IMG/VR virus record: IMGVR_UViG_3300048927_000766
Location: 1 to 40,957 of that record
From: a virus
Strand: one strand, 5' to 3'
DNA: 40,957 bases
Positions 1-40,957 of the stretch are shown here, piece after piece (within the stretch, counting starts at the first letter, position 1; every line of letters begins with the position of its first letter). A program made the position numbers and the translations under genes. Under the pieces are notes generated by a model, which did not search any database, was not told where the DNA came from, and worked only from the letters and a program-made list of their open reading frames with translations.

Positions 1-1179
1 CTAGCCTGCCTTGATCTCACCGTGTGGGACCATAACCCAGTCGATATGATTACTGGTATAAATCTTCGTTGATTTGGCGTCACTATGGGCCATTCTCCCT
101 TGAGGATCGATACCCTGACTATCAAACAAATGCGCTGCCAGTGCCCTTATCTCGTGAAATGTTGGCCGCTCATCCAACGGAAGATGATCACATAATCCCA
201 GCTTGTCACGTAATGCAGAGAACGAACGGCTAAGGTAATCAGGTGCTACCTGAGTAGGGTGTGAAACCTCTTTACTACGTTTGTTATTTCGTTCAGGTAT
301 TCGGTGTACGACATACGGGCTGGCAACACTATCCCGGCTATCGTCAATAATCCTCTTCAGCTCCCCTCCAATTGGGATCGCTACGTGTGATGCCTCTTTC
401 TTTTGAACCTTCTGGCGATGGATGTACAAAGTACCGTAAATTCCGTTTTCAGGTTCGTCCAGCCACACACATCCACAAACACCGTTTTTCGGTTCCCTTA
501 TCGAATATTTTATTCTCGAAACTTCGAGCCGCGCGTGTGTTGTTTGCAGCGCTAAATCCATTGCTGTTCTTAACCATGGGTCAGCTGCGTTTCTCATGGT
601 AATGAAGATATCTAAAGGAAGACGTTTACGTTTCTTCTCTTCGACACGACGCATTTTTTTACGCGCTGCCGGGTTATCCATCATTAATGATTCATCAACT
701 GCATAAGAGAAAAGTTTTTTGAGAAAGCTTACCTTTCTGTTTTGAACGTTAGCGGATGCATCAGCATGGTACCGATTAATAAATTGGTTCACGTGCTCAA
801 GCTCAATGTCACAAGCCGGGATGTCGGTAAAAAATTCCTTTACCCTGAGCACGTCATTATTCCAATCATCCAGGGTGCTTGGTGATGGTTTTTCATCGGC
901 AACGGCGCGCGCCATAATTCGATCAACATGGTCACTGAATGGTTGAGCTTCGCCATTTATTCCGCCCGAGTCTCTAATCAAGCTTTCTACTGACGGCACC
1001 GTTTCAGGTCTCATTCTGAGGTTATATTCTTTGGCAATGGCGATTGCCATTACGCGATCAGTTCCAATGCTTTTACGCTTACCGGTTATAAGCGTAAAAC
1101 GATATTGCCCGGTAGCTTTATCAAAAAGCAGGAAATCAGGGAGATTGCGGTTCTCCCTTTTACGTGGTCTTGCGGCCAT
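1..1179 (-). CDS. int: Tyrosine-recombinase integrase (lambda Int type)
   Basis: This site-specific recombinase inserts and excises the prophage. The 392-aa ORF is complete and its TAG stop is at bases 1-3. Residues 1-60 are basic and resemble the lambda Int arm-binding domain (RPRKRENRNLP, then a GKRKSIGTDR stretch). A core-binding SAM-like domain covers about 75-175. The catalytic domain carries R217, the H342-x-x-R345 box, H365 and the nucleophile Y374 (STKIYTS). The start ATG lies one base after the TAA of the excisionase gene, so the two are translationally coupled. The gene points off the left edge of the window, as lambda int points to attP, so attL should lie just outside. The tRNA-Pro at the other end is the likely target. 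Family assignment is firm; target specificity is inferred from position. Confidence 0.95.
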   Translation of the reverse strand: MAARPRKRENRNLPDFLLFDKATGQYRFTLITGKRKSIGTDRVMAIAIAKEYNLRMRPETVPSVESLIRDSGGINGEAQPFSDHVDRIMARAVADEKPSPSTLDDWNNDVLRVKEFFTDIPACDIELEHVNQFINRYHADASANVQNRKVSFLKKLFSYAVDESLMMDNPAARKKMRRVEEKKRKRLPLDIFITMRNAADPWLRTAMDLALQTTHARLEVSRIKYSIREPKNGVCGCVWLDEPENGIYGTLYIHRQKVQKKEASHVAIPIGGELKRIIDDSRDSVASPYVVHRIPERNNKRSKEVSHPTQVAPDYLSRSFSALRDKLGLCDHLPLDERPTFHEIRALAAHLFDSQGIDPQGRMAHSDAKSTKIYTSNHIDWVMVPHGEIKAG

Positions 1180-1180
1180 G

Positions 1181-1390
1181 TTAATCCTCTTGAATTAACT
1201 GACGAACTCTTTCACTGATCATTGAGTCAACGCCCCATTTCTCTGAGGAGCTAACAAGGATCGTACCATCTACGATACGGCCCTGAAGCTTACCGTTTTC
1301 AATCCAGCGTCGGATAGTTCTGTTATCTGGAACTGAGCCTGTTTCAAACTCTCGCTTTCCCCACAGACTCGCTTTCATCAACTTGGCCAT
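1181..1390 (-). CDS. xis: Excisionase (DUF1233/Xis family)
   Basis: A 69-aa small basic DNA-binding protein that would direct Int toward excision. It contains a winged-helix-like stretch (VPDNRTIRRWIENGKLQGRIVDG), which is typical of DUF1233-type phage excisionases. The frame is open upstream to 1585. I chose the ATG at 1390 because a GTGGAGA ribosome-binding site precedes it and family members begin at this point; the longer N-terminus overlaps another gene. Its stop is one base before int. It is the penultimate gene of the pL operon, so it would be expressed with int on induction. Confidence 0.85.
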   Translation of the reverse strand: MAKLMKASLWGKREFETGSVPDNRTIRRWIENGKLQGRIVDGTILVSSSEKWGVDSMISERVRQLIQED

Positions 1391-1421
1391 GGCTGTTCTC
1401 CACTTAACCGGCTGCACCCGG

Positions 1422-1691
1422 CTATCTTTTATAGAAAATGCATGATGAACAACCACCACGGAGCCCATCATTGCAGGTACGACATCTTTTTGTTTCGGTG
1501 TAATAGAGCTGGTGGACCATTTCCTTTGGCATGAGAACCGGCATAGGCACGCGAATAACCAGCTTTTTGAGCCTGTCGATTTCACCGGCCAGTTCCAGCA
1601 GGCGTGAGCGGCAATCCTCTGCCTCCTCGCGCCACCAGTTCATGTCCGCTTTAAGACGGCGCATGCGCCGCTGTTTGAGTTTGCTCACCAT
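1422..1691 (-). CDS. Small coiled-coil / Cys-rich phage protein, unknown function
   Basis: An 89-aa protein. Residues 1-45 are highly basic and then helical with a heptad-like pattern (WWREEAEDCRSRLLELAGEIDRLKKL). The C-terminus has two CxxC pairs (CRTC and CSSC) that could bind zinc. The chosen ATG at 1691 overlaps the TGA of the 26-aa ORF upstream (ATGGTGA), which suggests translational coupling; an ATG three codons earlier is possible. I do not recognise a named family. The gene sits directly before xis in the left operon. Confidence 0.6.
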   Translation of the reverse strand: MVSKLKQRRMRRLKADMNWWREEAEDCRSRLLELAGEIDRLKKLVIRVPMPVLMPKEMVHQLYYTETKRCRTCNDGLRGGCSSCIFYKR

Positions 1692-1765
1692 GGCAGCCAC
1701 CCCATACCCTGAAGTGCGCCGATGACCAGCAGCACGAACATCACTGCGTCGAATGGGTTAGGCAT
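1685..1765 (-). CDS. 26-aa predicted membrane peptide
   Basis: A tiny ORF beginning MPNPFDAVMFVLLVIGALQG. It is almost entirely one hydrophobic helix (residues 6-24) ending in LPW. Its ATG shares a base with the TAA of the upstream gene (TAATG), and its TGA overlaps the ATG of the downstream gene. This gapless chaining on both sides is the main reason to believe it is translated. There is no recognisable family, and the function is unknown. It is shorter than most annotation pipelines report. Confidence 0.5.
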   Translation of the reverse strand: MPNPFDAVMFVLLVIGALQGMGWLPW

Positions 1766-1962
1766 TACTGCCTATCCCTTTTCAGTTTGGCGATCGGATT
1801 GTTCCACGCGTCAATATCCTCCTGGATAAGTTTTCCTTTCCCTTTGCATAGTTCGCATTTGTTCAGCAGCCCAAAGCACTCAGGGCACTTAACAAATGGT
1901 CCAAACTCTCTCTTCCATGAAAGCACGCGAGCATTGATGATTATCTTGTTTAAACCTTCCAT
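1765..1962 (-). CDS. 65-aa zinc-finger-like phage protein
   Basis: A small protein (MEGLNKIIINARVLSWKREF...) with a DnaJ-type zinc-binding pattern, CPECFGLLNKCELCKGKG, around residues 23-40. The second half is charged. The start at 1962 is supported by an AGGAGG ribosome-binding site about 6 bases upstream and by a TGATG overlap with the stop of the preceding gene; an upstream ATG at 2001 is less likely. The CxxC-x(n)-CxxC motif suggests a single structural zinc. Function is unknown. Confidence 0.65.
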   Translation of the reverse strand: MEGLNKIIINARVLSWKREFGPFVKCPECFGLLNKCELCKGKGKLIQEDIDAWNNPIAKLKRDRQ

Positions 1963-2564
1963 CACGCCTCCTGCTGCGGTGCTGCTGGCATCTCTTGCCA
2001 ATGCGTGACTGCGTGTGGGTCGGGGAGTTCAGTCCCATCATCCCATTTCGTTCCAGTCCAGATAGCCGACCACATCTCTCCGTCTGCGTACATCACCATG
2101 ACCGGAATTAGCTTATCTGGCATCCGCTCACTGCAAGCCACCCAACCATCCGGAATCACCGGAGAGTTGCCATCGGCCCCCTGAAGCATGGCGGCTCGTA
2201 AGTCTCTAACCTGCTCAGCAAGGCGATGAGCACAGTGCGTATAGGCTATAGCGACTCTCCTTTCGCAATTCATCGCATGGTTCAGCATTTCTCCAGAAAG
2301 GTTATCCAGCGCAGTTAGGTCCGGCACAGATACCGGCTCTGGAGGGGCGGTGAATAGCTCTGTACCAACAGCAGGTTTGCGAGGCACGCCGTTATCTGCG
2401 TACCAACAAACCCCAACAGTCTCAACCTTCGCCACCGGCTCGGCATTTTTCTCCGCTTCGAGCGATGCCAGCGCGATACGCGCCAGCTCCACTACATCAT
2501 CGTGCGTATAGCATTTCTCACCGCGGGCAATGCCTGCAGCGCGTTCTTTGGTAATAGTGCTCAT
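1962..2564 (-). CDS. DUF551-domain phage protein
   Basis: A 200-aa accessory protein of the left operon. The N-terminal half is charged and variable. The C-terminal 60 residues match the DUF551 pattern, with WVACSERMPD, then a VMVMYADGEMWSAIW strand pair and VTHWQEMPAAP at the end. DUF551 proteins are frequent in lambdoid and P22-like left operons and have no established biochemical role. The start at 2564 is three bases after the stop of the upstream gene. Confidence 0.8.
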   Translation of the reverse strand: MSTITKERAAGIARGEKCYTHDDVVELARIALASLEAEKNAEPVAKVETVGVCWYADNGVPRKPAVGTELFTAPPEPVSVPDLTALDNLSGEMLNHAMNCERRVAIAYTHCAHRLAEQVRDLRAAMLQGADGNSPVIPDGWVACSERMPDKLIPVMVMYADGEMWSAIWTGTKWDDGTELPDPHAVTHWQEMPAAPQQEA

Positions 2565-2567
2565 GGG

Positions 2568-3158
2568 TTAGTCCTCACCATTGATGCGGATGCCAGATAG
2601 CCAGTTACGAATGCCGATATACTCCGCGTTCCTGAAGCCGCTTTTGACGTAGATGAATGGCAGTCGAAGGTTATGTCCGTTACATTCCAGGTAGTCTTTG
2701 CAACCCTTCTCGCTGAAACAGCAAGTGACAAATTCATCAATCTCTTTCACTGCAACCCTGCGCCACTTTTCAGGCGCGTCGCGGAAGTTTTCGTGAAGCA
2801 ATTCGAGTCGCCTTCTTTGTCTCTCCGTGGCCTCGTTTCCATCCTCATCAATCCACACGATGCGGTCATGGTCATAGTCTTCATGAGCAACAATTTCTCG
2901 CTTCTGGTACACGCAAAACATCGGATCAGATGTGACCCTGTTATCCTGTGTTCGAATGTTTTCAGCTATGACATTGAATGCATGAGGTGCCGAACGCGCC
3001 TCTAGCTCAGCAATTCGCTTCTCTGCGGCTTCCAGCTCATCCAGCAGCGCTTCCACGCCAAGAAAGAATTGGAGGTTTTCAGCGTCTGCCGGTTCGCAGT
3101 AAATGTCTTTCCATTCCTGCACCTCGTCGCGCAGCGCCTGTTTGTCGATGTTGCTCAT
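2568..3158 (-). CDS. Left-operon accessory protein, unknown
   Basis: A 196-aa protein. Residues 1-55 (MSNIDKQALRDEVQEWKD..., ending in a coiled-coil LLDELEAAEKRIAELEAR) form an N-terminal module shared in a mix-and-match way by many enterobacterial phage proteins of the Ead/Ea22 group. The remainder, including CCFSEKGC and the terminal IGIRNWLSGIRINGED, is not familiar to me. The start overlaps the preceding stop by 4 bases. It is probably a non-essential early protein; no function can be assigned. Confidence 0.7.
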   Translation of the reverse strand: MSNIDKQALRDEVQEWKDIYCEPADAENLQFFLGVEALLDELEAAEKRIAELEARSAPHAFNVIAENIRTQDNRVTSDPMFCVYQKREIVAHEDYDHDRIVWIDEDGNEATERQRRRLELLHENFRDAPEKWRRVAVKEIDEFVTCCFSEKGCKDYLECNGHNLRLPFIYVKSGFRNAEYIGIRNWLSGIRINGED

Positions 3159-3400
3159 TGGGCGGCCTCCTTCACATCAGCACGGAGATGAATCTCACGT
3201 CCATCAGGAAGCGTGAACACTTTGATGTCATCGGTATGTGCCAGGTAATGTGCAACGGCGTGCAGCGCTTCGTCTGTAACGTCGAACTTATCGCCCACGA
3301 ACTTACGAGTTCCGGGAGCTAACCCCTTAACGGCGCGGGAGCGTCCAGCATAAATTCTGTTGGTGATAGGGCTCTTGATGATGCTGATTGGATTGCTCAT
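3155..3400 (-). CDS. Small phage protein (DUF7446-like)
   Basis: An 81-aa protein with the outline of a widespread small phage family: an N-terminal IYAGRSRAVKG segment, a central FDVTDEALHAVAHYLAH helix, and a C-terminal FTLPDGREIHLRADV strand pair. It overlaps both neighbours by 4 bases (ATGA type), so it is translated as part of the chain. Function is unknown. The family label is tentative. Confidence 0.65.
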   Translation of the reverse strand: MSNPISIIKSPITNRIYAGRSRAVKGLAPGTRKFVGDKFDVTDEALHAVAHYLAHTDDIKVFTLPDGREIHLRADVKEAAQ

Positions 3401-3888
3401 GACTGCACTCCTTTGCGAAGCTGGGCGTTATGCAATTCAGCGGCATAAGATTTAACCTCTGCCCAAGCAAAATTCAGGAGTTCTTTTTGGCGCATGGATA
3501 ATGATTTATCTTTCATCCGCGCTGCGATGCAGTCCGCGTAACTCTGCAAATGCTGCGCCCGCATTTCAACCAGGAAAGCGTCGGTGGCCTTGAATGGGTT
3601 TTCTGCTTCAACATCGCGCGACACGTAGGAATTAATTTCGGATACGTAATCCATTGGTACCCCGGCGTAAAGGTACTCATCCTGGTTAACGTATTCGTCA
3701 TGGTTCTCGCTGATGTCAGTCAGCAGGCGAAGCATCTGACCATTCTCCGCAGCCAGCGCAGCGCATCTGGCATCCGCTTCAGCAAATTTACGCACCAGGT
3801 ATTCAGCAAGCGTTTCGCCAACAATCAGATCAGAAGGAAGGCATTTACCATTAAGAAGACCGTTCATTTCTTTCAAAGATAATTTCAT
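3397..3888 (-). CDS. Phage protein with coiled-coil N-terminus, unknown
   Basis: A 163-aa protein. Residues 20-60 form a helical, coiled-coil-prone region (YLVRKFAEADARCAALAAENGQ). The C-terminal part (ATDAFLVEMRAQ ... AAELHNAQLRKG) resembles the ending of many lambdoid left-operon proteins, in which variable centres are recombined between conserved ends. There is a 4-base overlap with the ParB-like gene upstream. No enzymatic motif is visible. Confidence 0.65.
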   Translation of the reverse strand: MKLSLKEMNGLLNGKCLPSDLIVGETLAEYLVRKFAEADARCAALAAENGQMLRLLTDISENHDEYVNQDEYLYAGVPMDYVSEINSYVSRDVEAENPFKATDAFLVEMRAQHLQSYADCIAARMKDKSLSMRQKELLNFAWAEVKSYAAELHNAQLRKGVQS

Positions 3889-4712
3889 TTCTGCTCTCCA
3901 GTGCGTTGAGCTGCGATAGCTTTGTGCTCGTCTATAATTTCTACGACTTCTGCATGGACCAATCCTTCGAGGGCGATAACGCCTGTATCGCTTATACCCG
4001 CCAGGCTGATAAGCTCTACAAGACGACGCGCTTTCTTCACGCTAATTTCCGGAGCTATAACGCTACGAGTGACTTTCTTCTTGCCCTTTGCTGCAGCGGA
4101 AGCTTTATCCTTCTGAAGAACCTCACCGGCCTTTTCGCCGAACTCTTTTACTCGATCAACGGCCACATCAACAGACACGGTTCCGGATTTAACTTCTTTC
4201 TGAACGTCGTGGTTAGCTGTGCTAAGTAGCAGAAGCTTTTCGACAGTAGGAACAGACTTGTTGACCAGTTTTGAAATCTCGCTGGTGGTCTGGTTGAAGG
4301 CGTTATGTAACTCCTGAATAACTGCAGCCTGCTCCATATCGGAAAGCGGAAGTTGGTTGTTACTGGTCATGATTCGCGCCAGTCGCTGCACATCGTTGCC
4401 GTTGAACGGCATGATGTGAATACGGTCTACTGGCTTGCCAGCTTCAGCACAGCGCGCATAGCAGCGGCGACGGCGGTGACCTTCAACAACCCACACTCCA
4501 CCTTCATCACGAGCGATAACTTCCAGCGGTGGAACTGATCCGCCGTTCATCAGGTAGTTGAACAGGTCATCATCAGCCTGGCGGGTGCGTTCATCATCTT
4601 CACGCTTGTTGAAACCTTCACGAACGTAGATATCGGAAAGAGCGATAAACATCCCGGTATCGGTGCGCTTAATTACACCGGCCTTGGTCATTTGCTTGAA
4701 TGAGTTAGCCAT
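3885..4712 (-). CDS. ParB/RepB/Spo0J-like protein
   Basis: A 275-aa protein with a ParB N-terminal domain (about 20-125). It has a VPPLEVIARDEGGVWVVEGHRRRRC core in which EGHRRRRC (77-84) is the counterpart of the ParB arginine-rich CTP-binding motif, and a second motif, SNNQLPLSDMEQA, at about 117-129. A helix-turn-helix (TTSEISKLVNKSVPTVEKLL) follows at 142-161, then a Lys-rich C-terminus. No ParA partner is encoded in the window, so plasmid-type partition is unlikely. A DNA-binding or nuclease-like accessory role is more plausible. It is coupled to the gene upstream by TAATG. Confidence 0.85.
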   Translation of the reverse strand: MANSFKQMTKAGVIKRTDTGMFIALSDIYVREGFNKREDDERTRQADDDLFNYLMNGGSVPPLEVIARDEGGVWVVEGHRRRRCYARCAEAGKPVDRIHIMPFNGNDVQRLARIMTSNNQLPLSDMEQAAVIQELHNAFNQTTSEISKLVNKSVPTVEKLLLLSTANHDVQKEVKSGTVSVDVAVDRVKEFGEKAGEVLQKDKASAAAKGKKKVTRSVIAPEISVKKARRLVELISLAGISDTGVIALEGLVHAEVVEIIDEHKAIAAQRTGEQK

Positions 4713-5071
4713 TAGAGAGCAACCTCGTTATTCAGGGAAATGACGACAGGAGTGAGCTCACGCAGTTCTCTCTGAGCTTCCAGCAGGTGCATGTTGGTAG
4801 GCGTTTTGGTGTGGCGCTCTTCGATGCGGTCGCACTCCTTGGCCCAGCTGGTGACATCCTCACGCAAGGTGGCGTTTTGCTGAGCCAGTTCCTTACGCTG
4901 CGCCAACGCTTCACAGAGCGCCACGCTGGTAACATCAAGGCGTGTAGCCAGTTCGTTAACCATCCAGCCGTAAGCTGCAGGGAGGAGAGGGGCTGCCTTA
5001 CGAGCTGCGTCGATAAGCTGCTCTCTGGTCATGCGTGGTTGTAACTCGGTGACGTTCTGTGTGTTCGTCAT
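4712..5071 (-). CDS. First gene of the left operon, unknown helical protein
   Basis: A 119-aa mostly helical protein (MTREQLIDAARKAAPLLPAA..., then LAQRKELAQQNATLREDV, a coiled coil). The open frame runs up to 5215, but the ATG at 5071 has a CGGAGA ribosome-binding site and the upstream extension runs into a GC-rich hairpin, so I start at 5071. It overlaps the ParB-like start by TAATG. As the first translated gene after pL it occupies the N-gene position, but it has no arginine-rich N-terminus and I see no reason to call it an antiterminator. Confidence 0.65.
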   Translation of the reverse strand: MTNTQNVTELQPRMTREQLIDAARKAAPLLPAAYGWMVNELATRLDVTSVALCEALAQRKELAQQNATLREDVTSWAKECDRIEERHTKTPTNMHLLEAQRELRELTPVVISLNNEVAL

Positions 5072-5231
5072 GGATAGTTTCTCCGTGTTATAAGCGCTCT
5101 GCACAGCGCTGATTTTTGGTTGCACGAATCCCTCGCCGGTTGTCGACAAAAAATAAAGGGGTTTCGTTTTAGTAAGCACCCAGCTAGGGCACTTAGTGAA
5201 ACGGGCGGCTGCCACCGCCAGTTAGCTTCTC

Positions 5232-5314
5232 CACAATTGGGAGCGCGTTCCCCTGAGTTGATTTAACGACTGCGGCCTCTCAAGGAACCGGCTGAACGCG
5301 CTTTCAGTTGTGAA
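5232..5314 (+). repeat. Long imperfect inverted repeat favouring plus-strand RNA
   Basis: Bases 5233-5250 can pair with 5294-5311. The innermost nine (AGCGCGTTC with GAACGCGCT) are perfect. In plus-strand RNA the other nine positions pair through Watson-Crick or G-U pairs, giving an 18-bp helix with three wobbles. In minus-strand RNA those three wobbles become A-C mismatches. The asymmetry would fit a plus-strand RNA antisense to the pL leader, but I see no clear plus-strand promoter. Confidence 0.4.
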
Positions 5315-5357
5315 AAGGGGCGGTCGACATTAAGGACATTCACAACTGCCGACCGCC
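5305..5357 (-). promoter_or_regulatory. Two interleaved inverted repeats (possible attenuator)
   Basis: Repeat 1 is CAGTTGTGAA (5305-5314) with TTCACAACTG (5339-5348), 10 of 10. Repeat 2 is GGCGGTCG (5319-5326) with CGACCGCC (5350-5357), 8 of 8. The arms alternate, so both stems cannot form as simple hairpins. In the pL transcript the repeat 2 stem is followed by CCUUUUC, like a weak terminator. Repeat 1 would pair the terminator loop with the bases overlapping that U-stretch, like an antiterminator. The function is inferred from geometry. Confidence 0.45.
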
Positions 5358-5404
5358 AAGACTACACACAGCATCTGGTACAGCAACTACGGGTTTACCA
5401 CATC

Positions 5405-5492
5405 AAAAAGAGCACTACCGCGTTCTGCCGTTCCATCCTGGCTTTTGGTACTGATACGGCTGCGAGATGTTTTTTGCATGCCAGCGCTCTTT
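5405..5492 (-). terminator. Large structured hairpin with U-tract in the pL leader
   Basis: On the minus strand AAAGAGCGCT (5492-5483) pairs with AGTGCTCTTT (5416-5407) over 10 positions with one G-U, followed directly by more T residues. The enclosed stretch contains GCCGT pairing with ACGGC. This could be a branched intrinsic terminator in the leader, the left-terminator role that antitermination would have to overcome. The large loop makes it weaker than a classical terminator. Confidence 0.35.
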
Positions 5493-5582
5493 GGGTTATG
5501 GCCTCGTCTCTTCCGAGGTGTCACACCTGATCGCCACGCTGGTGAAACGTCTCTGGCTGTCGTACTTGCCTGGCTTGCACAT

Positions 5583-5654
5583 TCCGGCTACCCGCTGGAT
5601 CGGGATACTGTCTAAGGAATCCCCGGACCGCTGCGGCACATGTGCCATATGCCG
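5583..5654 (-). ncRNA. Tandem stem-loops just after pL (put-like antitermination RNA candidate)
   Basis: In the pL transcript, beginning about 44 nt after the predicted start, bases 5654-5634 form a 9-bp stem with a GCA triloop (CGGCAUAUG / CAUGUGCCG, one U-G). A few bases later a second structured arm, 5627-5583, has UCCGG pairing with CCGGA and an inner GGGAU/AUCCC. Two adjacent stem-loops directly after an early promoter are the known layout of HK022 put sites, whose RNA modifies RNA polymerase without a phage protein. No N gene is present. I could not align it to HK022, and no second copy is seen near pR. Confidence 0.45.
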
Positions 5655-5704
5655 TACTGCTAACCTACCGACGCTCTTATACATCATCACCCCGGCGCAT
5701 ATTG

Positions 5705-5733
5705 AGTATCACCAATAGTAATTAAATGGTCAA
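5705..5733 (-). promoter_or_regulatory. Early left promoter pL
   Basis: On the minus strand TTGACC (5733-5728) and GATACT (5710-5705) are separated by 17 bases. The -10 box is the same as in lambda pL and as in pR of this window. Transcription would start near 5698 and run into the left operon. Operators OL1 and OL2 overlap the promoter. Confidence 0.85.
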
Positions 5734-5768
5734 CACCTGTAGTGATAAAAATATCATCAGTAGTGTTA
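5707..5768. promoter_or_regulatory. CI/Cro operators OL1, OL2, OL3
   Basis: Three 17-bp sites resemble the right operators: 5707-5723 (TATCACCAATAGTAATT, over the -10 box), 5731-5747 (CAACACCTGTAGTGATA, over the -35 box) and 5752-5768 (TATCATCAGTAGTGTTA). Each has at least one good half-site of the TATCACC type. The 7- and 4-bp spacings and the overlap with pL follow the lambda plan. Confidence 0.8.
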
Positions 5769-5799
5769 ACTTTATGATTGTTAAGGTGAAAAAAGATGC

Positions 5800-5824
5800 A
5801 AAAAAAAAGGAGCCGGATGGCTCC
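5800..5824 (-). terminator. cI terminator
   Basis: On the minus strand the perfect stem GGAGCC-atcc-GGCTCC is followed by nine T residues. It begins immediately after the repressor stop codon, so the pRM transcript ends before the pL region. Confidence 0.9.
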
Positions 5825-6538
5825 TTATTCGAAGATATTTTCAGGCCATTGGGCCTTAACAACTTTGCCTATTATCCTGCAATTCTCATTACATTCAATG
5901 GCCTGATAGCGAGGGCTGGGGTTTAGAGGTTCAAGCCATGGCTTCCCATCTTCTCTAACAAATTTTTTAAAAGTGACCTCTGAATCGTTGAATATACCTG
6001 CAACACAGAAATCACCTGGCTCAACATTCTGCTCTGGATCTATGAGTATAAGCATTCCCTCAGGAAAACTCGGTTTTACTCCTGGCGGGGCAGTCATAGA
6101 ATGACCTGATACCTCAAGCCAAAAGGCAGAATCACTGGCTTTAACAGTTGTTGAAACCCATTCCTTCGCGTCGCGTTCTGTGTATGTATTAACCGGGCAA
6201 AATGAGCCAGCCTGTACTTCGGTTAATAGCGGGTACTCATATACAGAGGAATGATTCCTTCCGTTCGCAATCGCCTCAAACATAGCTGATATCTCAGCTG
6301 CTAGGGATGGGCTGAAATCATCGACTTTTACTCCGAGAATTTTAGCGAACTGTGCAGCATGGGTAGCGTTGATAGCATTTGTGCCATTCAGTAACTGAGC
6401 GACACCACTTTGTCCCATACCCATTTGTTCAGCCAAAGTCTCCTGTGAGAGCCCCAGCGCTTTTTTCTTGGACTCAAAGATAGCTTTCAGCCTGTTGGCA
6501 TCGGCGATTTGTTCGGCGGTCAATGGTTTCTTTTTCAT
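5825..6538 (-). CDS. cI: CI repressor (lambda CI type)
   Basis: This protein maintains lysogeny by binding the OL and OR sites. It is 237 aa, the lambda CI length. The N-terminal helix-turn-helix ([23 protein letters not shown]) and the linker are close to lambda CI. The C-terminal domain is an S24 self-cleaving peptidase with the scissile Ala-Gly in EVQAGSF (about 110/111), Ser147 in GHSMTAP and Lys191 in VTFKKF. All catalytic residues are intact, so SOS induction through RecA should work. An ATG two codons earlier (6544) exists, but the lambda-equivalent start is 6538. It lies 6 bases after a TAAATT -10 box, giving a leaderless pRM transcript as in lambda. Confidence 0.97.
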
Positions 6539-6544
6539 TCTCAT

Positions 6545-6573
6545 AATTTATCACCGCACGGCATAATCACCAA
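6545..6573 (-). promoter_or_regulatory. Repressor-maintenance promoter pRM
   Basis: On the minus strand TTGGTG (6573-6568) and TAAATT (6550-6545) are separated by 17 bases. The -10 box aligns with TAGATT of lambda pRM. Transcription would start at or near the A of the ATG at 6538. The weak -35 box next to OR2 fits activation by bound CI. Confidence 0.6.
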
Positions 6574-6612
6574 TCACCGCTAGTGTTGACATATTTATCA
6601 CTAACAGTGATA
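6549..6612. promoter_or_regulatory. CI/Cro operators OR1, OR2, OR3
   Basis: OR3 is 6549-6565 (TATCACCGCACGGCATA), OR2 is 6572-6588 (AATCACCGCTAGTGTTG) and OR1 is 6596-6612 (TATCACTAACAGTGATA, nearly a perfect palindrome). Spacings of 6 and 7 bp match the lambda arrangement. OR3 closely resembles lambda OR3. Confidence 0.9.
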
Positions 6613-6614
6613 CT
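6586..6614 (+). promoter_or_regulatory. Early right promoter pR
   Basis: TTGACA (6586-6591), a 17-base spacer and GATACT (6609-6614). OR1 and OR2 overlap the boxes. Transcription would start near 6621 and run into cro and the right operon. Confidence 0.9.
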
Positions 6615-6642
6615 CCTTATGTGCAAACCACGAGGAAAACCA

Positions 6643-6861
6643 ATGAAGATTATTCCGCTCTCTGAATATGTTTTGGAAAACGGTCAGGCCAAAACCGCTG
6701 AGGCTCTTGGGGTATACCAAAGCGCCATCAGTAAAGCCCTCAAGCGTAATCGCCGGGTAAATATCCTAGTAAACGAAGACGGGAAAATTGAAGCCGAGGA
6801 AGTTCGACCATTCCCTAACAAAAACAAACCTGTTGATCCTGACGTTGCAGTAACACCGTAA
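6643..6861 (+). CDS. cro: Cro repressor (lambda type)
   Basis: A 72-aa protein. It aligns by eye with lambda Cro along its length: ITLKDY / IPLSEYV, GQTKTAKDLGVYQSAINKA / GQAKTAEALGVYQSAISKA, and AEEVKPFP / AEEVRPFP. The helix-turn-helix is at about 15-37. It would repress pRM and later pL/pR from the six operators. The ATG at 6643 has an AGGA ribosome-binding site. The open frame begins at 6583, but that part covers pR. Confidence 0.95.
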   Translation: MKIIPLSEYVLENGQAKTAEALGVYQSAISKALKRNRRVNILVNEDGKIEAEEVRPFPNKNKPVDPDVAVTP

Positions 6862-6902
6862 CCCAGCAACCAGCATTTCGTAACTACCAAAGGAAAAACA
6901 AC

Positions 6903-7373
6903 ATGGTAGAGCCAAGCCTGAAAGAAGTAGTGAAAGCGATGTGTAAAGCGTACCCCGGTGGCCGTGAGGCTATGGCCGGTGCTCTTGGCATGTCAGTGAC
7001 GCAGTTCAACAACAACCTGTACGAGAAGAACGGCTGCCGCTTCTTCGAAGTGAACGAGCTGGAAGCGATGGAAGACATTTCAAACACGTCTCTTCTGGCT
7101 GATTACTTCGCGCAACGTCGTGGCGCTCTGCTGGTGGACGTTCCTCAGCTGGAAGACCTCGATCGCGTAGACCTTTTTACCCGCGCCATGAGAACTGCAG
7201 CAGCACGCGGACAGGTTGATCAGATTATCCAGAAAGCCCTGGAAGATGGAGTGATTGAGCCGCATGAAGCTGAAGAGATTCACGAACATCACCGCCGTCA
7301 CCTGGCTGCGCGTGAAGAAGAAATCCGCGCGATTGTCGCGCTGTTTAGCCGTAAGAAAAGCCAAAAAAAGTGA
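6903..7373 (+). CDS. YmfL / CII-like phage regulatory protein
   Basis: A 156-aa protein at the cII position. It matches the YmfL/CP76-type regulatory family, with VKAMCKAYPGGREAMAGALGMSVTQFNNNLYEKNGCRFF as an N-terminal helix-turn-helix (about 10-45) and a helical, charged C-terminus ending RKKSQKK. It is not a lambda CII sequence, which would be about 97 aa. It is probably a transcriptional regulator in the lysis-lysogeny decision, though no target site is identifiable. A GGAAAAACAAC leader gives the ribosome-binding site. Confidence 0.75.
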   Translation: MVEPSLKEVVKAMCKAYPGGREAMAGALGMSVTQFNNNLYEKNGCRFFEVNELEAMEDISNTSLLADYFAQRRGALLVDVPQLEDLDRVDLFTRAMRTAAARGQVDQIIQKALEDGVIEPHEAEEIHEHHRRHLAAREEEIRAIVALFSRKKSQKK

Positions 7374-7401
7374 CGCCCGCGAGTGTGCAGCTCCGGGCGT
7401 C
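7372..7401. repeat. Hairpin after the cII-like gene
   Basis: GACGCCCG and CGGGCGTC form a perfect 8-bp stem with a 14-base loop, starting at the stop codon of the preceding gene. There is no T-tract, so it is not an ordinary intrinsic terminator. It may be an RNA-processing or pause structure. Confidence 0.4.
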
Positions 7402-7418
7402 GTGGCGTGTCGTATTCA

Positions 7419-7544
7419 GTGGAGAAACTAACGCATGAACAGTTTAAACCGATTGAGACCAGCGAAGCAATTCAGATGCCTTCCACTGGTGGGAAAAGAT
7501 TCCCCGTTCGGCTATGTGGAGAGATTAAACGACCAGCCTGGTGA
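7419..7544 (+). CDS. Possible 41-aa protein (GTG start)
   Basis: A short ORF reading MEKLTHEQFKPIETSEAI then QMPSTGGKRFPVRLCGEIKR and PAW. Its composition looks like a real small phage protein, with no rare-residue clustering. It competes with an overlapping ORF in another frame (MNSLNRLRPAKQF..., 7435-7773), which has a better-placed ATG and a GGAG ribosome-binding site but a less protein-like start. I favour the GTG frame on composition only. Function is unknown. Confidence 0.35.
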   Translation: MEKLTHEQFKPIETSEAIQMPSTGGKRFPVRLCGEIKRPAW

Positions 7545-7773
7545 GAACAACTACCAGCCTGAGAACGCGATGGTAGAGGCTTTTGCTCAGATGAACGAAA
7601 AGGGGCGTGAGGAATGGCTGAAGTTGACCGGCGATTCAGAGACCACAGAGGCATCCCCGTCCACGTCGTCAGGTGGGAGCCACAGACTCGACGCGTTATA
7701 TACCATCGCGAAGGGTACGATCATGAGTGCTTCAGCCCTCTTGAGCAATTCCAGCGTAAATTTACAGAGTTAA
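7435..7773 (+). CDS. Possible 112-aa ORF overlapping neighbours (doubtful)
   Basis: It starts at ATG 7435 after GTGGAGAAACTAACGC. Its middle (NAMVEAFAQMNEKGREEWLKLTGDS, about 44-69) looks protein-like. Its first 35 residues overlap the GTG-started ORF in another frame, and its last 50 (STSSGGSHRLDAL...) shadow the DUF4222 gene. Either only a central portion is real, or two frames are used. I list it so the alternative is visible. Confidence 0.3.
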   Translation: MNSLNRLRPAKQFRCLPLVGKDSPFGYVERLNDQPGENNYQPENAMVEAFAQMNEKGREEWLKLTGDSETTEASPSTSSGGSHRLDALYTIAKGTIMSASALLSNSSVNLQS

Positions 7774-7799
7774 AGGACGATCATGAGTCAGATATTTGA
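7614..7799 (+). CDS. DUF4222 small phage protein
   Basis: A 61-aa protein (MAEVDRRFRDHRGIPVHVV..., then RRVIYHREGYDHECFSPLEQFQRKF). The pattern D-x-x-FRDRxGxxVHVV followed by R-x-GYxHEC-x-x-PLE-x-FQ-x-KF is characteristic of DUF4222. Such proteins are common just upstream of lambdoid replication genes. The gene overlaps the start of the replication protein by 17 bases, suggesting coupling. Biochemical function is unknown. Confidence 0.75.
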   Translation: MAEVDRRFRDHRGIPVHVVRWEPQTRRVIYHREGYDHECFSPLEQFQRKFTELKDDHESDI

Positions 7800-8727
7800 A
7801 ATCGTTCAATCACTTTCAGGGCAAAGGAATTGCATCACTATTCCTGTGCCCTACCTTGACTTCTTTGCTGGTGATCAACAAGCCCACGCATTAGGTGCCA
7901 TTCTAAATCAACTTGTGTTTTGGTCAGGTAAATCAGATCTGAACGATGGCTGGTTTTACAAAGAACATAGTGAACTTGCTGCTGAGATTCGTGGCGTAAG
8001 TGAAGACCAGGTGCAGCGCTTGGTTAATAAACTCTGTACTCGTTGGCTTCCTAATGTCGTTCAGAAGGATCAACGACAGGTAAATGGGACAAAAAAAACG
8101 CATTACCGCATCAACGGTGATGCTCTAATTGATATTTTATTCCCGCCAACACTGGTTACCGCAGAATCGCGGAACCTGAAACGCGAAGTCGCGGAACCTA
8201 TTCCGCAGAATCGCGGAAAGGAAAACGTAGAACCGCAGAACCCTAACCGCGAAGTCGCGGAATCTATTCTCTATACAGATCATTACTCAGATCACCACAA
8301 ACAGATAATAAAACCTTCTTGTCAGGTTGCGCCGCAACCCGACCGTGAAGTTTTACTCACTGACAATGCTAAGAGGGTTTTAAAACATCTGAACCAAGTC
8401 ACTGGCTCACGTTATCAAGTCTGCACTTCGTCACTGGAAAACATCAGGGCTCGACTGAAGGAGGGGTTCACCGTCGATGAATTGCAGATCGTCACTGAAT
8501 TCTGCAATGCGGAATGGGGCGACGATTTAAAAATGTCGAAATTCCTTCGCCCGCAGACGCTTTTCCAACCCTCCAAGTTTCCAGGGTATCTGAAGTCAGC
8601 AAACATTTGGGTGAATGACGGGAAGCCAGCGCGAGTTAACGGGAAGTGGGAGCGTGAGGACGGAATCTTTAAGTCCAGCTTCAAAAACACTGATTACGGC
8701 AGCATTCCACCAGGATTCAGGGGGTAA
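7783..8727 (+). CDS. Replication initiator, O-like with conserved phage C-terminal domain
   Basis: A 314-aa origin-binding protein. The N-terminal part (about 20-115) is winged-helix-like, with LGAILNQLVFWSGKSDLNDGWFYKEHSELAAEI and a following helix-turn-helix. The C-terminal part (about 195-270) is the conserved phage C-terminal domain (VLKHLNQVTGSRYQV, then MSKFLRPQTLFQPSKFPGYL). The linker, about residues 125-165, is encoded by the iterons listed below, so the origin lies inside the gene as in lambda O. It would bind the iterons and recruit the host replisome. No DnaC- or P-like loader follows it. Confidence 0.85.
   Translation: MSQIFEIVQSLSGQRNCITIPVPYLDFFAGDQQAHALGAILNQLVFWSGKSDLNDGWFYKEHSELAAEIRGVSEDQVQRLVNKLCTRWLPNVVQKDQRQVNGTKKTHYRINGDALIDILFPPTLVTAESRNLKREVAEPIPQNRGKENVEPQNPNREVAESILYTDHYSDHHKQIIKPSCQVAPQPDREVLLTDNAKRVLKHLNQVTGSRYQVCTSSLENIRARLKEGFTVDELQIVTEFCNAEWGDDLKMSKFLRPQTLFQPSKFPGYLKSANIWVNDGKPARVNGKWEREDGIFKSSFKNTDYGSIPPGFRG
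8159..8269 (+). repeat. Iteron array, probable replication origin
   Basis: The core TCGCGGAA occurs at 8167, 8189, 8211 and 8255, with a degenerate copy (CCGCAGAA) at 8233. This gives exact 22-bp spacing throughout, about two helical turns. Longer units repeat as well: CCGCAGAATCGCGGAA is found at 8159 and 8203, and a 22-base unit at 8182 and 8248 differs at one position. An A+T-rich stretch (about 8263-8325) follows, as in lambda ori. The repeats lie inside the initiator gene. Confidence 0.8.
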
Positions 8728-8729
8728 CG

Positions 8730-9224
8730 ATGAGTTTTTTAAAAACAATCCAACTGTTCGTGGCCAACAATCCTGGACTCACGAACAAGGAGATCGCCGC
8801 AGCACTGCCAGAGTACGCCTTGCACAGTGTTCAGCGTGCTGTATGTCGCCTGGTCATGCTTAACCGAGCTGAGCGAAAAGGTGTGCGTCCTAACTTCCGT
8901 TACTACGCAAAAGCACCGACAGGACCTATTGGGCCGATCATCCCACGTACTCGTATCGAAAAAACTGAAGCCATCCCTGAACCAAAACAGGAAACCACAC
9001 CAAACCCGGCAGTCATTGCGATGTTGGACAAGGCTAAACAGTTATCTGACAAGGGGCTTTATTTGCGTGCTGCTACCGTTCTGATGGAGGCATTCAATCG
9101 CTCAAAGAACGAAACCATGCGAACCAAAATTCTCAAGGAGCGTAAGCGCTGCCTGAGTATGGCGCCGAGGGTTAAAACCACCTGCGATGATTGGTGTCTG
9201 GCTGGCCGAGCGAGGAACGTCTGA
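8730..9224 (+). CDS. PerC-like protein with winged-helix N-terminus
   Basis: A 164-aa protein at the position where lambda has P. Residues 1-60 form a winged helix (NNPGLTNKEIAAALPEYALHSVQRAVCRL), with RPNFRYYAK after it. Residues 100-145 (LDKAKQLSDKGLYLRAATVLMEAF, then RCL) match the PerC-family module. Related phage proteins have been described as transcriptional regulators, and a replication-accessory role is conceivable from its location. It starts 2 bases after the initiator stop and overlaps the methyltransferase start by one base (TGATG). Confidence 0.7.
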   Translation: MSFLKTIQLFVANNPGLTNKEIAAALPEYALHSVQRAVCRLVMLNRAERKGVRPNFRYYAKAPTGPIGPIIPRTRIEKTEAIPEPKQETTPNPAVIAMLDKAKQLSDKGLYLRAATVLMEAFNRSKNETMRTKILKERKRCLSMAPRVKTTCDDWCLAGRARNV

Positions 9225-9883
9225 TGAAATACTCTTTGATTTACGCTGACCCAGCCTGGGAATACGGCAACACCGTCAGCAACGGCGCGGCTACTAATCA
9301 CTACGGCACAATGAAGCTGATCGACATGAAGCGTCTTCCGGTCTGGGACCTTGCTGCCGATGATGCTGTTCTGGCTATGTGGTTCACCGGCACGCACACC
9401 CGCGAGGCTATCGAACTGGCTGAAGCATGGGGCTTTAAGGTCCGCACGATGAAGGGCTTCACCTGGGTGAAGCTCAACCAGCTGGCAGAGCAGCACATCA
9501 ACAAAGCTCTTCAGGCTGGTGGAGTAGAGGACTTTTACGACTTCCTCGATCTGCTTAACGAGCAGACCCGCATGAACGGCGGAAACTACACCCGAGCCAA
9601 TACTGAGGACATGCTGATCGCCACCAGAGGAAATGGACTTGAGCGCCAGTGCGCCAATATCAAGCAGGTTATCTACAGCCCGCTCGGCGAGCACAGCCAA
9701 AAACCAGCAGATGCCCGTTTCCGTCTGGAGAAACTGTATGGTGACGTTCCGCGAATCGAACTGTTCAGCCGTTGCGGAGCGCCTGGCTGGGACCACTGGG
9801 GAAATCAATCTGAGTCACCGGCTGTTGAGCTTATCCCGGCAGTAGCCGTTCCAATGATTAAGTCTGAGGAGCGAGCTGCATGA
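9224..9883 (+). CDS. MT-A70 family adenine methyltransferase
   Basis: A 219-aa N6-adenine methyltransferase probably acting on DNA. The catalytic tetrad is DPAW (residues 9-12) in SLIYADPAWEYGN, a D-P-P-W variant. The rest follows the MT-A70 pattern: ATNHYGTM, the DDAVLAMWFTG strand, GFKVRTMKGFTWVKL, and a late GDVPRIELFSRCGAPGWDHWGN. The ATG at 9224 has a GAGGAACG ribosome-binding site and overlaps the preceding stop. No cognate endonuclease lies nearby, so it is likely an orphan enzyme that protects or marks phage DNA. Confidence 0.9.
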   Translation: MKYSLIYADPAWEYGNTVSNGAATNHYGTMKLIDMKRLPVWDLAADDAVLAMWFTGTHTREAIELAEAWGFKVRTMKGFTWVKLNQLAEQHINKALQAGGVEDFYDFLDLLNEQTRMNGGNYTRANTEDMLIATRGNGLERQCANIKQVIYSPLGEHSQKPADARFRLEKLYGDVPRIELFSRCGAPGWDHWGNQSESPAVELIPAVAVPMIKSEERAA

Positions 9884-10170
9884 AGGTATACATCGCGGGA
9901 CCTATGACGGGGTATGAGCAATTTAATCGCCCAGCTTTCAACGCAGCATCTGAAAAGTTAACAAGCCAGGGTCATGTGGTGTTGAACCCAGCAACACTTC
10001 CTGATGGTCTTTCTGAAGCGCAATACATGGATATTTGCCTGGCAATGCTTCGGTGTGCAGAAGGTATTTATATGCTCAACGAGTGGGAATATTCAGTTGG
10101 GGCAAGAGCCGAGAACGCCCTGGCCGAAAAGTTGAAATTAGAAATCATGTATGAAAGGTACTCCGCATGA
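9880..10170 (+). CDS. DUF4406 protein (deoxyribosyltransferase-like fold)
   Basis: A 96-aa protein beginning KVYIAGPMTGYEQFNRPAF, the hallmark of DUF4406. This group is related to nucleoside 2-deoxyribosyltransferases, and the later WEYSVGARAENALAEKL motif supports that. It might act on nucleotides, but the full set of active-site residues cannot be confirmed by eye. It overlaps both neighbours by 4 bases. Confidence 0.85.
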   Translation: MKVYIAGPMTGYEQFNRPAFNAASEKLTSQGHVVLNPATLPDGLSEAQYMDICLAMLRCAEGIYMLNEWEYSVGARAENALAEKLKLEIMYERYSA

Positions 10171-10415
10171 GAAAACTTTCTACAGAGCAGGATAACGCGG
10201 TTCGTGATGTTGCTCGTCAATGCAGCACCGCGCTTAAAAAAGCCATCACTGAAAATCCATCAGTAGGGTGGAATTCAATAGCAACGCCGATCCTGAAGGA
10301 ATATCACGAGAAGGTTAAGCCTATGGGGGTGAGCCTTATGATGTTCTACAGCATCATCGGGCGGCTTAACGGTCGCTTTGGTCGCTACAAGGGCCGCATT
10401 GGGGAGGAATCATGA
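10167..10415 (+). CDS. Small phage protein, unknown
   Basis: An 82-aa basic, mostly helical protein (LSTEQDNAVRDVARQCSTAL..., then FYSIIGRLNGRFGRYKGRIG). It overlaps the genes on both sides by 4 bases, which supports translation. I do not recognise a family or a motif. The Arg/Lys-rich C-terminus would suit nucleic-acid contact, but that is speculative. Confidence 0.6.
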   Translation: MRKLSTEQDNAVRDVARQCSTALKKAITENPSVGWNSIATPILKEYHEKVKPMGVSLMMFYSIIGRLNGRFGRYKGRIGEES

Positions 10416-10864
10416 ACGAGTTAACGCCGCGTCAGAGTGAAGTGCTGGATGCCATAGTACTTTACAGGGACAGAACCGGATTCCCACCCACCATGCTTGA
10501 ACTGGCCGGGTTAATTGGCTGTGCATCACCCAACGCTGCCGCTGAGCATGTGAAGGCGCTGAAGAAAAAAGGCTATATCAACACTGCACGTGGCGCAGCA
10601 CGCGGGATATCACTGATTGAGCACAAGCCAAAGCGGTTTCCTCTCGGCTTAAATGACCAAGTAAAAATCAAACTGTTTGAGCCAGGCATTGAACATCTCA
10701 AACGGCATTATCAGGAATTAAATATTCCCTATGAAGCTCCTAAGGTAGACGCAGATGGTTATTCCACCATGACGCTCTGGTACGTCATGAGTACGTTTGG
10801 TGAAATTTTGTATAACGGTGCTCCTCACGCCTTCGAACTGGCGATTGATCTGGAGGCAAAATGA
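10412..10864 (+). CDS. LexA-type DNA-binding domain protein without a peptidase
   Basis: A 150-aa protein. Residues 1-65 match the LexA N-terminal winged helix (LTPRQSEVLDAIVLYRDRTG, PPTMLELAGLIG, NAAAEHVKALKKKGYI). The remaining 85 residues (GLNDQVKIKLFEPGIEHLKR...) lack the Ala-Gly cleavage site and the Ser/Lys dyad of S24 peptidases. It could compete for LexA-like boxes without being inactivated by RecA. Whether it recognises CTGT-N8-ACAG is unknown. It overlaps both neighbours by 4 bases. Confidence 0.75.
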   Translation: MNELTPRQSEVLDAIVLYRDRTGFPPTMLELAGLIGCASPNAAAEHVKALKKKGYINTARGAARGISLIEHKPKRFPLGLNDQVKIKLFEPGIEHLKRHYQELNIPYEAPKVDADGYSTMTLWYVMSTFGEILYNGAPHAFELAIDLEAK

Positions 10865-11250
10865 AACTGGTGCTCCCGTTCCCACCGAGCGTAAACGCCT
10901 ACTGGCGAGCCCCTAACAAGGGTCCGTTAAAAGGCCGCCATCTGATCAGCGCTAAAGGCAGGGCATATCAAAGCGCTGCCTGTGTGGCGATCGTCGAGCA
11001 GCTTCGCTTCCTTCCAAAGCCTTCAACAGCACCGGCTGCCGTGGAAATCATGCTGTACCCACCTGACGAACGCCGACGCGACATCGACAACTACAACAAA
11101 GCTCTGTTTGATGCGCTTACGCACGCTGGCATCTGGGAGGATGACAGTCAGGTGCAGAGAATGCTGGTGGAGTGGGGTCCGAAAGTACCTGGTGGACGAG
11201 TAGAGATATCGATCAAGAAACATGAACCTCTGGCGGGTGCAGCCGCCTGA
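10861..11250 (+). CDS. rusA: RusA Holliday-junction resolvase
   Basis: A 129-aa endonuclease that cuts four-way DNA junctions symmetrically. It has the RusA N-terminus (LPFPPSVNAYWR), the metal-binding pair in RRRDIDNYNKALFDAL (D74, D76) and the third acidic site in IWEDDSQV (D95), matching D70, D72 and D91 of E. coli RusA. The active site looks complete. It is the only recombination enzyme I find besides integrase, and probably resolves junctions before packaging. Confidence 0.93.
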   Translation: MKLVLPFPPSVNAYWRAPNKGPLKGRHLISAKGRAYQSAACVAIVEQLRFLPKPSTAPAAVEIMLYPPDERRRDIDNYNKALFDALTHAGIWEDDSQVQRMLVEWGPKVPGGRVEISIKKHEPLAGAAA

Positions 11251-11265
11251 TAAGTGGAGAAGAGC

Positions 11266-11967
11266 ATGCAACAGATGATTAACGTTAAAAATGATCCTGA
11301 CTTCCCTGCTATGACCAGCCTTGAAATTGCCGGGCTGTGTGAAAAGCGGCATGACCATGTTTGCCGCGATATTAAGGTAATGCTGGAACAGCTCAATATT
11401 CAATCTCCCCAAATTTGGGGAGAATACCGGGACGACATGGGGAGGGCATACCCATGCTTCCATCTTCCTAAGGATTTATGCCTGACGCTGGTATCTGGCT
11501 ATAACGTCGTTCTTCGTAAGCGAATCATTGATCGATGGCTGGAGCTTGAGCAGAAAAATCAGCCAAAAGTGCCTCAGTCTTTTTCTGAGGCCCTCCGCCT
11601 GGCTGCAGAACTGGAAGAGCAAAAGCAGATGCTTACTGACCAGCTGGCTATAGCAGCACCGAAGGCTGAATTTGTAGATCGCTATGTGGTGGCCACTGGT
11701 TCAATGACATTCCGCCAGGTTGCCAAGCTTCTCAACGCAAAAGAACCTGAGTTCCGTCTTTTCCTGCTCGACAAACACATCATGTATCGCCTGAACGGTA
11801 CGCTAACGCCATATCATCAGCACATCGAGGCGGAACGCTTTGAGGTGAAGACCGGTACCACAAATGCATCCAACTATGCCTTCAGCCAGGCAAGGTTCAC
11901 GGCGAAGGGGGTTAAATGGATTGGCGGCCTGTGGGCTGAGCATAACGCTAAGGGGCAAATTGCGTGA
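11266..11967 (+). CDS. Rha-type regulator with KilA-C/ANT C-terminal domain
   Basis: A 233-aa two-domain protein. Residues 10-100 are a Rha (pRha) domain: MTSLEIAGLCEKRHDHVCRDIKVML, then CFHLPKDLCLTLVSGYNVVLRKRIIDRWLELE. Residues about 120-230 are a phage antirepressor KilA-C domain (GSMTFRQVAKLLNAKEPEFRLFL). The start ATG at 11266 has a GTGGAGA ribosome-binding site; a GTG at 11254 is possible. Such Rha-Ant proteins are regulators of lytic growth in lambdoid phages. It overlaps the DUF968 gene by 4 bases. Confidence 0.85.
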   Translation: MQQMINVKNDPDFPAMTSLEIAGLCEKRHDHVCRDIKVMLEQLNIQSPQIWGEYRDDMGRAYPCFHLPKDLCLTLVSGYNVVLRKRIIDRWLELEQKNQPKVPQSFSEALRLAAELEEQKQMLTDQLAIAAPKAEFVDRYVVATGSMTFRQVAKLLNAKEPEFRLFLLDKHIMYRLNGTLTPYHQHIEAERFEVKTGTTNASNYAFSQARFTAKGVKWIGGLWAEHNAKGQIA

Positions 11968-12953
11968 GAGCCATCCTGACACCTGAAGTTGCGCCAATGT
12001 CCGGGGTGGTACTTTTCCGCCCCGGTAACGAATTGCTATGGCTGTTTCGTCGTGGACGGGTGGTGATTGAAACGCCTTCCGAAGCAATCCAGCACCTGCC
12101 ATCTGGCCTGATTCCTGAAGCGCACCAGCCACTGACAGATGATGTCAGTATGCAGGCGCTTTTCCTGAACGAGAGGGTTATTCAGCGTGCTGGTGGTCTT
12201 AGCAGTCTTGATGCCTGGCTGGAACGTAAATTCGAATGTCAGTGGCCGCACAACGAATGGCACTCAAAGGACTTTACGGTAATGCGTCACGCCCCAGGAA
12301 GCATTCGCCTGTGCTGGGGCTGTGATAATCAGTTGCGTGAACAAACCACTGAAAGACTGGCAGGAATTGCCATGCAGAACCTGGTAAAATGGCTACTCGA
12401 AAGGGTGAATATTATGCTTGGCTTCAGCGCTGACCACACCCTGACGCTGCCGGAGTTCTGCTGGTGGATGGTGCGCAACGATCTGGCTGACCTAATTTCT
12501 GAATCAGTGGCTAACCAGGCACTCAGGATTAAGCCTGAATCTCACAGCTCAGTGATGCGTGAAAGCGACATTGTTCCGTCATTACCGGCGACTGAAATCC
12601 TCCAGGAGAAAGTTAAGAAGATAGTCTCGGTTAAGGTCGATCCTGAATCACCGGAATCTTTCATGCTGAGGCCAAAACGCCGCCGCTGGGAGAACGATAA
12701 GTACACCCGCTGGGTGAAGTCGCAGCAGTGCAGTTGCTGCAATAACCCGGCAGACGACCCCCACCACCTGATAGGCCACGGGCAGGGTGGAATGGGTACG
12801 AAAGCGCACGACCTGTTTGTGATACCGCTGTGCAGAGCGCATCACGACGAGTTGCACGCTGATCCTGTGGCATTTGAAGCGAAGCACGGCGACCAGTTGG
12901 TGCTGTTGTTTCGGTTTTTAGATCGTGCGCTGGAAATCGGCGTACTGGCGTAA
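11964..12953 (+). CDS. DUF968 protein with HNH-like C-terminus
   Basis: A 329-aa protein of the nin-like region. The last 85 residues contain an HNH-type zinc/nuclease pattern: CSCCNNPADDPHHLIGHGQG, then AHDLFVIPLCRAHHDELH. This is typical of DUF968. The N-terminal two thirds (conserved Trp-rich WLERKFECQWPHNEWHSKDF) has no assigned fold. It is probably a structure-specific nuclease, but activity is not established from sequence. It overlaps the Rha gene by 4 bases. Confidence 0.8.
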   Translation: MRAILTPEVAPMSGVVLFRPGNELLWLFRRGRVVIETPSEAIQHLPSGLIPEAHQPLTDDVSMQALFLNERVIQRAGGLSSLDAWLERKFECQWPHNEWHSKDFTVMRHAPGSIRLCWGCDNQLREQTTERLAGIAMQNLVKWLLERVNIMLGFSADHTLTLPEFCWWMVRNDLADLISESVANQALRIKPESHSSVMRESDIVPSLPATEILQEKVKKIVSVKVDPESPESFMLRPKRRRWENDKYTRWVKSQQCSCCNNPADDPHHLIGHGQGGMGTKAHDLFVIPLCRAHHDELHADPVAFEAKHGDQLVLLFRFLDRALEIGVLA

Positions 12954-12966
12954 GTGGAGACGCAAG

Positions 12967-13545
12967 ATGATCAATCCTTCTGAAGTTGGCAAATCCGGCG
13001 AGATGGTTCGCCTTCGCACTCTCGAAAGCATCTGGGTACAGGGCAAGCTCCGCATGTGGGGCCGCTGGTCATATATTGGCGGCGGTTCTGGCGGAAACAT
13101 GTTCAACCAGCTGCTGGCATCGGGGAAAATCACAAAGACCGCTATCAACGATGCGCTTCGCCGCATGAAGAAATCCGGCATCACTAAACCTGAACTGGAA
13201 GCTTACCTGCGTGAAATACTCGACAGCAAAAACAAAAGCGGCCTGGCGTTCTGCTCCGACGAAGAGGGCCTTAAGGTGGATGGTGTTATTGCTTCGGTCT
13301 TGATGAATGATGAATACCGTGGGTTGTATGGCGTAATCGTTGACCGTCACCGGTTGCGTAAGAGCAAACTGCAGATGGCCAACGAGCTGAATGCAAAGCA
13401 CCCTGACTGGACCCTTATCACATGCCGCCGCCGGATCGATACATGGGTAAGTTTGGCAGAATCGATCCTGTACGCTCCACTTTGTGATGCGTTTGGCACA
13501 AATAGCGACAGATTTAAGTTGCAGAGTGAGCAAGAAAGTGCTTAA
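12967..13545 (+). CDS. DUF1133 protein at the Q position (putative late antiterminator)
   Basis: A 192-aa protein with the DUF1133 signature near its N-terminus (GEMVRLRTLESIWVQGKLRMWGRWSYIGGG) and a C-terminal helix-turn-helix-like region (RLRKSKLQMANELNAKHPDWTLITCRRRIDTW). In lambdoid phages with this family, it occupies the slot of Q immediately before the late promoter and lysis genes, as here. A role in late transcription is therefore inferred; the family itself is formally of unknown function. The ATG at 12967 follows GTGGAGACGCAAG; the open frame upstream belongs to DUF968 sequence. Confidence 0.75.
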   Translation: MINPSEVGKSGEMVRLRTLESIWVQGKLRMWGRWSYIGGGSGGNMFNQLLASGKITKTAINDALRRMKKSGITKPELEAYLREILDSKNKSGLAFCSDEEGLKVDGVIASVLMNDEYRGLYGVIVDRHRLRKSKLQMANELNAKHPDWTLITCRRRIDTWVSLAESILYAPLCDAFGTNSDRFKLQSEQESA

Positions 13546-13546
13546 A
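13518..13546 (+). promoter_or_regulatory. Possible late promoter pR'
   Basis: TTGCAG, a 17-base spacer and TTAAAT lie across the end of the Q-position gene. Transcription would start just inside the intergenic region and meet two terminators about 50-100 bases on. This is the lambda pR'-tR' arrangement. The match to consensus is moderate. Confidence 0.35.
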
Positions 13547-13597
13547 TTGTGTTAAGCTCGGGACAGTAAAGCGTACTGAGCAACAGAACAAAACATA

Positions 13598-13624
13598 AAC
13601 CCGCCACTGCTGCGGGTTTTTTAT
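13598..13624 (+). terminator. Intrinsic terminator before the lysis genes (first)
   Basis: CCCGC-cactgct-GCGGG is followed by TTTTTTATTTT. It lies between the Q-position gene and the holins and is probably the tR'-like site that late antitermination must override. Confidence 0.85.
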
Positions 13625-13630
13625 TTTAAG

Positions 13631-13654
13631 GGCTGCCTACGGGCGGCCTTTTTT
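13631..13654 (+). terminator. Intrinsic terminator before the lysis genes (second)
   Basis: GGCTGCC pairs with GGCGGCC (one G-U) around a 4-base loop, followed by TTTTTTTG. It is the second terminator in tandem with the one just upstream. Confidence 0.8.
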
Positions 13655-13701
13655 GTTTCCCCTCGTTCTGAGAGGACTCACGGCAATAAGAGGGGGGCTA
13701 A

Positions 13702-14097
13702 ATGTCCGATCCTGTTTCTGGCACTACGGTAGCGGCTGGTGGTCTGATGGGGGCCAGCATGTTCGGTCTGGCAACCGGTATAGATTACGGTGTGGTGTTT
13801 GGTGCATTCGCTGGGGCGGTGTTCTACGTCGCCACGGCGGTTAATATCAGCCGCCTTAAGCTGGTGGGCTACTTCATCACCTCATTCATCTTCGGCGTTA
13901 TCGGTGCTCCACTGCTTGGCTCTTACTTCTCCAAATGGACGGGGTATAGCGACAGGCCACTTGATGCGCTGGGCGCGGTAATCGTAGCTGCTATTGCTAT
14001 TAAGCTGCTGACGTTCGTCAACAGTCAGGATTTGGGTAGCCTGTTTGGAATTCTCTCGCGTTTACGTGGTGGAGGGGCCAGCAATGGTAACAAGTGA
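13702..14097 (+). CDS. Putative holin (multi-pass)
   Basis: A 131-aa membrane protein with three or four hydrophobic segments (about 10-30, 28-47, 55-75 and 88-105) and a basic C-terminus (SRLRGGGASNGNK). It has the size and position of the larger holin that precedes a small 3-TM holin-like protein in many enterobacterial prophages. It would form the inner-membrane lesion that times lysis. A GAGGGGGG sequence gives a strong ribosome-binding site. It overlaps the next gene by 14 bases. Confidence 0.75.
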   Translation: MSDPVSGTTVAAGGLMGASMFGLATGIDYGVVFGAFAGAVFYVATAVNISRLKLVGYFITSFIFGVIGAPLLGSYFSKWTGYSDRPLDALGAVIVAAIAIKLLTFVNSQDLGSLFGILSRLRGGGASNGNK

Positions 14098-14389
14098 TCC
14101 GAGTGCGATGGTGAATGCCCTCATCTGTGGGGTGATCGTCCTTGCTCTGATGTTCTACCAGCGCGGCGGGGCGAGACATCGCCCTCTGATATCGCTGATG
14201 GCTTATTTCACGGTGCTGGTATACGCCAGCGTCCCTTTCCGTTACCTGTTCGGCCTGTACCATGAATCACACTGGTTTGTGGTGCTGGTGAACGTCCTGA
14301 TATGCGCCGTCGTTCTCTGGGCTCGGGGAAACGTAGCACGAATCATTGACGTCCTGAGGCATTCGCATGACCAAAGACGAAATTTTTAA
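14084..14389 (+). CDS. 3-TM holin-like protein
   Basis: A 101-aa protein with three predicted membrane helices (about 9-24, 34-50 and 64-82) and a charged C-terminus, as in the phage 3TM holin family. The ATG at 14084 follows GGTGGAGGGG; the longer frame from 14045 lies inside the first holin gene. It overlaps the endolysin start by 23 bases. The paired membrane proteins may act as holin and antiholin; which is which cannot be told from sequence. Confidence 0.75.
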   Translation: MVTSDPSAMVNALICGVIVLALMFYQRGGARHRPLISLMAYFTVLVYASVPFRYLFGLYHESHWFVVLVNVLICAVVLWARGNVARIIDVLRHSHDQRRNF

Positions 14390-14909
14390 TGCCATCCTCG
14401 GTAAAGAGGGCGGCTACGTTAATCACCCTGACGATAAGGGCGGTCCAACTAACTGGGGGATCACACAAGCGGTAGCTCGCGCCCACGGATTCACCGGGGA
14501 TATGCGAAGCCTGACCCGCCAGCAGGCCCTGGATATCCTGACTGCTGACTACTGGACAGGGCCACGCTTCGACCTTGTTTCTGAGGTATCACCAGCCATC
14601 GCTGCCGAACTCTGCGATACAGGCGTAAACATGGGCCCATCAGTTCAGACCAAATGGTTTCAGCGCTGGCTGAACGTGTTCAACATTCAGGGCACGCTCT
14701 ATCCCGATCTGATTGCTGATGGTTTTATCGGTCCGCGAACTATCAGCGCGTTAAAAAGCTATCTTTCACGGCGCGGAAAAGAGGGTGAGCTGGTTATGCT
14801 TCGGGCCCTGAATTGTAGCCAGGGTCAGCGTTATCTTGAGCTGGCAGAACAGCGCAGCGCGAACGAAACGTTTGTTTATGGCTGGGTGAAGGAGCGGGTG
14901 GTTATATGA
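14367..14909 (+). CDS. Endolysin, GH108 N-acetylmuramidase
   Basis: A 180-aa peptidoglycan hydrolase. The catalytic Glu14 is in ILGKEGGYVNHPDDKGGPTNWGIT, the GH108 signature. Residues 90-175 form the C-terminal peptidoglycan-binding-3 domain (FIGPRTISALKSYL). There is no signal or SAR sequence at the N-terminus, so it depends on the holin for release. It overlaps both neighbours. Confidence 0.93.
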   Translation: MTKDEIFNAILGKEGGYVNHPDDKGGPTNWGITQAVARAHGFTGDMRSLTRQQALDILTADYWTGPRFDLVSEVSPAIAAELCDTGVNMGPSVQTKWFQRWLNVFNIQGTLYPDLIADGFIGPRTISALKSYLSRRGKEGELVMLRALNCSQGQRYLELAEQRSANETFVYGWVKERVVI

Positions 14910-15175
14910 CGCTTGAGATGATTACCGGACTCGTTGTCGCGGTGTTTGCTGCTATTGCCGCCGCGTTTGGCCTTGGTCATTCACGCGGAACCAGCAAAGC
15001 GGAAGCGAAAGCCGACCAGCAGAGAACCGAAGATAACGCAGCGGCAACGGTCGCAGCAGCAGATCGCCGGGTAGAAGCAACGAAAGAGGCCAGCAATGTA
15101 CAGCAGACCGTTAACCATATGCCTGGCGATGATGTTGATCGTGAGCTGCGCACAAACTGGACCCGTAAGGGTTGA
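14906..15175 (+). CDS. Rz: Rz-like i-spanin
   Basis: An 89-aa protein with an N-terminal membrane helix (ITGLVVAVFAAIAAAFGLGH) and a charged Ala/Lys/Glu helix facing the periplasm (TSKAEAKADQQRTEDNAAAT...). It has the inner-membrane spanin topology. It follows the endolysin with a 4-base overlap, and the o-spanin gene begins inside it in another frame. Together they would disrupt the outer membrane. It is shorter than lambda Rz (153 aa). Confidence 0.8.
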   Translation: MTLEMITGLVVAVFAAIAAAFGLGHSRGTSKAEAKADQQRTEDNAAATVAAADRRVEATKEASNVQQTVNHMPGDDVDRELRTNWTRKG

Positions 15176-15326
15176 GGTAGTGGACACTGCCTGCGATTGG
15201 GTTAGACCCATTTACGGCACCGCTCATGACTGGGATGTTCTGGACCGCCAAACGAAGAAAGACATCCTGGCGCATAACAAAGCGTGGCAGGCGAACTGCC
15301 AGAAAGAAAACAGAGCCTCGCAATAG
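15096..15326 (+). CDS. Rz1: Rz1-like o-spanin lipoprotein
   Basis: A 76-aa protein in a different frame, overlapping Rz by 80 bases. It has a short signal peptide ending in a lipobox-like LIVSC (Cys18), then a mature domain (AQTGPVRVEVVDTACDWVRP...). Nested spanin genes are a hallmark of lambdoid lysis cassettes. Its stop codon lies within the terminator hairpin that follows. Confidence 0.8.
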   Translation: MYSRPLTICLAMMLIVSCAQTGPVRVEVVDTACDWVRPIYGTAHDWDVLDRQTKKDILAHNKAWQANCQKENRASQ

Positions 15327-15337
15327 CGGGGCTTTTT
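15314..15337 (+). terminator. Terminator at the end of the lysis cassette
   Basis: AGCCTCGC-aata-GCGGGGCT (8 bp, one U-G) is followed by TTTTT. It overlaps the end of the o-spanin gene. Confidence 0.8.
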
Positions 15338-15358
15338 AACGCAAAAAAGGTAAAGACG

Positions 15359-15646
15359 ATGGATGAAGAGTATCGTAAAGACCTGCAACTGTGGTTTGGC
15401 CTGTCACACGCTGCTTTCTGCGTGATGCCCCGAGTTTTTATGGAGGCAATGCCAAAGGAATGGCAAGAAAAGATGGCTCAACTGCTTTTTGAATACGACG
15501 ACACAATTAAAACGAACGTCTGTGGGATTCATAGTTGTTTTGTTACTGCCAAAGACAGCAACAACCGCTTTATGAAGATGCCAGAAGATATTCTGAATTA
15601 TCGTCACCCCCAACGTGAGTTTATCGAGTCATTCCTGAACAAGTAG
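15359..15646 (+). CDS. Small phage protein after the lysis cassette, unknown
   Basis: A 95-aa protein (MDEEYRKDLQLWFGLSHAAF..., ending RHPQREFIESFLNK). The ATG at 15359 has an AAAAAGG ribosome-binding site; the frame is open back to 15284 through the terminator. Conserved-looking aromatic residues and a CGIHSCF pair are present, but I recognise no family. It lies alone between the lysis terminator and the accessory stretch. Confidence 0.65.
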   Translation: MDEEYRKDLQLWFGLSHAAFCVMPRVFMEAMPKEWQEKMAQLLFEYDDTIKTNVCGIHSCFVTAKDSNNRFMKMPEDILNYRHPQREFIESFLNK

Positions 15647-15736
15647 CCATTGCAAAGCTCACCTGCTGGTGGGCTTGATAATGGTTATCCCCAGTAGTGG
15701 ATAAGCGCATCAATATACCCTCCAGAGGATAAAGCC

Positions 15737-15850
15737 ATGTGTAGTGCCTCTTTAATTTTTTACTCAATGCCCACCGCGTTCCTTAGCTTGCTGGTGGTAT
15801 CCATTACCCTCAATGGCTGCATGCTCTGGGCTCGGCTCAGAAACAGATAG
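15737..15850 (+). CDS. 37-aa putative membrane peptide
   Basis: An ORF beginning MCSASLIFYSMPTAFLSLLV and continuing VSITLNGCMLWARLRNR, with a CCAGAGGAT ribosome-binding site 7 bases before the ATG. It is one long hydrophobic helix (about 5-31) with a positively charged C-terminus. Its size, good start signal and topology suggest a real small membrane protein. No family is recognised. Confidence 0.45.
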   Translation: MCSASLIFYSMPTAFLSLLVVSITLNGCMLWARLRNR

Positions 15851-15906
15851 CCACTTAGTAATAAACCTGCGCATCGCACGCGCATATCAAAGAAAGTCTT
15901 TCAGCT

Positions 15907-15960
15907 GTGAGCCTGGGCAAACCGTTAACTTTCGGCGGCTTTGCCGTGCGACAGGCTCAC
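15907..15960 (+). ncRNA. Strong composite stem-loop upstream of the glycosyltransferase gene
   Basis: GTGAGCCTG (15907-15915) pairs perfectly with CAGGCTCAC (15952-15960). Directly stacked inside, GGCAAA (15916-15921) pairs with TTTGCC (15940-15945), and CCG with CGG, leaving GUGCGA as a bulge and UUAACUUU as the apical loop. It ends 18 bases before the ATG and has no T-tract, so it is not a terminator. It may be a cis-acting leader or a small RNA. From memory, similar sequence occurs upstream of the packaging region in other lambdoid phages; this needs a search. Confidence 0.55.
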
Positions 15961-15978
15961 GTCTAAAAGGAAAATCAA

Positions 15979-17436
15979 ATGCAGGTCACTATTGATGGTG
16001 TCCCGTATGCACCCGCCTGCGAAAATTCATCGCGGATCGGGATTGCAATAACGACACACCAGCGCGCTGAAGTTCTGAGGCGAGCGCTAGAACAGCACAT
16101 GAAGCACCTGCCATCCGGTGCGCTGGTGGTGGTTATCGATGACGGTTCAAATCCTGTAACGGTAGTTCCCGGCGGCGTGCAGCTGCTTCGCCACGAAACA
16201 TCACTCGGCATTGTTGCTTCGAAGAACGCTAGCCTGTCAGCCCTGATGGATGCCGGGTGCGAGCATCTTTTTCTGTGGGATGATGATGCCTGGCCTATCG
16301 CCGATAACTGGCATCTTCCGTATATCGAATCACCAGAGCCGCACCTGGCTTATCAGTTTCTCGATCTGGCTGGCCCGCGAAAGATTAACGATATGACCGT
16401 TCTGTACCGGGATGATAAGCATATTGCTTACACCGGGCAGCGTGGCGTGATGTTGTACTACCACCACAGCGCTATAGAAAAGGTTGGCGGGTTCGATCCG
16501 GTGTATGGCCGGGGCATGTATGAGCATCCTGATCTGGCGCTTCGGATTTATAACGCTGGCTTAACGTCCTGGGCGTTTGCTGATGTGGTTGGCTCTGAAA
16601 AGCTGATTCACTCAATGGACGAGTACGAAGAGGGCGCGCGAAGCATACCGAGGCCTGAACGTGAAGCGCTCGATAAAAAGAACGCTGTGATTTACGGGCA
16701 GCGCCGGGATTCAGGATATACAGGCTATGCCGAGTATCGATCTCAGCGCGACGTGGTAATAACAACGCTGCTTACCAGCCAGCCAGACCCACAGCGCGGT
16801 ACGAAAATGGCGGCCGCACCTGACATGCTGGCTAAATGGGCCTCATCACTTCGGAATTGTGGCCGTATCGCGCTGGTGGATGAACTGCAGACGTCACCGG
16901 CAGACGTTGAGCTGTATCGCGTTCCTGACGTGAAGATGAATGTCTACTTCCGGCGCTGGCTGCATATCTGGCAGCACCTGCGCGAGCACCCTGAATACCG
17001 GTTTGTCTGGTGTACCGATGGTACCGATGTTGAAATGCTCCGCGCACCGTGGGAAGAAATGCAGCCCGGCAATGTTTACGTCGGTTCTGAACCGAAGACC
17101 TACGCCGACACCTGGGCAAAGCAGAATCATCCTGAGCGTATCTATCAGGAATTCATTGAAGCACACCGCGGCGATGTGATGCTTAACGCTGGTCTGCTGG
17201 GTGGCACCCGCGCTGATGTAATGGCGTTCGCTCACGGCATCATCCGTCTTTACTACCGGATCGAGAGTTATCGTTTCTGGAAGAAAGAGCAGGCTGGTGC
17301 GGCGGTAGGTGACATGCTGGCGTTCGGAATTGTCGCGCAGTCATTCGCTGACAGGCTGGTCACCGGCCCTCTGGTACACACCGTTTTCAAAACTGATGGT
17401 ATCGGTGGGGAGGCCACATGGTGGAAGCACAAGTGA
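15979..17436 (+). CDS. Two-domain phage glycosyltransferase (GT2-like plus second GT-like domain)
   Basis: A 485-aa protein. Residues 18-225 form a GT-A fold of GT2 type: GIAITTHQRAEVLRRALEQH, VVVIDDGSN (D54, D55), the nucleotide-sugar/metal motif LFLWDDDAW (D101-D103) and GGFDPVYGRGMYEHPDLALR near the end of the domain. Residues about 258-485 look like a second transferase domain, with FVWCTDGTDVEML (D347, D350), NAGLLGGTRADVMAFA and a late AVGDMLAF. There is no membrane segment or signal peptide, so it acts in the cytoplasm. It overlaps the next glycosyltransferase-like gene by 19 bases. Acceptor and donor are unknown. It could modify a virion protein, DNA or a surface precursor. Confidence 0.8.
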   Translation: MQVTIDGVPYAPACENSSRIGIAITTHQRAEVLRRALEQHMKHLPSGALVVVIDDGSNPVTVVPGGVQLLRHETSLGIVASKNASLSALMDAGCEHLFLWDDDAWPIADNWHLPYIESPEPHLAYQFLDLAGPRKINDMTVLYRDDKHIAYTGQRGVMLYYHHSAIEKVGGFDPVYGRGMYEHPDLALRIYNAGLTSWAFADVVGSEKLIHSMDEYEEGARSIPRPEREALDKKNAVIYGQRRDSGYTGYAEYRSQRDVVITTLLTSQPDPQRGTKMAAAPDMLAKWASSLRNCGRIALVDELQTSPADVELYRVPDVKMNVYFRRWLHIWQHLREHPEYRFVWCTDGTDVEMLRAPWEEMQPGNVYVGSEPKTYADTWAKQNHPERIYQEFIEAHRGDVMLNAGLLGGTRADVMAFAHGIIRLYYRIESYRFWKKEQAGAAVGDMLAFGIVAQSFADRLVTGPLVHTVFKTDGIGGEATWWKHK

Positions 17437-18008
17437 AATTCGTTGTTGTTGGTCACCACTCCCGGGCAGAACATGCACAACGTCTTGCTGCGCTGCTGGA
17501 TGCTCATCTGCTTATTGATGACGGTAACCACGGTGCGAACTGGAATCATCGTCGCGCTATCGAATGGGCTGCTGAGCAGCCTTGCCGGGTGGTGGTACTG
17601 GAAGACGACGCGCTGCCTGTGCAGGGGTTCACCGATAAGGTAACTGACTGGCTGGTGCGCTTCCCTGACGACATGCTGAGCTTTTATCTCGGTACCGGCC
17701 GACCGCCGCAGTATCAGAAAGAGATTGCCGGAATGCTGGTGGATGCGGATCGCGTCTGTGGTGACCACATCGTATTAAGCAAGCTGATTCACGGCGTATG
17801 TTATAGCCCTCCTCGGGGAAGTTTGGCGCGCATGCTCAGCACATGGAACAAAACGCTGGCAGCTGATTACGCCGTCGGTGAGGCATTCGGTGGCCGGGTG
17901 ATTTATCCGTGTTACTCGCTGGTGGATCACGCTGACCTCCCGACAGTTGAGCGTCACCCTGACAACGAGCCGAGGACGGAACGCCGCCGCGCATGGAGAC
18001 TGGCATGA
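17418..18008 (+). CDS. Second glycosyltransferase-like protein (LEDD motif)
   Basis: A 196-aa protein with an N-terminal Rossmann-like strand (VKFVVVGHHSRAEHAQRLAALL) and a central VVVLEDDALPV motif (LEDD 61-64). This is preceded by WNHRRAIEWA, the spacing seen in GT25-type transferases. The C-terminus includes YPCYSLVDHADLPTVE. It begins inside the upstream transferase gene and overlaps the HNH start by 4 bases, so the set is co-translated. It probably works with the upstream enzyme, for example adding a further sugar. The GT25 label is tentative. Confidence 0.65.
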   Translation: MVEAQVKFVVVGHHSRAEHAQRLAALLDAHLLIDDGNHGANWNHRRAIEWAAEQPCRVVVLEDDALPVQGFTDKVTDWLVRFPDDMLSFYLGTGRPPQYQKEIAGMLVDADRVCGDHIVLSKLIHGVCYSPPRGSLARMLSTWNKTLAADYAVGEAFGGRVIYPCYSLVDHADLPTVERHPDNEPRTERRRAWRLA

Positions 18009-18346
18009 ACAAAGAGCCCCGCGTATATGGCAGCCGATGGGATAAGGCCCGTCTGCGTTTCCTGCAGCAGCACCCACTATGTGTGATGTGCGAGCAGCAG
18101 GGGCGCATTACCCCAGCAACGGTGGTTGACCATATCGAGCCCCACAAACTCAAAGATGCGCTTAAGTCAGGTAACCCGCTGGCCATATCGAAAGCACAGC
18201 TCCTGTTCTGGAGTAAAGAGAACTGGCAGCCACTGTGTAAAGCGCATCATGACTCAACGAAACAGAGGATGGAGAAGAGCGGCGCGGTAATAGGCTGTGA
18301 TGCCAATGGCTACCCGCTCGATCCTGCGTCTCACTGGAGCACGTAA
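18005..18346 (+). CDS. HNH endonuclease adjacent to cos
   Basis: A 113-aa HNH nuclease. The zinc/catalytic pattern is CVMCEQQGRITPATVVDHIEPHK followed by NWQPLCKAHHDSTKQ. In HK97-type phages an HNH protein encoded next to the terminase genes is needed with TerL for specific cos cleavage, so that role is likely here. The ATG at 18005 has a GGAG site and an ATGA overlap; an ATG at 17993 is four codons earlier. Confidence 0.92.
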   Translation: MNKEPRVYGSRWDKARLRFLQQHPLCVMCEQQGRITPATVVDHIEPHKLKDALKSGNPLAISKAQLLFWSKENWQPLCKAHHDSTKQRMEKSGAVIGCDANGYPLDPASHWST

Positions 18347-18549
18347 TGAAAAACCTCAGCATTGAATACCGCAATGGAAAATTCGTTCGCCTGGTGATTG
18401 ATGGCGTGGAGATGAAGGACGTGACATCCATTCAGTTCTCGCACGCTGTAGGGCAGGAGATGCCGACGGTGACCATTTCAGGTCATGTTGTCTCTGGGCA
18501 TCGGAAAGGCGATCAGAAACTCGAACAGGTAGACAAACATTCGGCATAG
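18346..18549 (+). CDS. Small phage protein between HNH and terminase
   Basis: A 67-aa protein (MKNLSIEYRNGKFVRLVIDG..., then VTSIQFSHAVGQEMPTVTIS). It has alternating beta-strand character and no catalytic motif. The TAATG overlap with the HNH gene supports translation. Similar short proteins precede cos in related phages, but I cannot name a function. Confidence 0.65.
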   Translation: MKNLSIEYRNGKFVRLVIDGVEMKDVTSIQFSHAVGQEMPTVTISGHVVSGHRKGDQKLEQVDKHSA

Positions 18550-18735
18550 CGCGGCGGCGGAAAGTCGATTACATATCATGTGAAATCATTTCAAATGCAA
18601 CGATATCAAATGAGAATGAATCGCATCAGGGCAGGGGGGGGGGGATCAAATCTTCAAAACCTTTGCCCCAAATGACCGCCGCCAAAGTTTGATTTTAACG
18701 CTAACCCGATTTTTTTAGTTTTAAGGTGTTGACAT
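18550..18735 (+). other. Probable cos region with an 11-G run
   Basis: A non-coding stretch between the small protein and TerS, where HK97-type phages carry cos. It holds a run of 11 G residues (18634-18644) after GCATCAGGGCA, then GATCAAATCTTC, CCTTTGCCCC, ACCGCCGCC and an A+T-rich segment. HK97-type terminases make 3' overhangs at G-rich cos sites. The exact cut is not determinable here. Homopolymer length may also vary through sequencing or slippage. Confidence 0.65.
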
Positions 18736-19221
18736 ATGGCAGATAAACGAACCCGTTCCGACAGTTCGGCGGCAGCGGTTCAGGCCATGAAAAATGCAGC
18801 AGTGGACACCATCGATCCTCCGTCCCATGCAGGTTTGGAAAAAAAAGCCGAACCATTCTGGCATGACAATATCAGATCGAAAGCTCTGGACAGCTGGACG
18901 CCGGCCGACCTTCTGGCCGCTGTAGAACTGGCAAATAACCAGCTCTATATAACGGTTTTACGTAAGGATTTACGCAAAGAAGAGCGAGCACGCGGAGAGG
19001 GCCGCGACGAAGGGCTTATCAAAGACCTACGCAAGCAGATTGTTGAGCTGCAGCGAACTATTCTGGCTCAGCGCCGTGACCTCCAGATCCATTCCCACGC
19101 AACCAACGGCGAAAGCCGCGACCAGAAGAAACGCAATCAGAATGATCGTGATGCACGAAATACCAAAAACGAGCATCAGGACCAGGACGACAACCTGATC
19201 GCCTTTCCCAAGCATGGATAA
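18736..19221 (+). CDS. terS: Terminase small subunit (HK97 gp1 type)
   Basis: A 161-aa cos-recognition subunit. Its length and sequence (MADKRTRSDSSAAAVQAMKN, HAGLEKKAEPFWHDNI, a helical core and a polar C-terminus rich in Asn/Asp/Gln ending IAFPKHG) match HK97 gp1 very closely as I recall it. It would bind cos as an oligomer and pass DNA to TerL. It is followed 6 bases later by the large subunit. Confidence 0.93.
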   Translation: MADKRTRSDSSAAAVQAMKNAAVDTIDPPSHAGLEKKAEPFWHDNIRSKALDSWTPADLLAAVELANNQLYITVLRKDLRKEERARGEGRDEGLIKDLRKQIVELQRTILAQRRDLQIHSHATNGESRDQKKRNQNDRDARNTKNEHQDQDDNLIAFPKHG

Positions 19222-19227
19222 AAGACT

Positions 19228-20742
19228 ATGACGCGAGGTGAGCGTGTAATAGCGTTCATCGAGCGCTTTTGCATCGTGCCGGAAGGCAAGCTTATTGGCC
19301 AGCCCATGAGGCTGGACCCCTTTCAGAAAGAATTCATCCTGGCGGTTTACGACAATCCAGCCGGAACGGATATGGCGATCCTCAGCATCGCCCGAAAAAA
19401 TGGTAAGACTGGCCTAATTGCCGGAATTCTGCTGGCTCACCTAGTGGGGCCTGAAGCGGTGCAGAACACGCAGATTGTCAGCGGTGCACTCAGCCGGGAA
19501 CAGGCGGCCATCGTTTTTAACCTCGCGGTGAAGATGGTTAACCTGAACCCCAAGCTGCAGGAGATTGTGCACATTACGCCCAGCGGCAAAAAGCTGATCG
19601 GCCTGCCGTGTAACGTCGAATACAAGGCTTTATCCGCAGAAGGAAAGACGACGCACGGCCTTTCCCCCATTCTGGCCATTCTCGATGAAACCGGGCAGGT
19701 TAGGGGGCCGCAGGATGATTTTATCGATGCAATAACTACCGCGCAGGGGGCGCATGAAAACCCGCTGCTGATTGTTATCAGTACGCAGGCAGCAAACGAT
19801 GCTGACCTGCTGAGCATCTGGATTGATGATGCGATCAAATCGAAAGATCCGCACATCGTGTGCCACGTTTATGAAGCGCCAAAGGACGCTGATATCAGTA
19901 AACGCGAGTCCTGGCTGGCTGCGAACCCGGCGCTGGGAACATTCAGGTCAGAAAAAGACATGGCGCGCCAGGCCGAGAAAGCAGGCCGAATGCCAAGCTT
20001 CGAAAACACCTTCCGAAATCTCAACCTCAATCAGCGCGTTTCTACCGTATCGCCGTTTATCTCCCGCAGCGTGTGGGAGCTTTGCGGAGAGATGCCGATT
20101 AACACCCCGAGGAAGTGGTACGCGGGGCTGGATCTGTCAGCCAGGAACGACTTAACGGCGCTGGTTATCGCTGGTGAAGCAGATGATGGCGTCTGGGATG
20201 TTTTCCCCTTCTTCTGGACACCGCAAAAGACTCTTGAAGAGCGAACCAAAACGGACCGCGCACCCTATGACGTTTGGGTTAGAGAGGGGCTGCTGCGCAC
20301 CACGCCAGGCGCTTCGGTGGATTACTCATTCGTCGTTGCGGATATCGCTGAAATTATCGGTGATTTCGACCTTACCTCGATGGCTTTTGACCGCTGGCGC
20401 ATTGACCAGTTCAGGAAGGATGCCGATGCCATTGGGCTGAGCCTCCCGCTGGTCGAGTTCGGCCAGGGCTTTAAGGATATGGGGCCAGCTGTAGACACGC
20501 TGGAGTCTCTGATGCTTAACGGGCGCGTGAGGCATGGCATGCACCCCGTATTAACGATGTGTGCTGTGAATGCGGTAGTGGTGAAAGATGCTGCTGGCAA
20601 CCGCAAGCTCGATAAGTCCAAAGCAACAGGACGCATTGATGGCATGGTCGCAATGACAATGTCCGTTGGTGCTGCTAATGGGGAAGTTACCGAACAGGGT
20701 GGTGACTTCGATGACTTCATTTTCCGACCGCTGAGCATGTGA
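19228..20742 (+). CDS. terL: Terminase large subunit (HK97 gp2 type)
   Basis: A 504-aa packaging motor and nuclease. The Walker A-like loop is IARKNGKTG (about 55-62), Walker B is ILAILDE (about 148-154), and the nuclease domain begins with the metal-binding GLDLSARND (Asp302). The length equals the HK97-type Terminase_1 family. It should act with TerS and the HNH protein to cut cos and pump DNA through the portal. Its stop overlaps the portal ATG (TGATG). Confidence 0.96.
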   Translation: MTRGERVIAFIERFCIVPEGKLIGQPMRLDPFQKEFILAVYDNPAGTDMAILSIARKNGKTGLIAGILLAHLVGPEAVQNTQIVSGALSREQAAIVFNLAVKMVNLNPKLQEIVHITPSGKKLIGLPCNVEYKALSAEGKTTHGLSPILAILDETGQVRGPQDDFIDAITTAQGAHENPLLIVISTQAANDADLLSIWIDDAIKSKDPHIVCHVYEAPKDADISKRESWLAANPALGTFRSEKDMARQAEKAGRMPSFENTFRNLNLNQRVSTVSPFISRSVWELCGEMPINTPRKWYAGLDLSARNDLTALVIAGEADDGVWDVFPFFWTPQKTLEERTKTDRAPYDVWVREGLLRTTPGASVDYSFVVADIAEIIGDFDLTSMAFDRWRIDQFRKDADAIGLSLPLVEFGQGFKDMGPAVDTLESLMLNGRVRHGMHPVLTMCAVNAVVVKDAAGNRKLDKSKATGRIDGMVAMTMSVGAANGEVTEQGGDFDDFIFRPLSM

Positions 20743-22016
20743 TGGAAGAACCTAAATACACGATTGACCTGCGAACCAATAACGGCTGGTGGGCAAGGCT
20801 GCAGTCCTGGTTTGTCGGCGGGCGCTTAGTCACCCCAAATCAGGGCTCACAGACGGGGCCTGTTTCGGCCCACGGACACCTGGGCGATTCATCCATTAAC
20901 GATGAACGGATACTGCAAATTTCGACTGTGTGGCGCTGCGTGAGTCTGATTTCAACGCTCACGGCATGCTTACCGCTTGATGTCTTCGAAACTGACCAGA
21001 ATGACAACCGCAAAAAAGTGGGTTTGAGCAATCCGCTGGCGCGACTGCTGCGCTACTCACCGAATCAGTACATGACCGCCCAGGAATTCAGGGAGGCCAT
21101 GACGATGCAGCTCTGTTTCTACGGTAACGCGTATGCACTGGTGGACCGCAACAGCGCGGGTGACGTGATCAGCCTTCTCCCGCTTCAGTCTGCCAATATG
21201 GATGTGAAACTCGTCGGAAAAAAAGTGGTTTATCGCTATCAACGCGACAGCGAATACGCCGACTTTTCGCAGAGAGAGATTTTTCACCTTAAAGGCTTCG
21301 GATTCACCGGGCTGGTCGGCCTGTCACCCATTGCTTTTGCCTGTAAATCGGCAGGTGTGGCAGTTGCGATGGAGGACCAGCAGCGAGATTTCTTTGCCAA
21401 TGGCGCCAAGTCTCCGCAAATCCTCTCAACCGGCGAAAAAGTGCTAACTGAACAGCAGCGCTCGCAGGTCGAAGAGAACTTCAAAGAGATCGCCGGCGGT
21501 CCGGTTAAAAAACGCCTCTGGATTCTGGAAGCGGGCTTTTCCACATCGGCAATTGGCGTAACGCCACAGGATGCCGAAATGATGGCGTCCCGAAAATTTC
21601 AGGTAAGTGAACTGGCGCGATTCTTTGGCGTACCGCCTCACCTTGTTGGCGACGTCGAGAAATCAACGAGCTGGGGATCGGGCATCGAGCAGCAGAATCT
21701 CGGCTTCCTGCAGTACACCCTGCAGCCCTATATTTCCCGGTGGGAAAACAGCATTCAGCGGTGGCTTATTCCTGCTAAGGATGTTGGCCGCATTCATGCT
21801 GAGCACAACCTCGACGGCCTGCTGAGGGGCGATTCGGCATCCCGCGCTGCCTTTATGAAGGCAATGGGAGAGGCAGGGCTACGCACCATCAACGAGATGC
21901 GACGAACGGACAACCTCCCGCCATTGCCGGGTGGCGATGTGGCAATGCGCCAGTCGCAATACGTGCCGATCACCGATTTAGGAACCAACAAAGAGCCCCG
22001 TAATAACGGGGCTTAA
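20742..22016 (+). CDS. Portal protein (HK97 gp3 type)
   Basis: A 424-aa protein, the length of HK97 gp3, of the HK97 portal family (WRCVSLISTLTACLPLDVFE, ELARFFGVPPHLVGDVEKST, and LRTINEMRRTDNLPPLPGGD near the end). Twelve copies would form the DNA channel at one capsid vertex. The start ATG at 20742 overlaps the TerL stop; a GTG just upstream in frame is less likely. The last codons lie inside a perfect hairpin. Confidence 0.95.
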   Translation: MEEPKYTIDLRTNNGWWARLQSWFVGGRLVTPNQGSQTGPVSAHGHLGDSSINDERILQISTVWRCVSLISTLTACLPLDVFETDQNDNRKKVGLSNPLARLLRYSPNQYMTAQEFREAMTMQLCFYGNAYALVDRNSAGDVISLLPLQSANMDVKLVGKKVVYRYQRDSEYADFSQREIFHLKGFGFTGLVGLSPIAFACKSAGVAVAMEDQQRDFFANGAKSPQILSTGEKVLTEQQRSQVEENFKEIAGGPVKKRLWILEAGFSTSAIGVTPQDAEMMASRKFQVSELARFFGVPPHLVGDVEKSTSWGSGIEQQNLGFLQYTLQPYISRWENSIQRWLIPAKDVGRIHAEHNLDGLLRGDSASRAAFMKAMGEAGLRTINEMRRTDNLPPLPGGDVAMRQSQYVPITDLGTNKEPRNNGA

Positions 22017-22020
22017 TTTT
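21994..22020 (+). terminator. Terminator-like hairpin at the portal stop codon
   Basis: AGCCCCGT-aata-ACGGGGCT, a perfect 8-bp stem, is followed by TAATTTTT. It includes the last portal codons. The T-tract is interrupted, so it may be a partial terminator or an mRNA-stability element that lowers expression of the genes downstream. Confidence 0.65.
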
Positions 22021-22033
22021 TATGGGGGCCGTA

Positions 22034-22711
22034 ATGCCTGAGATCGTAAAAACGCTGTCCTTCGACGAGACAGAAATCAAATTCACCGGTGACGGTAAAC
22101 AGGGGATTTTTGAAGGCTACGCCTCTGTTTTTAATAACACCGATTCCGATGGCGACATCATTCTGCCCGGGGCGTTTAAAAACGCACTGGCTAACCAGAC
22201 CCGCAAAGTGGCGATGTTTTTCAACCACAAGACGTGGGAGCTGCCGGTTGGTAAATGGGACAGCCTGGCCGAAGACGAAAAAGGCCTGTATGTGCGCGGT
22301 CAACTTACCCCAGGGCACAGCGGCGCCGCTGACCTGAAAGCGGCAATGCAGCACGGTACGGTTGAGGGTATGTCGGTTGGCTTTTCCGTTGCGAAAGACG
22401 ATTACACCATCATTCCAACAGGCCGCATTTTTAAGAATATCCAGGCTCTGCGCGAAATCAGCGTCTGCACTTTCCCCGCCAACGAACAGGCTGGCATCGC
22501 AGCCATGAAAAGTGTCGATGGCATTGAAACGATTCGTGATGTGGAGAACTGGCTGAGGGATTCAGTCGGGCTCACCAAATCACAGGCAGTTGGGTTAATA
22601 GCCCGGTTTAAGTCAGCGATTCGGAGCGAGTCCGAGGGCGACGGAAACGAAGCACAAATCAACGCTCTGCTTCAGAGCATTAAATCTTTCCATTCCAATT
22701 TAGGTAATTAA
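22034..22711 (+). CDS. Prohead maturation protease (HK97 gp4 type)
   Basis: A 225-aa serine protease of the HK97 prohead protease family. His65 is in AMFFNHKTWELP and Ser114 in VEGMSVGFSV, both at the positions expected for HK97 gp4 (225 aa). It removes the capsid delta domain during maturation. The ATG at 22034 gives the exact family length; a start 4 codons upstream is possible. It lies 2 bases before the capsid gene. Confidence 0.95.
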   Translation: MPEIVKTLSFDETEIKFTGDGKQGIFEGYASVFNNTDSDGDIILPGAFKNALANQTRKVAMFFNHKTWELPVGKWDSLAEDEKGLYVRGQLTPGHSGAADLKAAMQHGTVEGMSVGFSVAKDDYTIIPTGRIFKNIQALREISVCTFPANEQAGIAAMKSVDGIETIRDVENWLRDSVGLTKSQAVGLIARFKSAIRSESEGDGNEAQINALLQSIKSFHSNLGN

Positions 22712-22713
22712 TT

Positions 22714-23871
22714 ATGTCTGAACTCGCTCTCATTCAAAAAGCAATCGAAGAATCCCAGCAGAAAATGACCCAGCTGTTCGATGCGCAGAAAGCTGAAATC
22801 GAAAGCACGGGCCAGGTTTCCAAACAGCTGCAGTCCGACCTGGCAAAAGTACAGGAAGAACTGTCCAAATCCGGTACCCGCCTCTTCGATCTGGAACAGA
22901 AACTGGCTTCCGGTGCTGAAAATCCGGGTGAGAAGAAATCCTTCTCTGAACGTGCTGCTGAAGAGCTCATCAAGTCATGGGACGGTAAACAGGGCACCTT
23001 CGACGCGAAGACGTTTAACAAGTCTCTCGGCAGTGACGCTGATTCTGCTGGCTCACTGATCCAGCCGATGCAGATCCCTGGCATCATCATGCCGGGCCTG
23101 CGCCGTCTGACTATTCGTGACCTGCTGGCTCAGGGCAGAATTTCCAGCAACGCTCTCGAATACGTGCGTGAAGAGGTGTTTACCAATAACGCCGACGTAG
23201 TGGCAGAGAAGGCGCTTAAGCCAGAATCGGATATCACCTTCAGCAAACAGACCGCGAACGTAAAGACCATCGCGCACTGGGTGCAGGCATCACGTCAGGT
23301 GATGGACGATGCGCCAATGCTGCAGTCCTACGTTAACAACCGCCTCATGTACGGTCTGGCACTGAAGGAAGAAGGCCAGCTGCTGAACGGCGACGGCACC
23401 GGGGATAACCTGGAAGGTCTGAACAAAGTGGCTACCGCCTACGACACCTCGCTGAATGCCACCGGCGACACCCGAGCTGACATTATCGCTCACGCCATTT
23501 ATCAGGTGACCGAATCTGAGTTTAGCGCTTCCGGTATCGTCCTGAACCCGCGCGACTGGCACAACATTGCCCTGCTGAAAGACAATGAAGGCCGTTATAT
23601 TTTCGGCGGCCCTCAGGCGTTTACCAGCAACATCATGTGGGGTCTGCCAGTAGTTCCGACTAAGGCACAGGCCGCCGGTACCTTTACGGTGGGCGGTTTC
23701 GATATGGCCTCTCAGGTGTGGGATCGCATGGATGCCACCGTGGAAGTCAGCCGTGAAGACCGCGATAACTTCGTGAAAAACATGCTGACCATCCTGTGCG
23801 AAGAGCGCCTGGCGCTGGCGCACTATCGCCCGACGGCAATCATCAAGGGCACCTTCTCTTCTGGCTCATGA
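22714..23871 (+). CDS. Major capsid protein (HK97 gp5 type, cross-linking)
   Basis: A 385-aa protein, the same length as HK97 gp5. Residues 1-103 are the helical scaffolding delta domain. The cleavage junction FNK/SLGSD falls at 103/104, as in HK97. Lys169 (KALKPES), Asn356 (NFVKNML) and the catalytic Glu363 (LCEERLAL) are all conserved, so mature particles should form covalent Lys-Asn chainmail. Sequence identity to HK97 appears very high, consistent with a recently exchanged head module. Confidence 0.97.
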   Translation: MSELALIQKAIEESQQKMTQLFDAQKAEIESTGQVSKQLQSDLAKVQEELSKSGTRLFDLEQKLASGAENPGEKKSFSERAAEELIKSWDGKQGTFDAKTFNKSLGSDADSAGSLIQPMQIPGIIMPGLRRLTIRDLLAQGRISSNALEYVREEVFTNNADVVAEKALKPESDITFSKQTANVKTIAHWVQASRQVMDDAPMLQSYVNNRLMYGLALKEEGQLLNGDGTGDNLEGLNKVATAYDTSLNATGDTRADIIAHAIYQVTESEFSASGIVLNPRDWHNIALLKDNEGRYIFGGPQAFTSNIMWGLPVVPTKAQAAGTFTVGGFDMASQVWDRMDATVEVSREDRDNFVKNMLTILCEERLALAHYRPTAIIKGTFSSGS

Positions 23872-23903
23872 TGGAGGGGGCGGGGAAACCCGCCCTTTAA
23901 CGT

Positions 23904-24230
23904 ATGGCGATTGATGTTCTCGATGTAATGAATCTCAGTCTGTTTAAGCAGCAGATTGAGTTTGAGGAAGACGACAGGGACGAGCTGATCACGCTGTACG
24001 CCCAGGCCGCTTTTGACTACTGCATGCGCTGGTGCGATGAACCTGCATGGAAGGTTGCCTCTGATATTCCTGCGGCCGTTAAGGGTGCTGTTCTCCTTGT
24101 CTTTGCTGACATGTTCGAACACCGCACCGCGCAAAGCGAAGTACAGCTTTATGAAAACGCTGCCGCCGAACGCATGATGTTCATTCATCGCAACTGGCGC
24201 GGTAAATCTGAACCTGAGGAGGGCTCCTGA
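23904..24230 (+). CDS. Head-tail adaptor (HK97 gp6 type)
   Basis: A 108-aa helical connector, the size of HK97 gp6 (LDVMNLSLFKQQIEFEEDDR..., AAFDYCMRW). It would form a ring under the portal. It follows the capsid gene after 32 bases and shares one base with the next gene's start. Confidence 0.93.
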   Translation: MAIDVLDVMNLSLFKQQIEFEEDDRDELITLYAQAAFDYCMRWCDEPAWKVASDIPAAVKGAVLLVFADMFEHRTAQSEVQLYENAAAERMMFIHRNWRGKSEPEEGS

Positions 24231-24568
24231 TGGAACCTGGACGATTCAGGCACCGGGTAAAAATTCTCACCTTCACGACTTCGCGCGATCCATCTGGTCA
24301 GCCGGTTGAATCGTGGACAGGTGGCAACCCGGTCCCGGCTGAGGTAAAGGGGATCAGCGGCAGAGAGCAGATGTCAGGCGGCGCGGAAACGGCGCAGGCA
24401 ACCATTCGCGTCTGGATGCGTTTCAGGGCTGAGCTGAACGCCTCTTCTCGTCTGGAAGTGCTCAGCGGCCCGTATAAAGGTCAGGTGCTAAATATCATCG
24501 GTCCTCCTGTAGCAAATGCGACCGGCAATCGCCTGGAAATTCTTTGCAAAACGGGAACTGAAAAATGA
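24230..24568 (+). CDS. Head-closure / stopper protein
   Basis: A 112-aa protein of the phage head-tail joining family (MEPGRFRHRVKILTFTTSRD, then REQMSGGAETAQATIRVWMRF). It has the SPP1 gp16 / HK97 gp7 type beta-barrel pattern. It would cap the connector after packaging. It overlaps the next gene by 4 bases. Confidence 0.9.
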   Translation: MEPGRFRHRVKILTFTTSRDPSGQPVESWTGGNPVPAEVKGISGREQMSGGAETAQATIRVWMRFRAELNASSRLEVLSGPYKGQVLNIIGPPVANATGNRLEILCKTGTEK

Positions 24569-25014
24569 TTGAGACGAGCCTCGATTTTTCCGGGTTGAAT
24601 GACATCGCAAAGGATTTGGAGGCGCTTAGCCGCGCTGAAAACAACAAGGTTCTGCGTGATGCCACGCGCGCCGGCGCCGAAGTGCTTAAGGAAGAAGTGA
24701 TCGCCCGCGCGCCAGTGCGCACCGGGAAACTGAAAAAAAACGTGGTGGTGGTGACCCAAAAAAGCCGCCGTCGCGGGGAAATATCTTCCGGTATTCACAT
24801 CCGTGGCCGCAACATGCGAACCGGTAACAGCGACAACACCATGAAAGCCAGCGACCCGCGTAATGCGTTTTACTGGCGTTTCGTTGAAATGGGTACCGTT
24901 AACATGCCGCCGCACCCTTTCATTCGTCCCGCGTTCGATGTACGCCAGGAGCAGGCGACGGAGGTCGCGATCAGGCGCATGAACCAGGCCATTGACGAGG
25001 CATTAAGCAAATGA
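24565..25014 (+). CDS. HK97-gp10-like tail-completion protein
   Basis: A 149-aa protein with the HK97-gp10-family pattern: ARAPVRTGKLKKNV in the centre and FVEMGTVNMPPHPFIRPAF near the end. It corresponds to the lambda gpZ role of fitting the tail to the head. It overlaps genes on both sides by 4 bases. Confidence 0.9.
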   Translation: MIETSLDFSGLNDIAKDLEALSRAENNKVLRDATRAGAEVLKEEVIARAPVRTGKLKKNVVVVTQKSRRRGEISSGIHIRGRNMRTGNSDNTMKASDPRNAFYWRFVEMGTVNMPPHPFIRPAFDVRQEQATEVAIRRMNQAIDEALSK

Positions 25015-25358
25015 CGGAAGACGATCTCTATCCTCTGCTGGCGCAGTTGGCAGGGGGGCAGGTTTATCCCTACGTTGCGCCGCTCGGCAGTGACGGGAAG
25101 CCTTCAGTCTCTCCGCCCTGGGTAATTTTCTCGATTATTACCGACGTGGCCGCAGACGTTCTTTGCGGTCAGGCTGAATCTGCCGTTTCTGTGCAGGTTG
25201 ATGTCTATTCCAGCACCATCGCTGAAGCGCGCACGATCAGGAATATGGCGCTTGATGCTCTGCAGGTTCTGAAGCCGGAAAGCATTGTGAAAACGCCGGG
25301 CTATGAGCCTGATCTGCGCTATCACCGGGCAACGCTCGAATTTCAGGTAACCGTTTAA
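25011..25358 (+). CDS. Tail terminator (DUF3168 type, gpU-like)
   Basis: A 115-aa protein with the DUF3168/tail-terminator signature (LYPLLAQLAGGQVYPYVAPLG, PPWVIFSIITD, VSVQVDVYSST). It would end tail-tube polymerisation when the tape measure is fully covered. It overlaps the preceding gene by 4 bases and is followed by an intrinsic terminator. Confidence 0.88.
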   Translation: MTEDDLYPLLAQLAGGQVYPYVAPLGSDGKPSVSPPWVIFSIITDVAADVLCGQAESAVSVQVDVYSSTIAEARTIRNMALDALQVLKPESIVKTPGYEPDLRYHRATLEFQVTV

Positions 25359-25374
25359 CTTTACCCACCATAAC

Positions 25375-25399
25375 AGACCGCTCCGGCGGTCTTTTTTTT
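25375..25399 (+). terminator. Terminator before the tail-tube gene
   Basis: AGACCGC-tccg-GCGGTCT is followed by an eight-T run. It lies inside the late operon, 13 bases before the tail-tube ATG. Confidence 0.88.
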
Positions 25400-25412
25400 A
25401 ACTGGAGAAACC

Positions 25413-25883
25413 ATGACCAGTAAGTATGAAGTCACAAAGGGGATGACCTTTGCCGTCTCCGACGCACCCGTAACCGCTGATGATTTTAATTCACCAACTT
25501 TCCCGGGGGCTGGCATTACCTGGCTGGAAGCGGCCTGTGCAACGAAGGAGATCACCTTCACCGGCGGCCAGAAAGGGGATATCGACGTCACCACGCTTTG
25601 TTCAACCGAACAGGAGCAAACCAATGGCTTGGCTGCCCCGGCAGAAATGAGCATTACCCGTAACTGGGTGGGAGATGAGGCTGCACAGGAGGCACTGCAG
25701 ACCGCCTACGAAAATGACGAACTGCGTGCGCTGCGCGTGGTATTCCCGTCTGGAAACGGTTTCTACGTGCTGGTGGAGGTACGCCAGAGCTCATGGTCTG
25801 CTGCAACCTCTTCCGTTGTTGGCGCTACCTATTCTCTGCGTGTACGCGGCAAACCGAAACGCATCTACGCATCTGGTTCCTGA
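25413..25883 (+). CDS. Major tail (tube) protein
   Basis: A 156-aa beta-rich protein at the tube position between the tail terminator and the tail chaperones. Features fitting a siphovirus tube protein are the N-terminal KYEVTKGMTFAVSD, FTGGQKGDIDVTTLCS and the C-terminal RVRGKPKRIY. Hexameric rings would stack to form the tail. It is flanked by terminators on both sides, which may help set its high expression separately from its neighbours. Confidence 0.85.
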   Translation: MTSKYEVTKGMTFAVSDAPVTADDFNSPTFPGAGITWLEAACATKEITFTGGQKGDIDVTTLCSTEQEQTNGLAAPAEMSITRNWVGDEAAQEALQTAYENDELRALRVVFPSGNGFYVLVEVRQSSWSAATSSVVGATYSLRVRGKPKRIYASGS

Positions 25884-25904
25884 GCGGCTTCGGCCGCTTT
25901 TTTT
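25883..25904 (+). terminator. Terminator after the tail-tube gene
   Basis: AGCGGC-ttcg-GCCGCT is followed by seven T residues, starting at the stop codon of the tube gene. Confidence 0.9.
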
Positions 25905-25937
25905 ATCCCTCCGATCATGTAACAAGAGAAAAATGAA

Positions 25938-26339
25938 ATGCCGCAAAAAACATCACAGAATTCATTACGCAACGTGGCGCTTACAGCATCGAAAGCCTAC
26001 CGCACCAAAGAAGGTATCACGGTCCCTGAATGGGATGGCGCAAAGGTAACGCTGCGTGAACCCTCTGGCGATGCCTGGGTGAAATTCCGGGAGATCGTTA
26101 ATCCCCAGCTCGCCGAGGGCGAAGAGGCACCGACGCTGACGGAGGCGGAAAAGTTTCTGCGTAACAAAGAGGCCGATGTGGTTCTGTTTATTGACGTTCT
26201 GCTGGATGAAAACGGCGAGCGAGTATTCAGCGATGAGGATCAGGAGCAGGTATCTAAAATTTATGGTCCTGTGCACTCCCGCCTGCTGGCTCAGGCCCTC
26301 AACCTCGGCATGAGCCAGGAAGAAGCGGGAAAGCCGTAA
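25938..26339 (+). CDS. G: Tail assembly chaperone (gpG-like)
   Basis: A 133-aa chaperone that coats the tape measure during tail assembly (DGAKVTLREPSGDAWVKF..., VLFIDVLLDENGERVF). It ends GMSQEEAGKP, and the GGGAAAG heptamer lies four codons from the end, as at the lambda G/GT shift. It is made both as itself and as the N-terminal part of the frameshift product. Confidence 0.9.
   Translation: MPQKTSQNSLRNVALTASKAYRTKEGITVPEWDGAKVTLREPSGDAWVKFREIVNPQLAEGEEAPTLTEAEKFLRNKEADVVLFIDVLLDENGERVFSDEDQEQVSKIYGPVHSRLLAQALNLGMSQEEAGKP
26327..26333 (+). promoter_or_regulatory. Programmed -1 frameshift site
   Basis: GGGAAAG occurs in the correct phase (GCG GGA AAG). It is the same heptamer used by lambda G/T. 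A -1 shift continues in the downstream ORF without meeting a stop. Confidence 0.9.
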
Positions 26340-26362
26340 AGCAGCCGCTGACCTTCTTCCTG

Positions 26363-26626
26363 ATGTCGCTGGCGCTCCGGTTGGGGCGTACTCTCCACGA
26401 ACTGCGCCAGACCATGACCGCCAGCGAGCTCAAAATGTGGATCGAGTTCGACCGCATCAGTCCGATTGGTGACTGGCGCGCCGATGCACAGGCGGCGCAG
26501 ATTTCCGTTGCAATGCTGAACTCTCAGGGTGGGAAATTCACCATTCCTGACGTGATGCTGAAGTGGGGAGAGCAGGAAGAGGTGGCAGAAGTCTCAGAAC
26601 TCGAAAATTGGATATCCAGTCTTTGA
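26363..26626 (+). CDS. T: Tail chaperone extension (gpT-like, DUF4035), expressed by frameshift
   Basis: The ORF beyond the slippery site encodes a DUF4035-like domain (LHELRQTMTASELKMWIEFDRISPIGDWRAD). The boundaries given begin at its first ATG, but translation probably enters by the -1 shift at 26327-26333, giving a GT fusion of about 229 residues from 25938 to 26626. There is no good ribosome-binding site at 26363, which supports frameshift expression. The T domain would bind the tube subunit. Confidence 0.85.
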   Translation: MSLALRLGRTLHELRQTMTASELKMWIEFDRISPIGDWRADAQAAQISVAMLNSQGGKFTIPDVMLKWGEQEEVAEVSELENWISSL

Positions 26627-26627
26627 C

Positions 26628-26649
26628 GCCCGCGGCTGCGGGCTTTTTT
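26628..26649 (+). terminator. Terminator before the tape-measure gene
   Basis: GCCCGC-ggct-GCGGGC is followed by six T residues, ending 11 bases before the tape-measure ATG. Confidence 0.9.
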
Positions 26650-26660
26650 ATGGGTGAAAT

Positions 26661-29600
26661 ATGGCAACGCTGCGCGAGCTAATCATCAAAATTTCGGCGA
26701 ACTCATCTTCTTTCCAGTCTGAGATCGCCAGAGCGTCCCGCATGGGAACCGATTACTACCGCACTATGGAACAGGGCGGGAAAAAAGCTGCAGCGGCCAC
26801 GCGTGAAACTCAGCGCTCTTTAGCTGACCTGAACTCTCAGCTTGCAACAGTACGTTCCTCTGCTGCTGGGCTTGCCGGTGCGTGGGCTGGCGCATTTGCC
26901 ACGCATCAGCTGATTCAGTTTGCCGACACGTGGAACCAGTTGAATGGGCGTCTTCGCCTTGCGTCCTCTTCAAGTGAGGATTACGTCCAATCCCAGCGCG
27001 TGCTGATGGAGATTAGCCAGCGCACCGGAACATCCCTCGAGGCAAACAGCAACCTGTACAGCAGAATTGCGCAGTCCCTGCGTGATGCCGGTTACGCTTC
27101 TGCTGACGTCGCAAAAGTTACGGAAACCGTAGCAACCTCACTGAAGCTGTCTGGAGCCAGTACCGAAGAGGCGAGCTCTGTTATCACCCAGCTTAGCCAG
27201 GCGCTTGGCTCAGGCGTTTTGCGAGGCGAAGAATTTAACTCCATCATGGAGAACGGCGGACGCCTGGCGAAACTGCTGGCTGATGGGCTGGGTACCACTG
27301 TTGGTGGCCTGCGAAATATGGCCAACAACGGCGAGCTGACGACCAACAAGATCGTCCCGCTGCTGACCAATGTCGAGATCCTCCGTAAAGAATTTGACAC
27401 CCTTCCTGCATCAATCAGCGGATCTGCACAGAAAGTGCAAAACGCCTTCCTTGCATGGGTTGGCGGGGCGAACGATGCCGTCGGCGCATCATCCACTCTT
27501 TCTGGCGTGCTGGATGGTCTGGCGAATAACATCGATGATGTGGCAAATACAGCCGGTATTCTGGTTGGTGTTGGCCTCGCCCGTTATTTTGGCAACATGG
27601 TCGGCAGCGTTGCTCAGTCAACCCGGGCAGTGCTCGCAAATACGGCCGCTGAGGTCGCGCTGGCGCAGGCTCAGGTTCGGGGCGCTCAGGTTAGCGTTGC
27701 TGCTGGTCGCCAGGCTGTTTACCGCGCTCAACAGGCGCGAGCAGCGGCGACGAGTATTGAGGCTCAGATTGTCGCTGAGCGTAATCTTGCTGCAGCTCAG
27801 GCATCACTGAATACGGCGCTGGCTGGCAGGACCTCTGCAGCTAACAACCTCACCAATACAGCCTCAGTAATGTCCCGGCTGGGTAGTGGGGTGCTGGGTA
27901 TTCTCGGTGGCTGGCCTGGAGTGATTATCGGTGCCGGCGCTGCGATGTATGGCCTTTATCAGCATACCCAGCAGGTGCACCGTGAGGCGGTAGGTTTTGC
28001 CAACAACCTCGACGAGATCAACACAAAGCTCCAGCAGATGTCGGTGCTTGGCCTGCGTTCGACCGCGGCTGATGCCCGTACATCTTTACAGGCGCAAAAA
28101 CAGGACCTGGCCGACCTCGACTCTCAGATCGCGAAGGTGAAAGACAGCCTTAAGGCGGTTGACCAAATCCAGCAGGACTATAACCGCCATCCGACGCTGA
28201 CCCTGATTAACACTTTCATGGACCAGGCCGACATCACGGCCAAAAACATCGAGCTGACCGATAAGCTGAACCAGTTGGAGTACCAGCGCGAACAGGCAGC
28301 CTCAAAAGTCGAGCAAACGCAGAAGCTGGTTAACCAGGCCAGTGATCTGGCCACGCAAAAGGCTATCGAACAGGCTGGCGCTGTCTCAATCCTGAAAGGT
28401 GCGTATGACCTGCTTAACCGATCAATGTCAGCGACCGCTGGCGCCAAGCCGCCACAATATGCCGGGCCCGTCGTTTCACTGGCGAACGCAACACCGCAAC
28501 AGCAAACCGCGCTGGAGCGCTCGCGCCGCGATAATGAGCTGGCCAGCTTAAGCGGATTAGAGAAACTCCATCAGCAGCACGTCTACGAAGCAGAAGACCT
28601 GAAGCTGACGGGGGCGCTTTATACACAGTACATCTACAACAAGGATCAGGCAGCCAAAAAGGATGCAGCAGCTGCAGAGGCAAAAAAAACCTCCACTGCT
28701 GCCTCAAATGCTCAGAGTAAAGCCGAGCGCGAAGCAGCCAGCACCGCCGAACAGTATTCCCGGAAAATGGCCGATCTGAGCGTGGCTATCGACGTGCAAC
28801 GCGTTCGGGCCACGGAAGGCGAAAAAGCCTCGGAGCTTTACGCTGCATCGCACCAGGCAGGCACTAAATGGACCGACGAGCAGCGCAGGGCGATCCAGGC
28901 ATCATCAGCAGAGCTGGCAAAATGGACGCAAAAAGCCGACGAGAACGTGCGCAAGCAGCGCGAACAAGCTGATGCCCTGAAGGATTTAACTGAAGCGGCC
29001 CGAAAGTTCAGGGATGAGGCGACGCTGACAACCGAAACCGCAGGCATGAGCGATCGCCAGCGCAGCCGGTTCGACGAGACGCAACAGATCGACCGTGTTT
29101 TTGCTAAAACGGACGGCGGTACCGAGGCCATCGCGCAGCGTGCCGCAGCCCTCGATGCTCTGGATAAGAAATACAAGGCTATTGCAGCAGCTGAAGCGGA
29201 TTGGATGTCCGGAGTATCACGCGGCTATGCAAACTGGTTTGATGAAATCAGTAACGTATCCGGCACGGTTTCTGACGGGGTGAAAACCACACTCGACAGC
29301 GCGTTTAGTAACGTCACCTCAATGTTAGAAGGCAATAAGGTTAGCTGGAAATCGTGGGGTATTTCTGTCCTGCAGATTATCGAAAAAGTGGCTCTGCAGA
29401 TGGCGGTGGTTAGCGCGATGGGTGGGGCCTCTTCCGGTTCTGGCATCTTTGGCTCTCTCATCGGCAGTGTAGGCAGCTTCTTCGGGGGCGGGGCGGGAGC
29501 ATCAGCCAGCACCGGTACGGCGGTTTCCAGTTATGGCTCAAGCTTCCAGTTTAACGCCAAAGGCGGCGTTTATGACTCCCCCTCTCTGAGCGCTTTCAGT

Positions 29601-29942
29601 AATGGGATCGTCAGAAACCCCACCATGTTCGCTTTCGCAAAAGGCGGGGCCGGAATAATGGGCGAGGCTGGGCCAGAGGCAATCATGCCGCTTACCCGCG
29701 CGCCGGATGGTTCTCTCGGTGTTCGTGCAGTCGGAGCTGGTGGCGGTCAGTCGGTATCTTCGGCGCCACAGGTTTATATCACCATTGATGGTAATGGCAA
29801 CACATCAACACAGACCTCACCTGGGCTTGAACAATTCGGTGCAGACGTTGGCCGATTTGTTGATCAGCGATACAAGCAGAACGTCATGCGAGATATCAGC
29901 CCAGGTGGTGACATCTGGAACGCAATGAAAGGAACCAGATAA
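26661..29942 (+). CDS. H: Tail tape measure protein
   Basis: A 1093-aa protein that sets tail length and passes into the cell on infection. The N-terminus is of lambda-H type (MATLRELIIKISANSSSFQS) and runs into long Ala-rich helices. A hydrophobic stretch lies at about 408-432 (SGVLGILGGWPGVIIGAGAA), a coiled coil covers about 660-800, and a C-terminal tape-measure domain contains GGVYDSPSLSAFSNGIV and GEAGPEAIMPL. At the usual 1.5 angstrom per residue this predicts a tail of roughly 160 nm. It is preceded by a terminator and followed 2 bases later by gpM. Confidence 0.95.
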   Translation: MATLRELIIKISANSSSFQSEIARASRMGTDYYRTMEQGGKKAAAATRETQRSLADLNSQLATVRSSAAGLAGAWAGAFATHQLIQFADTWNQLNGRLRLASSSSEDYVQSQRVLMEISQRTGTSLEANSNLYSRIAQSLRDAGYASADVAKVTETVATSLKLSGASTEEASSVITQLSQALGSGVLRGEEFNSIMENGGRLAKLLADGLGTTVGGLRNMANNGELTTNKIVPLLTNVEILRKEFDTLPASISGSAQKVQNAFLAWVGGANDAVGASSTLSGVLDGLANNIDDVANTAGILVGVGLARYFGNMVGSVAQSTRAVLANTAAEVALAQAQVRGAQVSVAAGRQAVYRAQQARAAATSIEAQIVAERNLAAAQASLNTALAGRTSAANNLTNTASVMSRLGSGVLGILGGWPGVIIGAGAAMYGLYQHTQQVHREAVGFANNLDEINTKLQQMSVLGLRSTAADARTSLQAQKQDLADLDSQIAKVKDSLKAVDQIQQDYNRHPTLTLINTFMDQADITAKNIELTDKLNQLEYQREQAASKVEQTQKLVNQASDLATQKAIEQAGAVSILKGAYDLLNRSMSATAGAKPPQYAGPVVSLANATPQQQTALERSRRDNELASLSGLEKLHQQHVYEAEDLKLTGALYTQYIYNKDQAAKKDAAAAEAKKTSTAASNAQSKAEREAASTAEQYSRKMADLSVAIDVQRVRATEGEKASELYAASHQAGTKWTDEQRRAIQASSAELAKWTQKADENVRKQREQADALKDLTEAARKFRDEATLTTETAGMSDRQRSRFDETQQIDRVFAKTDGGTEAIAQRAAALDALDKKYKAIAAAEADWMSGVSRGYANWFDEISNVSGTVSDGVKTTLDSAFSNVTSMLEGNKVSWKSWGISVLQIIEKVALQMAVVSAMGGASSGSGIFGSLIGSVGSFFGGGAGASASTGTAVSSYGSSFQFNAKGGVYDSPSLSAFSNGIVRNPTMFAFAKGGAGIMGEAGPEAIMPLTRAPDGSLGVRAVGAGGGQSVSSAPQVYITIDGNGNTSTQTSPGLEQFGADVGRFVDQRYKQNVMRDISPGGDIWNAMKGTR

Positions 29943-29944
29943 AA

Positions 29945-30283
29945 ATGGCTATCGAAACTTTCACCTGGTGCCCGCGGATTAACGCTGAGGCAGATACTAA
30001 CTTCCGCGTCAGGAAAGCCCAGTTTGGCGATGGATATGAGCAGGTGTCAGGGGATGGATTGAACACGAGAACCCAGCAGTGGACGCTCAACTTTACAGGC
30101 AACGAAACCTACATTTCTGCCATTAAGTCTTTTCTCGACAGGCATGAAGGAACGAAAGCCTTTCAGTGGAAGCCACCGCTCGAATCTTTGGGGTTGTATC
30201 GTTGCGAAACGTATAAACCCACCGGGCTCGGCGCCGGGAAATTCAACCTTGAAGCAACATTCATACAGGCATTCCGACCATGA
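29945..30283 (+). CDS. M: Minor tail protein M
   Basis: A 112-aa tail-tip protein of the phage minor tail (gpM) family (FTWCPRINAEADTNFRVRKA, FGDGYEQVSGDGLNTRTQQW, FLDRHEGTKAFQW). It overlaps the gpL gene by 4 bases. It would help begin the tail-tip complex. Confidence 0.93.
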   Translation: MAIETFTWCPRINAEADTNFRVRKAQFGDGYEQVSGDGLNTRTQQWTLNFTGNETYISAIKSFLDRHEGTKAFQWKPPLESLGLYRCETYKPTGLGAGKFNLEATFIQAFRP

Positions 30284-31035
30284 GTCTTAACGCTGATTTT
30301 CAGAAACTCGAACCAGGTGATGTGGTCAGGCTTTTCGAAGTAGATGGCACGGCATTTGGCACCGGTGAAGTGCTTCGATTTCACAGTTACAGCCTCGCGC
30401 ATACTGAAGCTGAAATCCTCGCTGCTGGCGGTGACGAAAATAAGCTTCCCGCAAAATCTATCTGGTGGCAGGGTGTGGAGTATAAAGCCTGGCCATGCAA
30501 AATTGAGGGGATCGAGGCCTCTACCAGCGGAAGCAGCGCGCATCCAAAATTATCGGTAGCTAACCTTGATAGTTCTATCACAGCGCTTTGTCTGGCTTAT
30601 GACGATATGCTGCAGGCGAAAGTTACCATCCATGACACGCTGGGAAAATATCTCGATGCGATTAACTTTGCCGACGGCAACCCCACAGCTGATCCGACTC
30701 AAGAAAAGCTGAAGGTGTTCTACATCGACGCAAAGAGCAGTGAAACCAACGAAGTGGTTGAGTTCACGTTATCCAGCCCGATGGACCTGCAGGGGCAAAT
30801 GATCCCGACGCGCCAGCTGCATTCGCTCTGTACCTGGTGCATCCGGAACAAGTATCGCACCGGCGACGGCTGCGACTATGCCGGAAACCGATATTTCGAC
30901 AAAAACAACAATCCGGTAAGCGATCCGTCGCTGGATGAATGCAACGGCACGCTAACGGCTTGCAAACTCCGATTCGGTGAAAATAACGAACTCTCGTTTG
31001 GTGGCTTCCCGGGCACGTCTTTGATCAGGAGCTGA
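30280..31035 (+). CDS. L: Minor tail protein L (Fe-S type)
   Basis: A 251-aa tail-tip hub protein. Its C-terminal third contains a Cys cluster (C184, C187, C198, C221, C228; HSLCTWCIRNKYRTGDGCDY then DECNGTLTACKLRF). This matches the part of lambda gpL that binds a [4Fe-4S] cluster; the 7-residue spacing of the last pair is the same as in lambda. It lies between M and K as expected. Confidence 0.93.
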   Translation: MSLNADFQKLEPGDVVRLFEVDGTAFGTGEVLRFHSYSLAHTEAEILAAGGDENKLPAKSIWWQGVEYKAWPCKIEGIEASTSGSSAHPKLSVANLDSSITALCLAYDDMLQAKVTIHDTLGKYLDAINFADGNPTADPTQEKLKVFYIDAKSSETNEVVEFTLSSPMDLQGQMIPTRQLHSLCTWCIRNKYRTGDGCDYAGNRYFDKNNNPVSDPSLDECNGTLTACKLRFGENNELSFGGFPGTSLIRS

Positions 31036-31036
31036 T

Positions 31037-31747
31037 ATGCGTCAGAAAACCATTGATGCGATTATGGCGCATGCTGCAGCTGAATATCCTCGTGAGTGTT
31101 GTGGGGTGGTGGCGCAGAAAAGCCGTGTTGAACGTTATTTCCCGTGCCGGAATCTTGCCGCGGCGCCGGAAGACAATTTTGTCCTTTGCCCAGAAGACTA
31201 CGCAGCTGCTGAGGACTGGGGAACGGTGATCGCCATCGTCCACAGTCACCCTGACGCCACAACGCAACCGAGCGAACTGGATAAAGCGCAATGCGACGCA
31301 ACGCTTTTACCCTGGCATATTGTGAGCTGGCCGGAGGGTGATTTACGCACCATCCAGCCGCGCGGAGAACTGCCTCTGCTGGAGCGTCCGTTTGTGCTTG
31401 GACACTTCGACTGCTGGGGGCTGGTAATGAGCTATTTCCGGCAAACGCATGGTATCGAGCTCCACGATTACCGTGTGGATTATCCCTGGTGGGAAAACGA
31501 CTATCCTGACAACTTCTATCAGGATTGCTGGTATGAGTGTGGATTCCGTGAATTCGAAGGGCCACCGAAACCCGGCGATATGGTGATCATGCAGGTTCAG
31601 GCCGATAAGTGGAATCATGCGGGGATCCTGCTGGAGGGCAACATGCTGCTGCACCACCTGTACGGACATCTGAGCCAGCGGGTGCCGTATGGTGGCTACT
31701 GGCAGGAAAGGACGATGAAGATTTTACGTTACAAATCTCTGTGCTAA
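31037..31747 (+). CDS. K: Tail assembly protein K (JAMM plus NlpC/P60)
   Basis: A 236-aa protein with two enzymatic domains. Residues 1-105 form a JAMM metalloprotease-like domain with E20, HSHP (69-72) and S79/D82. Residues about 118-230 form an NlpC/P60 cysteine peptidase domain with C126 (HFDCWG) and H194 (WNHAGI). Both active sites appear intact. Lambda gpK is needed for tail tip assembly, and the peptidase may aid penetration of the cell wall. Confidence 0.95.
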   Translation: MRQKTIDAIMAHAAAEYPRECCGVVAQKSRVERYFPCRNLAAAPEDNFVLCPEDYAAAEDWGTVIAIVHSHPDATTQPSELDKAQCDATLLPWHIVSWPEGDLRTIQPRGELPLLERPFVLGHFDCWGLVMSYFRQTHGIELHDYRVDYPWWENDYPDNFYQDCWYECGFREFEGPPKPGDMVIMQVQADKWNHAGILLEGNMLLHHLYGHLSQRVPYGGYWQERTMKILRYKSLC

Positions 31748-31776
31748 CCTTTTGCAAAACCAAAGGGGATAGGGAT

Positions 31777-32187
31777 ATGAAAAAATCATTATTGGCATTT
31801 TCGTTGTTAATTTTGGCTGGTTGTTCGACTGAGCCAGTTCTCCCGCAGTATGCAAAAGAAGTGTCAGCACCGAAAGAATTTCAACAGTCAACAAACACAA
31901 CTGCCGTAACTATCATTCGCGATAAAGGTTTCGTTGCTGGTGGATGCGCTATAACAACATATATCAATGGTAAATATTTGGCTGAACTTGATACAGGGGA
32001 AAAAGTCACTGCTTACTTAAACCCTGGCGATGTATTGATTGGGGCTGGGTTTGCCGGGAAAGGCCTATGTAATGGTGCTCCTAAAAAAGAACGGGAGTTT
32101 TCAATAAAAGAAAACACTCCTCGAGTTTTAAGGATATTTATCGATCAAAGTGGGAATGTAGATATACTCCCGATGTCGATAAATTAG
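31777..32187 (+). CDS. Phage lipoprotein, possible superinfection-exclusion moron
   Basis: A 136-aa protein with a typical lipoprotein signal (MKKSLLAFSLLILAGCSTEP, lipobox LAGC, Cys16). The mature part is beta-rich with two further Cys residues (GGCAIT, GKGLCNG) and ends VDILPMSIN. It sits between K and I and has its own terminator. It is richer in A+T than the tail genes around it. This location, signal and composition fit a moron expressed from the prophage, perhaps blocking re-infection at the outer membrane. That role is inferred, and no clear promoter was found. Confidence 0.75.
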   Translation: MKKSLLAFSLLILAGCSTEPVLPQYAKEVSAPKEFQQSTNTTAVTIIRDKGFVAGGCAITTYINGKYLAELDTGEKVTAYLNPGDVLIGAGFAGKGLCNGAPKKEREFSIKENTPRVLRIFIDQSGNVDILPMSIN

Positions 32188-32205
32188 AGTTGATATTTAA
32201 CAGGA

Positions 32206-32232
32206 AAAGGCCACCTTCGGGTGGCTTTTTTA
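32206..32232 (+). terminator. Terminator after the lipoprotein gene (copy 1)
   Basis: GCCACC-ttcg-GGTGGC is followed by TTTTTTATT. The hairpin and T-tract are repeated identically after gpI. Confidence 0.92.
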
Positions 32233-32244
32233 TTGGGGTGATTC

Positions 32245-32835
32245 ATGTCAGATGTAATGACTCGCATTGAACTTGGCGGCGTTCTGGGAAAGACTTTTGG
32301 TAAAACACATCATCGCTCAATAAGCACAACCAAAGAAGCTTGCAAAGCCTTATCTGCTACGATTAATGGTTTCGAAAAATTCATGAATACAAGTAAGCAA
32401 AGAGGGCTTTCTTATGCGGTTTTTCGCGGGAAGAAAAATATTGGCGTTGATGAATTAGGATTTCCTGTCAGTGGTGAGGTTCTAAGAATCGTTCCAGTGC
32501 CGATTGGAAGTAAAAAAGCAGGTGTATTACAAACTATTTTGGGTGCTGTATTGGTGGCCGTTGGGGTGGTATTAAATTTCACGCCATTTGCTGGAGCTTC
32601 ACCATTTTTCTATCAGGCTGGTGGAGCTCTGATCCTTGGTGGCGTCGTCCAGATGCTATCACCCCAACCAACCGGATTAGCCAGCAAACAAAGCGCAGAT
32701 AACCGTGCATCATACGCATTCGGTGGTGTAACAAACACCGCGGCGCAAGGCTACCCGGTACCGCTCCTTTATGGTCGGCGGCGGATAGGCGGAGCGATTA
32801 TTTCTGCCGGAATTTATGTCGAAGATCAGCAGTAG
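32245..32835 (+). CDS. I: Tail assembly protein I
   Basis: A 196-aa protein of the lambda gpI family. It has an N-terminal ubiquitin-like region, then a hydrophobic hairpin (VLQTILGAVLVAVGVVLNFT and ASPFFYQAGGALILGGVVQM), then YPVPLLYGRRRIGGAIISAG. It acts with K and L in tail-tip assembly. Its first 90 codons are A+T-richer than the C-terminal part, hinting at a mosaic joint inside the gene. Confidence 0.93.
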   Translation: MSDVMTRIELGGVLGKTFGKTHHRSISTTKEACKALSATINGFEKFMNTSKQRGLSYAVFRGKKNIGVDELGFPVSGEVLRIVPVPIGSKKAGVLQTILGAVLVAVGVVLNFTPFAGASPFFYQAGGALILGGVVQMLSPQPTGLASKQSADNRASYAFGGVTNTAAQGYPVPLLYGRRRIGGAIISAGIYVEDQQ

Positions 32836-32851
32836 ATAACTAACCTTTTTC

Positions 32852-32876
32852 TGGCCACCTTCGGGTGGCTTTTTTA
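32852..32876 (+). terminator. Terminator after gpI (copy 2)
   Basis: GCCACC-ttcg-GGTGGC is followed by TTTTTTATG. Bases 32853-32877 repeat 32209-32233 exactly. Confidence 0.92.
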
Positions 32877-32886
32877 TGGGCGCAAT

Positions 32887-35800
32887 ATGGCTACAGATAA
32901 AGTGTTAAAGGGCCGCAAGGGCGGCAGCTCAAGTTCCCGAACCCCTACCGAACAGCCTGATGATCTGCAATCTGTAGCGAAGGCAAAAATCCTCGTTGCG
33001 CTTGGGGAGGGGGAGTTTGCAGGGCAACTAACCGGCAAAGATATCTATCTGGACGGAACGGCGCTGGAGAACGCTGACGGCTCTCAGAACTTCAGCGGTG
33101 TCTCCTGGGAGTTCCGATCCGGCACCCAGGCTCAGAAATATATCCAGGGAATCCCCGGTACCGAAAATGAAATCAGCGTGGGAACCGAGGTTTCAAGCGC
33201 TACAGCCTGGACACGCACGTTTACCAATACACAGCTTTCAGCAGTTCGCCTGCGTCTGAAATGGCCCTCGCTTTTCAAACAGGAGGACGACGGCGATCTG
33301 GTAGGCTATTCGATTAACTACGCGATTGACCTGCAGACGGACGGCGGCACATGGCAGACGGTACTCAATACCAGCGTGACCGGAAAAACGACGTCTGGTT
33401 ATGAGCGCAGCCATCGTATCGATTTACCGCAGGCTGGCAGTACCTGGACAATCCGCCTGCGTAAGATTACCTCTGACGCCAACAGCGCGAAGATCGGCGA
33501 CACGATGACGCTGCAGAGCTTCACTGAGGTGATTGACGCCAAGTTACGCTATCCCAACACAGCGCTACTCTACATCGAATTCGATTCCAGCCAGTTTAAC
33601 GGCTCTATCCCGCAGATCTCCTGCGAGCCTCGCGGGCGTGTTATTCGTGTGCCAGATAACTATGACCCCGAAACAAGAACCTACAGCGGGACATGGACCG
33701 GTGCGTTTAAGTGGGCGTGGACGGATAATCCGGCGTGGATTTTTTACGATCTGGTTGTTTCTGACCGGTTCGGCCTCGGTCACCGTTTGACCGCTGCAAA
33801 TATCGATAAATGGACACTGTATCAGGTTGCCCAGTATTGCGATCAGATGGTACCAGACGGCAAAGGGGGCAACGGTACCGAACCACGTTATACCTGCAAC
33901 GTGTACATCCAGGACCGTAACGACGCCTACACAGTCCTGCGTGATTTTGCTGCTATCTTCCGTGGTATGACCTACTGGGGTGGGGATCAGATTGTTGCCT
34001 TGGCTGACATGCCGCGCGATGTTGATTACAGCTACACGCGCGCTAACGTTGTTGGCGGTCGCTTCACCTATTCGAGCAGCACCACGAAAAGCCGCTACAC
34101 CACTGCGCTGGTATCATGGTCTGATCCCGGTAATGCTTACGCCGACGCGATGGAGCCGGTATTTGAGCAGGCGCTGGTGGCGCGGTACGGTTTCAATCAA
34201 CTGGAAATGACAGCCATCGGCTGTACCAGGCAGTCTGAAGCAAACCGAAAAGGCCGCTGGGGAATCCTCACCAACAACAAGGATCGCGTTGTTTCGTTTG
34301 ATGTCGGTCTGGACGGAAACATTCCGCAGCCGGGCTACATCATAGCTGTGGCAGACGAGCTGCTTTCAGGAAAGGTTATGGGTGGCCGTATCAGCGCCGT
34401 TAACGGTCGCGTTATCAAACTTGACCGCGTGGCAGATGTGGCAGCAGGTGATCGCCTTATTCTCAACTTACCTTCCGGGGCATCGCAGAGCAGGACCATT
34501 CAGGCAGTGAACGGTGAATCAGTCACAGTCAGCACGGCATACAGTGAGACGCCTCAGACCGAAGCTGTTTGGGTGGTGGAATCTGACGAGCTCTACGCGC
34601 AGCAGTACCGCGTTGTCAGCGTAACCGATAACGATAATGGCACCTTCTCGATCACCGCCGCATGGCACGACCCGGATAAATATGCTCGTATCGATACTGG
34701 CGCAATTATCGACCAGCGGCCAATAAGTGTAATACCGCCTGGTAATCAGGCCCCACCAGCTAATATCGTGATCAGCTCGTTTTCTGTGGTTCAACAGAAC
34801 ATCAGCGTCGAAACCATGCGCGTGAGCTGGGATCAGGCACAAAATGCTATCGCCTATGAGGGGCAGTGGCGCCGCAACGACGGAAACTGGGTGAACATGC
34901 CGCGCAGCTCCACCACGTCATTTGACGTCCCGGGGATTTATGCCGGGCGCTACCTGGTGCGCGTGCGCGCAATTAATGCCGCTGAAATTTCCTCAGGATG
35001 GGGATATTCGGAAGAGAAGACACTGACCGGCAAAGTAGGCAATCCGCCTAAGCCAGTCGGATTCACGGCCACGGGCATTAACTGGGGGATCCGTCTTAAC
35101 TGGGGTTTCCCGGCAAACACCGGCGATACGCTAAAAACGGAAATTCAGTACACTGCCAACAGTGACTTTTCAGATCCACTCTTGCTCTCAGACGTGCCTT
35201 ATCCATCTGCTGAATACACCCAGCTCGGCCTTAAAGCAGGGCAAGAATTCTGGTACCGCGCGCAACTGGTCGACAGAACGGGTAACGAGTCCGGGTATAC
35301 TGACTGGATCAGGGGAATGTCTAACGATAACGCCGATGATTATCTTGGCGATATCGCAGACGATTTCCTAACCTCTGCCGACGGCGACCGTCTGACCAGC
35401 GATATTGATATCAATCTTGAAGCCGCACTGCAGAACGCGCTGGCCAACCACGGAACAGCTGAGCATCAGTGGGCACAATACGGGGAAGTGCGTGCCGATA
35501 TCCTTGTTGTTAAAACTACAGTTGCTGAAGTTGATAAGGCAATGGCAGAACTGTCAACGCAGGTACAGGCGCAGATTGAGGACGTTACTGCAGCACTGGA
35601 AGACAAACTTACTGCCGTCGTTGATGCCTCCGGCGCTTCAGCGATTTATACCCTCAAAGCAGGCGTGAGGGTAAACGGCATCATGTATAACGCCGGGATG
35701 TCGATTGCAGTTCTGGCGCAGGCAGGGCAGCCTATTGTTACCCGAGTAGGTTTCAACGCTAACCAGTTCGTACTGATGAGTGGCAGTGGTGATACTCAGT

Positions 35801-36072
35801 ATTCGCCGTTCGCTGTGGTTAATGGACAGGTCTTTATCAGCTCAGCGTTTATTCAGGATGGCACGATCACCAATGCCAAAATCGGTAACTTTATCCAGTC
35901 CAACAATTACGTTGCCGGGCAATCCGGATGGAAACTGGATAAAGGGGGGACCTGGGAAAACTACGGTAGTGACGGCCAAGGAGCAAGGAAGACCACGAAC
36001 GTAACTGACAGCATCAGGGATGCTAACGGCGTCCTGCGCGTACAGATCGGAAAACTGACAGGAGTATTCTGA
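32887..36072 (+). CDS. J: Host-specificity / central tail-tip protein J
   Basis: A 1061-aa tail-tip hub and receptor-contact protein. The N-terminus is lambda-J-like (GRKGGSSSSRTPTEQPDDLQ, AKILVALGEGEFAG). The middle includes AWIFYDLVVSDRFGLGHRL. Two fibronectin-III-like repeats lie at about 620-815 (VSWDQAQNAIAYEGQWRR, LNWGFPANTGDTLKTEIQYT), and the C-terminal DUF1983-like section ends GVLRVQIGKLTGVF. It shares one base with the next start. Receptor specificity cannot be read from sequence. Confidence 0.95.
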   Translation: MATDKVLKGRKGGSSSSRTPTEQPDDLQSVAKAKILVALGEGEFAGQLTGKDIYLDGTALENADGSQNFSGVSWEFRSGTQAQKYIQGIPGTENEISVGTEVSSATAWTRTFTNTQLSAVRLRLKWPSLFKQEDDGDLVGYSINYAIDLQTDGGTWQTVLNTSVTGKTTSGYERSHRIDLPQAGSTWTIRLRKITSDANSAKIGDTMTLQSFTEVIDAKLRYPNTALLYIEFDSSQFNGSIPQISCEPRGRVIRVPDNYDPETRTYSGTWTGAFKWAWTDNPAWIFYDLVVSDRFGLGHRLTAANIDKWTLYQVAQYCDQMVPDGKGGNGTEPRYTCNVYIQDRNDAYTVLRDFAAIFRGMTYWGGDQIVALADMPRDVDYSYTRANVVGGRFTYSSSTTKSRYTTALVSWSDPGNAYADAMEPVFEQALVARYGFNQLEMTAIGCTRQSEANRKGRWGILTNNKDRVVSFDVGLDGNIPQPGYIIAVADELLSGKVMGGRISAVNGRVIKLDRVADVAAGDRLILNLPSGASQSRTIQAVNGESVTVSTAYSETPQTEAVWVVESDELYAQQYRVVSVTDNDNGTFSITAAWHDPDKYARIDTGAIIDQRPISVIPPGNQAPPANIVISSFSVVQQNISVETMRVSWDQAQNAIAYEGQWRRNDGNWVNMPRSSTTSFDVPGIYAGRYLVRVRAINAAEISSGWGYSEEKTLTGKVGNPPKPVGFTATGINWGIRLNWGFPANTGDTLKTEIQYTANSDFSDPLLLSDVPYPSAEYTQLGLKAGQEFWYRAQLVDRTGNESGYTDWIRGMSNDNADDYLGDIADDFLTSADGDRLTSDIDINLEAALQNALANHGTAEHQWAQYGEVRADILVVKTTVAEVDKAMAELSTQVQAQIEDVTAALEDKLTAVVDASGASAIYTLKAGVRVNGIMYNAGMSIAVLAQAGQPIVTRVGFNANQFVLMSGSGDTQYSPFAVVNGQVFISSAFIQDGTITNAKIGNFIQSNNYVAGQSGWKLDKGGTWENYGSDGQGARKTTNVTDSIRDANGVLRVQIGKLTGVF

Positions 36073-36374
36073 TGTCATGGGGAATACAAACATGGGATGC
36101 CAGCGGAAGGCTTAATAACTATGGCATTAAACCAGTATCGGTAGTAGGCCGCATTCCACTTGCAGCAGGTCAGAACTCAGGTTCCTGGAGTTTCACTGTG
36201 CCCACAGGTTTTAAAGTTGGTTTTGTTGTTTCTCTTGATGAAGGAGGTAACAGCGTAGGGCGCAGAATAGTTGCATCAGGTAACTCAATAACTGTGACGT
36301 CCGCATCTGACACTGGGCTTGGCAATTATCCGGCCTCGAAATGTGAGCTGATCGTTTTTATGGAGAAAGCATAG
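36072..36374 (+). CDS. Small tail-tip protein downstream of J
   Basis: A 100-aa beta-rich protein (MSWGIQTWDASGRLNNYGIK, then WSFTVPTGFKVGFVVSLDEG). Small proteins of this kind follow J in many lambdoid phages and are probably tail-tip accessories. Its stop TAG overlaps the GTG start of the next gene. Note the WGIQTWDASG motif, echoed as WGFAIWDASG in the next protein. Confidence 0.7.
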   Translation: MSWGIQTWDASGRLNNYGIKPVSVVGRIPLAAGQNSGSWSFTVPTGFKVGFVVSLDEGGNSVGRRIVASGNSITVTSASDTGLGNYPASKCELIVFMEKA

Positions 36375-37048
36375 TGTCTGATTTTGGCGCAATGATATTA
36401 ATGGATAATGGGAATCCCTTCGTCACTCCACAATCAACGCCTTTCTGCCTCTACGGGAAATACTCATTTAATTCCTCAGCTAATGGCAGCTCCCAACAGG
36501 TGGCACAATATCTTTCGGTGCCTGCCGATTATCCGGTAATGGTTTTTATTAAAACTACCGATACGGCGCAGCCGACACCCGTCATGTCATATCGCATCGG
36601 AGGAAATGTCTATATTAGTGGCGTAAATCCCTATAACCAGAGTTTTACGCTTACAGCATATGTATTTGCAATATTTCCGCAAACACTTCCTGCGTGGGGA
36701 TTTGCTATCTGGGATGCCTCCGGTAAGCTTGTTCTTACGAACGAATCAAGGGTGCTTTCTGATCTACAAACTGTGGGGAGTCCTGGTGCAAGCGGTGGGA
36801 TTAACATTGACCAGACACTGTCCGGGTCATGGGCTGTCGCTCCGGCTCAGCTTGGTCAGTCGATTATCGTTAATAACACCACTCAGCCGCCAACTATCTA
36901 TACTATAAATGCCTATTCATCGTGTAGGTTTAATGGTGGCAGTACGAGAATAAACGCAGGTGGAACATCTACCGGAACTGGCTCTCCAGGCGGAGGAACC
37001 AACACAGGAATTTCTTTGACCGCTATCAATACGGCTGCATTTGATTAA
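36374..37048 (+). CDS. Tail-tip accessory protein with Gly-rich end
   Basis: A 224-aa protein starting with GTG (TAGTG overlap). It has the same type of beta-rich fold as the preceding gene (AWGFAIWDASGKLVLTNESR) and a Gly/Thr/Ser-rich tail (GGTSTGTGSPGGGTNTGISL). It is probably part of the tail tip or a side fibre. No catalytic motif is visible. A strong palindromic terminator overlaps its end. Confidence 0.65.
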   Translation: MSDFGAMILMDNGNPFVTPQSTPFCLYGKYSFNSSANGSSQQVAQYLSVPADYPVMVFIKTTDTAQPTPVMSYRIGGNVYISGVNPYNQSFTLTAYVFAIFPQTLPAWGFAIWDASGKLVLTNESRVLSDLQTVGSPGASGGINIDQTLSGSWAVAPAQLGQSIIVNNTTQPPTIYTINAYSSCRFNGGSTRINAGGTSTGTGSPGGGTNTGISLTAINTAAFD

Positions 37049-37076
37049 TTGATCGTTTAAAACGATCAATGTTTTT
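37049..37076 (+). terminator. Terminator after the tail-tip genes
   Basis: TTGATCGTTT and AAACGATCAA form a perfect 10-bp inverted repeat with one base between them, followed by TGTTTTTAT. Only part of it can pair in RNA because of the small loop. Confidence 0.8.
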
Positions 37077-37079
37077 ATA

Positions 37080-37108
37080 TTGATCTGTTTAATCTATTTT
37101 CATTAATT
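37080..37108 (+). promoter_or_regulatory. Possible promoter for the small lipoprotein
   Basis: TTGATC, a 17-base spacer and TTAATT, in an A+T-rich intergenic region after a terminator. It would serve the lipoprotein gene at 37157, which also has its own terminator. Confidence 0.35.
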
Positions 37109-37156
37109 TCCCCGGCAGGTTAACTTTTATAAAACTAATTACCTCAGGGCACAATA

Positions 37157-37396
37157 ATGAAAAGAATATCAGTCATGTTTCTTTTTTGCAGTCTTCTTTC
37201 TGCTTGCTCATCCAGTCTCCTTGAGAAGCAGAATCCAGTATGCGAGGCCGTAATAGTTGTCGGTGGACAGGAACAGACTGTTCAGGTCTATGGTGTAAGG
37301 CAGGTAGCAAATCAGATTGAATACAAAGCTGGATATCCTTTCAACTGGCGGTGGGTAAGTAAAAACAACTTCGCCAGCTCGACCTGTAAAAAATGA
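37157..37396 (+). CDS. Small phage lipoprotein (moron)
   Basis: A 79-aa protein with a signal peptide and lipobox (MKRISVMFLFCSLLSACSSS, LSAC, Cys17). The mature part (VCEAVIVVGGQEQTVQVYGV...) contains two more Cys residues that could form a disulfide. It is flanked by terminators on both sides with a possible promoter upstream, so it forms an independent unit in the tail region. It is probably expressed by the lysogen; function unknown. Confidence 0.75.
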   Translation: MKRISVMFLFCSLLSACSSSLLEKQNPVCEAVIVVGGQEQTVQVYGVRQVANQIEYKAGYPFNWRWVSKNNFASSTCKK

Positions 37397-37406
37397 ACAA
37401 AACAAG

Positions 37407-37428
37407 AACCCGCCTTGGCGGGTTTTTT
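37407..37428 (+). terminator. Terminator after the small lipoprotein
   Basis: AACCCGCC-tt-GGCGGGTT is followed by TTTT. This separates the lipoprotein from the tail-fibre gene. Confidence 0.9.
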
Positions 37429-37452
37429 ATTATCTGAATTCAGGAGTATTTT

Positions 37453-38685
37453 ATGTCGGCAGGCACCATCACCCTGACAAACGGGTCCGCTATTGTTGGC
37501 GGTTCCGGAACCTCATTCGCAGCAGAACTCGCCGCAGGTGATTTTATTGTCTCTACTGTGGGCGGCGTGACGTATACATTGCCCGTAAAATCGGTAGAGA
37601 GTAATGCGCAACTTACGCTGGTCAGCAACTTTACCGGGCCAACGCAATCGGGCGCAGCCTGGTCAGCTGTCCCCCGCGTGGCGCTGAACATGGTAACTGC
37701 TGCACTGGTGGCGCAAAGTGCTGAAGCGCTGCGAGGACTGAATTACGACAAACAGAACTGGCAAAGCATTTTTTCCGGAACCGGAAATGTAACGGTAACT
37801 CTGCCGGATGGAACGACATGGACTGGCCCCGCCTGGAATAGCATTACCACATCGCTATCAGGCAAGGCGGAAAAAGGTGCAAACAGCGACATTACATCTC
37901 TAAGCGGACTCACTACAGCGCTATCTGTAGCACAGGGCGGCACAGGTTCTAAAAACGCAACAGGCGCTCGCACAAACCTCGGTTTAGGAAACTGCGCCAC
38001 CAGGGACGTTGGAATAGGTGCGGGAACGGTCGCCGCGGGTGATGATTCGCGGCTCGGCACAGTGAACGGGAAGAGCGGGGGAACGCTGACAACACCATCA
38101 CTTTTTACATCGGCATATTCGACTAACGCAGGCAATAAAGTAGGAATGCAGTCATTTGACACTAGCACTATTGGAGGTGTTATTGGCAGGACTTCATTCC
38201 AGTATTTTAACGATGCCGGGTATATCGGGGCAAGACGTGGTGGCAGCACGAACATCCAGGACATGGCTATAGGAATAGATAAAGCCAACGGTACATGGGT
38301 TACATGGATTTTTTCTGAGGGCGGTAACGCCACAGCCAGCAATGGTTCATGGATAAATAATTCCGATAAGCATATCAAAACGAATATTAAGCGAGTTGAA
38401 AACCCTCTCGATAAGATGCGTATGGTACGTGGGTGCACATGGGATCGACTGGACAACGCTCCTCCGGGTCAGGGTTTTATCGCGCAGGAGTTGATGGAGG
38501 TAATGCCGACTGCAGTTTTTGAAGGCGGGGCTACTGAGCTTATGGATGGCACAATAGTAGAGAAAACATTAGCAGTCGATGTTGCTGGTGCGGCCGCAGC
38601 GCTTCACCATGAGGCGATTCTGGCTTTAATGGATCAAGTTGCTGATTTAAAGAAAAAACTCGATGCGTTTCAGTCTGGAAGCTGA
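37453..38685 (+). CDS. Tail fibre with C-terminal S74 intramolecular chaperone
   Basis: A 410-aa protein. Residues 1-85 resemble the N-terminus of Enterobacter/Salmonella side-tail fibres (SAGTITLTNGSAIVGGSGTS), followed by a repetitive shaft with LSVAQGGTGSKNATGARTNL. From about 300 it carries a peptidase S74 domain (NNSDKHIKTNIKRVENPL, Ser304 and Lys309, then QGFIAQELMEVMPTAV), which trimerises the fibre and cleaves itself off. It ends in a coiled coil (ALMDQVADLKKKLDAF). Confidence 0.88.
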   Translation: MSAGTITLTNGSAIVGGSGTSFAAELAAGDFIVSTVGGVTYTLPVKSVESNAQLTLVSNFTGPTQSGAAWSAVPRVALNMVTAALVAQSAEALRGLNYDKQNWQSIFSGTGNVTVTLPDGTTWTGPAWNSITTSLSGKAEKGANSDITSLSGLTTALSVAQGGTGSKNATGARTNLGLGNCATRDVGIGAGTVAAGDDSRLGTVNGKSGGTLTTPSLFTSAYSTNAGNKVGMQSFDTSTIGGVIGRTSFQYFNDAGYIGARRGGSTNIQDMAIGIDKANGTWVTWIFSEGGNATASNGSWINNSDKHIKTNIKRVENPLDKMRMVRGCTWDRLDNAPPGQGFIAQELMEVMPTAVFEGGATELMDGTIVEKTLAVDVAGAAAALHHEAILALMDQVADLKKKLDAFQSGS

Positions 38686-38688
38686 AGA

Positions 38689-38725
38689 AGCCGCCGCCCG
38701 TCGCATATAAAAACGGGAGGCGGCT
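38689..38725. terminator. Strong hairpin at the end of the late operon
   Basis: AGCCGCC-g-CCCGT and ACGGG-a-GGCGGCT form 12 pairs with one internal G/A mismatch around an A+T-rich loop. There is no T-tract on either strand. It begins just after the fibre stop and may act in transcript processing or partial termination between the converging late operon and dinI-like gene. Confidence 0.5.
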
Positions 38726-38779
38726 GGTTGCTCAGTGTTCATGCCCGAACAAACGCCGGAAATATTACACGAGTAAAAT

Positions 38780-39046
38780 TCAAAGCCCAACCTGACGAAC
38801 GGTCGGGAACTCAGATACCAACCACAGATCGGATTCTTCAAACATTTCCTCCAGCATGCGGTTCAGTTTTTCCCGATCGCTTTTGCTGGCATCGCTATTC
38901 AAGCCGTTTGCCTGCATTGGCTTCACCTTAACTTCGGCATCAGGGAAAATCTGGTGTACCCGCTTCGTCAGCTCGGCCAGAATGATCTCTCTGGCACCTT
39001 CGAGCCCCTCAACATTACGCTTGTCATAAACCAGCTCAACAAACAT
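38780..39046 (-). CDS. DinI-like SOS protein
   Basis: An 88-aa acidic protein of the DinI family (MFVELVYDKRNVEGLEGARE, then LTKRVHQIFPDAEVKVKPMQ, and LEEMFEESDLWL). E. coli DinI stabilises or modulates RecA filaments and so tunes LexA, UmuD and CI cleavage. The ATG at 39046 has a GGAGG ribosome-binding site. A LexA box overlapping a good promoter lies directly upstream, so it is SOS-induced. Prophage DinI homologues may adjust prophage induction. Confidence 0.93.
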   Translation of the reverse strand: MFVELVYDKRNVEGLEGAREIILAELTKRVHQIFPDAEVKVKPMQANGLNSDASKSDREKLNRMLEEMFEESDLWLVSEFPTVRQVGL

Positions 39047-39065
39047 CACGATCCTCCATGCAAAC

Positions 39066-39094
39066 TTGATCTGCAAAACCAAAAATACTACTGT
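39066..39094 (+). promoter_or_regulatory. Rightward promoter over the LexA box
   Basis: TTGATC (39066-39071), a 17-base spacer and TACTGT (39089-39094). It would transcribe the 79-aa and UmuD'-like genes, and its -10 box overlaps the LexA box. Confidence 0.55.
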
Positions 39095-39110
39095 ATATGC
39101 ATACAGTCAA
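39082..39110 (-). promoter_or_regulatory. Promoter of the dinI-like gene
   Basis: On the minus strand TTGACT (39110-39105) and TATTTT (39087-39082) are separated by 17 bases. The LexA box fills the spacer. Confidence 0.75.
39091..39106. promoter_or_regulatory. LexA (SOS) box
   Basis: CTGTATATGCATACAG matches the CTGT-N8-ACAG consensus with an alternating A/T-rich centre. It lies between divergent genes and overlaps both predicted promoters, so LexA should repress both directions. Confidence 0.93.
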
Positions 39111-39131
39111 CGATGAAGTGAGGGTGCTCTT

Positions 39132-39371
39132 ATGCCTCGTCAACCTGATATCCACGCCGCATTTATAGCGTCAATCCAACAGAATCCAAAGGGCTACCTT
39201 TGTCTTAATACAGATAAGTTCATAACTGAACTACGTCAAAGAAACTGGCATTTCAGCCAGGCAGACGCTAACGCATGGATTGAGAGATACCAGCCAGATT
39301 TTGCTGATAAGACGAAGGACGGTAGTGATAACCGTTACTGGATATTGCGCAACATGGGGAGGGTTTTCTGA
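39132..39371 (+). CDS. 79-aa SOS-linked phage protein, unknown
   Basis: A mixed helical protein (MPRQPDIHAAFIASIQQNPKG, LNTDKFITELRQRNWHFSQA, WIERYQPDFADKT). I recall similar ORFs in many E. coli and Salmonella prophages paired with the next gene, but no function is known to me. Its position 26 bases after a LexA box suggests SOS induction. Its stop overlaps the next start (TGATG). Confidence 0.7.
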   Translation: MPRQPDIHAAFIASIQQNPKGYLCLNTDKFITELRQRNWHFSQADANAWIERYQPDFADKTKDGSDNRYWILRNMGRVF

Positions 39372-39691
39372 TGGGATTTCCCTCACCGGCTATGGATTAT
39401 CAAGAACAGCGGTTAACCATCGATCTGCTATGCGGAATTGATGGGAACTGCAGAGTAATAGAAACGACATGTGGCTGGGCTGTGATTAACGTTGCACTAA
39501 GACCAGAGCAGGGAGATACGCTATTGGTCAGAATGGATAACAGGAACGAGTTTGCAAAGCTTTACGGGTCAGCATTGATAACTGAAGATGGCGAAGCGAT
39601 AGAAGGCGATGCGCTGGATGACGTAGAGGTTTTTGGCGTGCTAACGCATAGTCTTAACAGGGTGGGTAACGATGATTGCCCGGCAATTTAA
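39371..39691 (+). CDS. UmuD'-like protein lacking the catalytic dyad
   Basis: A 106-aa protein. It begins MGFPSPAMDYQEQRLTIDLL, which matches UmuD exactly from the self-cleavage point (Cys24/Gly25) onward. The C-terminal DALDDVEVFGVLTH parallels DTLDVFGVVIH of UmuD. The Ser60 and Lys97 equivalents are absent (the region reads TTCGWAVINV and FAKLYGSALI), so it cannot be a protease. It resembles a ready-made UmuD' as in P1 HumD, but more diverged. No UmuC partner is encoded here. It might act on host Pol V or on CI/LexA cleavage. Confidence 0.7.
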   Translation: MGFPSPAMDYQEQRLTIDLLCGIDGNCRVIETTCGWAVINVALRPEQGDTLLVRMDNRNEFAKLYGSALITEDGEAIEGDALDDVEVFGVLTHSLNRVGNDDCPAI

Positions 39692-39751
39692 AGCAGGGTT
39701 CAACCATCATTTCACCATCGTTTCGCCATCATAATTTTGCTTAGACAAAAA

Positions 39752-39775
39752 ACCAGCCATAAGAGGCTGGTTTTC
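39752..39775 (-). terminator. tRNA-Pro terminator (bidirectional)
   Basis: On the minus strand AACCAGCC-tcttat-GGCTGGTT is followed by TTTTG, just downstream of the tRNA. On the plus strand it also ends in TTTT, after the UmuD'-like gene. The left part of this region is the likely prophage-host boundary. Confidence 0.85.
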
Positions 39776-39785
39776 AGTGTGTTTT

Positions 39786-39862
39786 TGGTCGGCACGAGAG
39801 GATTTGAACCTCCGACCCCCGACACCCCATGACGGTGCGCTACCAGGCTGCGCTACGTGCCG
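39786..39862 (-). tRNA. proL: tRNA-Pro (GGG), probable prophage attachment target
   Basis: A 77-nt gene read on the minus strand, with a CGGCACG acceptor stem pairing with CGTGCCG, a GGTTCAAAT T-loop, an encoded 3' CCA (39788-39786), and an ATGGGGT anticodon loop with anticodon GGG. It is intact. In E. coli the proL tRNA also follows yejM, so the gene order is ancestral. Its 3' end faces the prophage, and the integrase is at the far end. The phage therefore probably integrated into the tRNA 3' half and restored it; the duplicate att core would be left of base 1. Confidence 0.95.
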
Positions 39863-39913
39863 ACGCATAAAAAGAATACTACTCGATTCCGTTTTGAATG
39901 CAAGGGAATCTGT

Positions 39914-39944
39914 CGCTAACTGGTTTATTATTAATCAGTTAGCG
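39914..39944 (-). repeat. Inverted repeat at the yejM stop
   Basis: CGCTAACTG (39914-39922) and CAGTTAGCG (39936-39944) form a perfect 9-bp stem around an A+T-rich loop, including the end of yejM. There is no T-tract. It may be a processing or stability hairpin between yejM and the tRNA. Confidence 0.5.
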
Positions 39945-40957
39945 ATGAAGCGCTTCTCATCCGTCAGGACCTGAAGCAGCAGGCTCAGCTGCGGTTTCTG
40001 ATCTTTCAGCCGTTCGCCCTGCAGATTATACGTCTGATAATTCCCGTTGCTGTTCAGCACCAGCGTCAGCTTCGGCGTGGTGACTACCAGCGTATTATTC
40101 CCCGCCGCCGTCACCCAGCTGTGGCGGCGCGCGGCGCTGAAGAGATCCTGCCCCTGCGAATATTCGTTTGCTGGCGTGCTGACGTGCAGCAGGCGTTGCA
40201 TCAGGGTGGTCATCACATCTTTATGCTCGGTGAGCATATTGATGCGCTGCGCCGGGGTGCCAGGCCAGTGGATCACCAGCGGAACCTGCAGATTCGGGCG
40301 AGACCAGCTCATACTCTTCGTCTCGTCACCTAGCGGGATGCCATGGCCCGCGGTCACGATCACCACGGTGTTGTCCAGCTTGCCCGACTCGCGAAGCGCG
40401 TCAAGCACGCGGCCTATCTGCGCATCAACATCGCCAGCCGCGCGGCCGTAGCGGCGCGCAAAGTCACTCTTATTGCTGTTGGCAAGCGTTGTGCCGTTAA
40501 AGGCAACCCATGAGAACCAGCGGTTATCTTCCTGGGCGTAGCGCTGCAGCCAGTTTATCCACTGGCCGGCGGTCTGCGCGTCGGACTGATTTTGCGCCGT
40601 CGGCAGTGAGAAATCGGACAGCAGCGCCTGACGGTAAAGCGGGCTGTTAAAGCCATCGGAGGAGAACAACCCTAACTGATAGCCTTGCTGATTCAGCCCG
40701 GTGATCAGCGCCGCAGGCGTGCGGGTAGACAGTACGCCGTCCATGTAGCCAGCTGAAATGCCATAGAAGAGGCCAAAGATGCCCGCATCGGCGGTGTTAC
40801 CGGAGCTCATATGCTGAGTAAACGAGACGTTCTGACTCGCGAAAGCGGCCAGCGCCGGCATCTGCTTCTCGAAACGGGAATAGTTCAGGCCATCGACGGT
40901 GATCAGCAGGACGTTTTGCCCGCGCCCCATATCGCGGTAGTTCAGGTCGCTCAGAGG
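39935..40957 (-). CDS. yejM: YejM/PbgA/LapC, C-terminal part (host gene, 5' end outside the window)
   Basis: The host inner-membrane protein that senses LPS and controls LpxC turnover through LapB. Only the periplasmic sulfatase-fold domain is present (340 codons): LLITVDGLNYSRFEKQMPAL, FGLFYGISAGYMDGVLSTRT, VPLVIHWPGTPAQRINMLTE, ending LTDEKRFIAN. The frame is open to the window edge, so the N-terminal membrane domain lies beyond 40957. It is very similar to E. coli YejM. The gene is undisturbed by the prophage. Confidence 0.95.
   Translation of the reverse strand, partial: PLSDLNYRDMGRGQNVLLITVDGLNYSRFEKQMPALAAFASQNVSFTQHMSSGNTADAGIFGLFYGISAGYMDGVLSTRTPAALITGLNQQGYQLGLFSSDGFNSPLYRQALLSDFSLPTAQNQSDAQTAGQWINWLQRYAQEDNRWFSWVAFNGTTLANSNKSDFARRYGRAAGDVDAQIGRVLDALRESGKLDNTVVIVTAGHGIPLGDETKSMSWSRPNLQVPLVIHWPGTPAQRINMLTEHKDVMTTLMQRLLHVSTPANEYSQGQDLFSAARRHSWVTAAGNNTLVVTTPKLTLVLNSNGNYQTYNLQGERLKDQKPQLSLLLQVLTDEKRFIAN

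Follow-up and report, generated by a model that had tools for sequence, protein, structure and literature searches.

Two overlapping genes of a lambda-type temperate phage, which we call GT1 and GT2, probably form a virion-glycosylation cassette in which GT2 initiates on a C-terminal Ser tag and GT1 extends the glycan; we put the probability of this reading at about 80%. The window, that is, the whole stretch of 40,957 nucleotides that was analyzed, also encodes an integrase, an S24-type repressor, and a CII-like protein. Support for the proposed cassette comes from homology, predicted fold, and gene context, from the conservation of catalytic residues, and from an association between the tag and the GT genes. 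From this evidence we infer the reaction in the window phage, its sugars, its acceptor residue and atom, the order in which the enzymes act, and the benefit.

The gene pair, its predicted folds, and its neighbors

GT1 (15979..17436, + strand) encodes 485 amino acids and GT2 (17418..18008, + strand) encodes 196; an ORF check of the window gives an overlap of 19 nt. The original prediction placed three glycosyltransferase-like domains in these two genes, all of them cytoplasmic, and we agree on both points. Each motif that it named is found where it was claimed: DDD at residues 101-103 and TDGTD at 346-350 of GT1, and LEDD at 61-64 of GT2. The key acidic residues do not vary; D101, D103, D347, T349, and D350 are invariant in an alignment of 26 GT1 homologues, as are E62 and D64 among 31 homologues of GT2. 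PHROGs assigns GT1 to the glycosyltransferase family phrog_1579 (E 4e-249) and GT2 to the glucosyltransferase family phrog_854 (E 2e-72), the family of Che8 gp110. Pfam picks up only the first domain of GT1 (PF00535, E 8e-4, under the Pfam cut-off), and a PDB sequence search with GT1 and GT2 profiles gave nothing useful.

We searched AlphaFold2 models of both proteins with Foldseek. The GT2 model has a GT-A fold (mean pLDDT 92), and its best PDB matches are mostly glycosyltransferases, many with protein acceptors, including the protein O-glycosyltransferases COLGALT1, ppGalNAc-T2, and POMGNT1. The GT-A fold predicted for GT2 is shared by the eukaryotic and viral protein O-glycosyltransferases COLGALT1, ppGalNAc-T2, and Mimivirus R655, but their sequence similarity to GT2 is undetectable and the acceptors differ. 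The model of GT1 carries less confidence (pLDDT 75) and contains two successive GT-A-like domains, at about residues 19-245 and 257-465. The bifunctional two-domain synthases PmHS2 and K4CP match it best, and after them come many single-domain matches to GT6 alpha-1,3-galactosyltransferases. Although the polysaccharide synthases PmHS2 and K4 chondroitin polymerase likewise carry two successive GT-A domains per chain, they are only ~10% identical to GT1, whose second domain is nearer to GT6 enzymes and whose context does not suggest polymer synthesis. Structure prediction thus bears out the expected fold for the second gene and for both domains of GT1; together, the motifs, PHROGs assignments, and models support three GT domains in two genes.

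The GT pair is a real feature, far beyond chance: hundreds of phages have full-length homologues. Homologues of GT1 occur in 583 phage records and those of GT2 in 668, mostly from Mycobacterium phages and also from phages of Escherichia, Klebsiella, Serratia, Cronobacter, Gordonia, Aeromonas, and Salmonella. HK542 and ECP1, both phages of E. coli K-12, carry the two GTs together. Across its full length GT1 shares 45% identity with MooMoo gp94, and it shares 54% with gp237 of the Klebsiella jumbo phage FBKp24. GT2 is 34% identical to Che8 gp110 (E 1e-23), which itself matches phrog_854. Divergent GT2 loci are found in Rhizobiales, Luteimonas, Brucella, an actinomycete, and Mycolicibacterium.

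By position, the pair lies after a Q-like antiterminator (12925-13545) and the lysis genes, among them a GH108 endolysin (14367-14909), and before the terminase genes, all on one strand. It is followed by an HNH endonuclease gene (17993..18346, + strand), TerS (18736), TerL (19228), HK97-type head genes, and tail genes. A 120-aa ORF before GT1 (15284-15646) matches the C-terminal half of phrog_3527, a family of unknown function, and is possibly truncated. The record closes with a gene that has a sulfatase/phosphodiesterase domain (39935-40930, - strand); it could be a moron or belong to flanking host DNA.

The original prediction took the linkage to HNH, cos, and terminase genes as a sign that packaged DNA or a virion protein is modified during assembly. 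The linkage does not point to a packaging function: the GT genes of ENT47670, GodonK, Mareelih, and Catdawg sit amid head or tail genes, and the linkage is a placement at the cos end that HK97-like and cluster F phages share. We treat the HNH gene, which follows the pair at this end, as context outside the modification unit. At their genome ends mEp390, AsXd-1, MooMoo, and, with no gene between the GTs, HK542 also show the order GT1-x-GT2-HNH. In several phages, including mEp390 (locus L002, 6499-7011) and AsXd-1 (locus L005, 6518-7099), the intervening gene is an extra HNH-type gene; MooMoo and some cluster F phages have a kinase-like gene there.

A C-terminal Gly-Ser tag on virion proteins

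The closest known systems are those of mycobacteriophages. Che8 gp110 and Corndog gp38 are reported to be essential for capsid glycosylation (PMC12363180, citing Freeman et al, 2023), and on capsid and tail-tube subunits the glycans are reported to sit at the C-terminus (PMC12619734, also citing Freeman et al, 2023). The Corndog GTs had earlier been proposed as capsid modifiers and were absent from virions by proteomics (PMC4351075). As in the window, Che8 (gp108-gp110) and Corndog (gp36-gp38) have several adjacent GT genes, placed either close to the cos end or inside the structural operon. Che8 resembles the window further in its following HNH gene and in the -GS ends of its capsid and tail-tube proteins; in Catdawg, a relative of Corndog, both proteins end in Ser. 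Of a Che8 gp110-type system, the window has the gp110 homologue and a further GT gene beside it. The partner enzymes differ, however: in Che8, gp110 is preceded by other GTs, gp108 and gp109, which belong to a different family from the two-domain GT1. The window also differs in coming from an enterobacterial HK97-like phage, in having its adaptor and fiber tagged as well, and in that its glycosylation is a prediction. MooMoo gp94-gp96 is closer in gene content, with GT1 at 45% and GT2 at 35% identity in the same order at the genome end, but its GTs are separated by the kinase-like gene and their function is putative.

In the window, three virion proteins are predicted acceptors by their C-termini: the HK97-type major capsid protein (385 aa, 22714..23871, + strand; ...FSSGS), the head-tail adaptor Ad1 (108 aa, 23904..24230, + strand; ...PEEGS), and the major tail (tube) protein (156 aa, 25413..25883, + strand; ...YASGS). 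The tail fiber (410 aa, 37453..38685, + strand; ...FQSGS) is a possible acceptor with a weaker GT association. The corresponding ends are ...FNKTGS (capsid) and ...YSDGS (tail tube) in Che8 and ...AASGS and ...AEDGS in MooMoo, so that only the last two residues are common to all. We also considered a Ser/Thr-rich C-terminal extension of the capsid as acceptor and rejected it; the window capsid has none and matches HK97 in length and end. In the literature we covered, which includes papers citing Freeman et al, 2023, we found no description of a C-terminal Gly-Ser tag.

Our survey covered 278 loci, which encode 4703 distinct proteins. The -GS end clusters in particular families, namely the capsid (88/93), the tail protein (MTP, 58/67), and the adaptor (48/50), and two further capsid and tail families show a -TS variant. 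None of the GT1, GT2, TerL, TMP, or HNH family members at the first 166 loci ends in -GS. PHROGs identifies most -GS proteins of the divergent GT2 loci as capsid, tail, or adaptor components, and in GodonK four consecutive proteins of the virion region carry the tag. The capsid ends in Ser in all 17 GT2 lineages (13 GS, 2 TS, 1 AS, and 1 PS), which are not fully independent because some share a capsid family. Five of these lineages were checked after the rule had been formed, and in those five phages all 10 capsid and tail proteins end in Ser, 7 of them in GS: Catdawg (VGS and GDS), Fryberger (AGS and PAS), Poise (QGS and GGS), Neville (DPS and AGS), and Mareelih (VGS, with SGS on gp87, a tail protein by position). 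Conversely, where sampled cluster F records have the Che8 capsid, GT2 is present in 46/46. Only in the GT cohort does the final Ser vary least among the last eight residues; its entropy in the cohort families is 0.15, 0.0, 0.37, and 0.0 bit, compared with 1.99 in GT-free capsids of the KPP type.

GT2 is the constant enzyme: Che8 and GodonK lack a GT1 of the phrog_1579 type and keep both GT2 and the tag, which suggests that GT2 starts the glycan. In the mechanism we propose, the GT pair would be expressed from the late operon, together with the head and tail proteins. GT2 would recognize the free C-terminal ...[Gly/Thr]-Ser of the capsid, tail tube, adaptor, and perhaps tail fiber in the cytoplasm and place the first sugar on the hydroxyl of the terminal Ser, and the two-domain GT1 would add further sugars. 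In other phages different GTs may replace GT1 and yield different glycans. The outcome would be a short O-glycan at the C-termini of the most abundant virion surface proteins.

Exceptions to the rule and alternative roles

The most serious alternative is that the enzymes glycosylate virion proteins at other Ser or Thr residues and that the C-terminal GS is a structural or inherited HK97-type feature. Two observations speak for it. GT-free HK97, HK022, and their relatives keep the SSGS end of the capsid and the EEGS end of the adaptor, as expected after recent loss of the GTs from a mosaic genome, or else in keeping with another role of the tag. Moreover, -GS is found in some GT-free lineages: in 5/27 (19%) of GT2-free phrog_617 capsids, in 18/74 KPP-type tail proteins, and in 8/27 (30%) of GT2-free tail fibers from records of at least 36 kb. 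The background rates of 17-19% used in the lineage calculation are rough figures from a single GT-free capsid group. Some GT-free records are fragments, where the absence of GT2 is less certain; record lengths served to limit this effect. Since the end also occurs in GT2-free capsids, tails, and fibers, the rule linking tag and GT is a strong statistical link and not proof of the acceptor.

GT2 is absent from 50/50 records of the KPP5665-2 clade, a sister clade, whose capsids have a GS end at only 6/80 loci; among their final eight residues it is the last that varies most. GT-free HK446 and mEpX1 have ...FSAD, an end unseen among GT carriers, and 5/6 capsid and tail proteins of GT-free TM4, Giles, and lambda have no terminal Ser, the V protein of lambda ending in AS. 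Given that the motif recurs on different protein families within one genome (GodonK, Mareelih), spans the 17 GT2 lineages, and is most constant at its final Ser only in the GT cohort, and that mycobacteriophage glycans are placed at C-termini (PMC12619734), we consider a purely structural or inherited GS end unlikely.

The tail fiber was rejected as a strict case: -GS ends are significantly enriched with GT2 in records of at least 36 kb (10/14 versus 8/27 in GT2-free records, p = 0.019) and across all sizes (13/18 versus 16/57, p = 0.0017), kinship being ignored in both tests, but the association is loose. In some GT carriers the tail protein ends in ...TVN and so lacks the tag. The Kp24 capsid, which ends in PAS, was likewise dropped as a strict -GS case; among the large Kp24 virion proteins only gp048 carries -GS. 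In FBKp24, gp048 (locus L613, 34865-35407) is a phrog_2935 virion protein, and the small gp102 (locus L614, 27074-27295) and gp111 (10258-10452), beside tail-fiber genes, also end in -GS. Myrna is reported to be glycosylated, with its GT said to belong to another cluster (PMC12363180); the Myrna virion genes that we read showed no -GS.

Two loci have damaged GT genes. Locus L132 (G014) is a decaying GT cassette; its GT2 is interrupted by a TGA stop and GT1 is gone, and its capsid and tail protein still end in -GS. At locus L455 (G133) a GT1 remnant (residues 1-44) with a stop is left, GT2 is missing, and the tail fiber ends in ...RQGN instead of ...QSGS.

Prophage GTs commonly modify the host surface, as gtrABC does, and on this ground the pair could act on O-antigen or another polysaccharide in serotype conversion or superinfection exclusion. 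We find this highly improbable. In gtrABC serotype conversion the GT lies near int, with the GtrA flippase and GtrB next to it; the window pair has lysis, HNH, and terminase genes as neighbors and adjoins neither a membrane flippase nor a gtr gene. The probable late-operon position and the pairing and tag association, kept across Gram-negative and actinobacterial hosts, also argue against it. The original prediction was right to set the unit apart from gtrABC, with neither GtrA nor the bactoprenol GT GtrB beside the pair.

That prediction left open whether packaged DNA or a virion protein is modified; the homology to Che8 gp110 and the C-terminal tag favor the virion protein. Glycosylation of phage DNA against restriction can be set aside almost entirely, even though phage GTs often modify DNA and these adjoin cos and terminase genes, given that we found no base hydroxylase or hydroxymethylase among the window proteins searched, that the folds are GT-A with matches to enzymes for protein and sugar acceptors, that homologous Che8 gp110 acts on a capsid protein (PMC12363180), and that in several phages the genes lie amid head and tail genes rather than beside cos. 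The argument against a T4-type scheme, which pairs a base hydroxymethylase with a GT-B DNA glucosyltransferase, stands as well; the window proteins searched include no hydroxylase, and the predicted folds of the pair are GT-A. The sole nucleic-acid-modifying candidate seen is an MT-A70 family (adenine-N6 type) methyltransferase in the early region (9191-9883).

Implications for tailed phages

Virion glycosylation has so far been shown only in a few mycobacteriophages, and we know of no glycan observed to date in any enterobacterial phage. Our reading extends virion glycosylation to HK97-like enterobacterial phages and couples it to a C-terminal Gly-Ser tag. On this evidence such glycosylation is predicted for widespread temperate phages of E. 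coli, Cronobacter, Enterobacter, Aeromonas, and Salmonella, and the prediction extends to Klebsiella jumbo phages and to prophages of Rhizobiales, Brucella, and Luteimonas. The reported benefit in mycobacteriophages is reduced antibody recognition (PMC12363180); in an enterobacterial phage other benefits, such as stability or adsorption, are equally possible.

We favor, with somewhat more reserve than for the cassette itself, a general C-terminal glycosylation tag in tailed phages, a terminal [Gly/Thr]-Ser read by gp110-family enzymes, on which unrelated virion proteins have converged in phages of enterobacteria, alphaproteobacteria, Xanthomonadales, and actinobacteria. If so, one short terminal code would decide which virion parts receive a glycan. 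The analysis names GT2 as the likely initiating enzyme, with a one-residue acceptor rule, and this rule concerns virions close to HK97, a standard model of capsid assembly; HK97 itself, which has the capsid and adaptor tag and no GTs, offers a natural comparison. If a small soluble GT-A enzyme does read so short a C-terminal tag, enzyme and tag would also make a simple tool for protein glycosylation.
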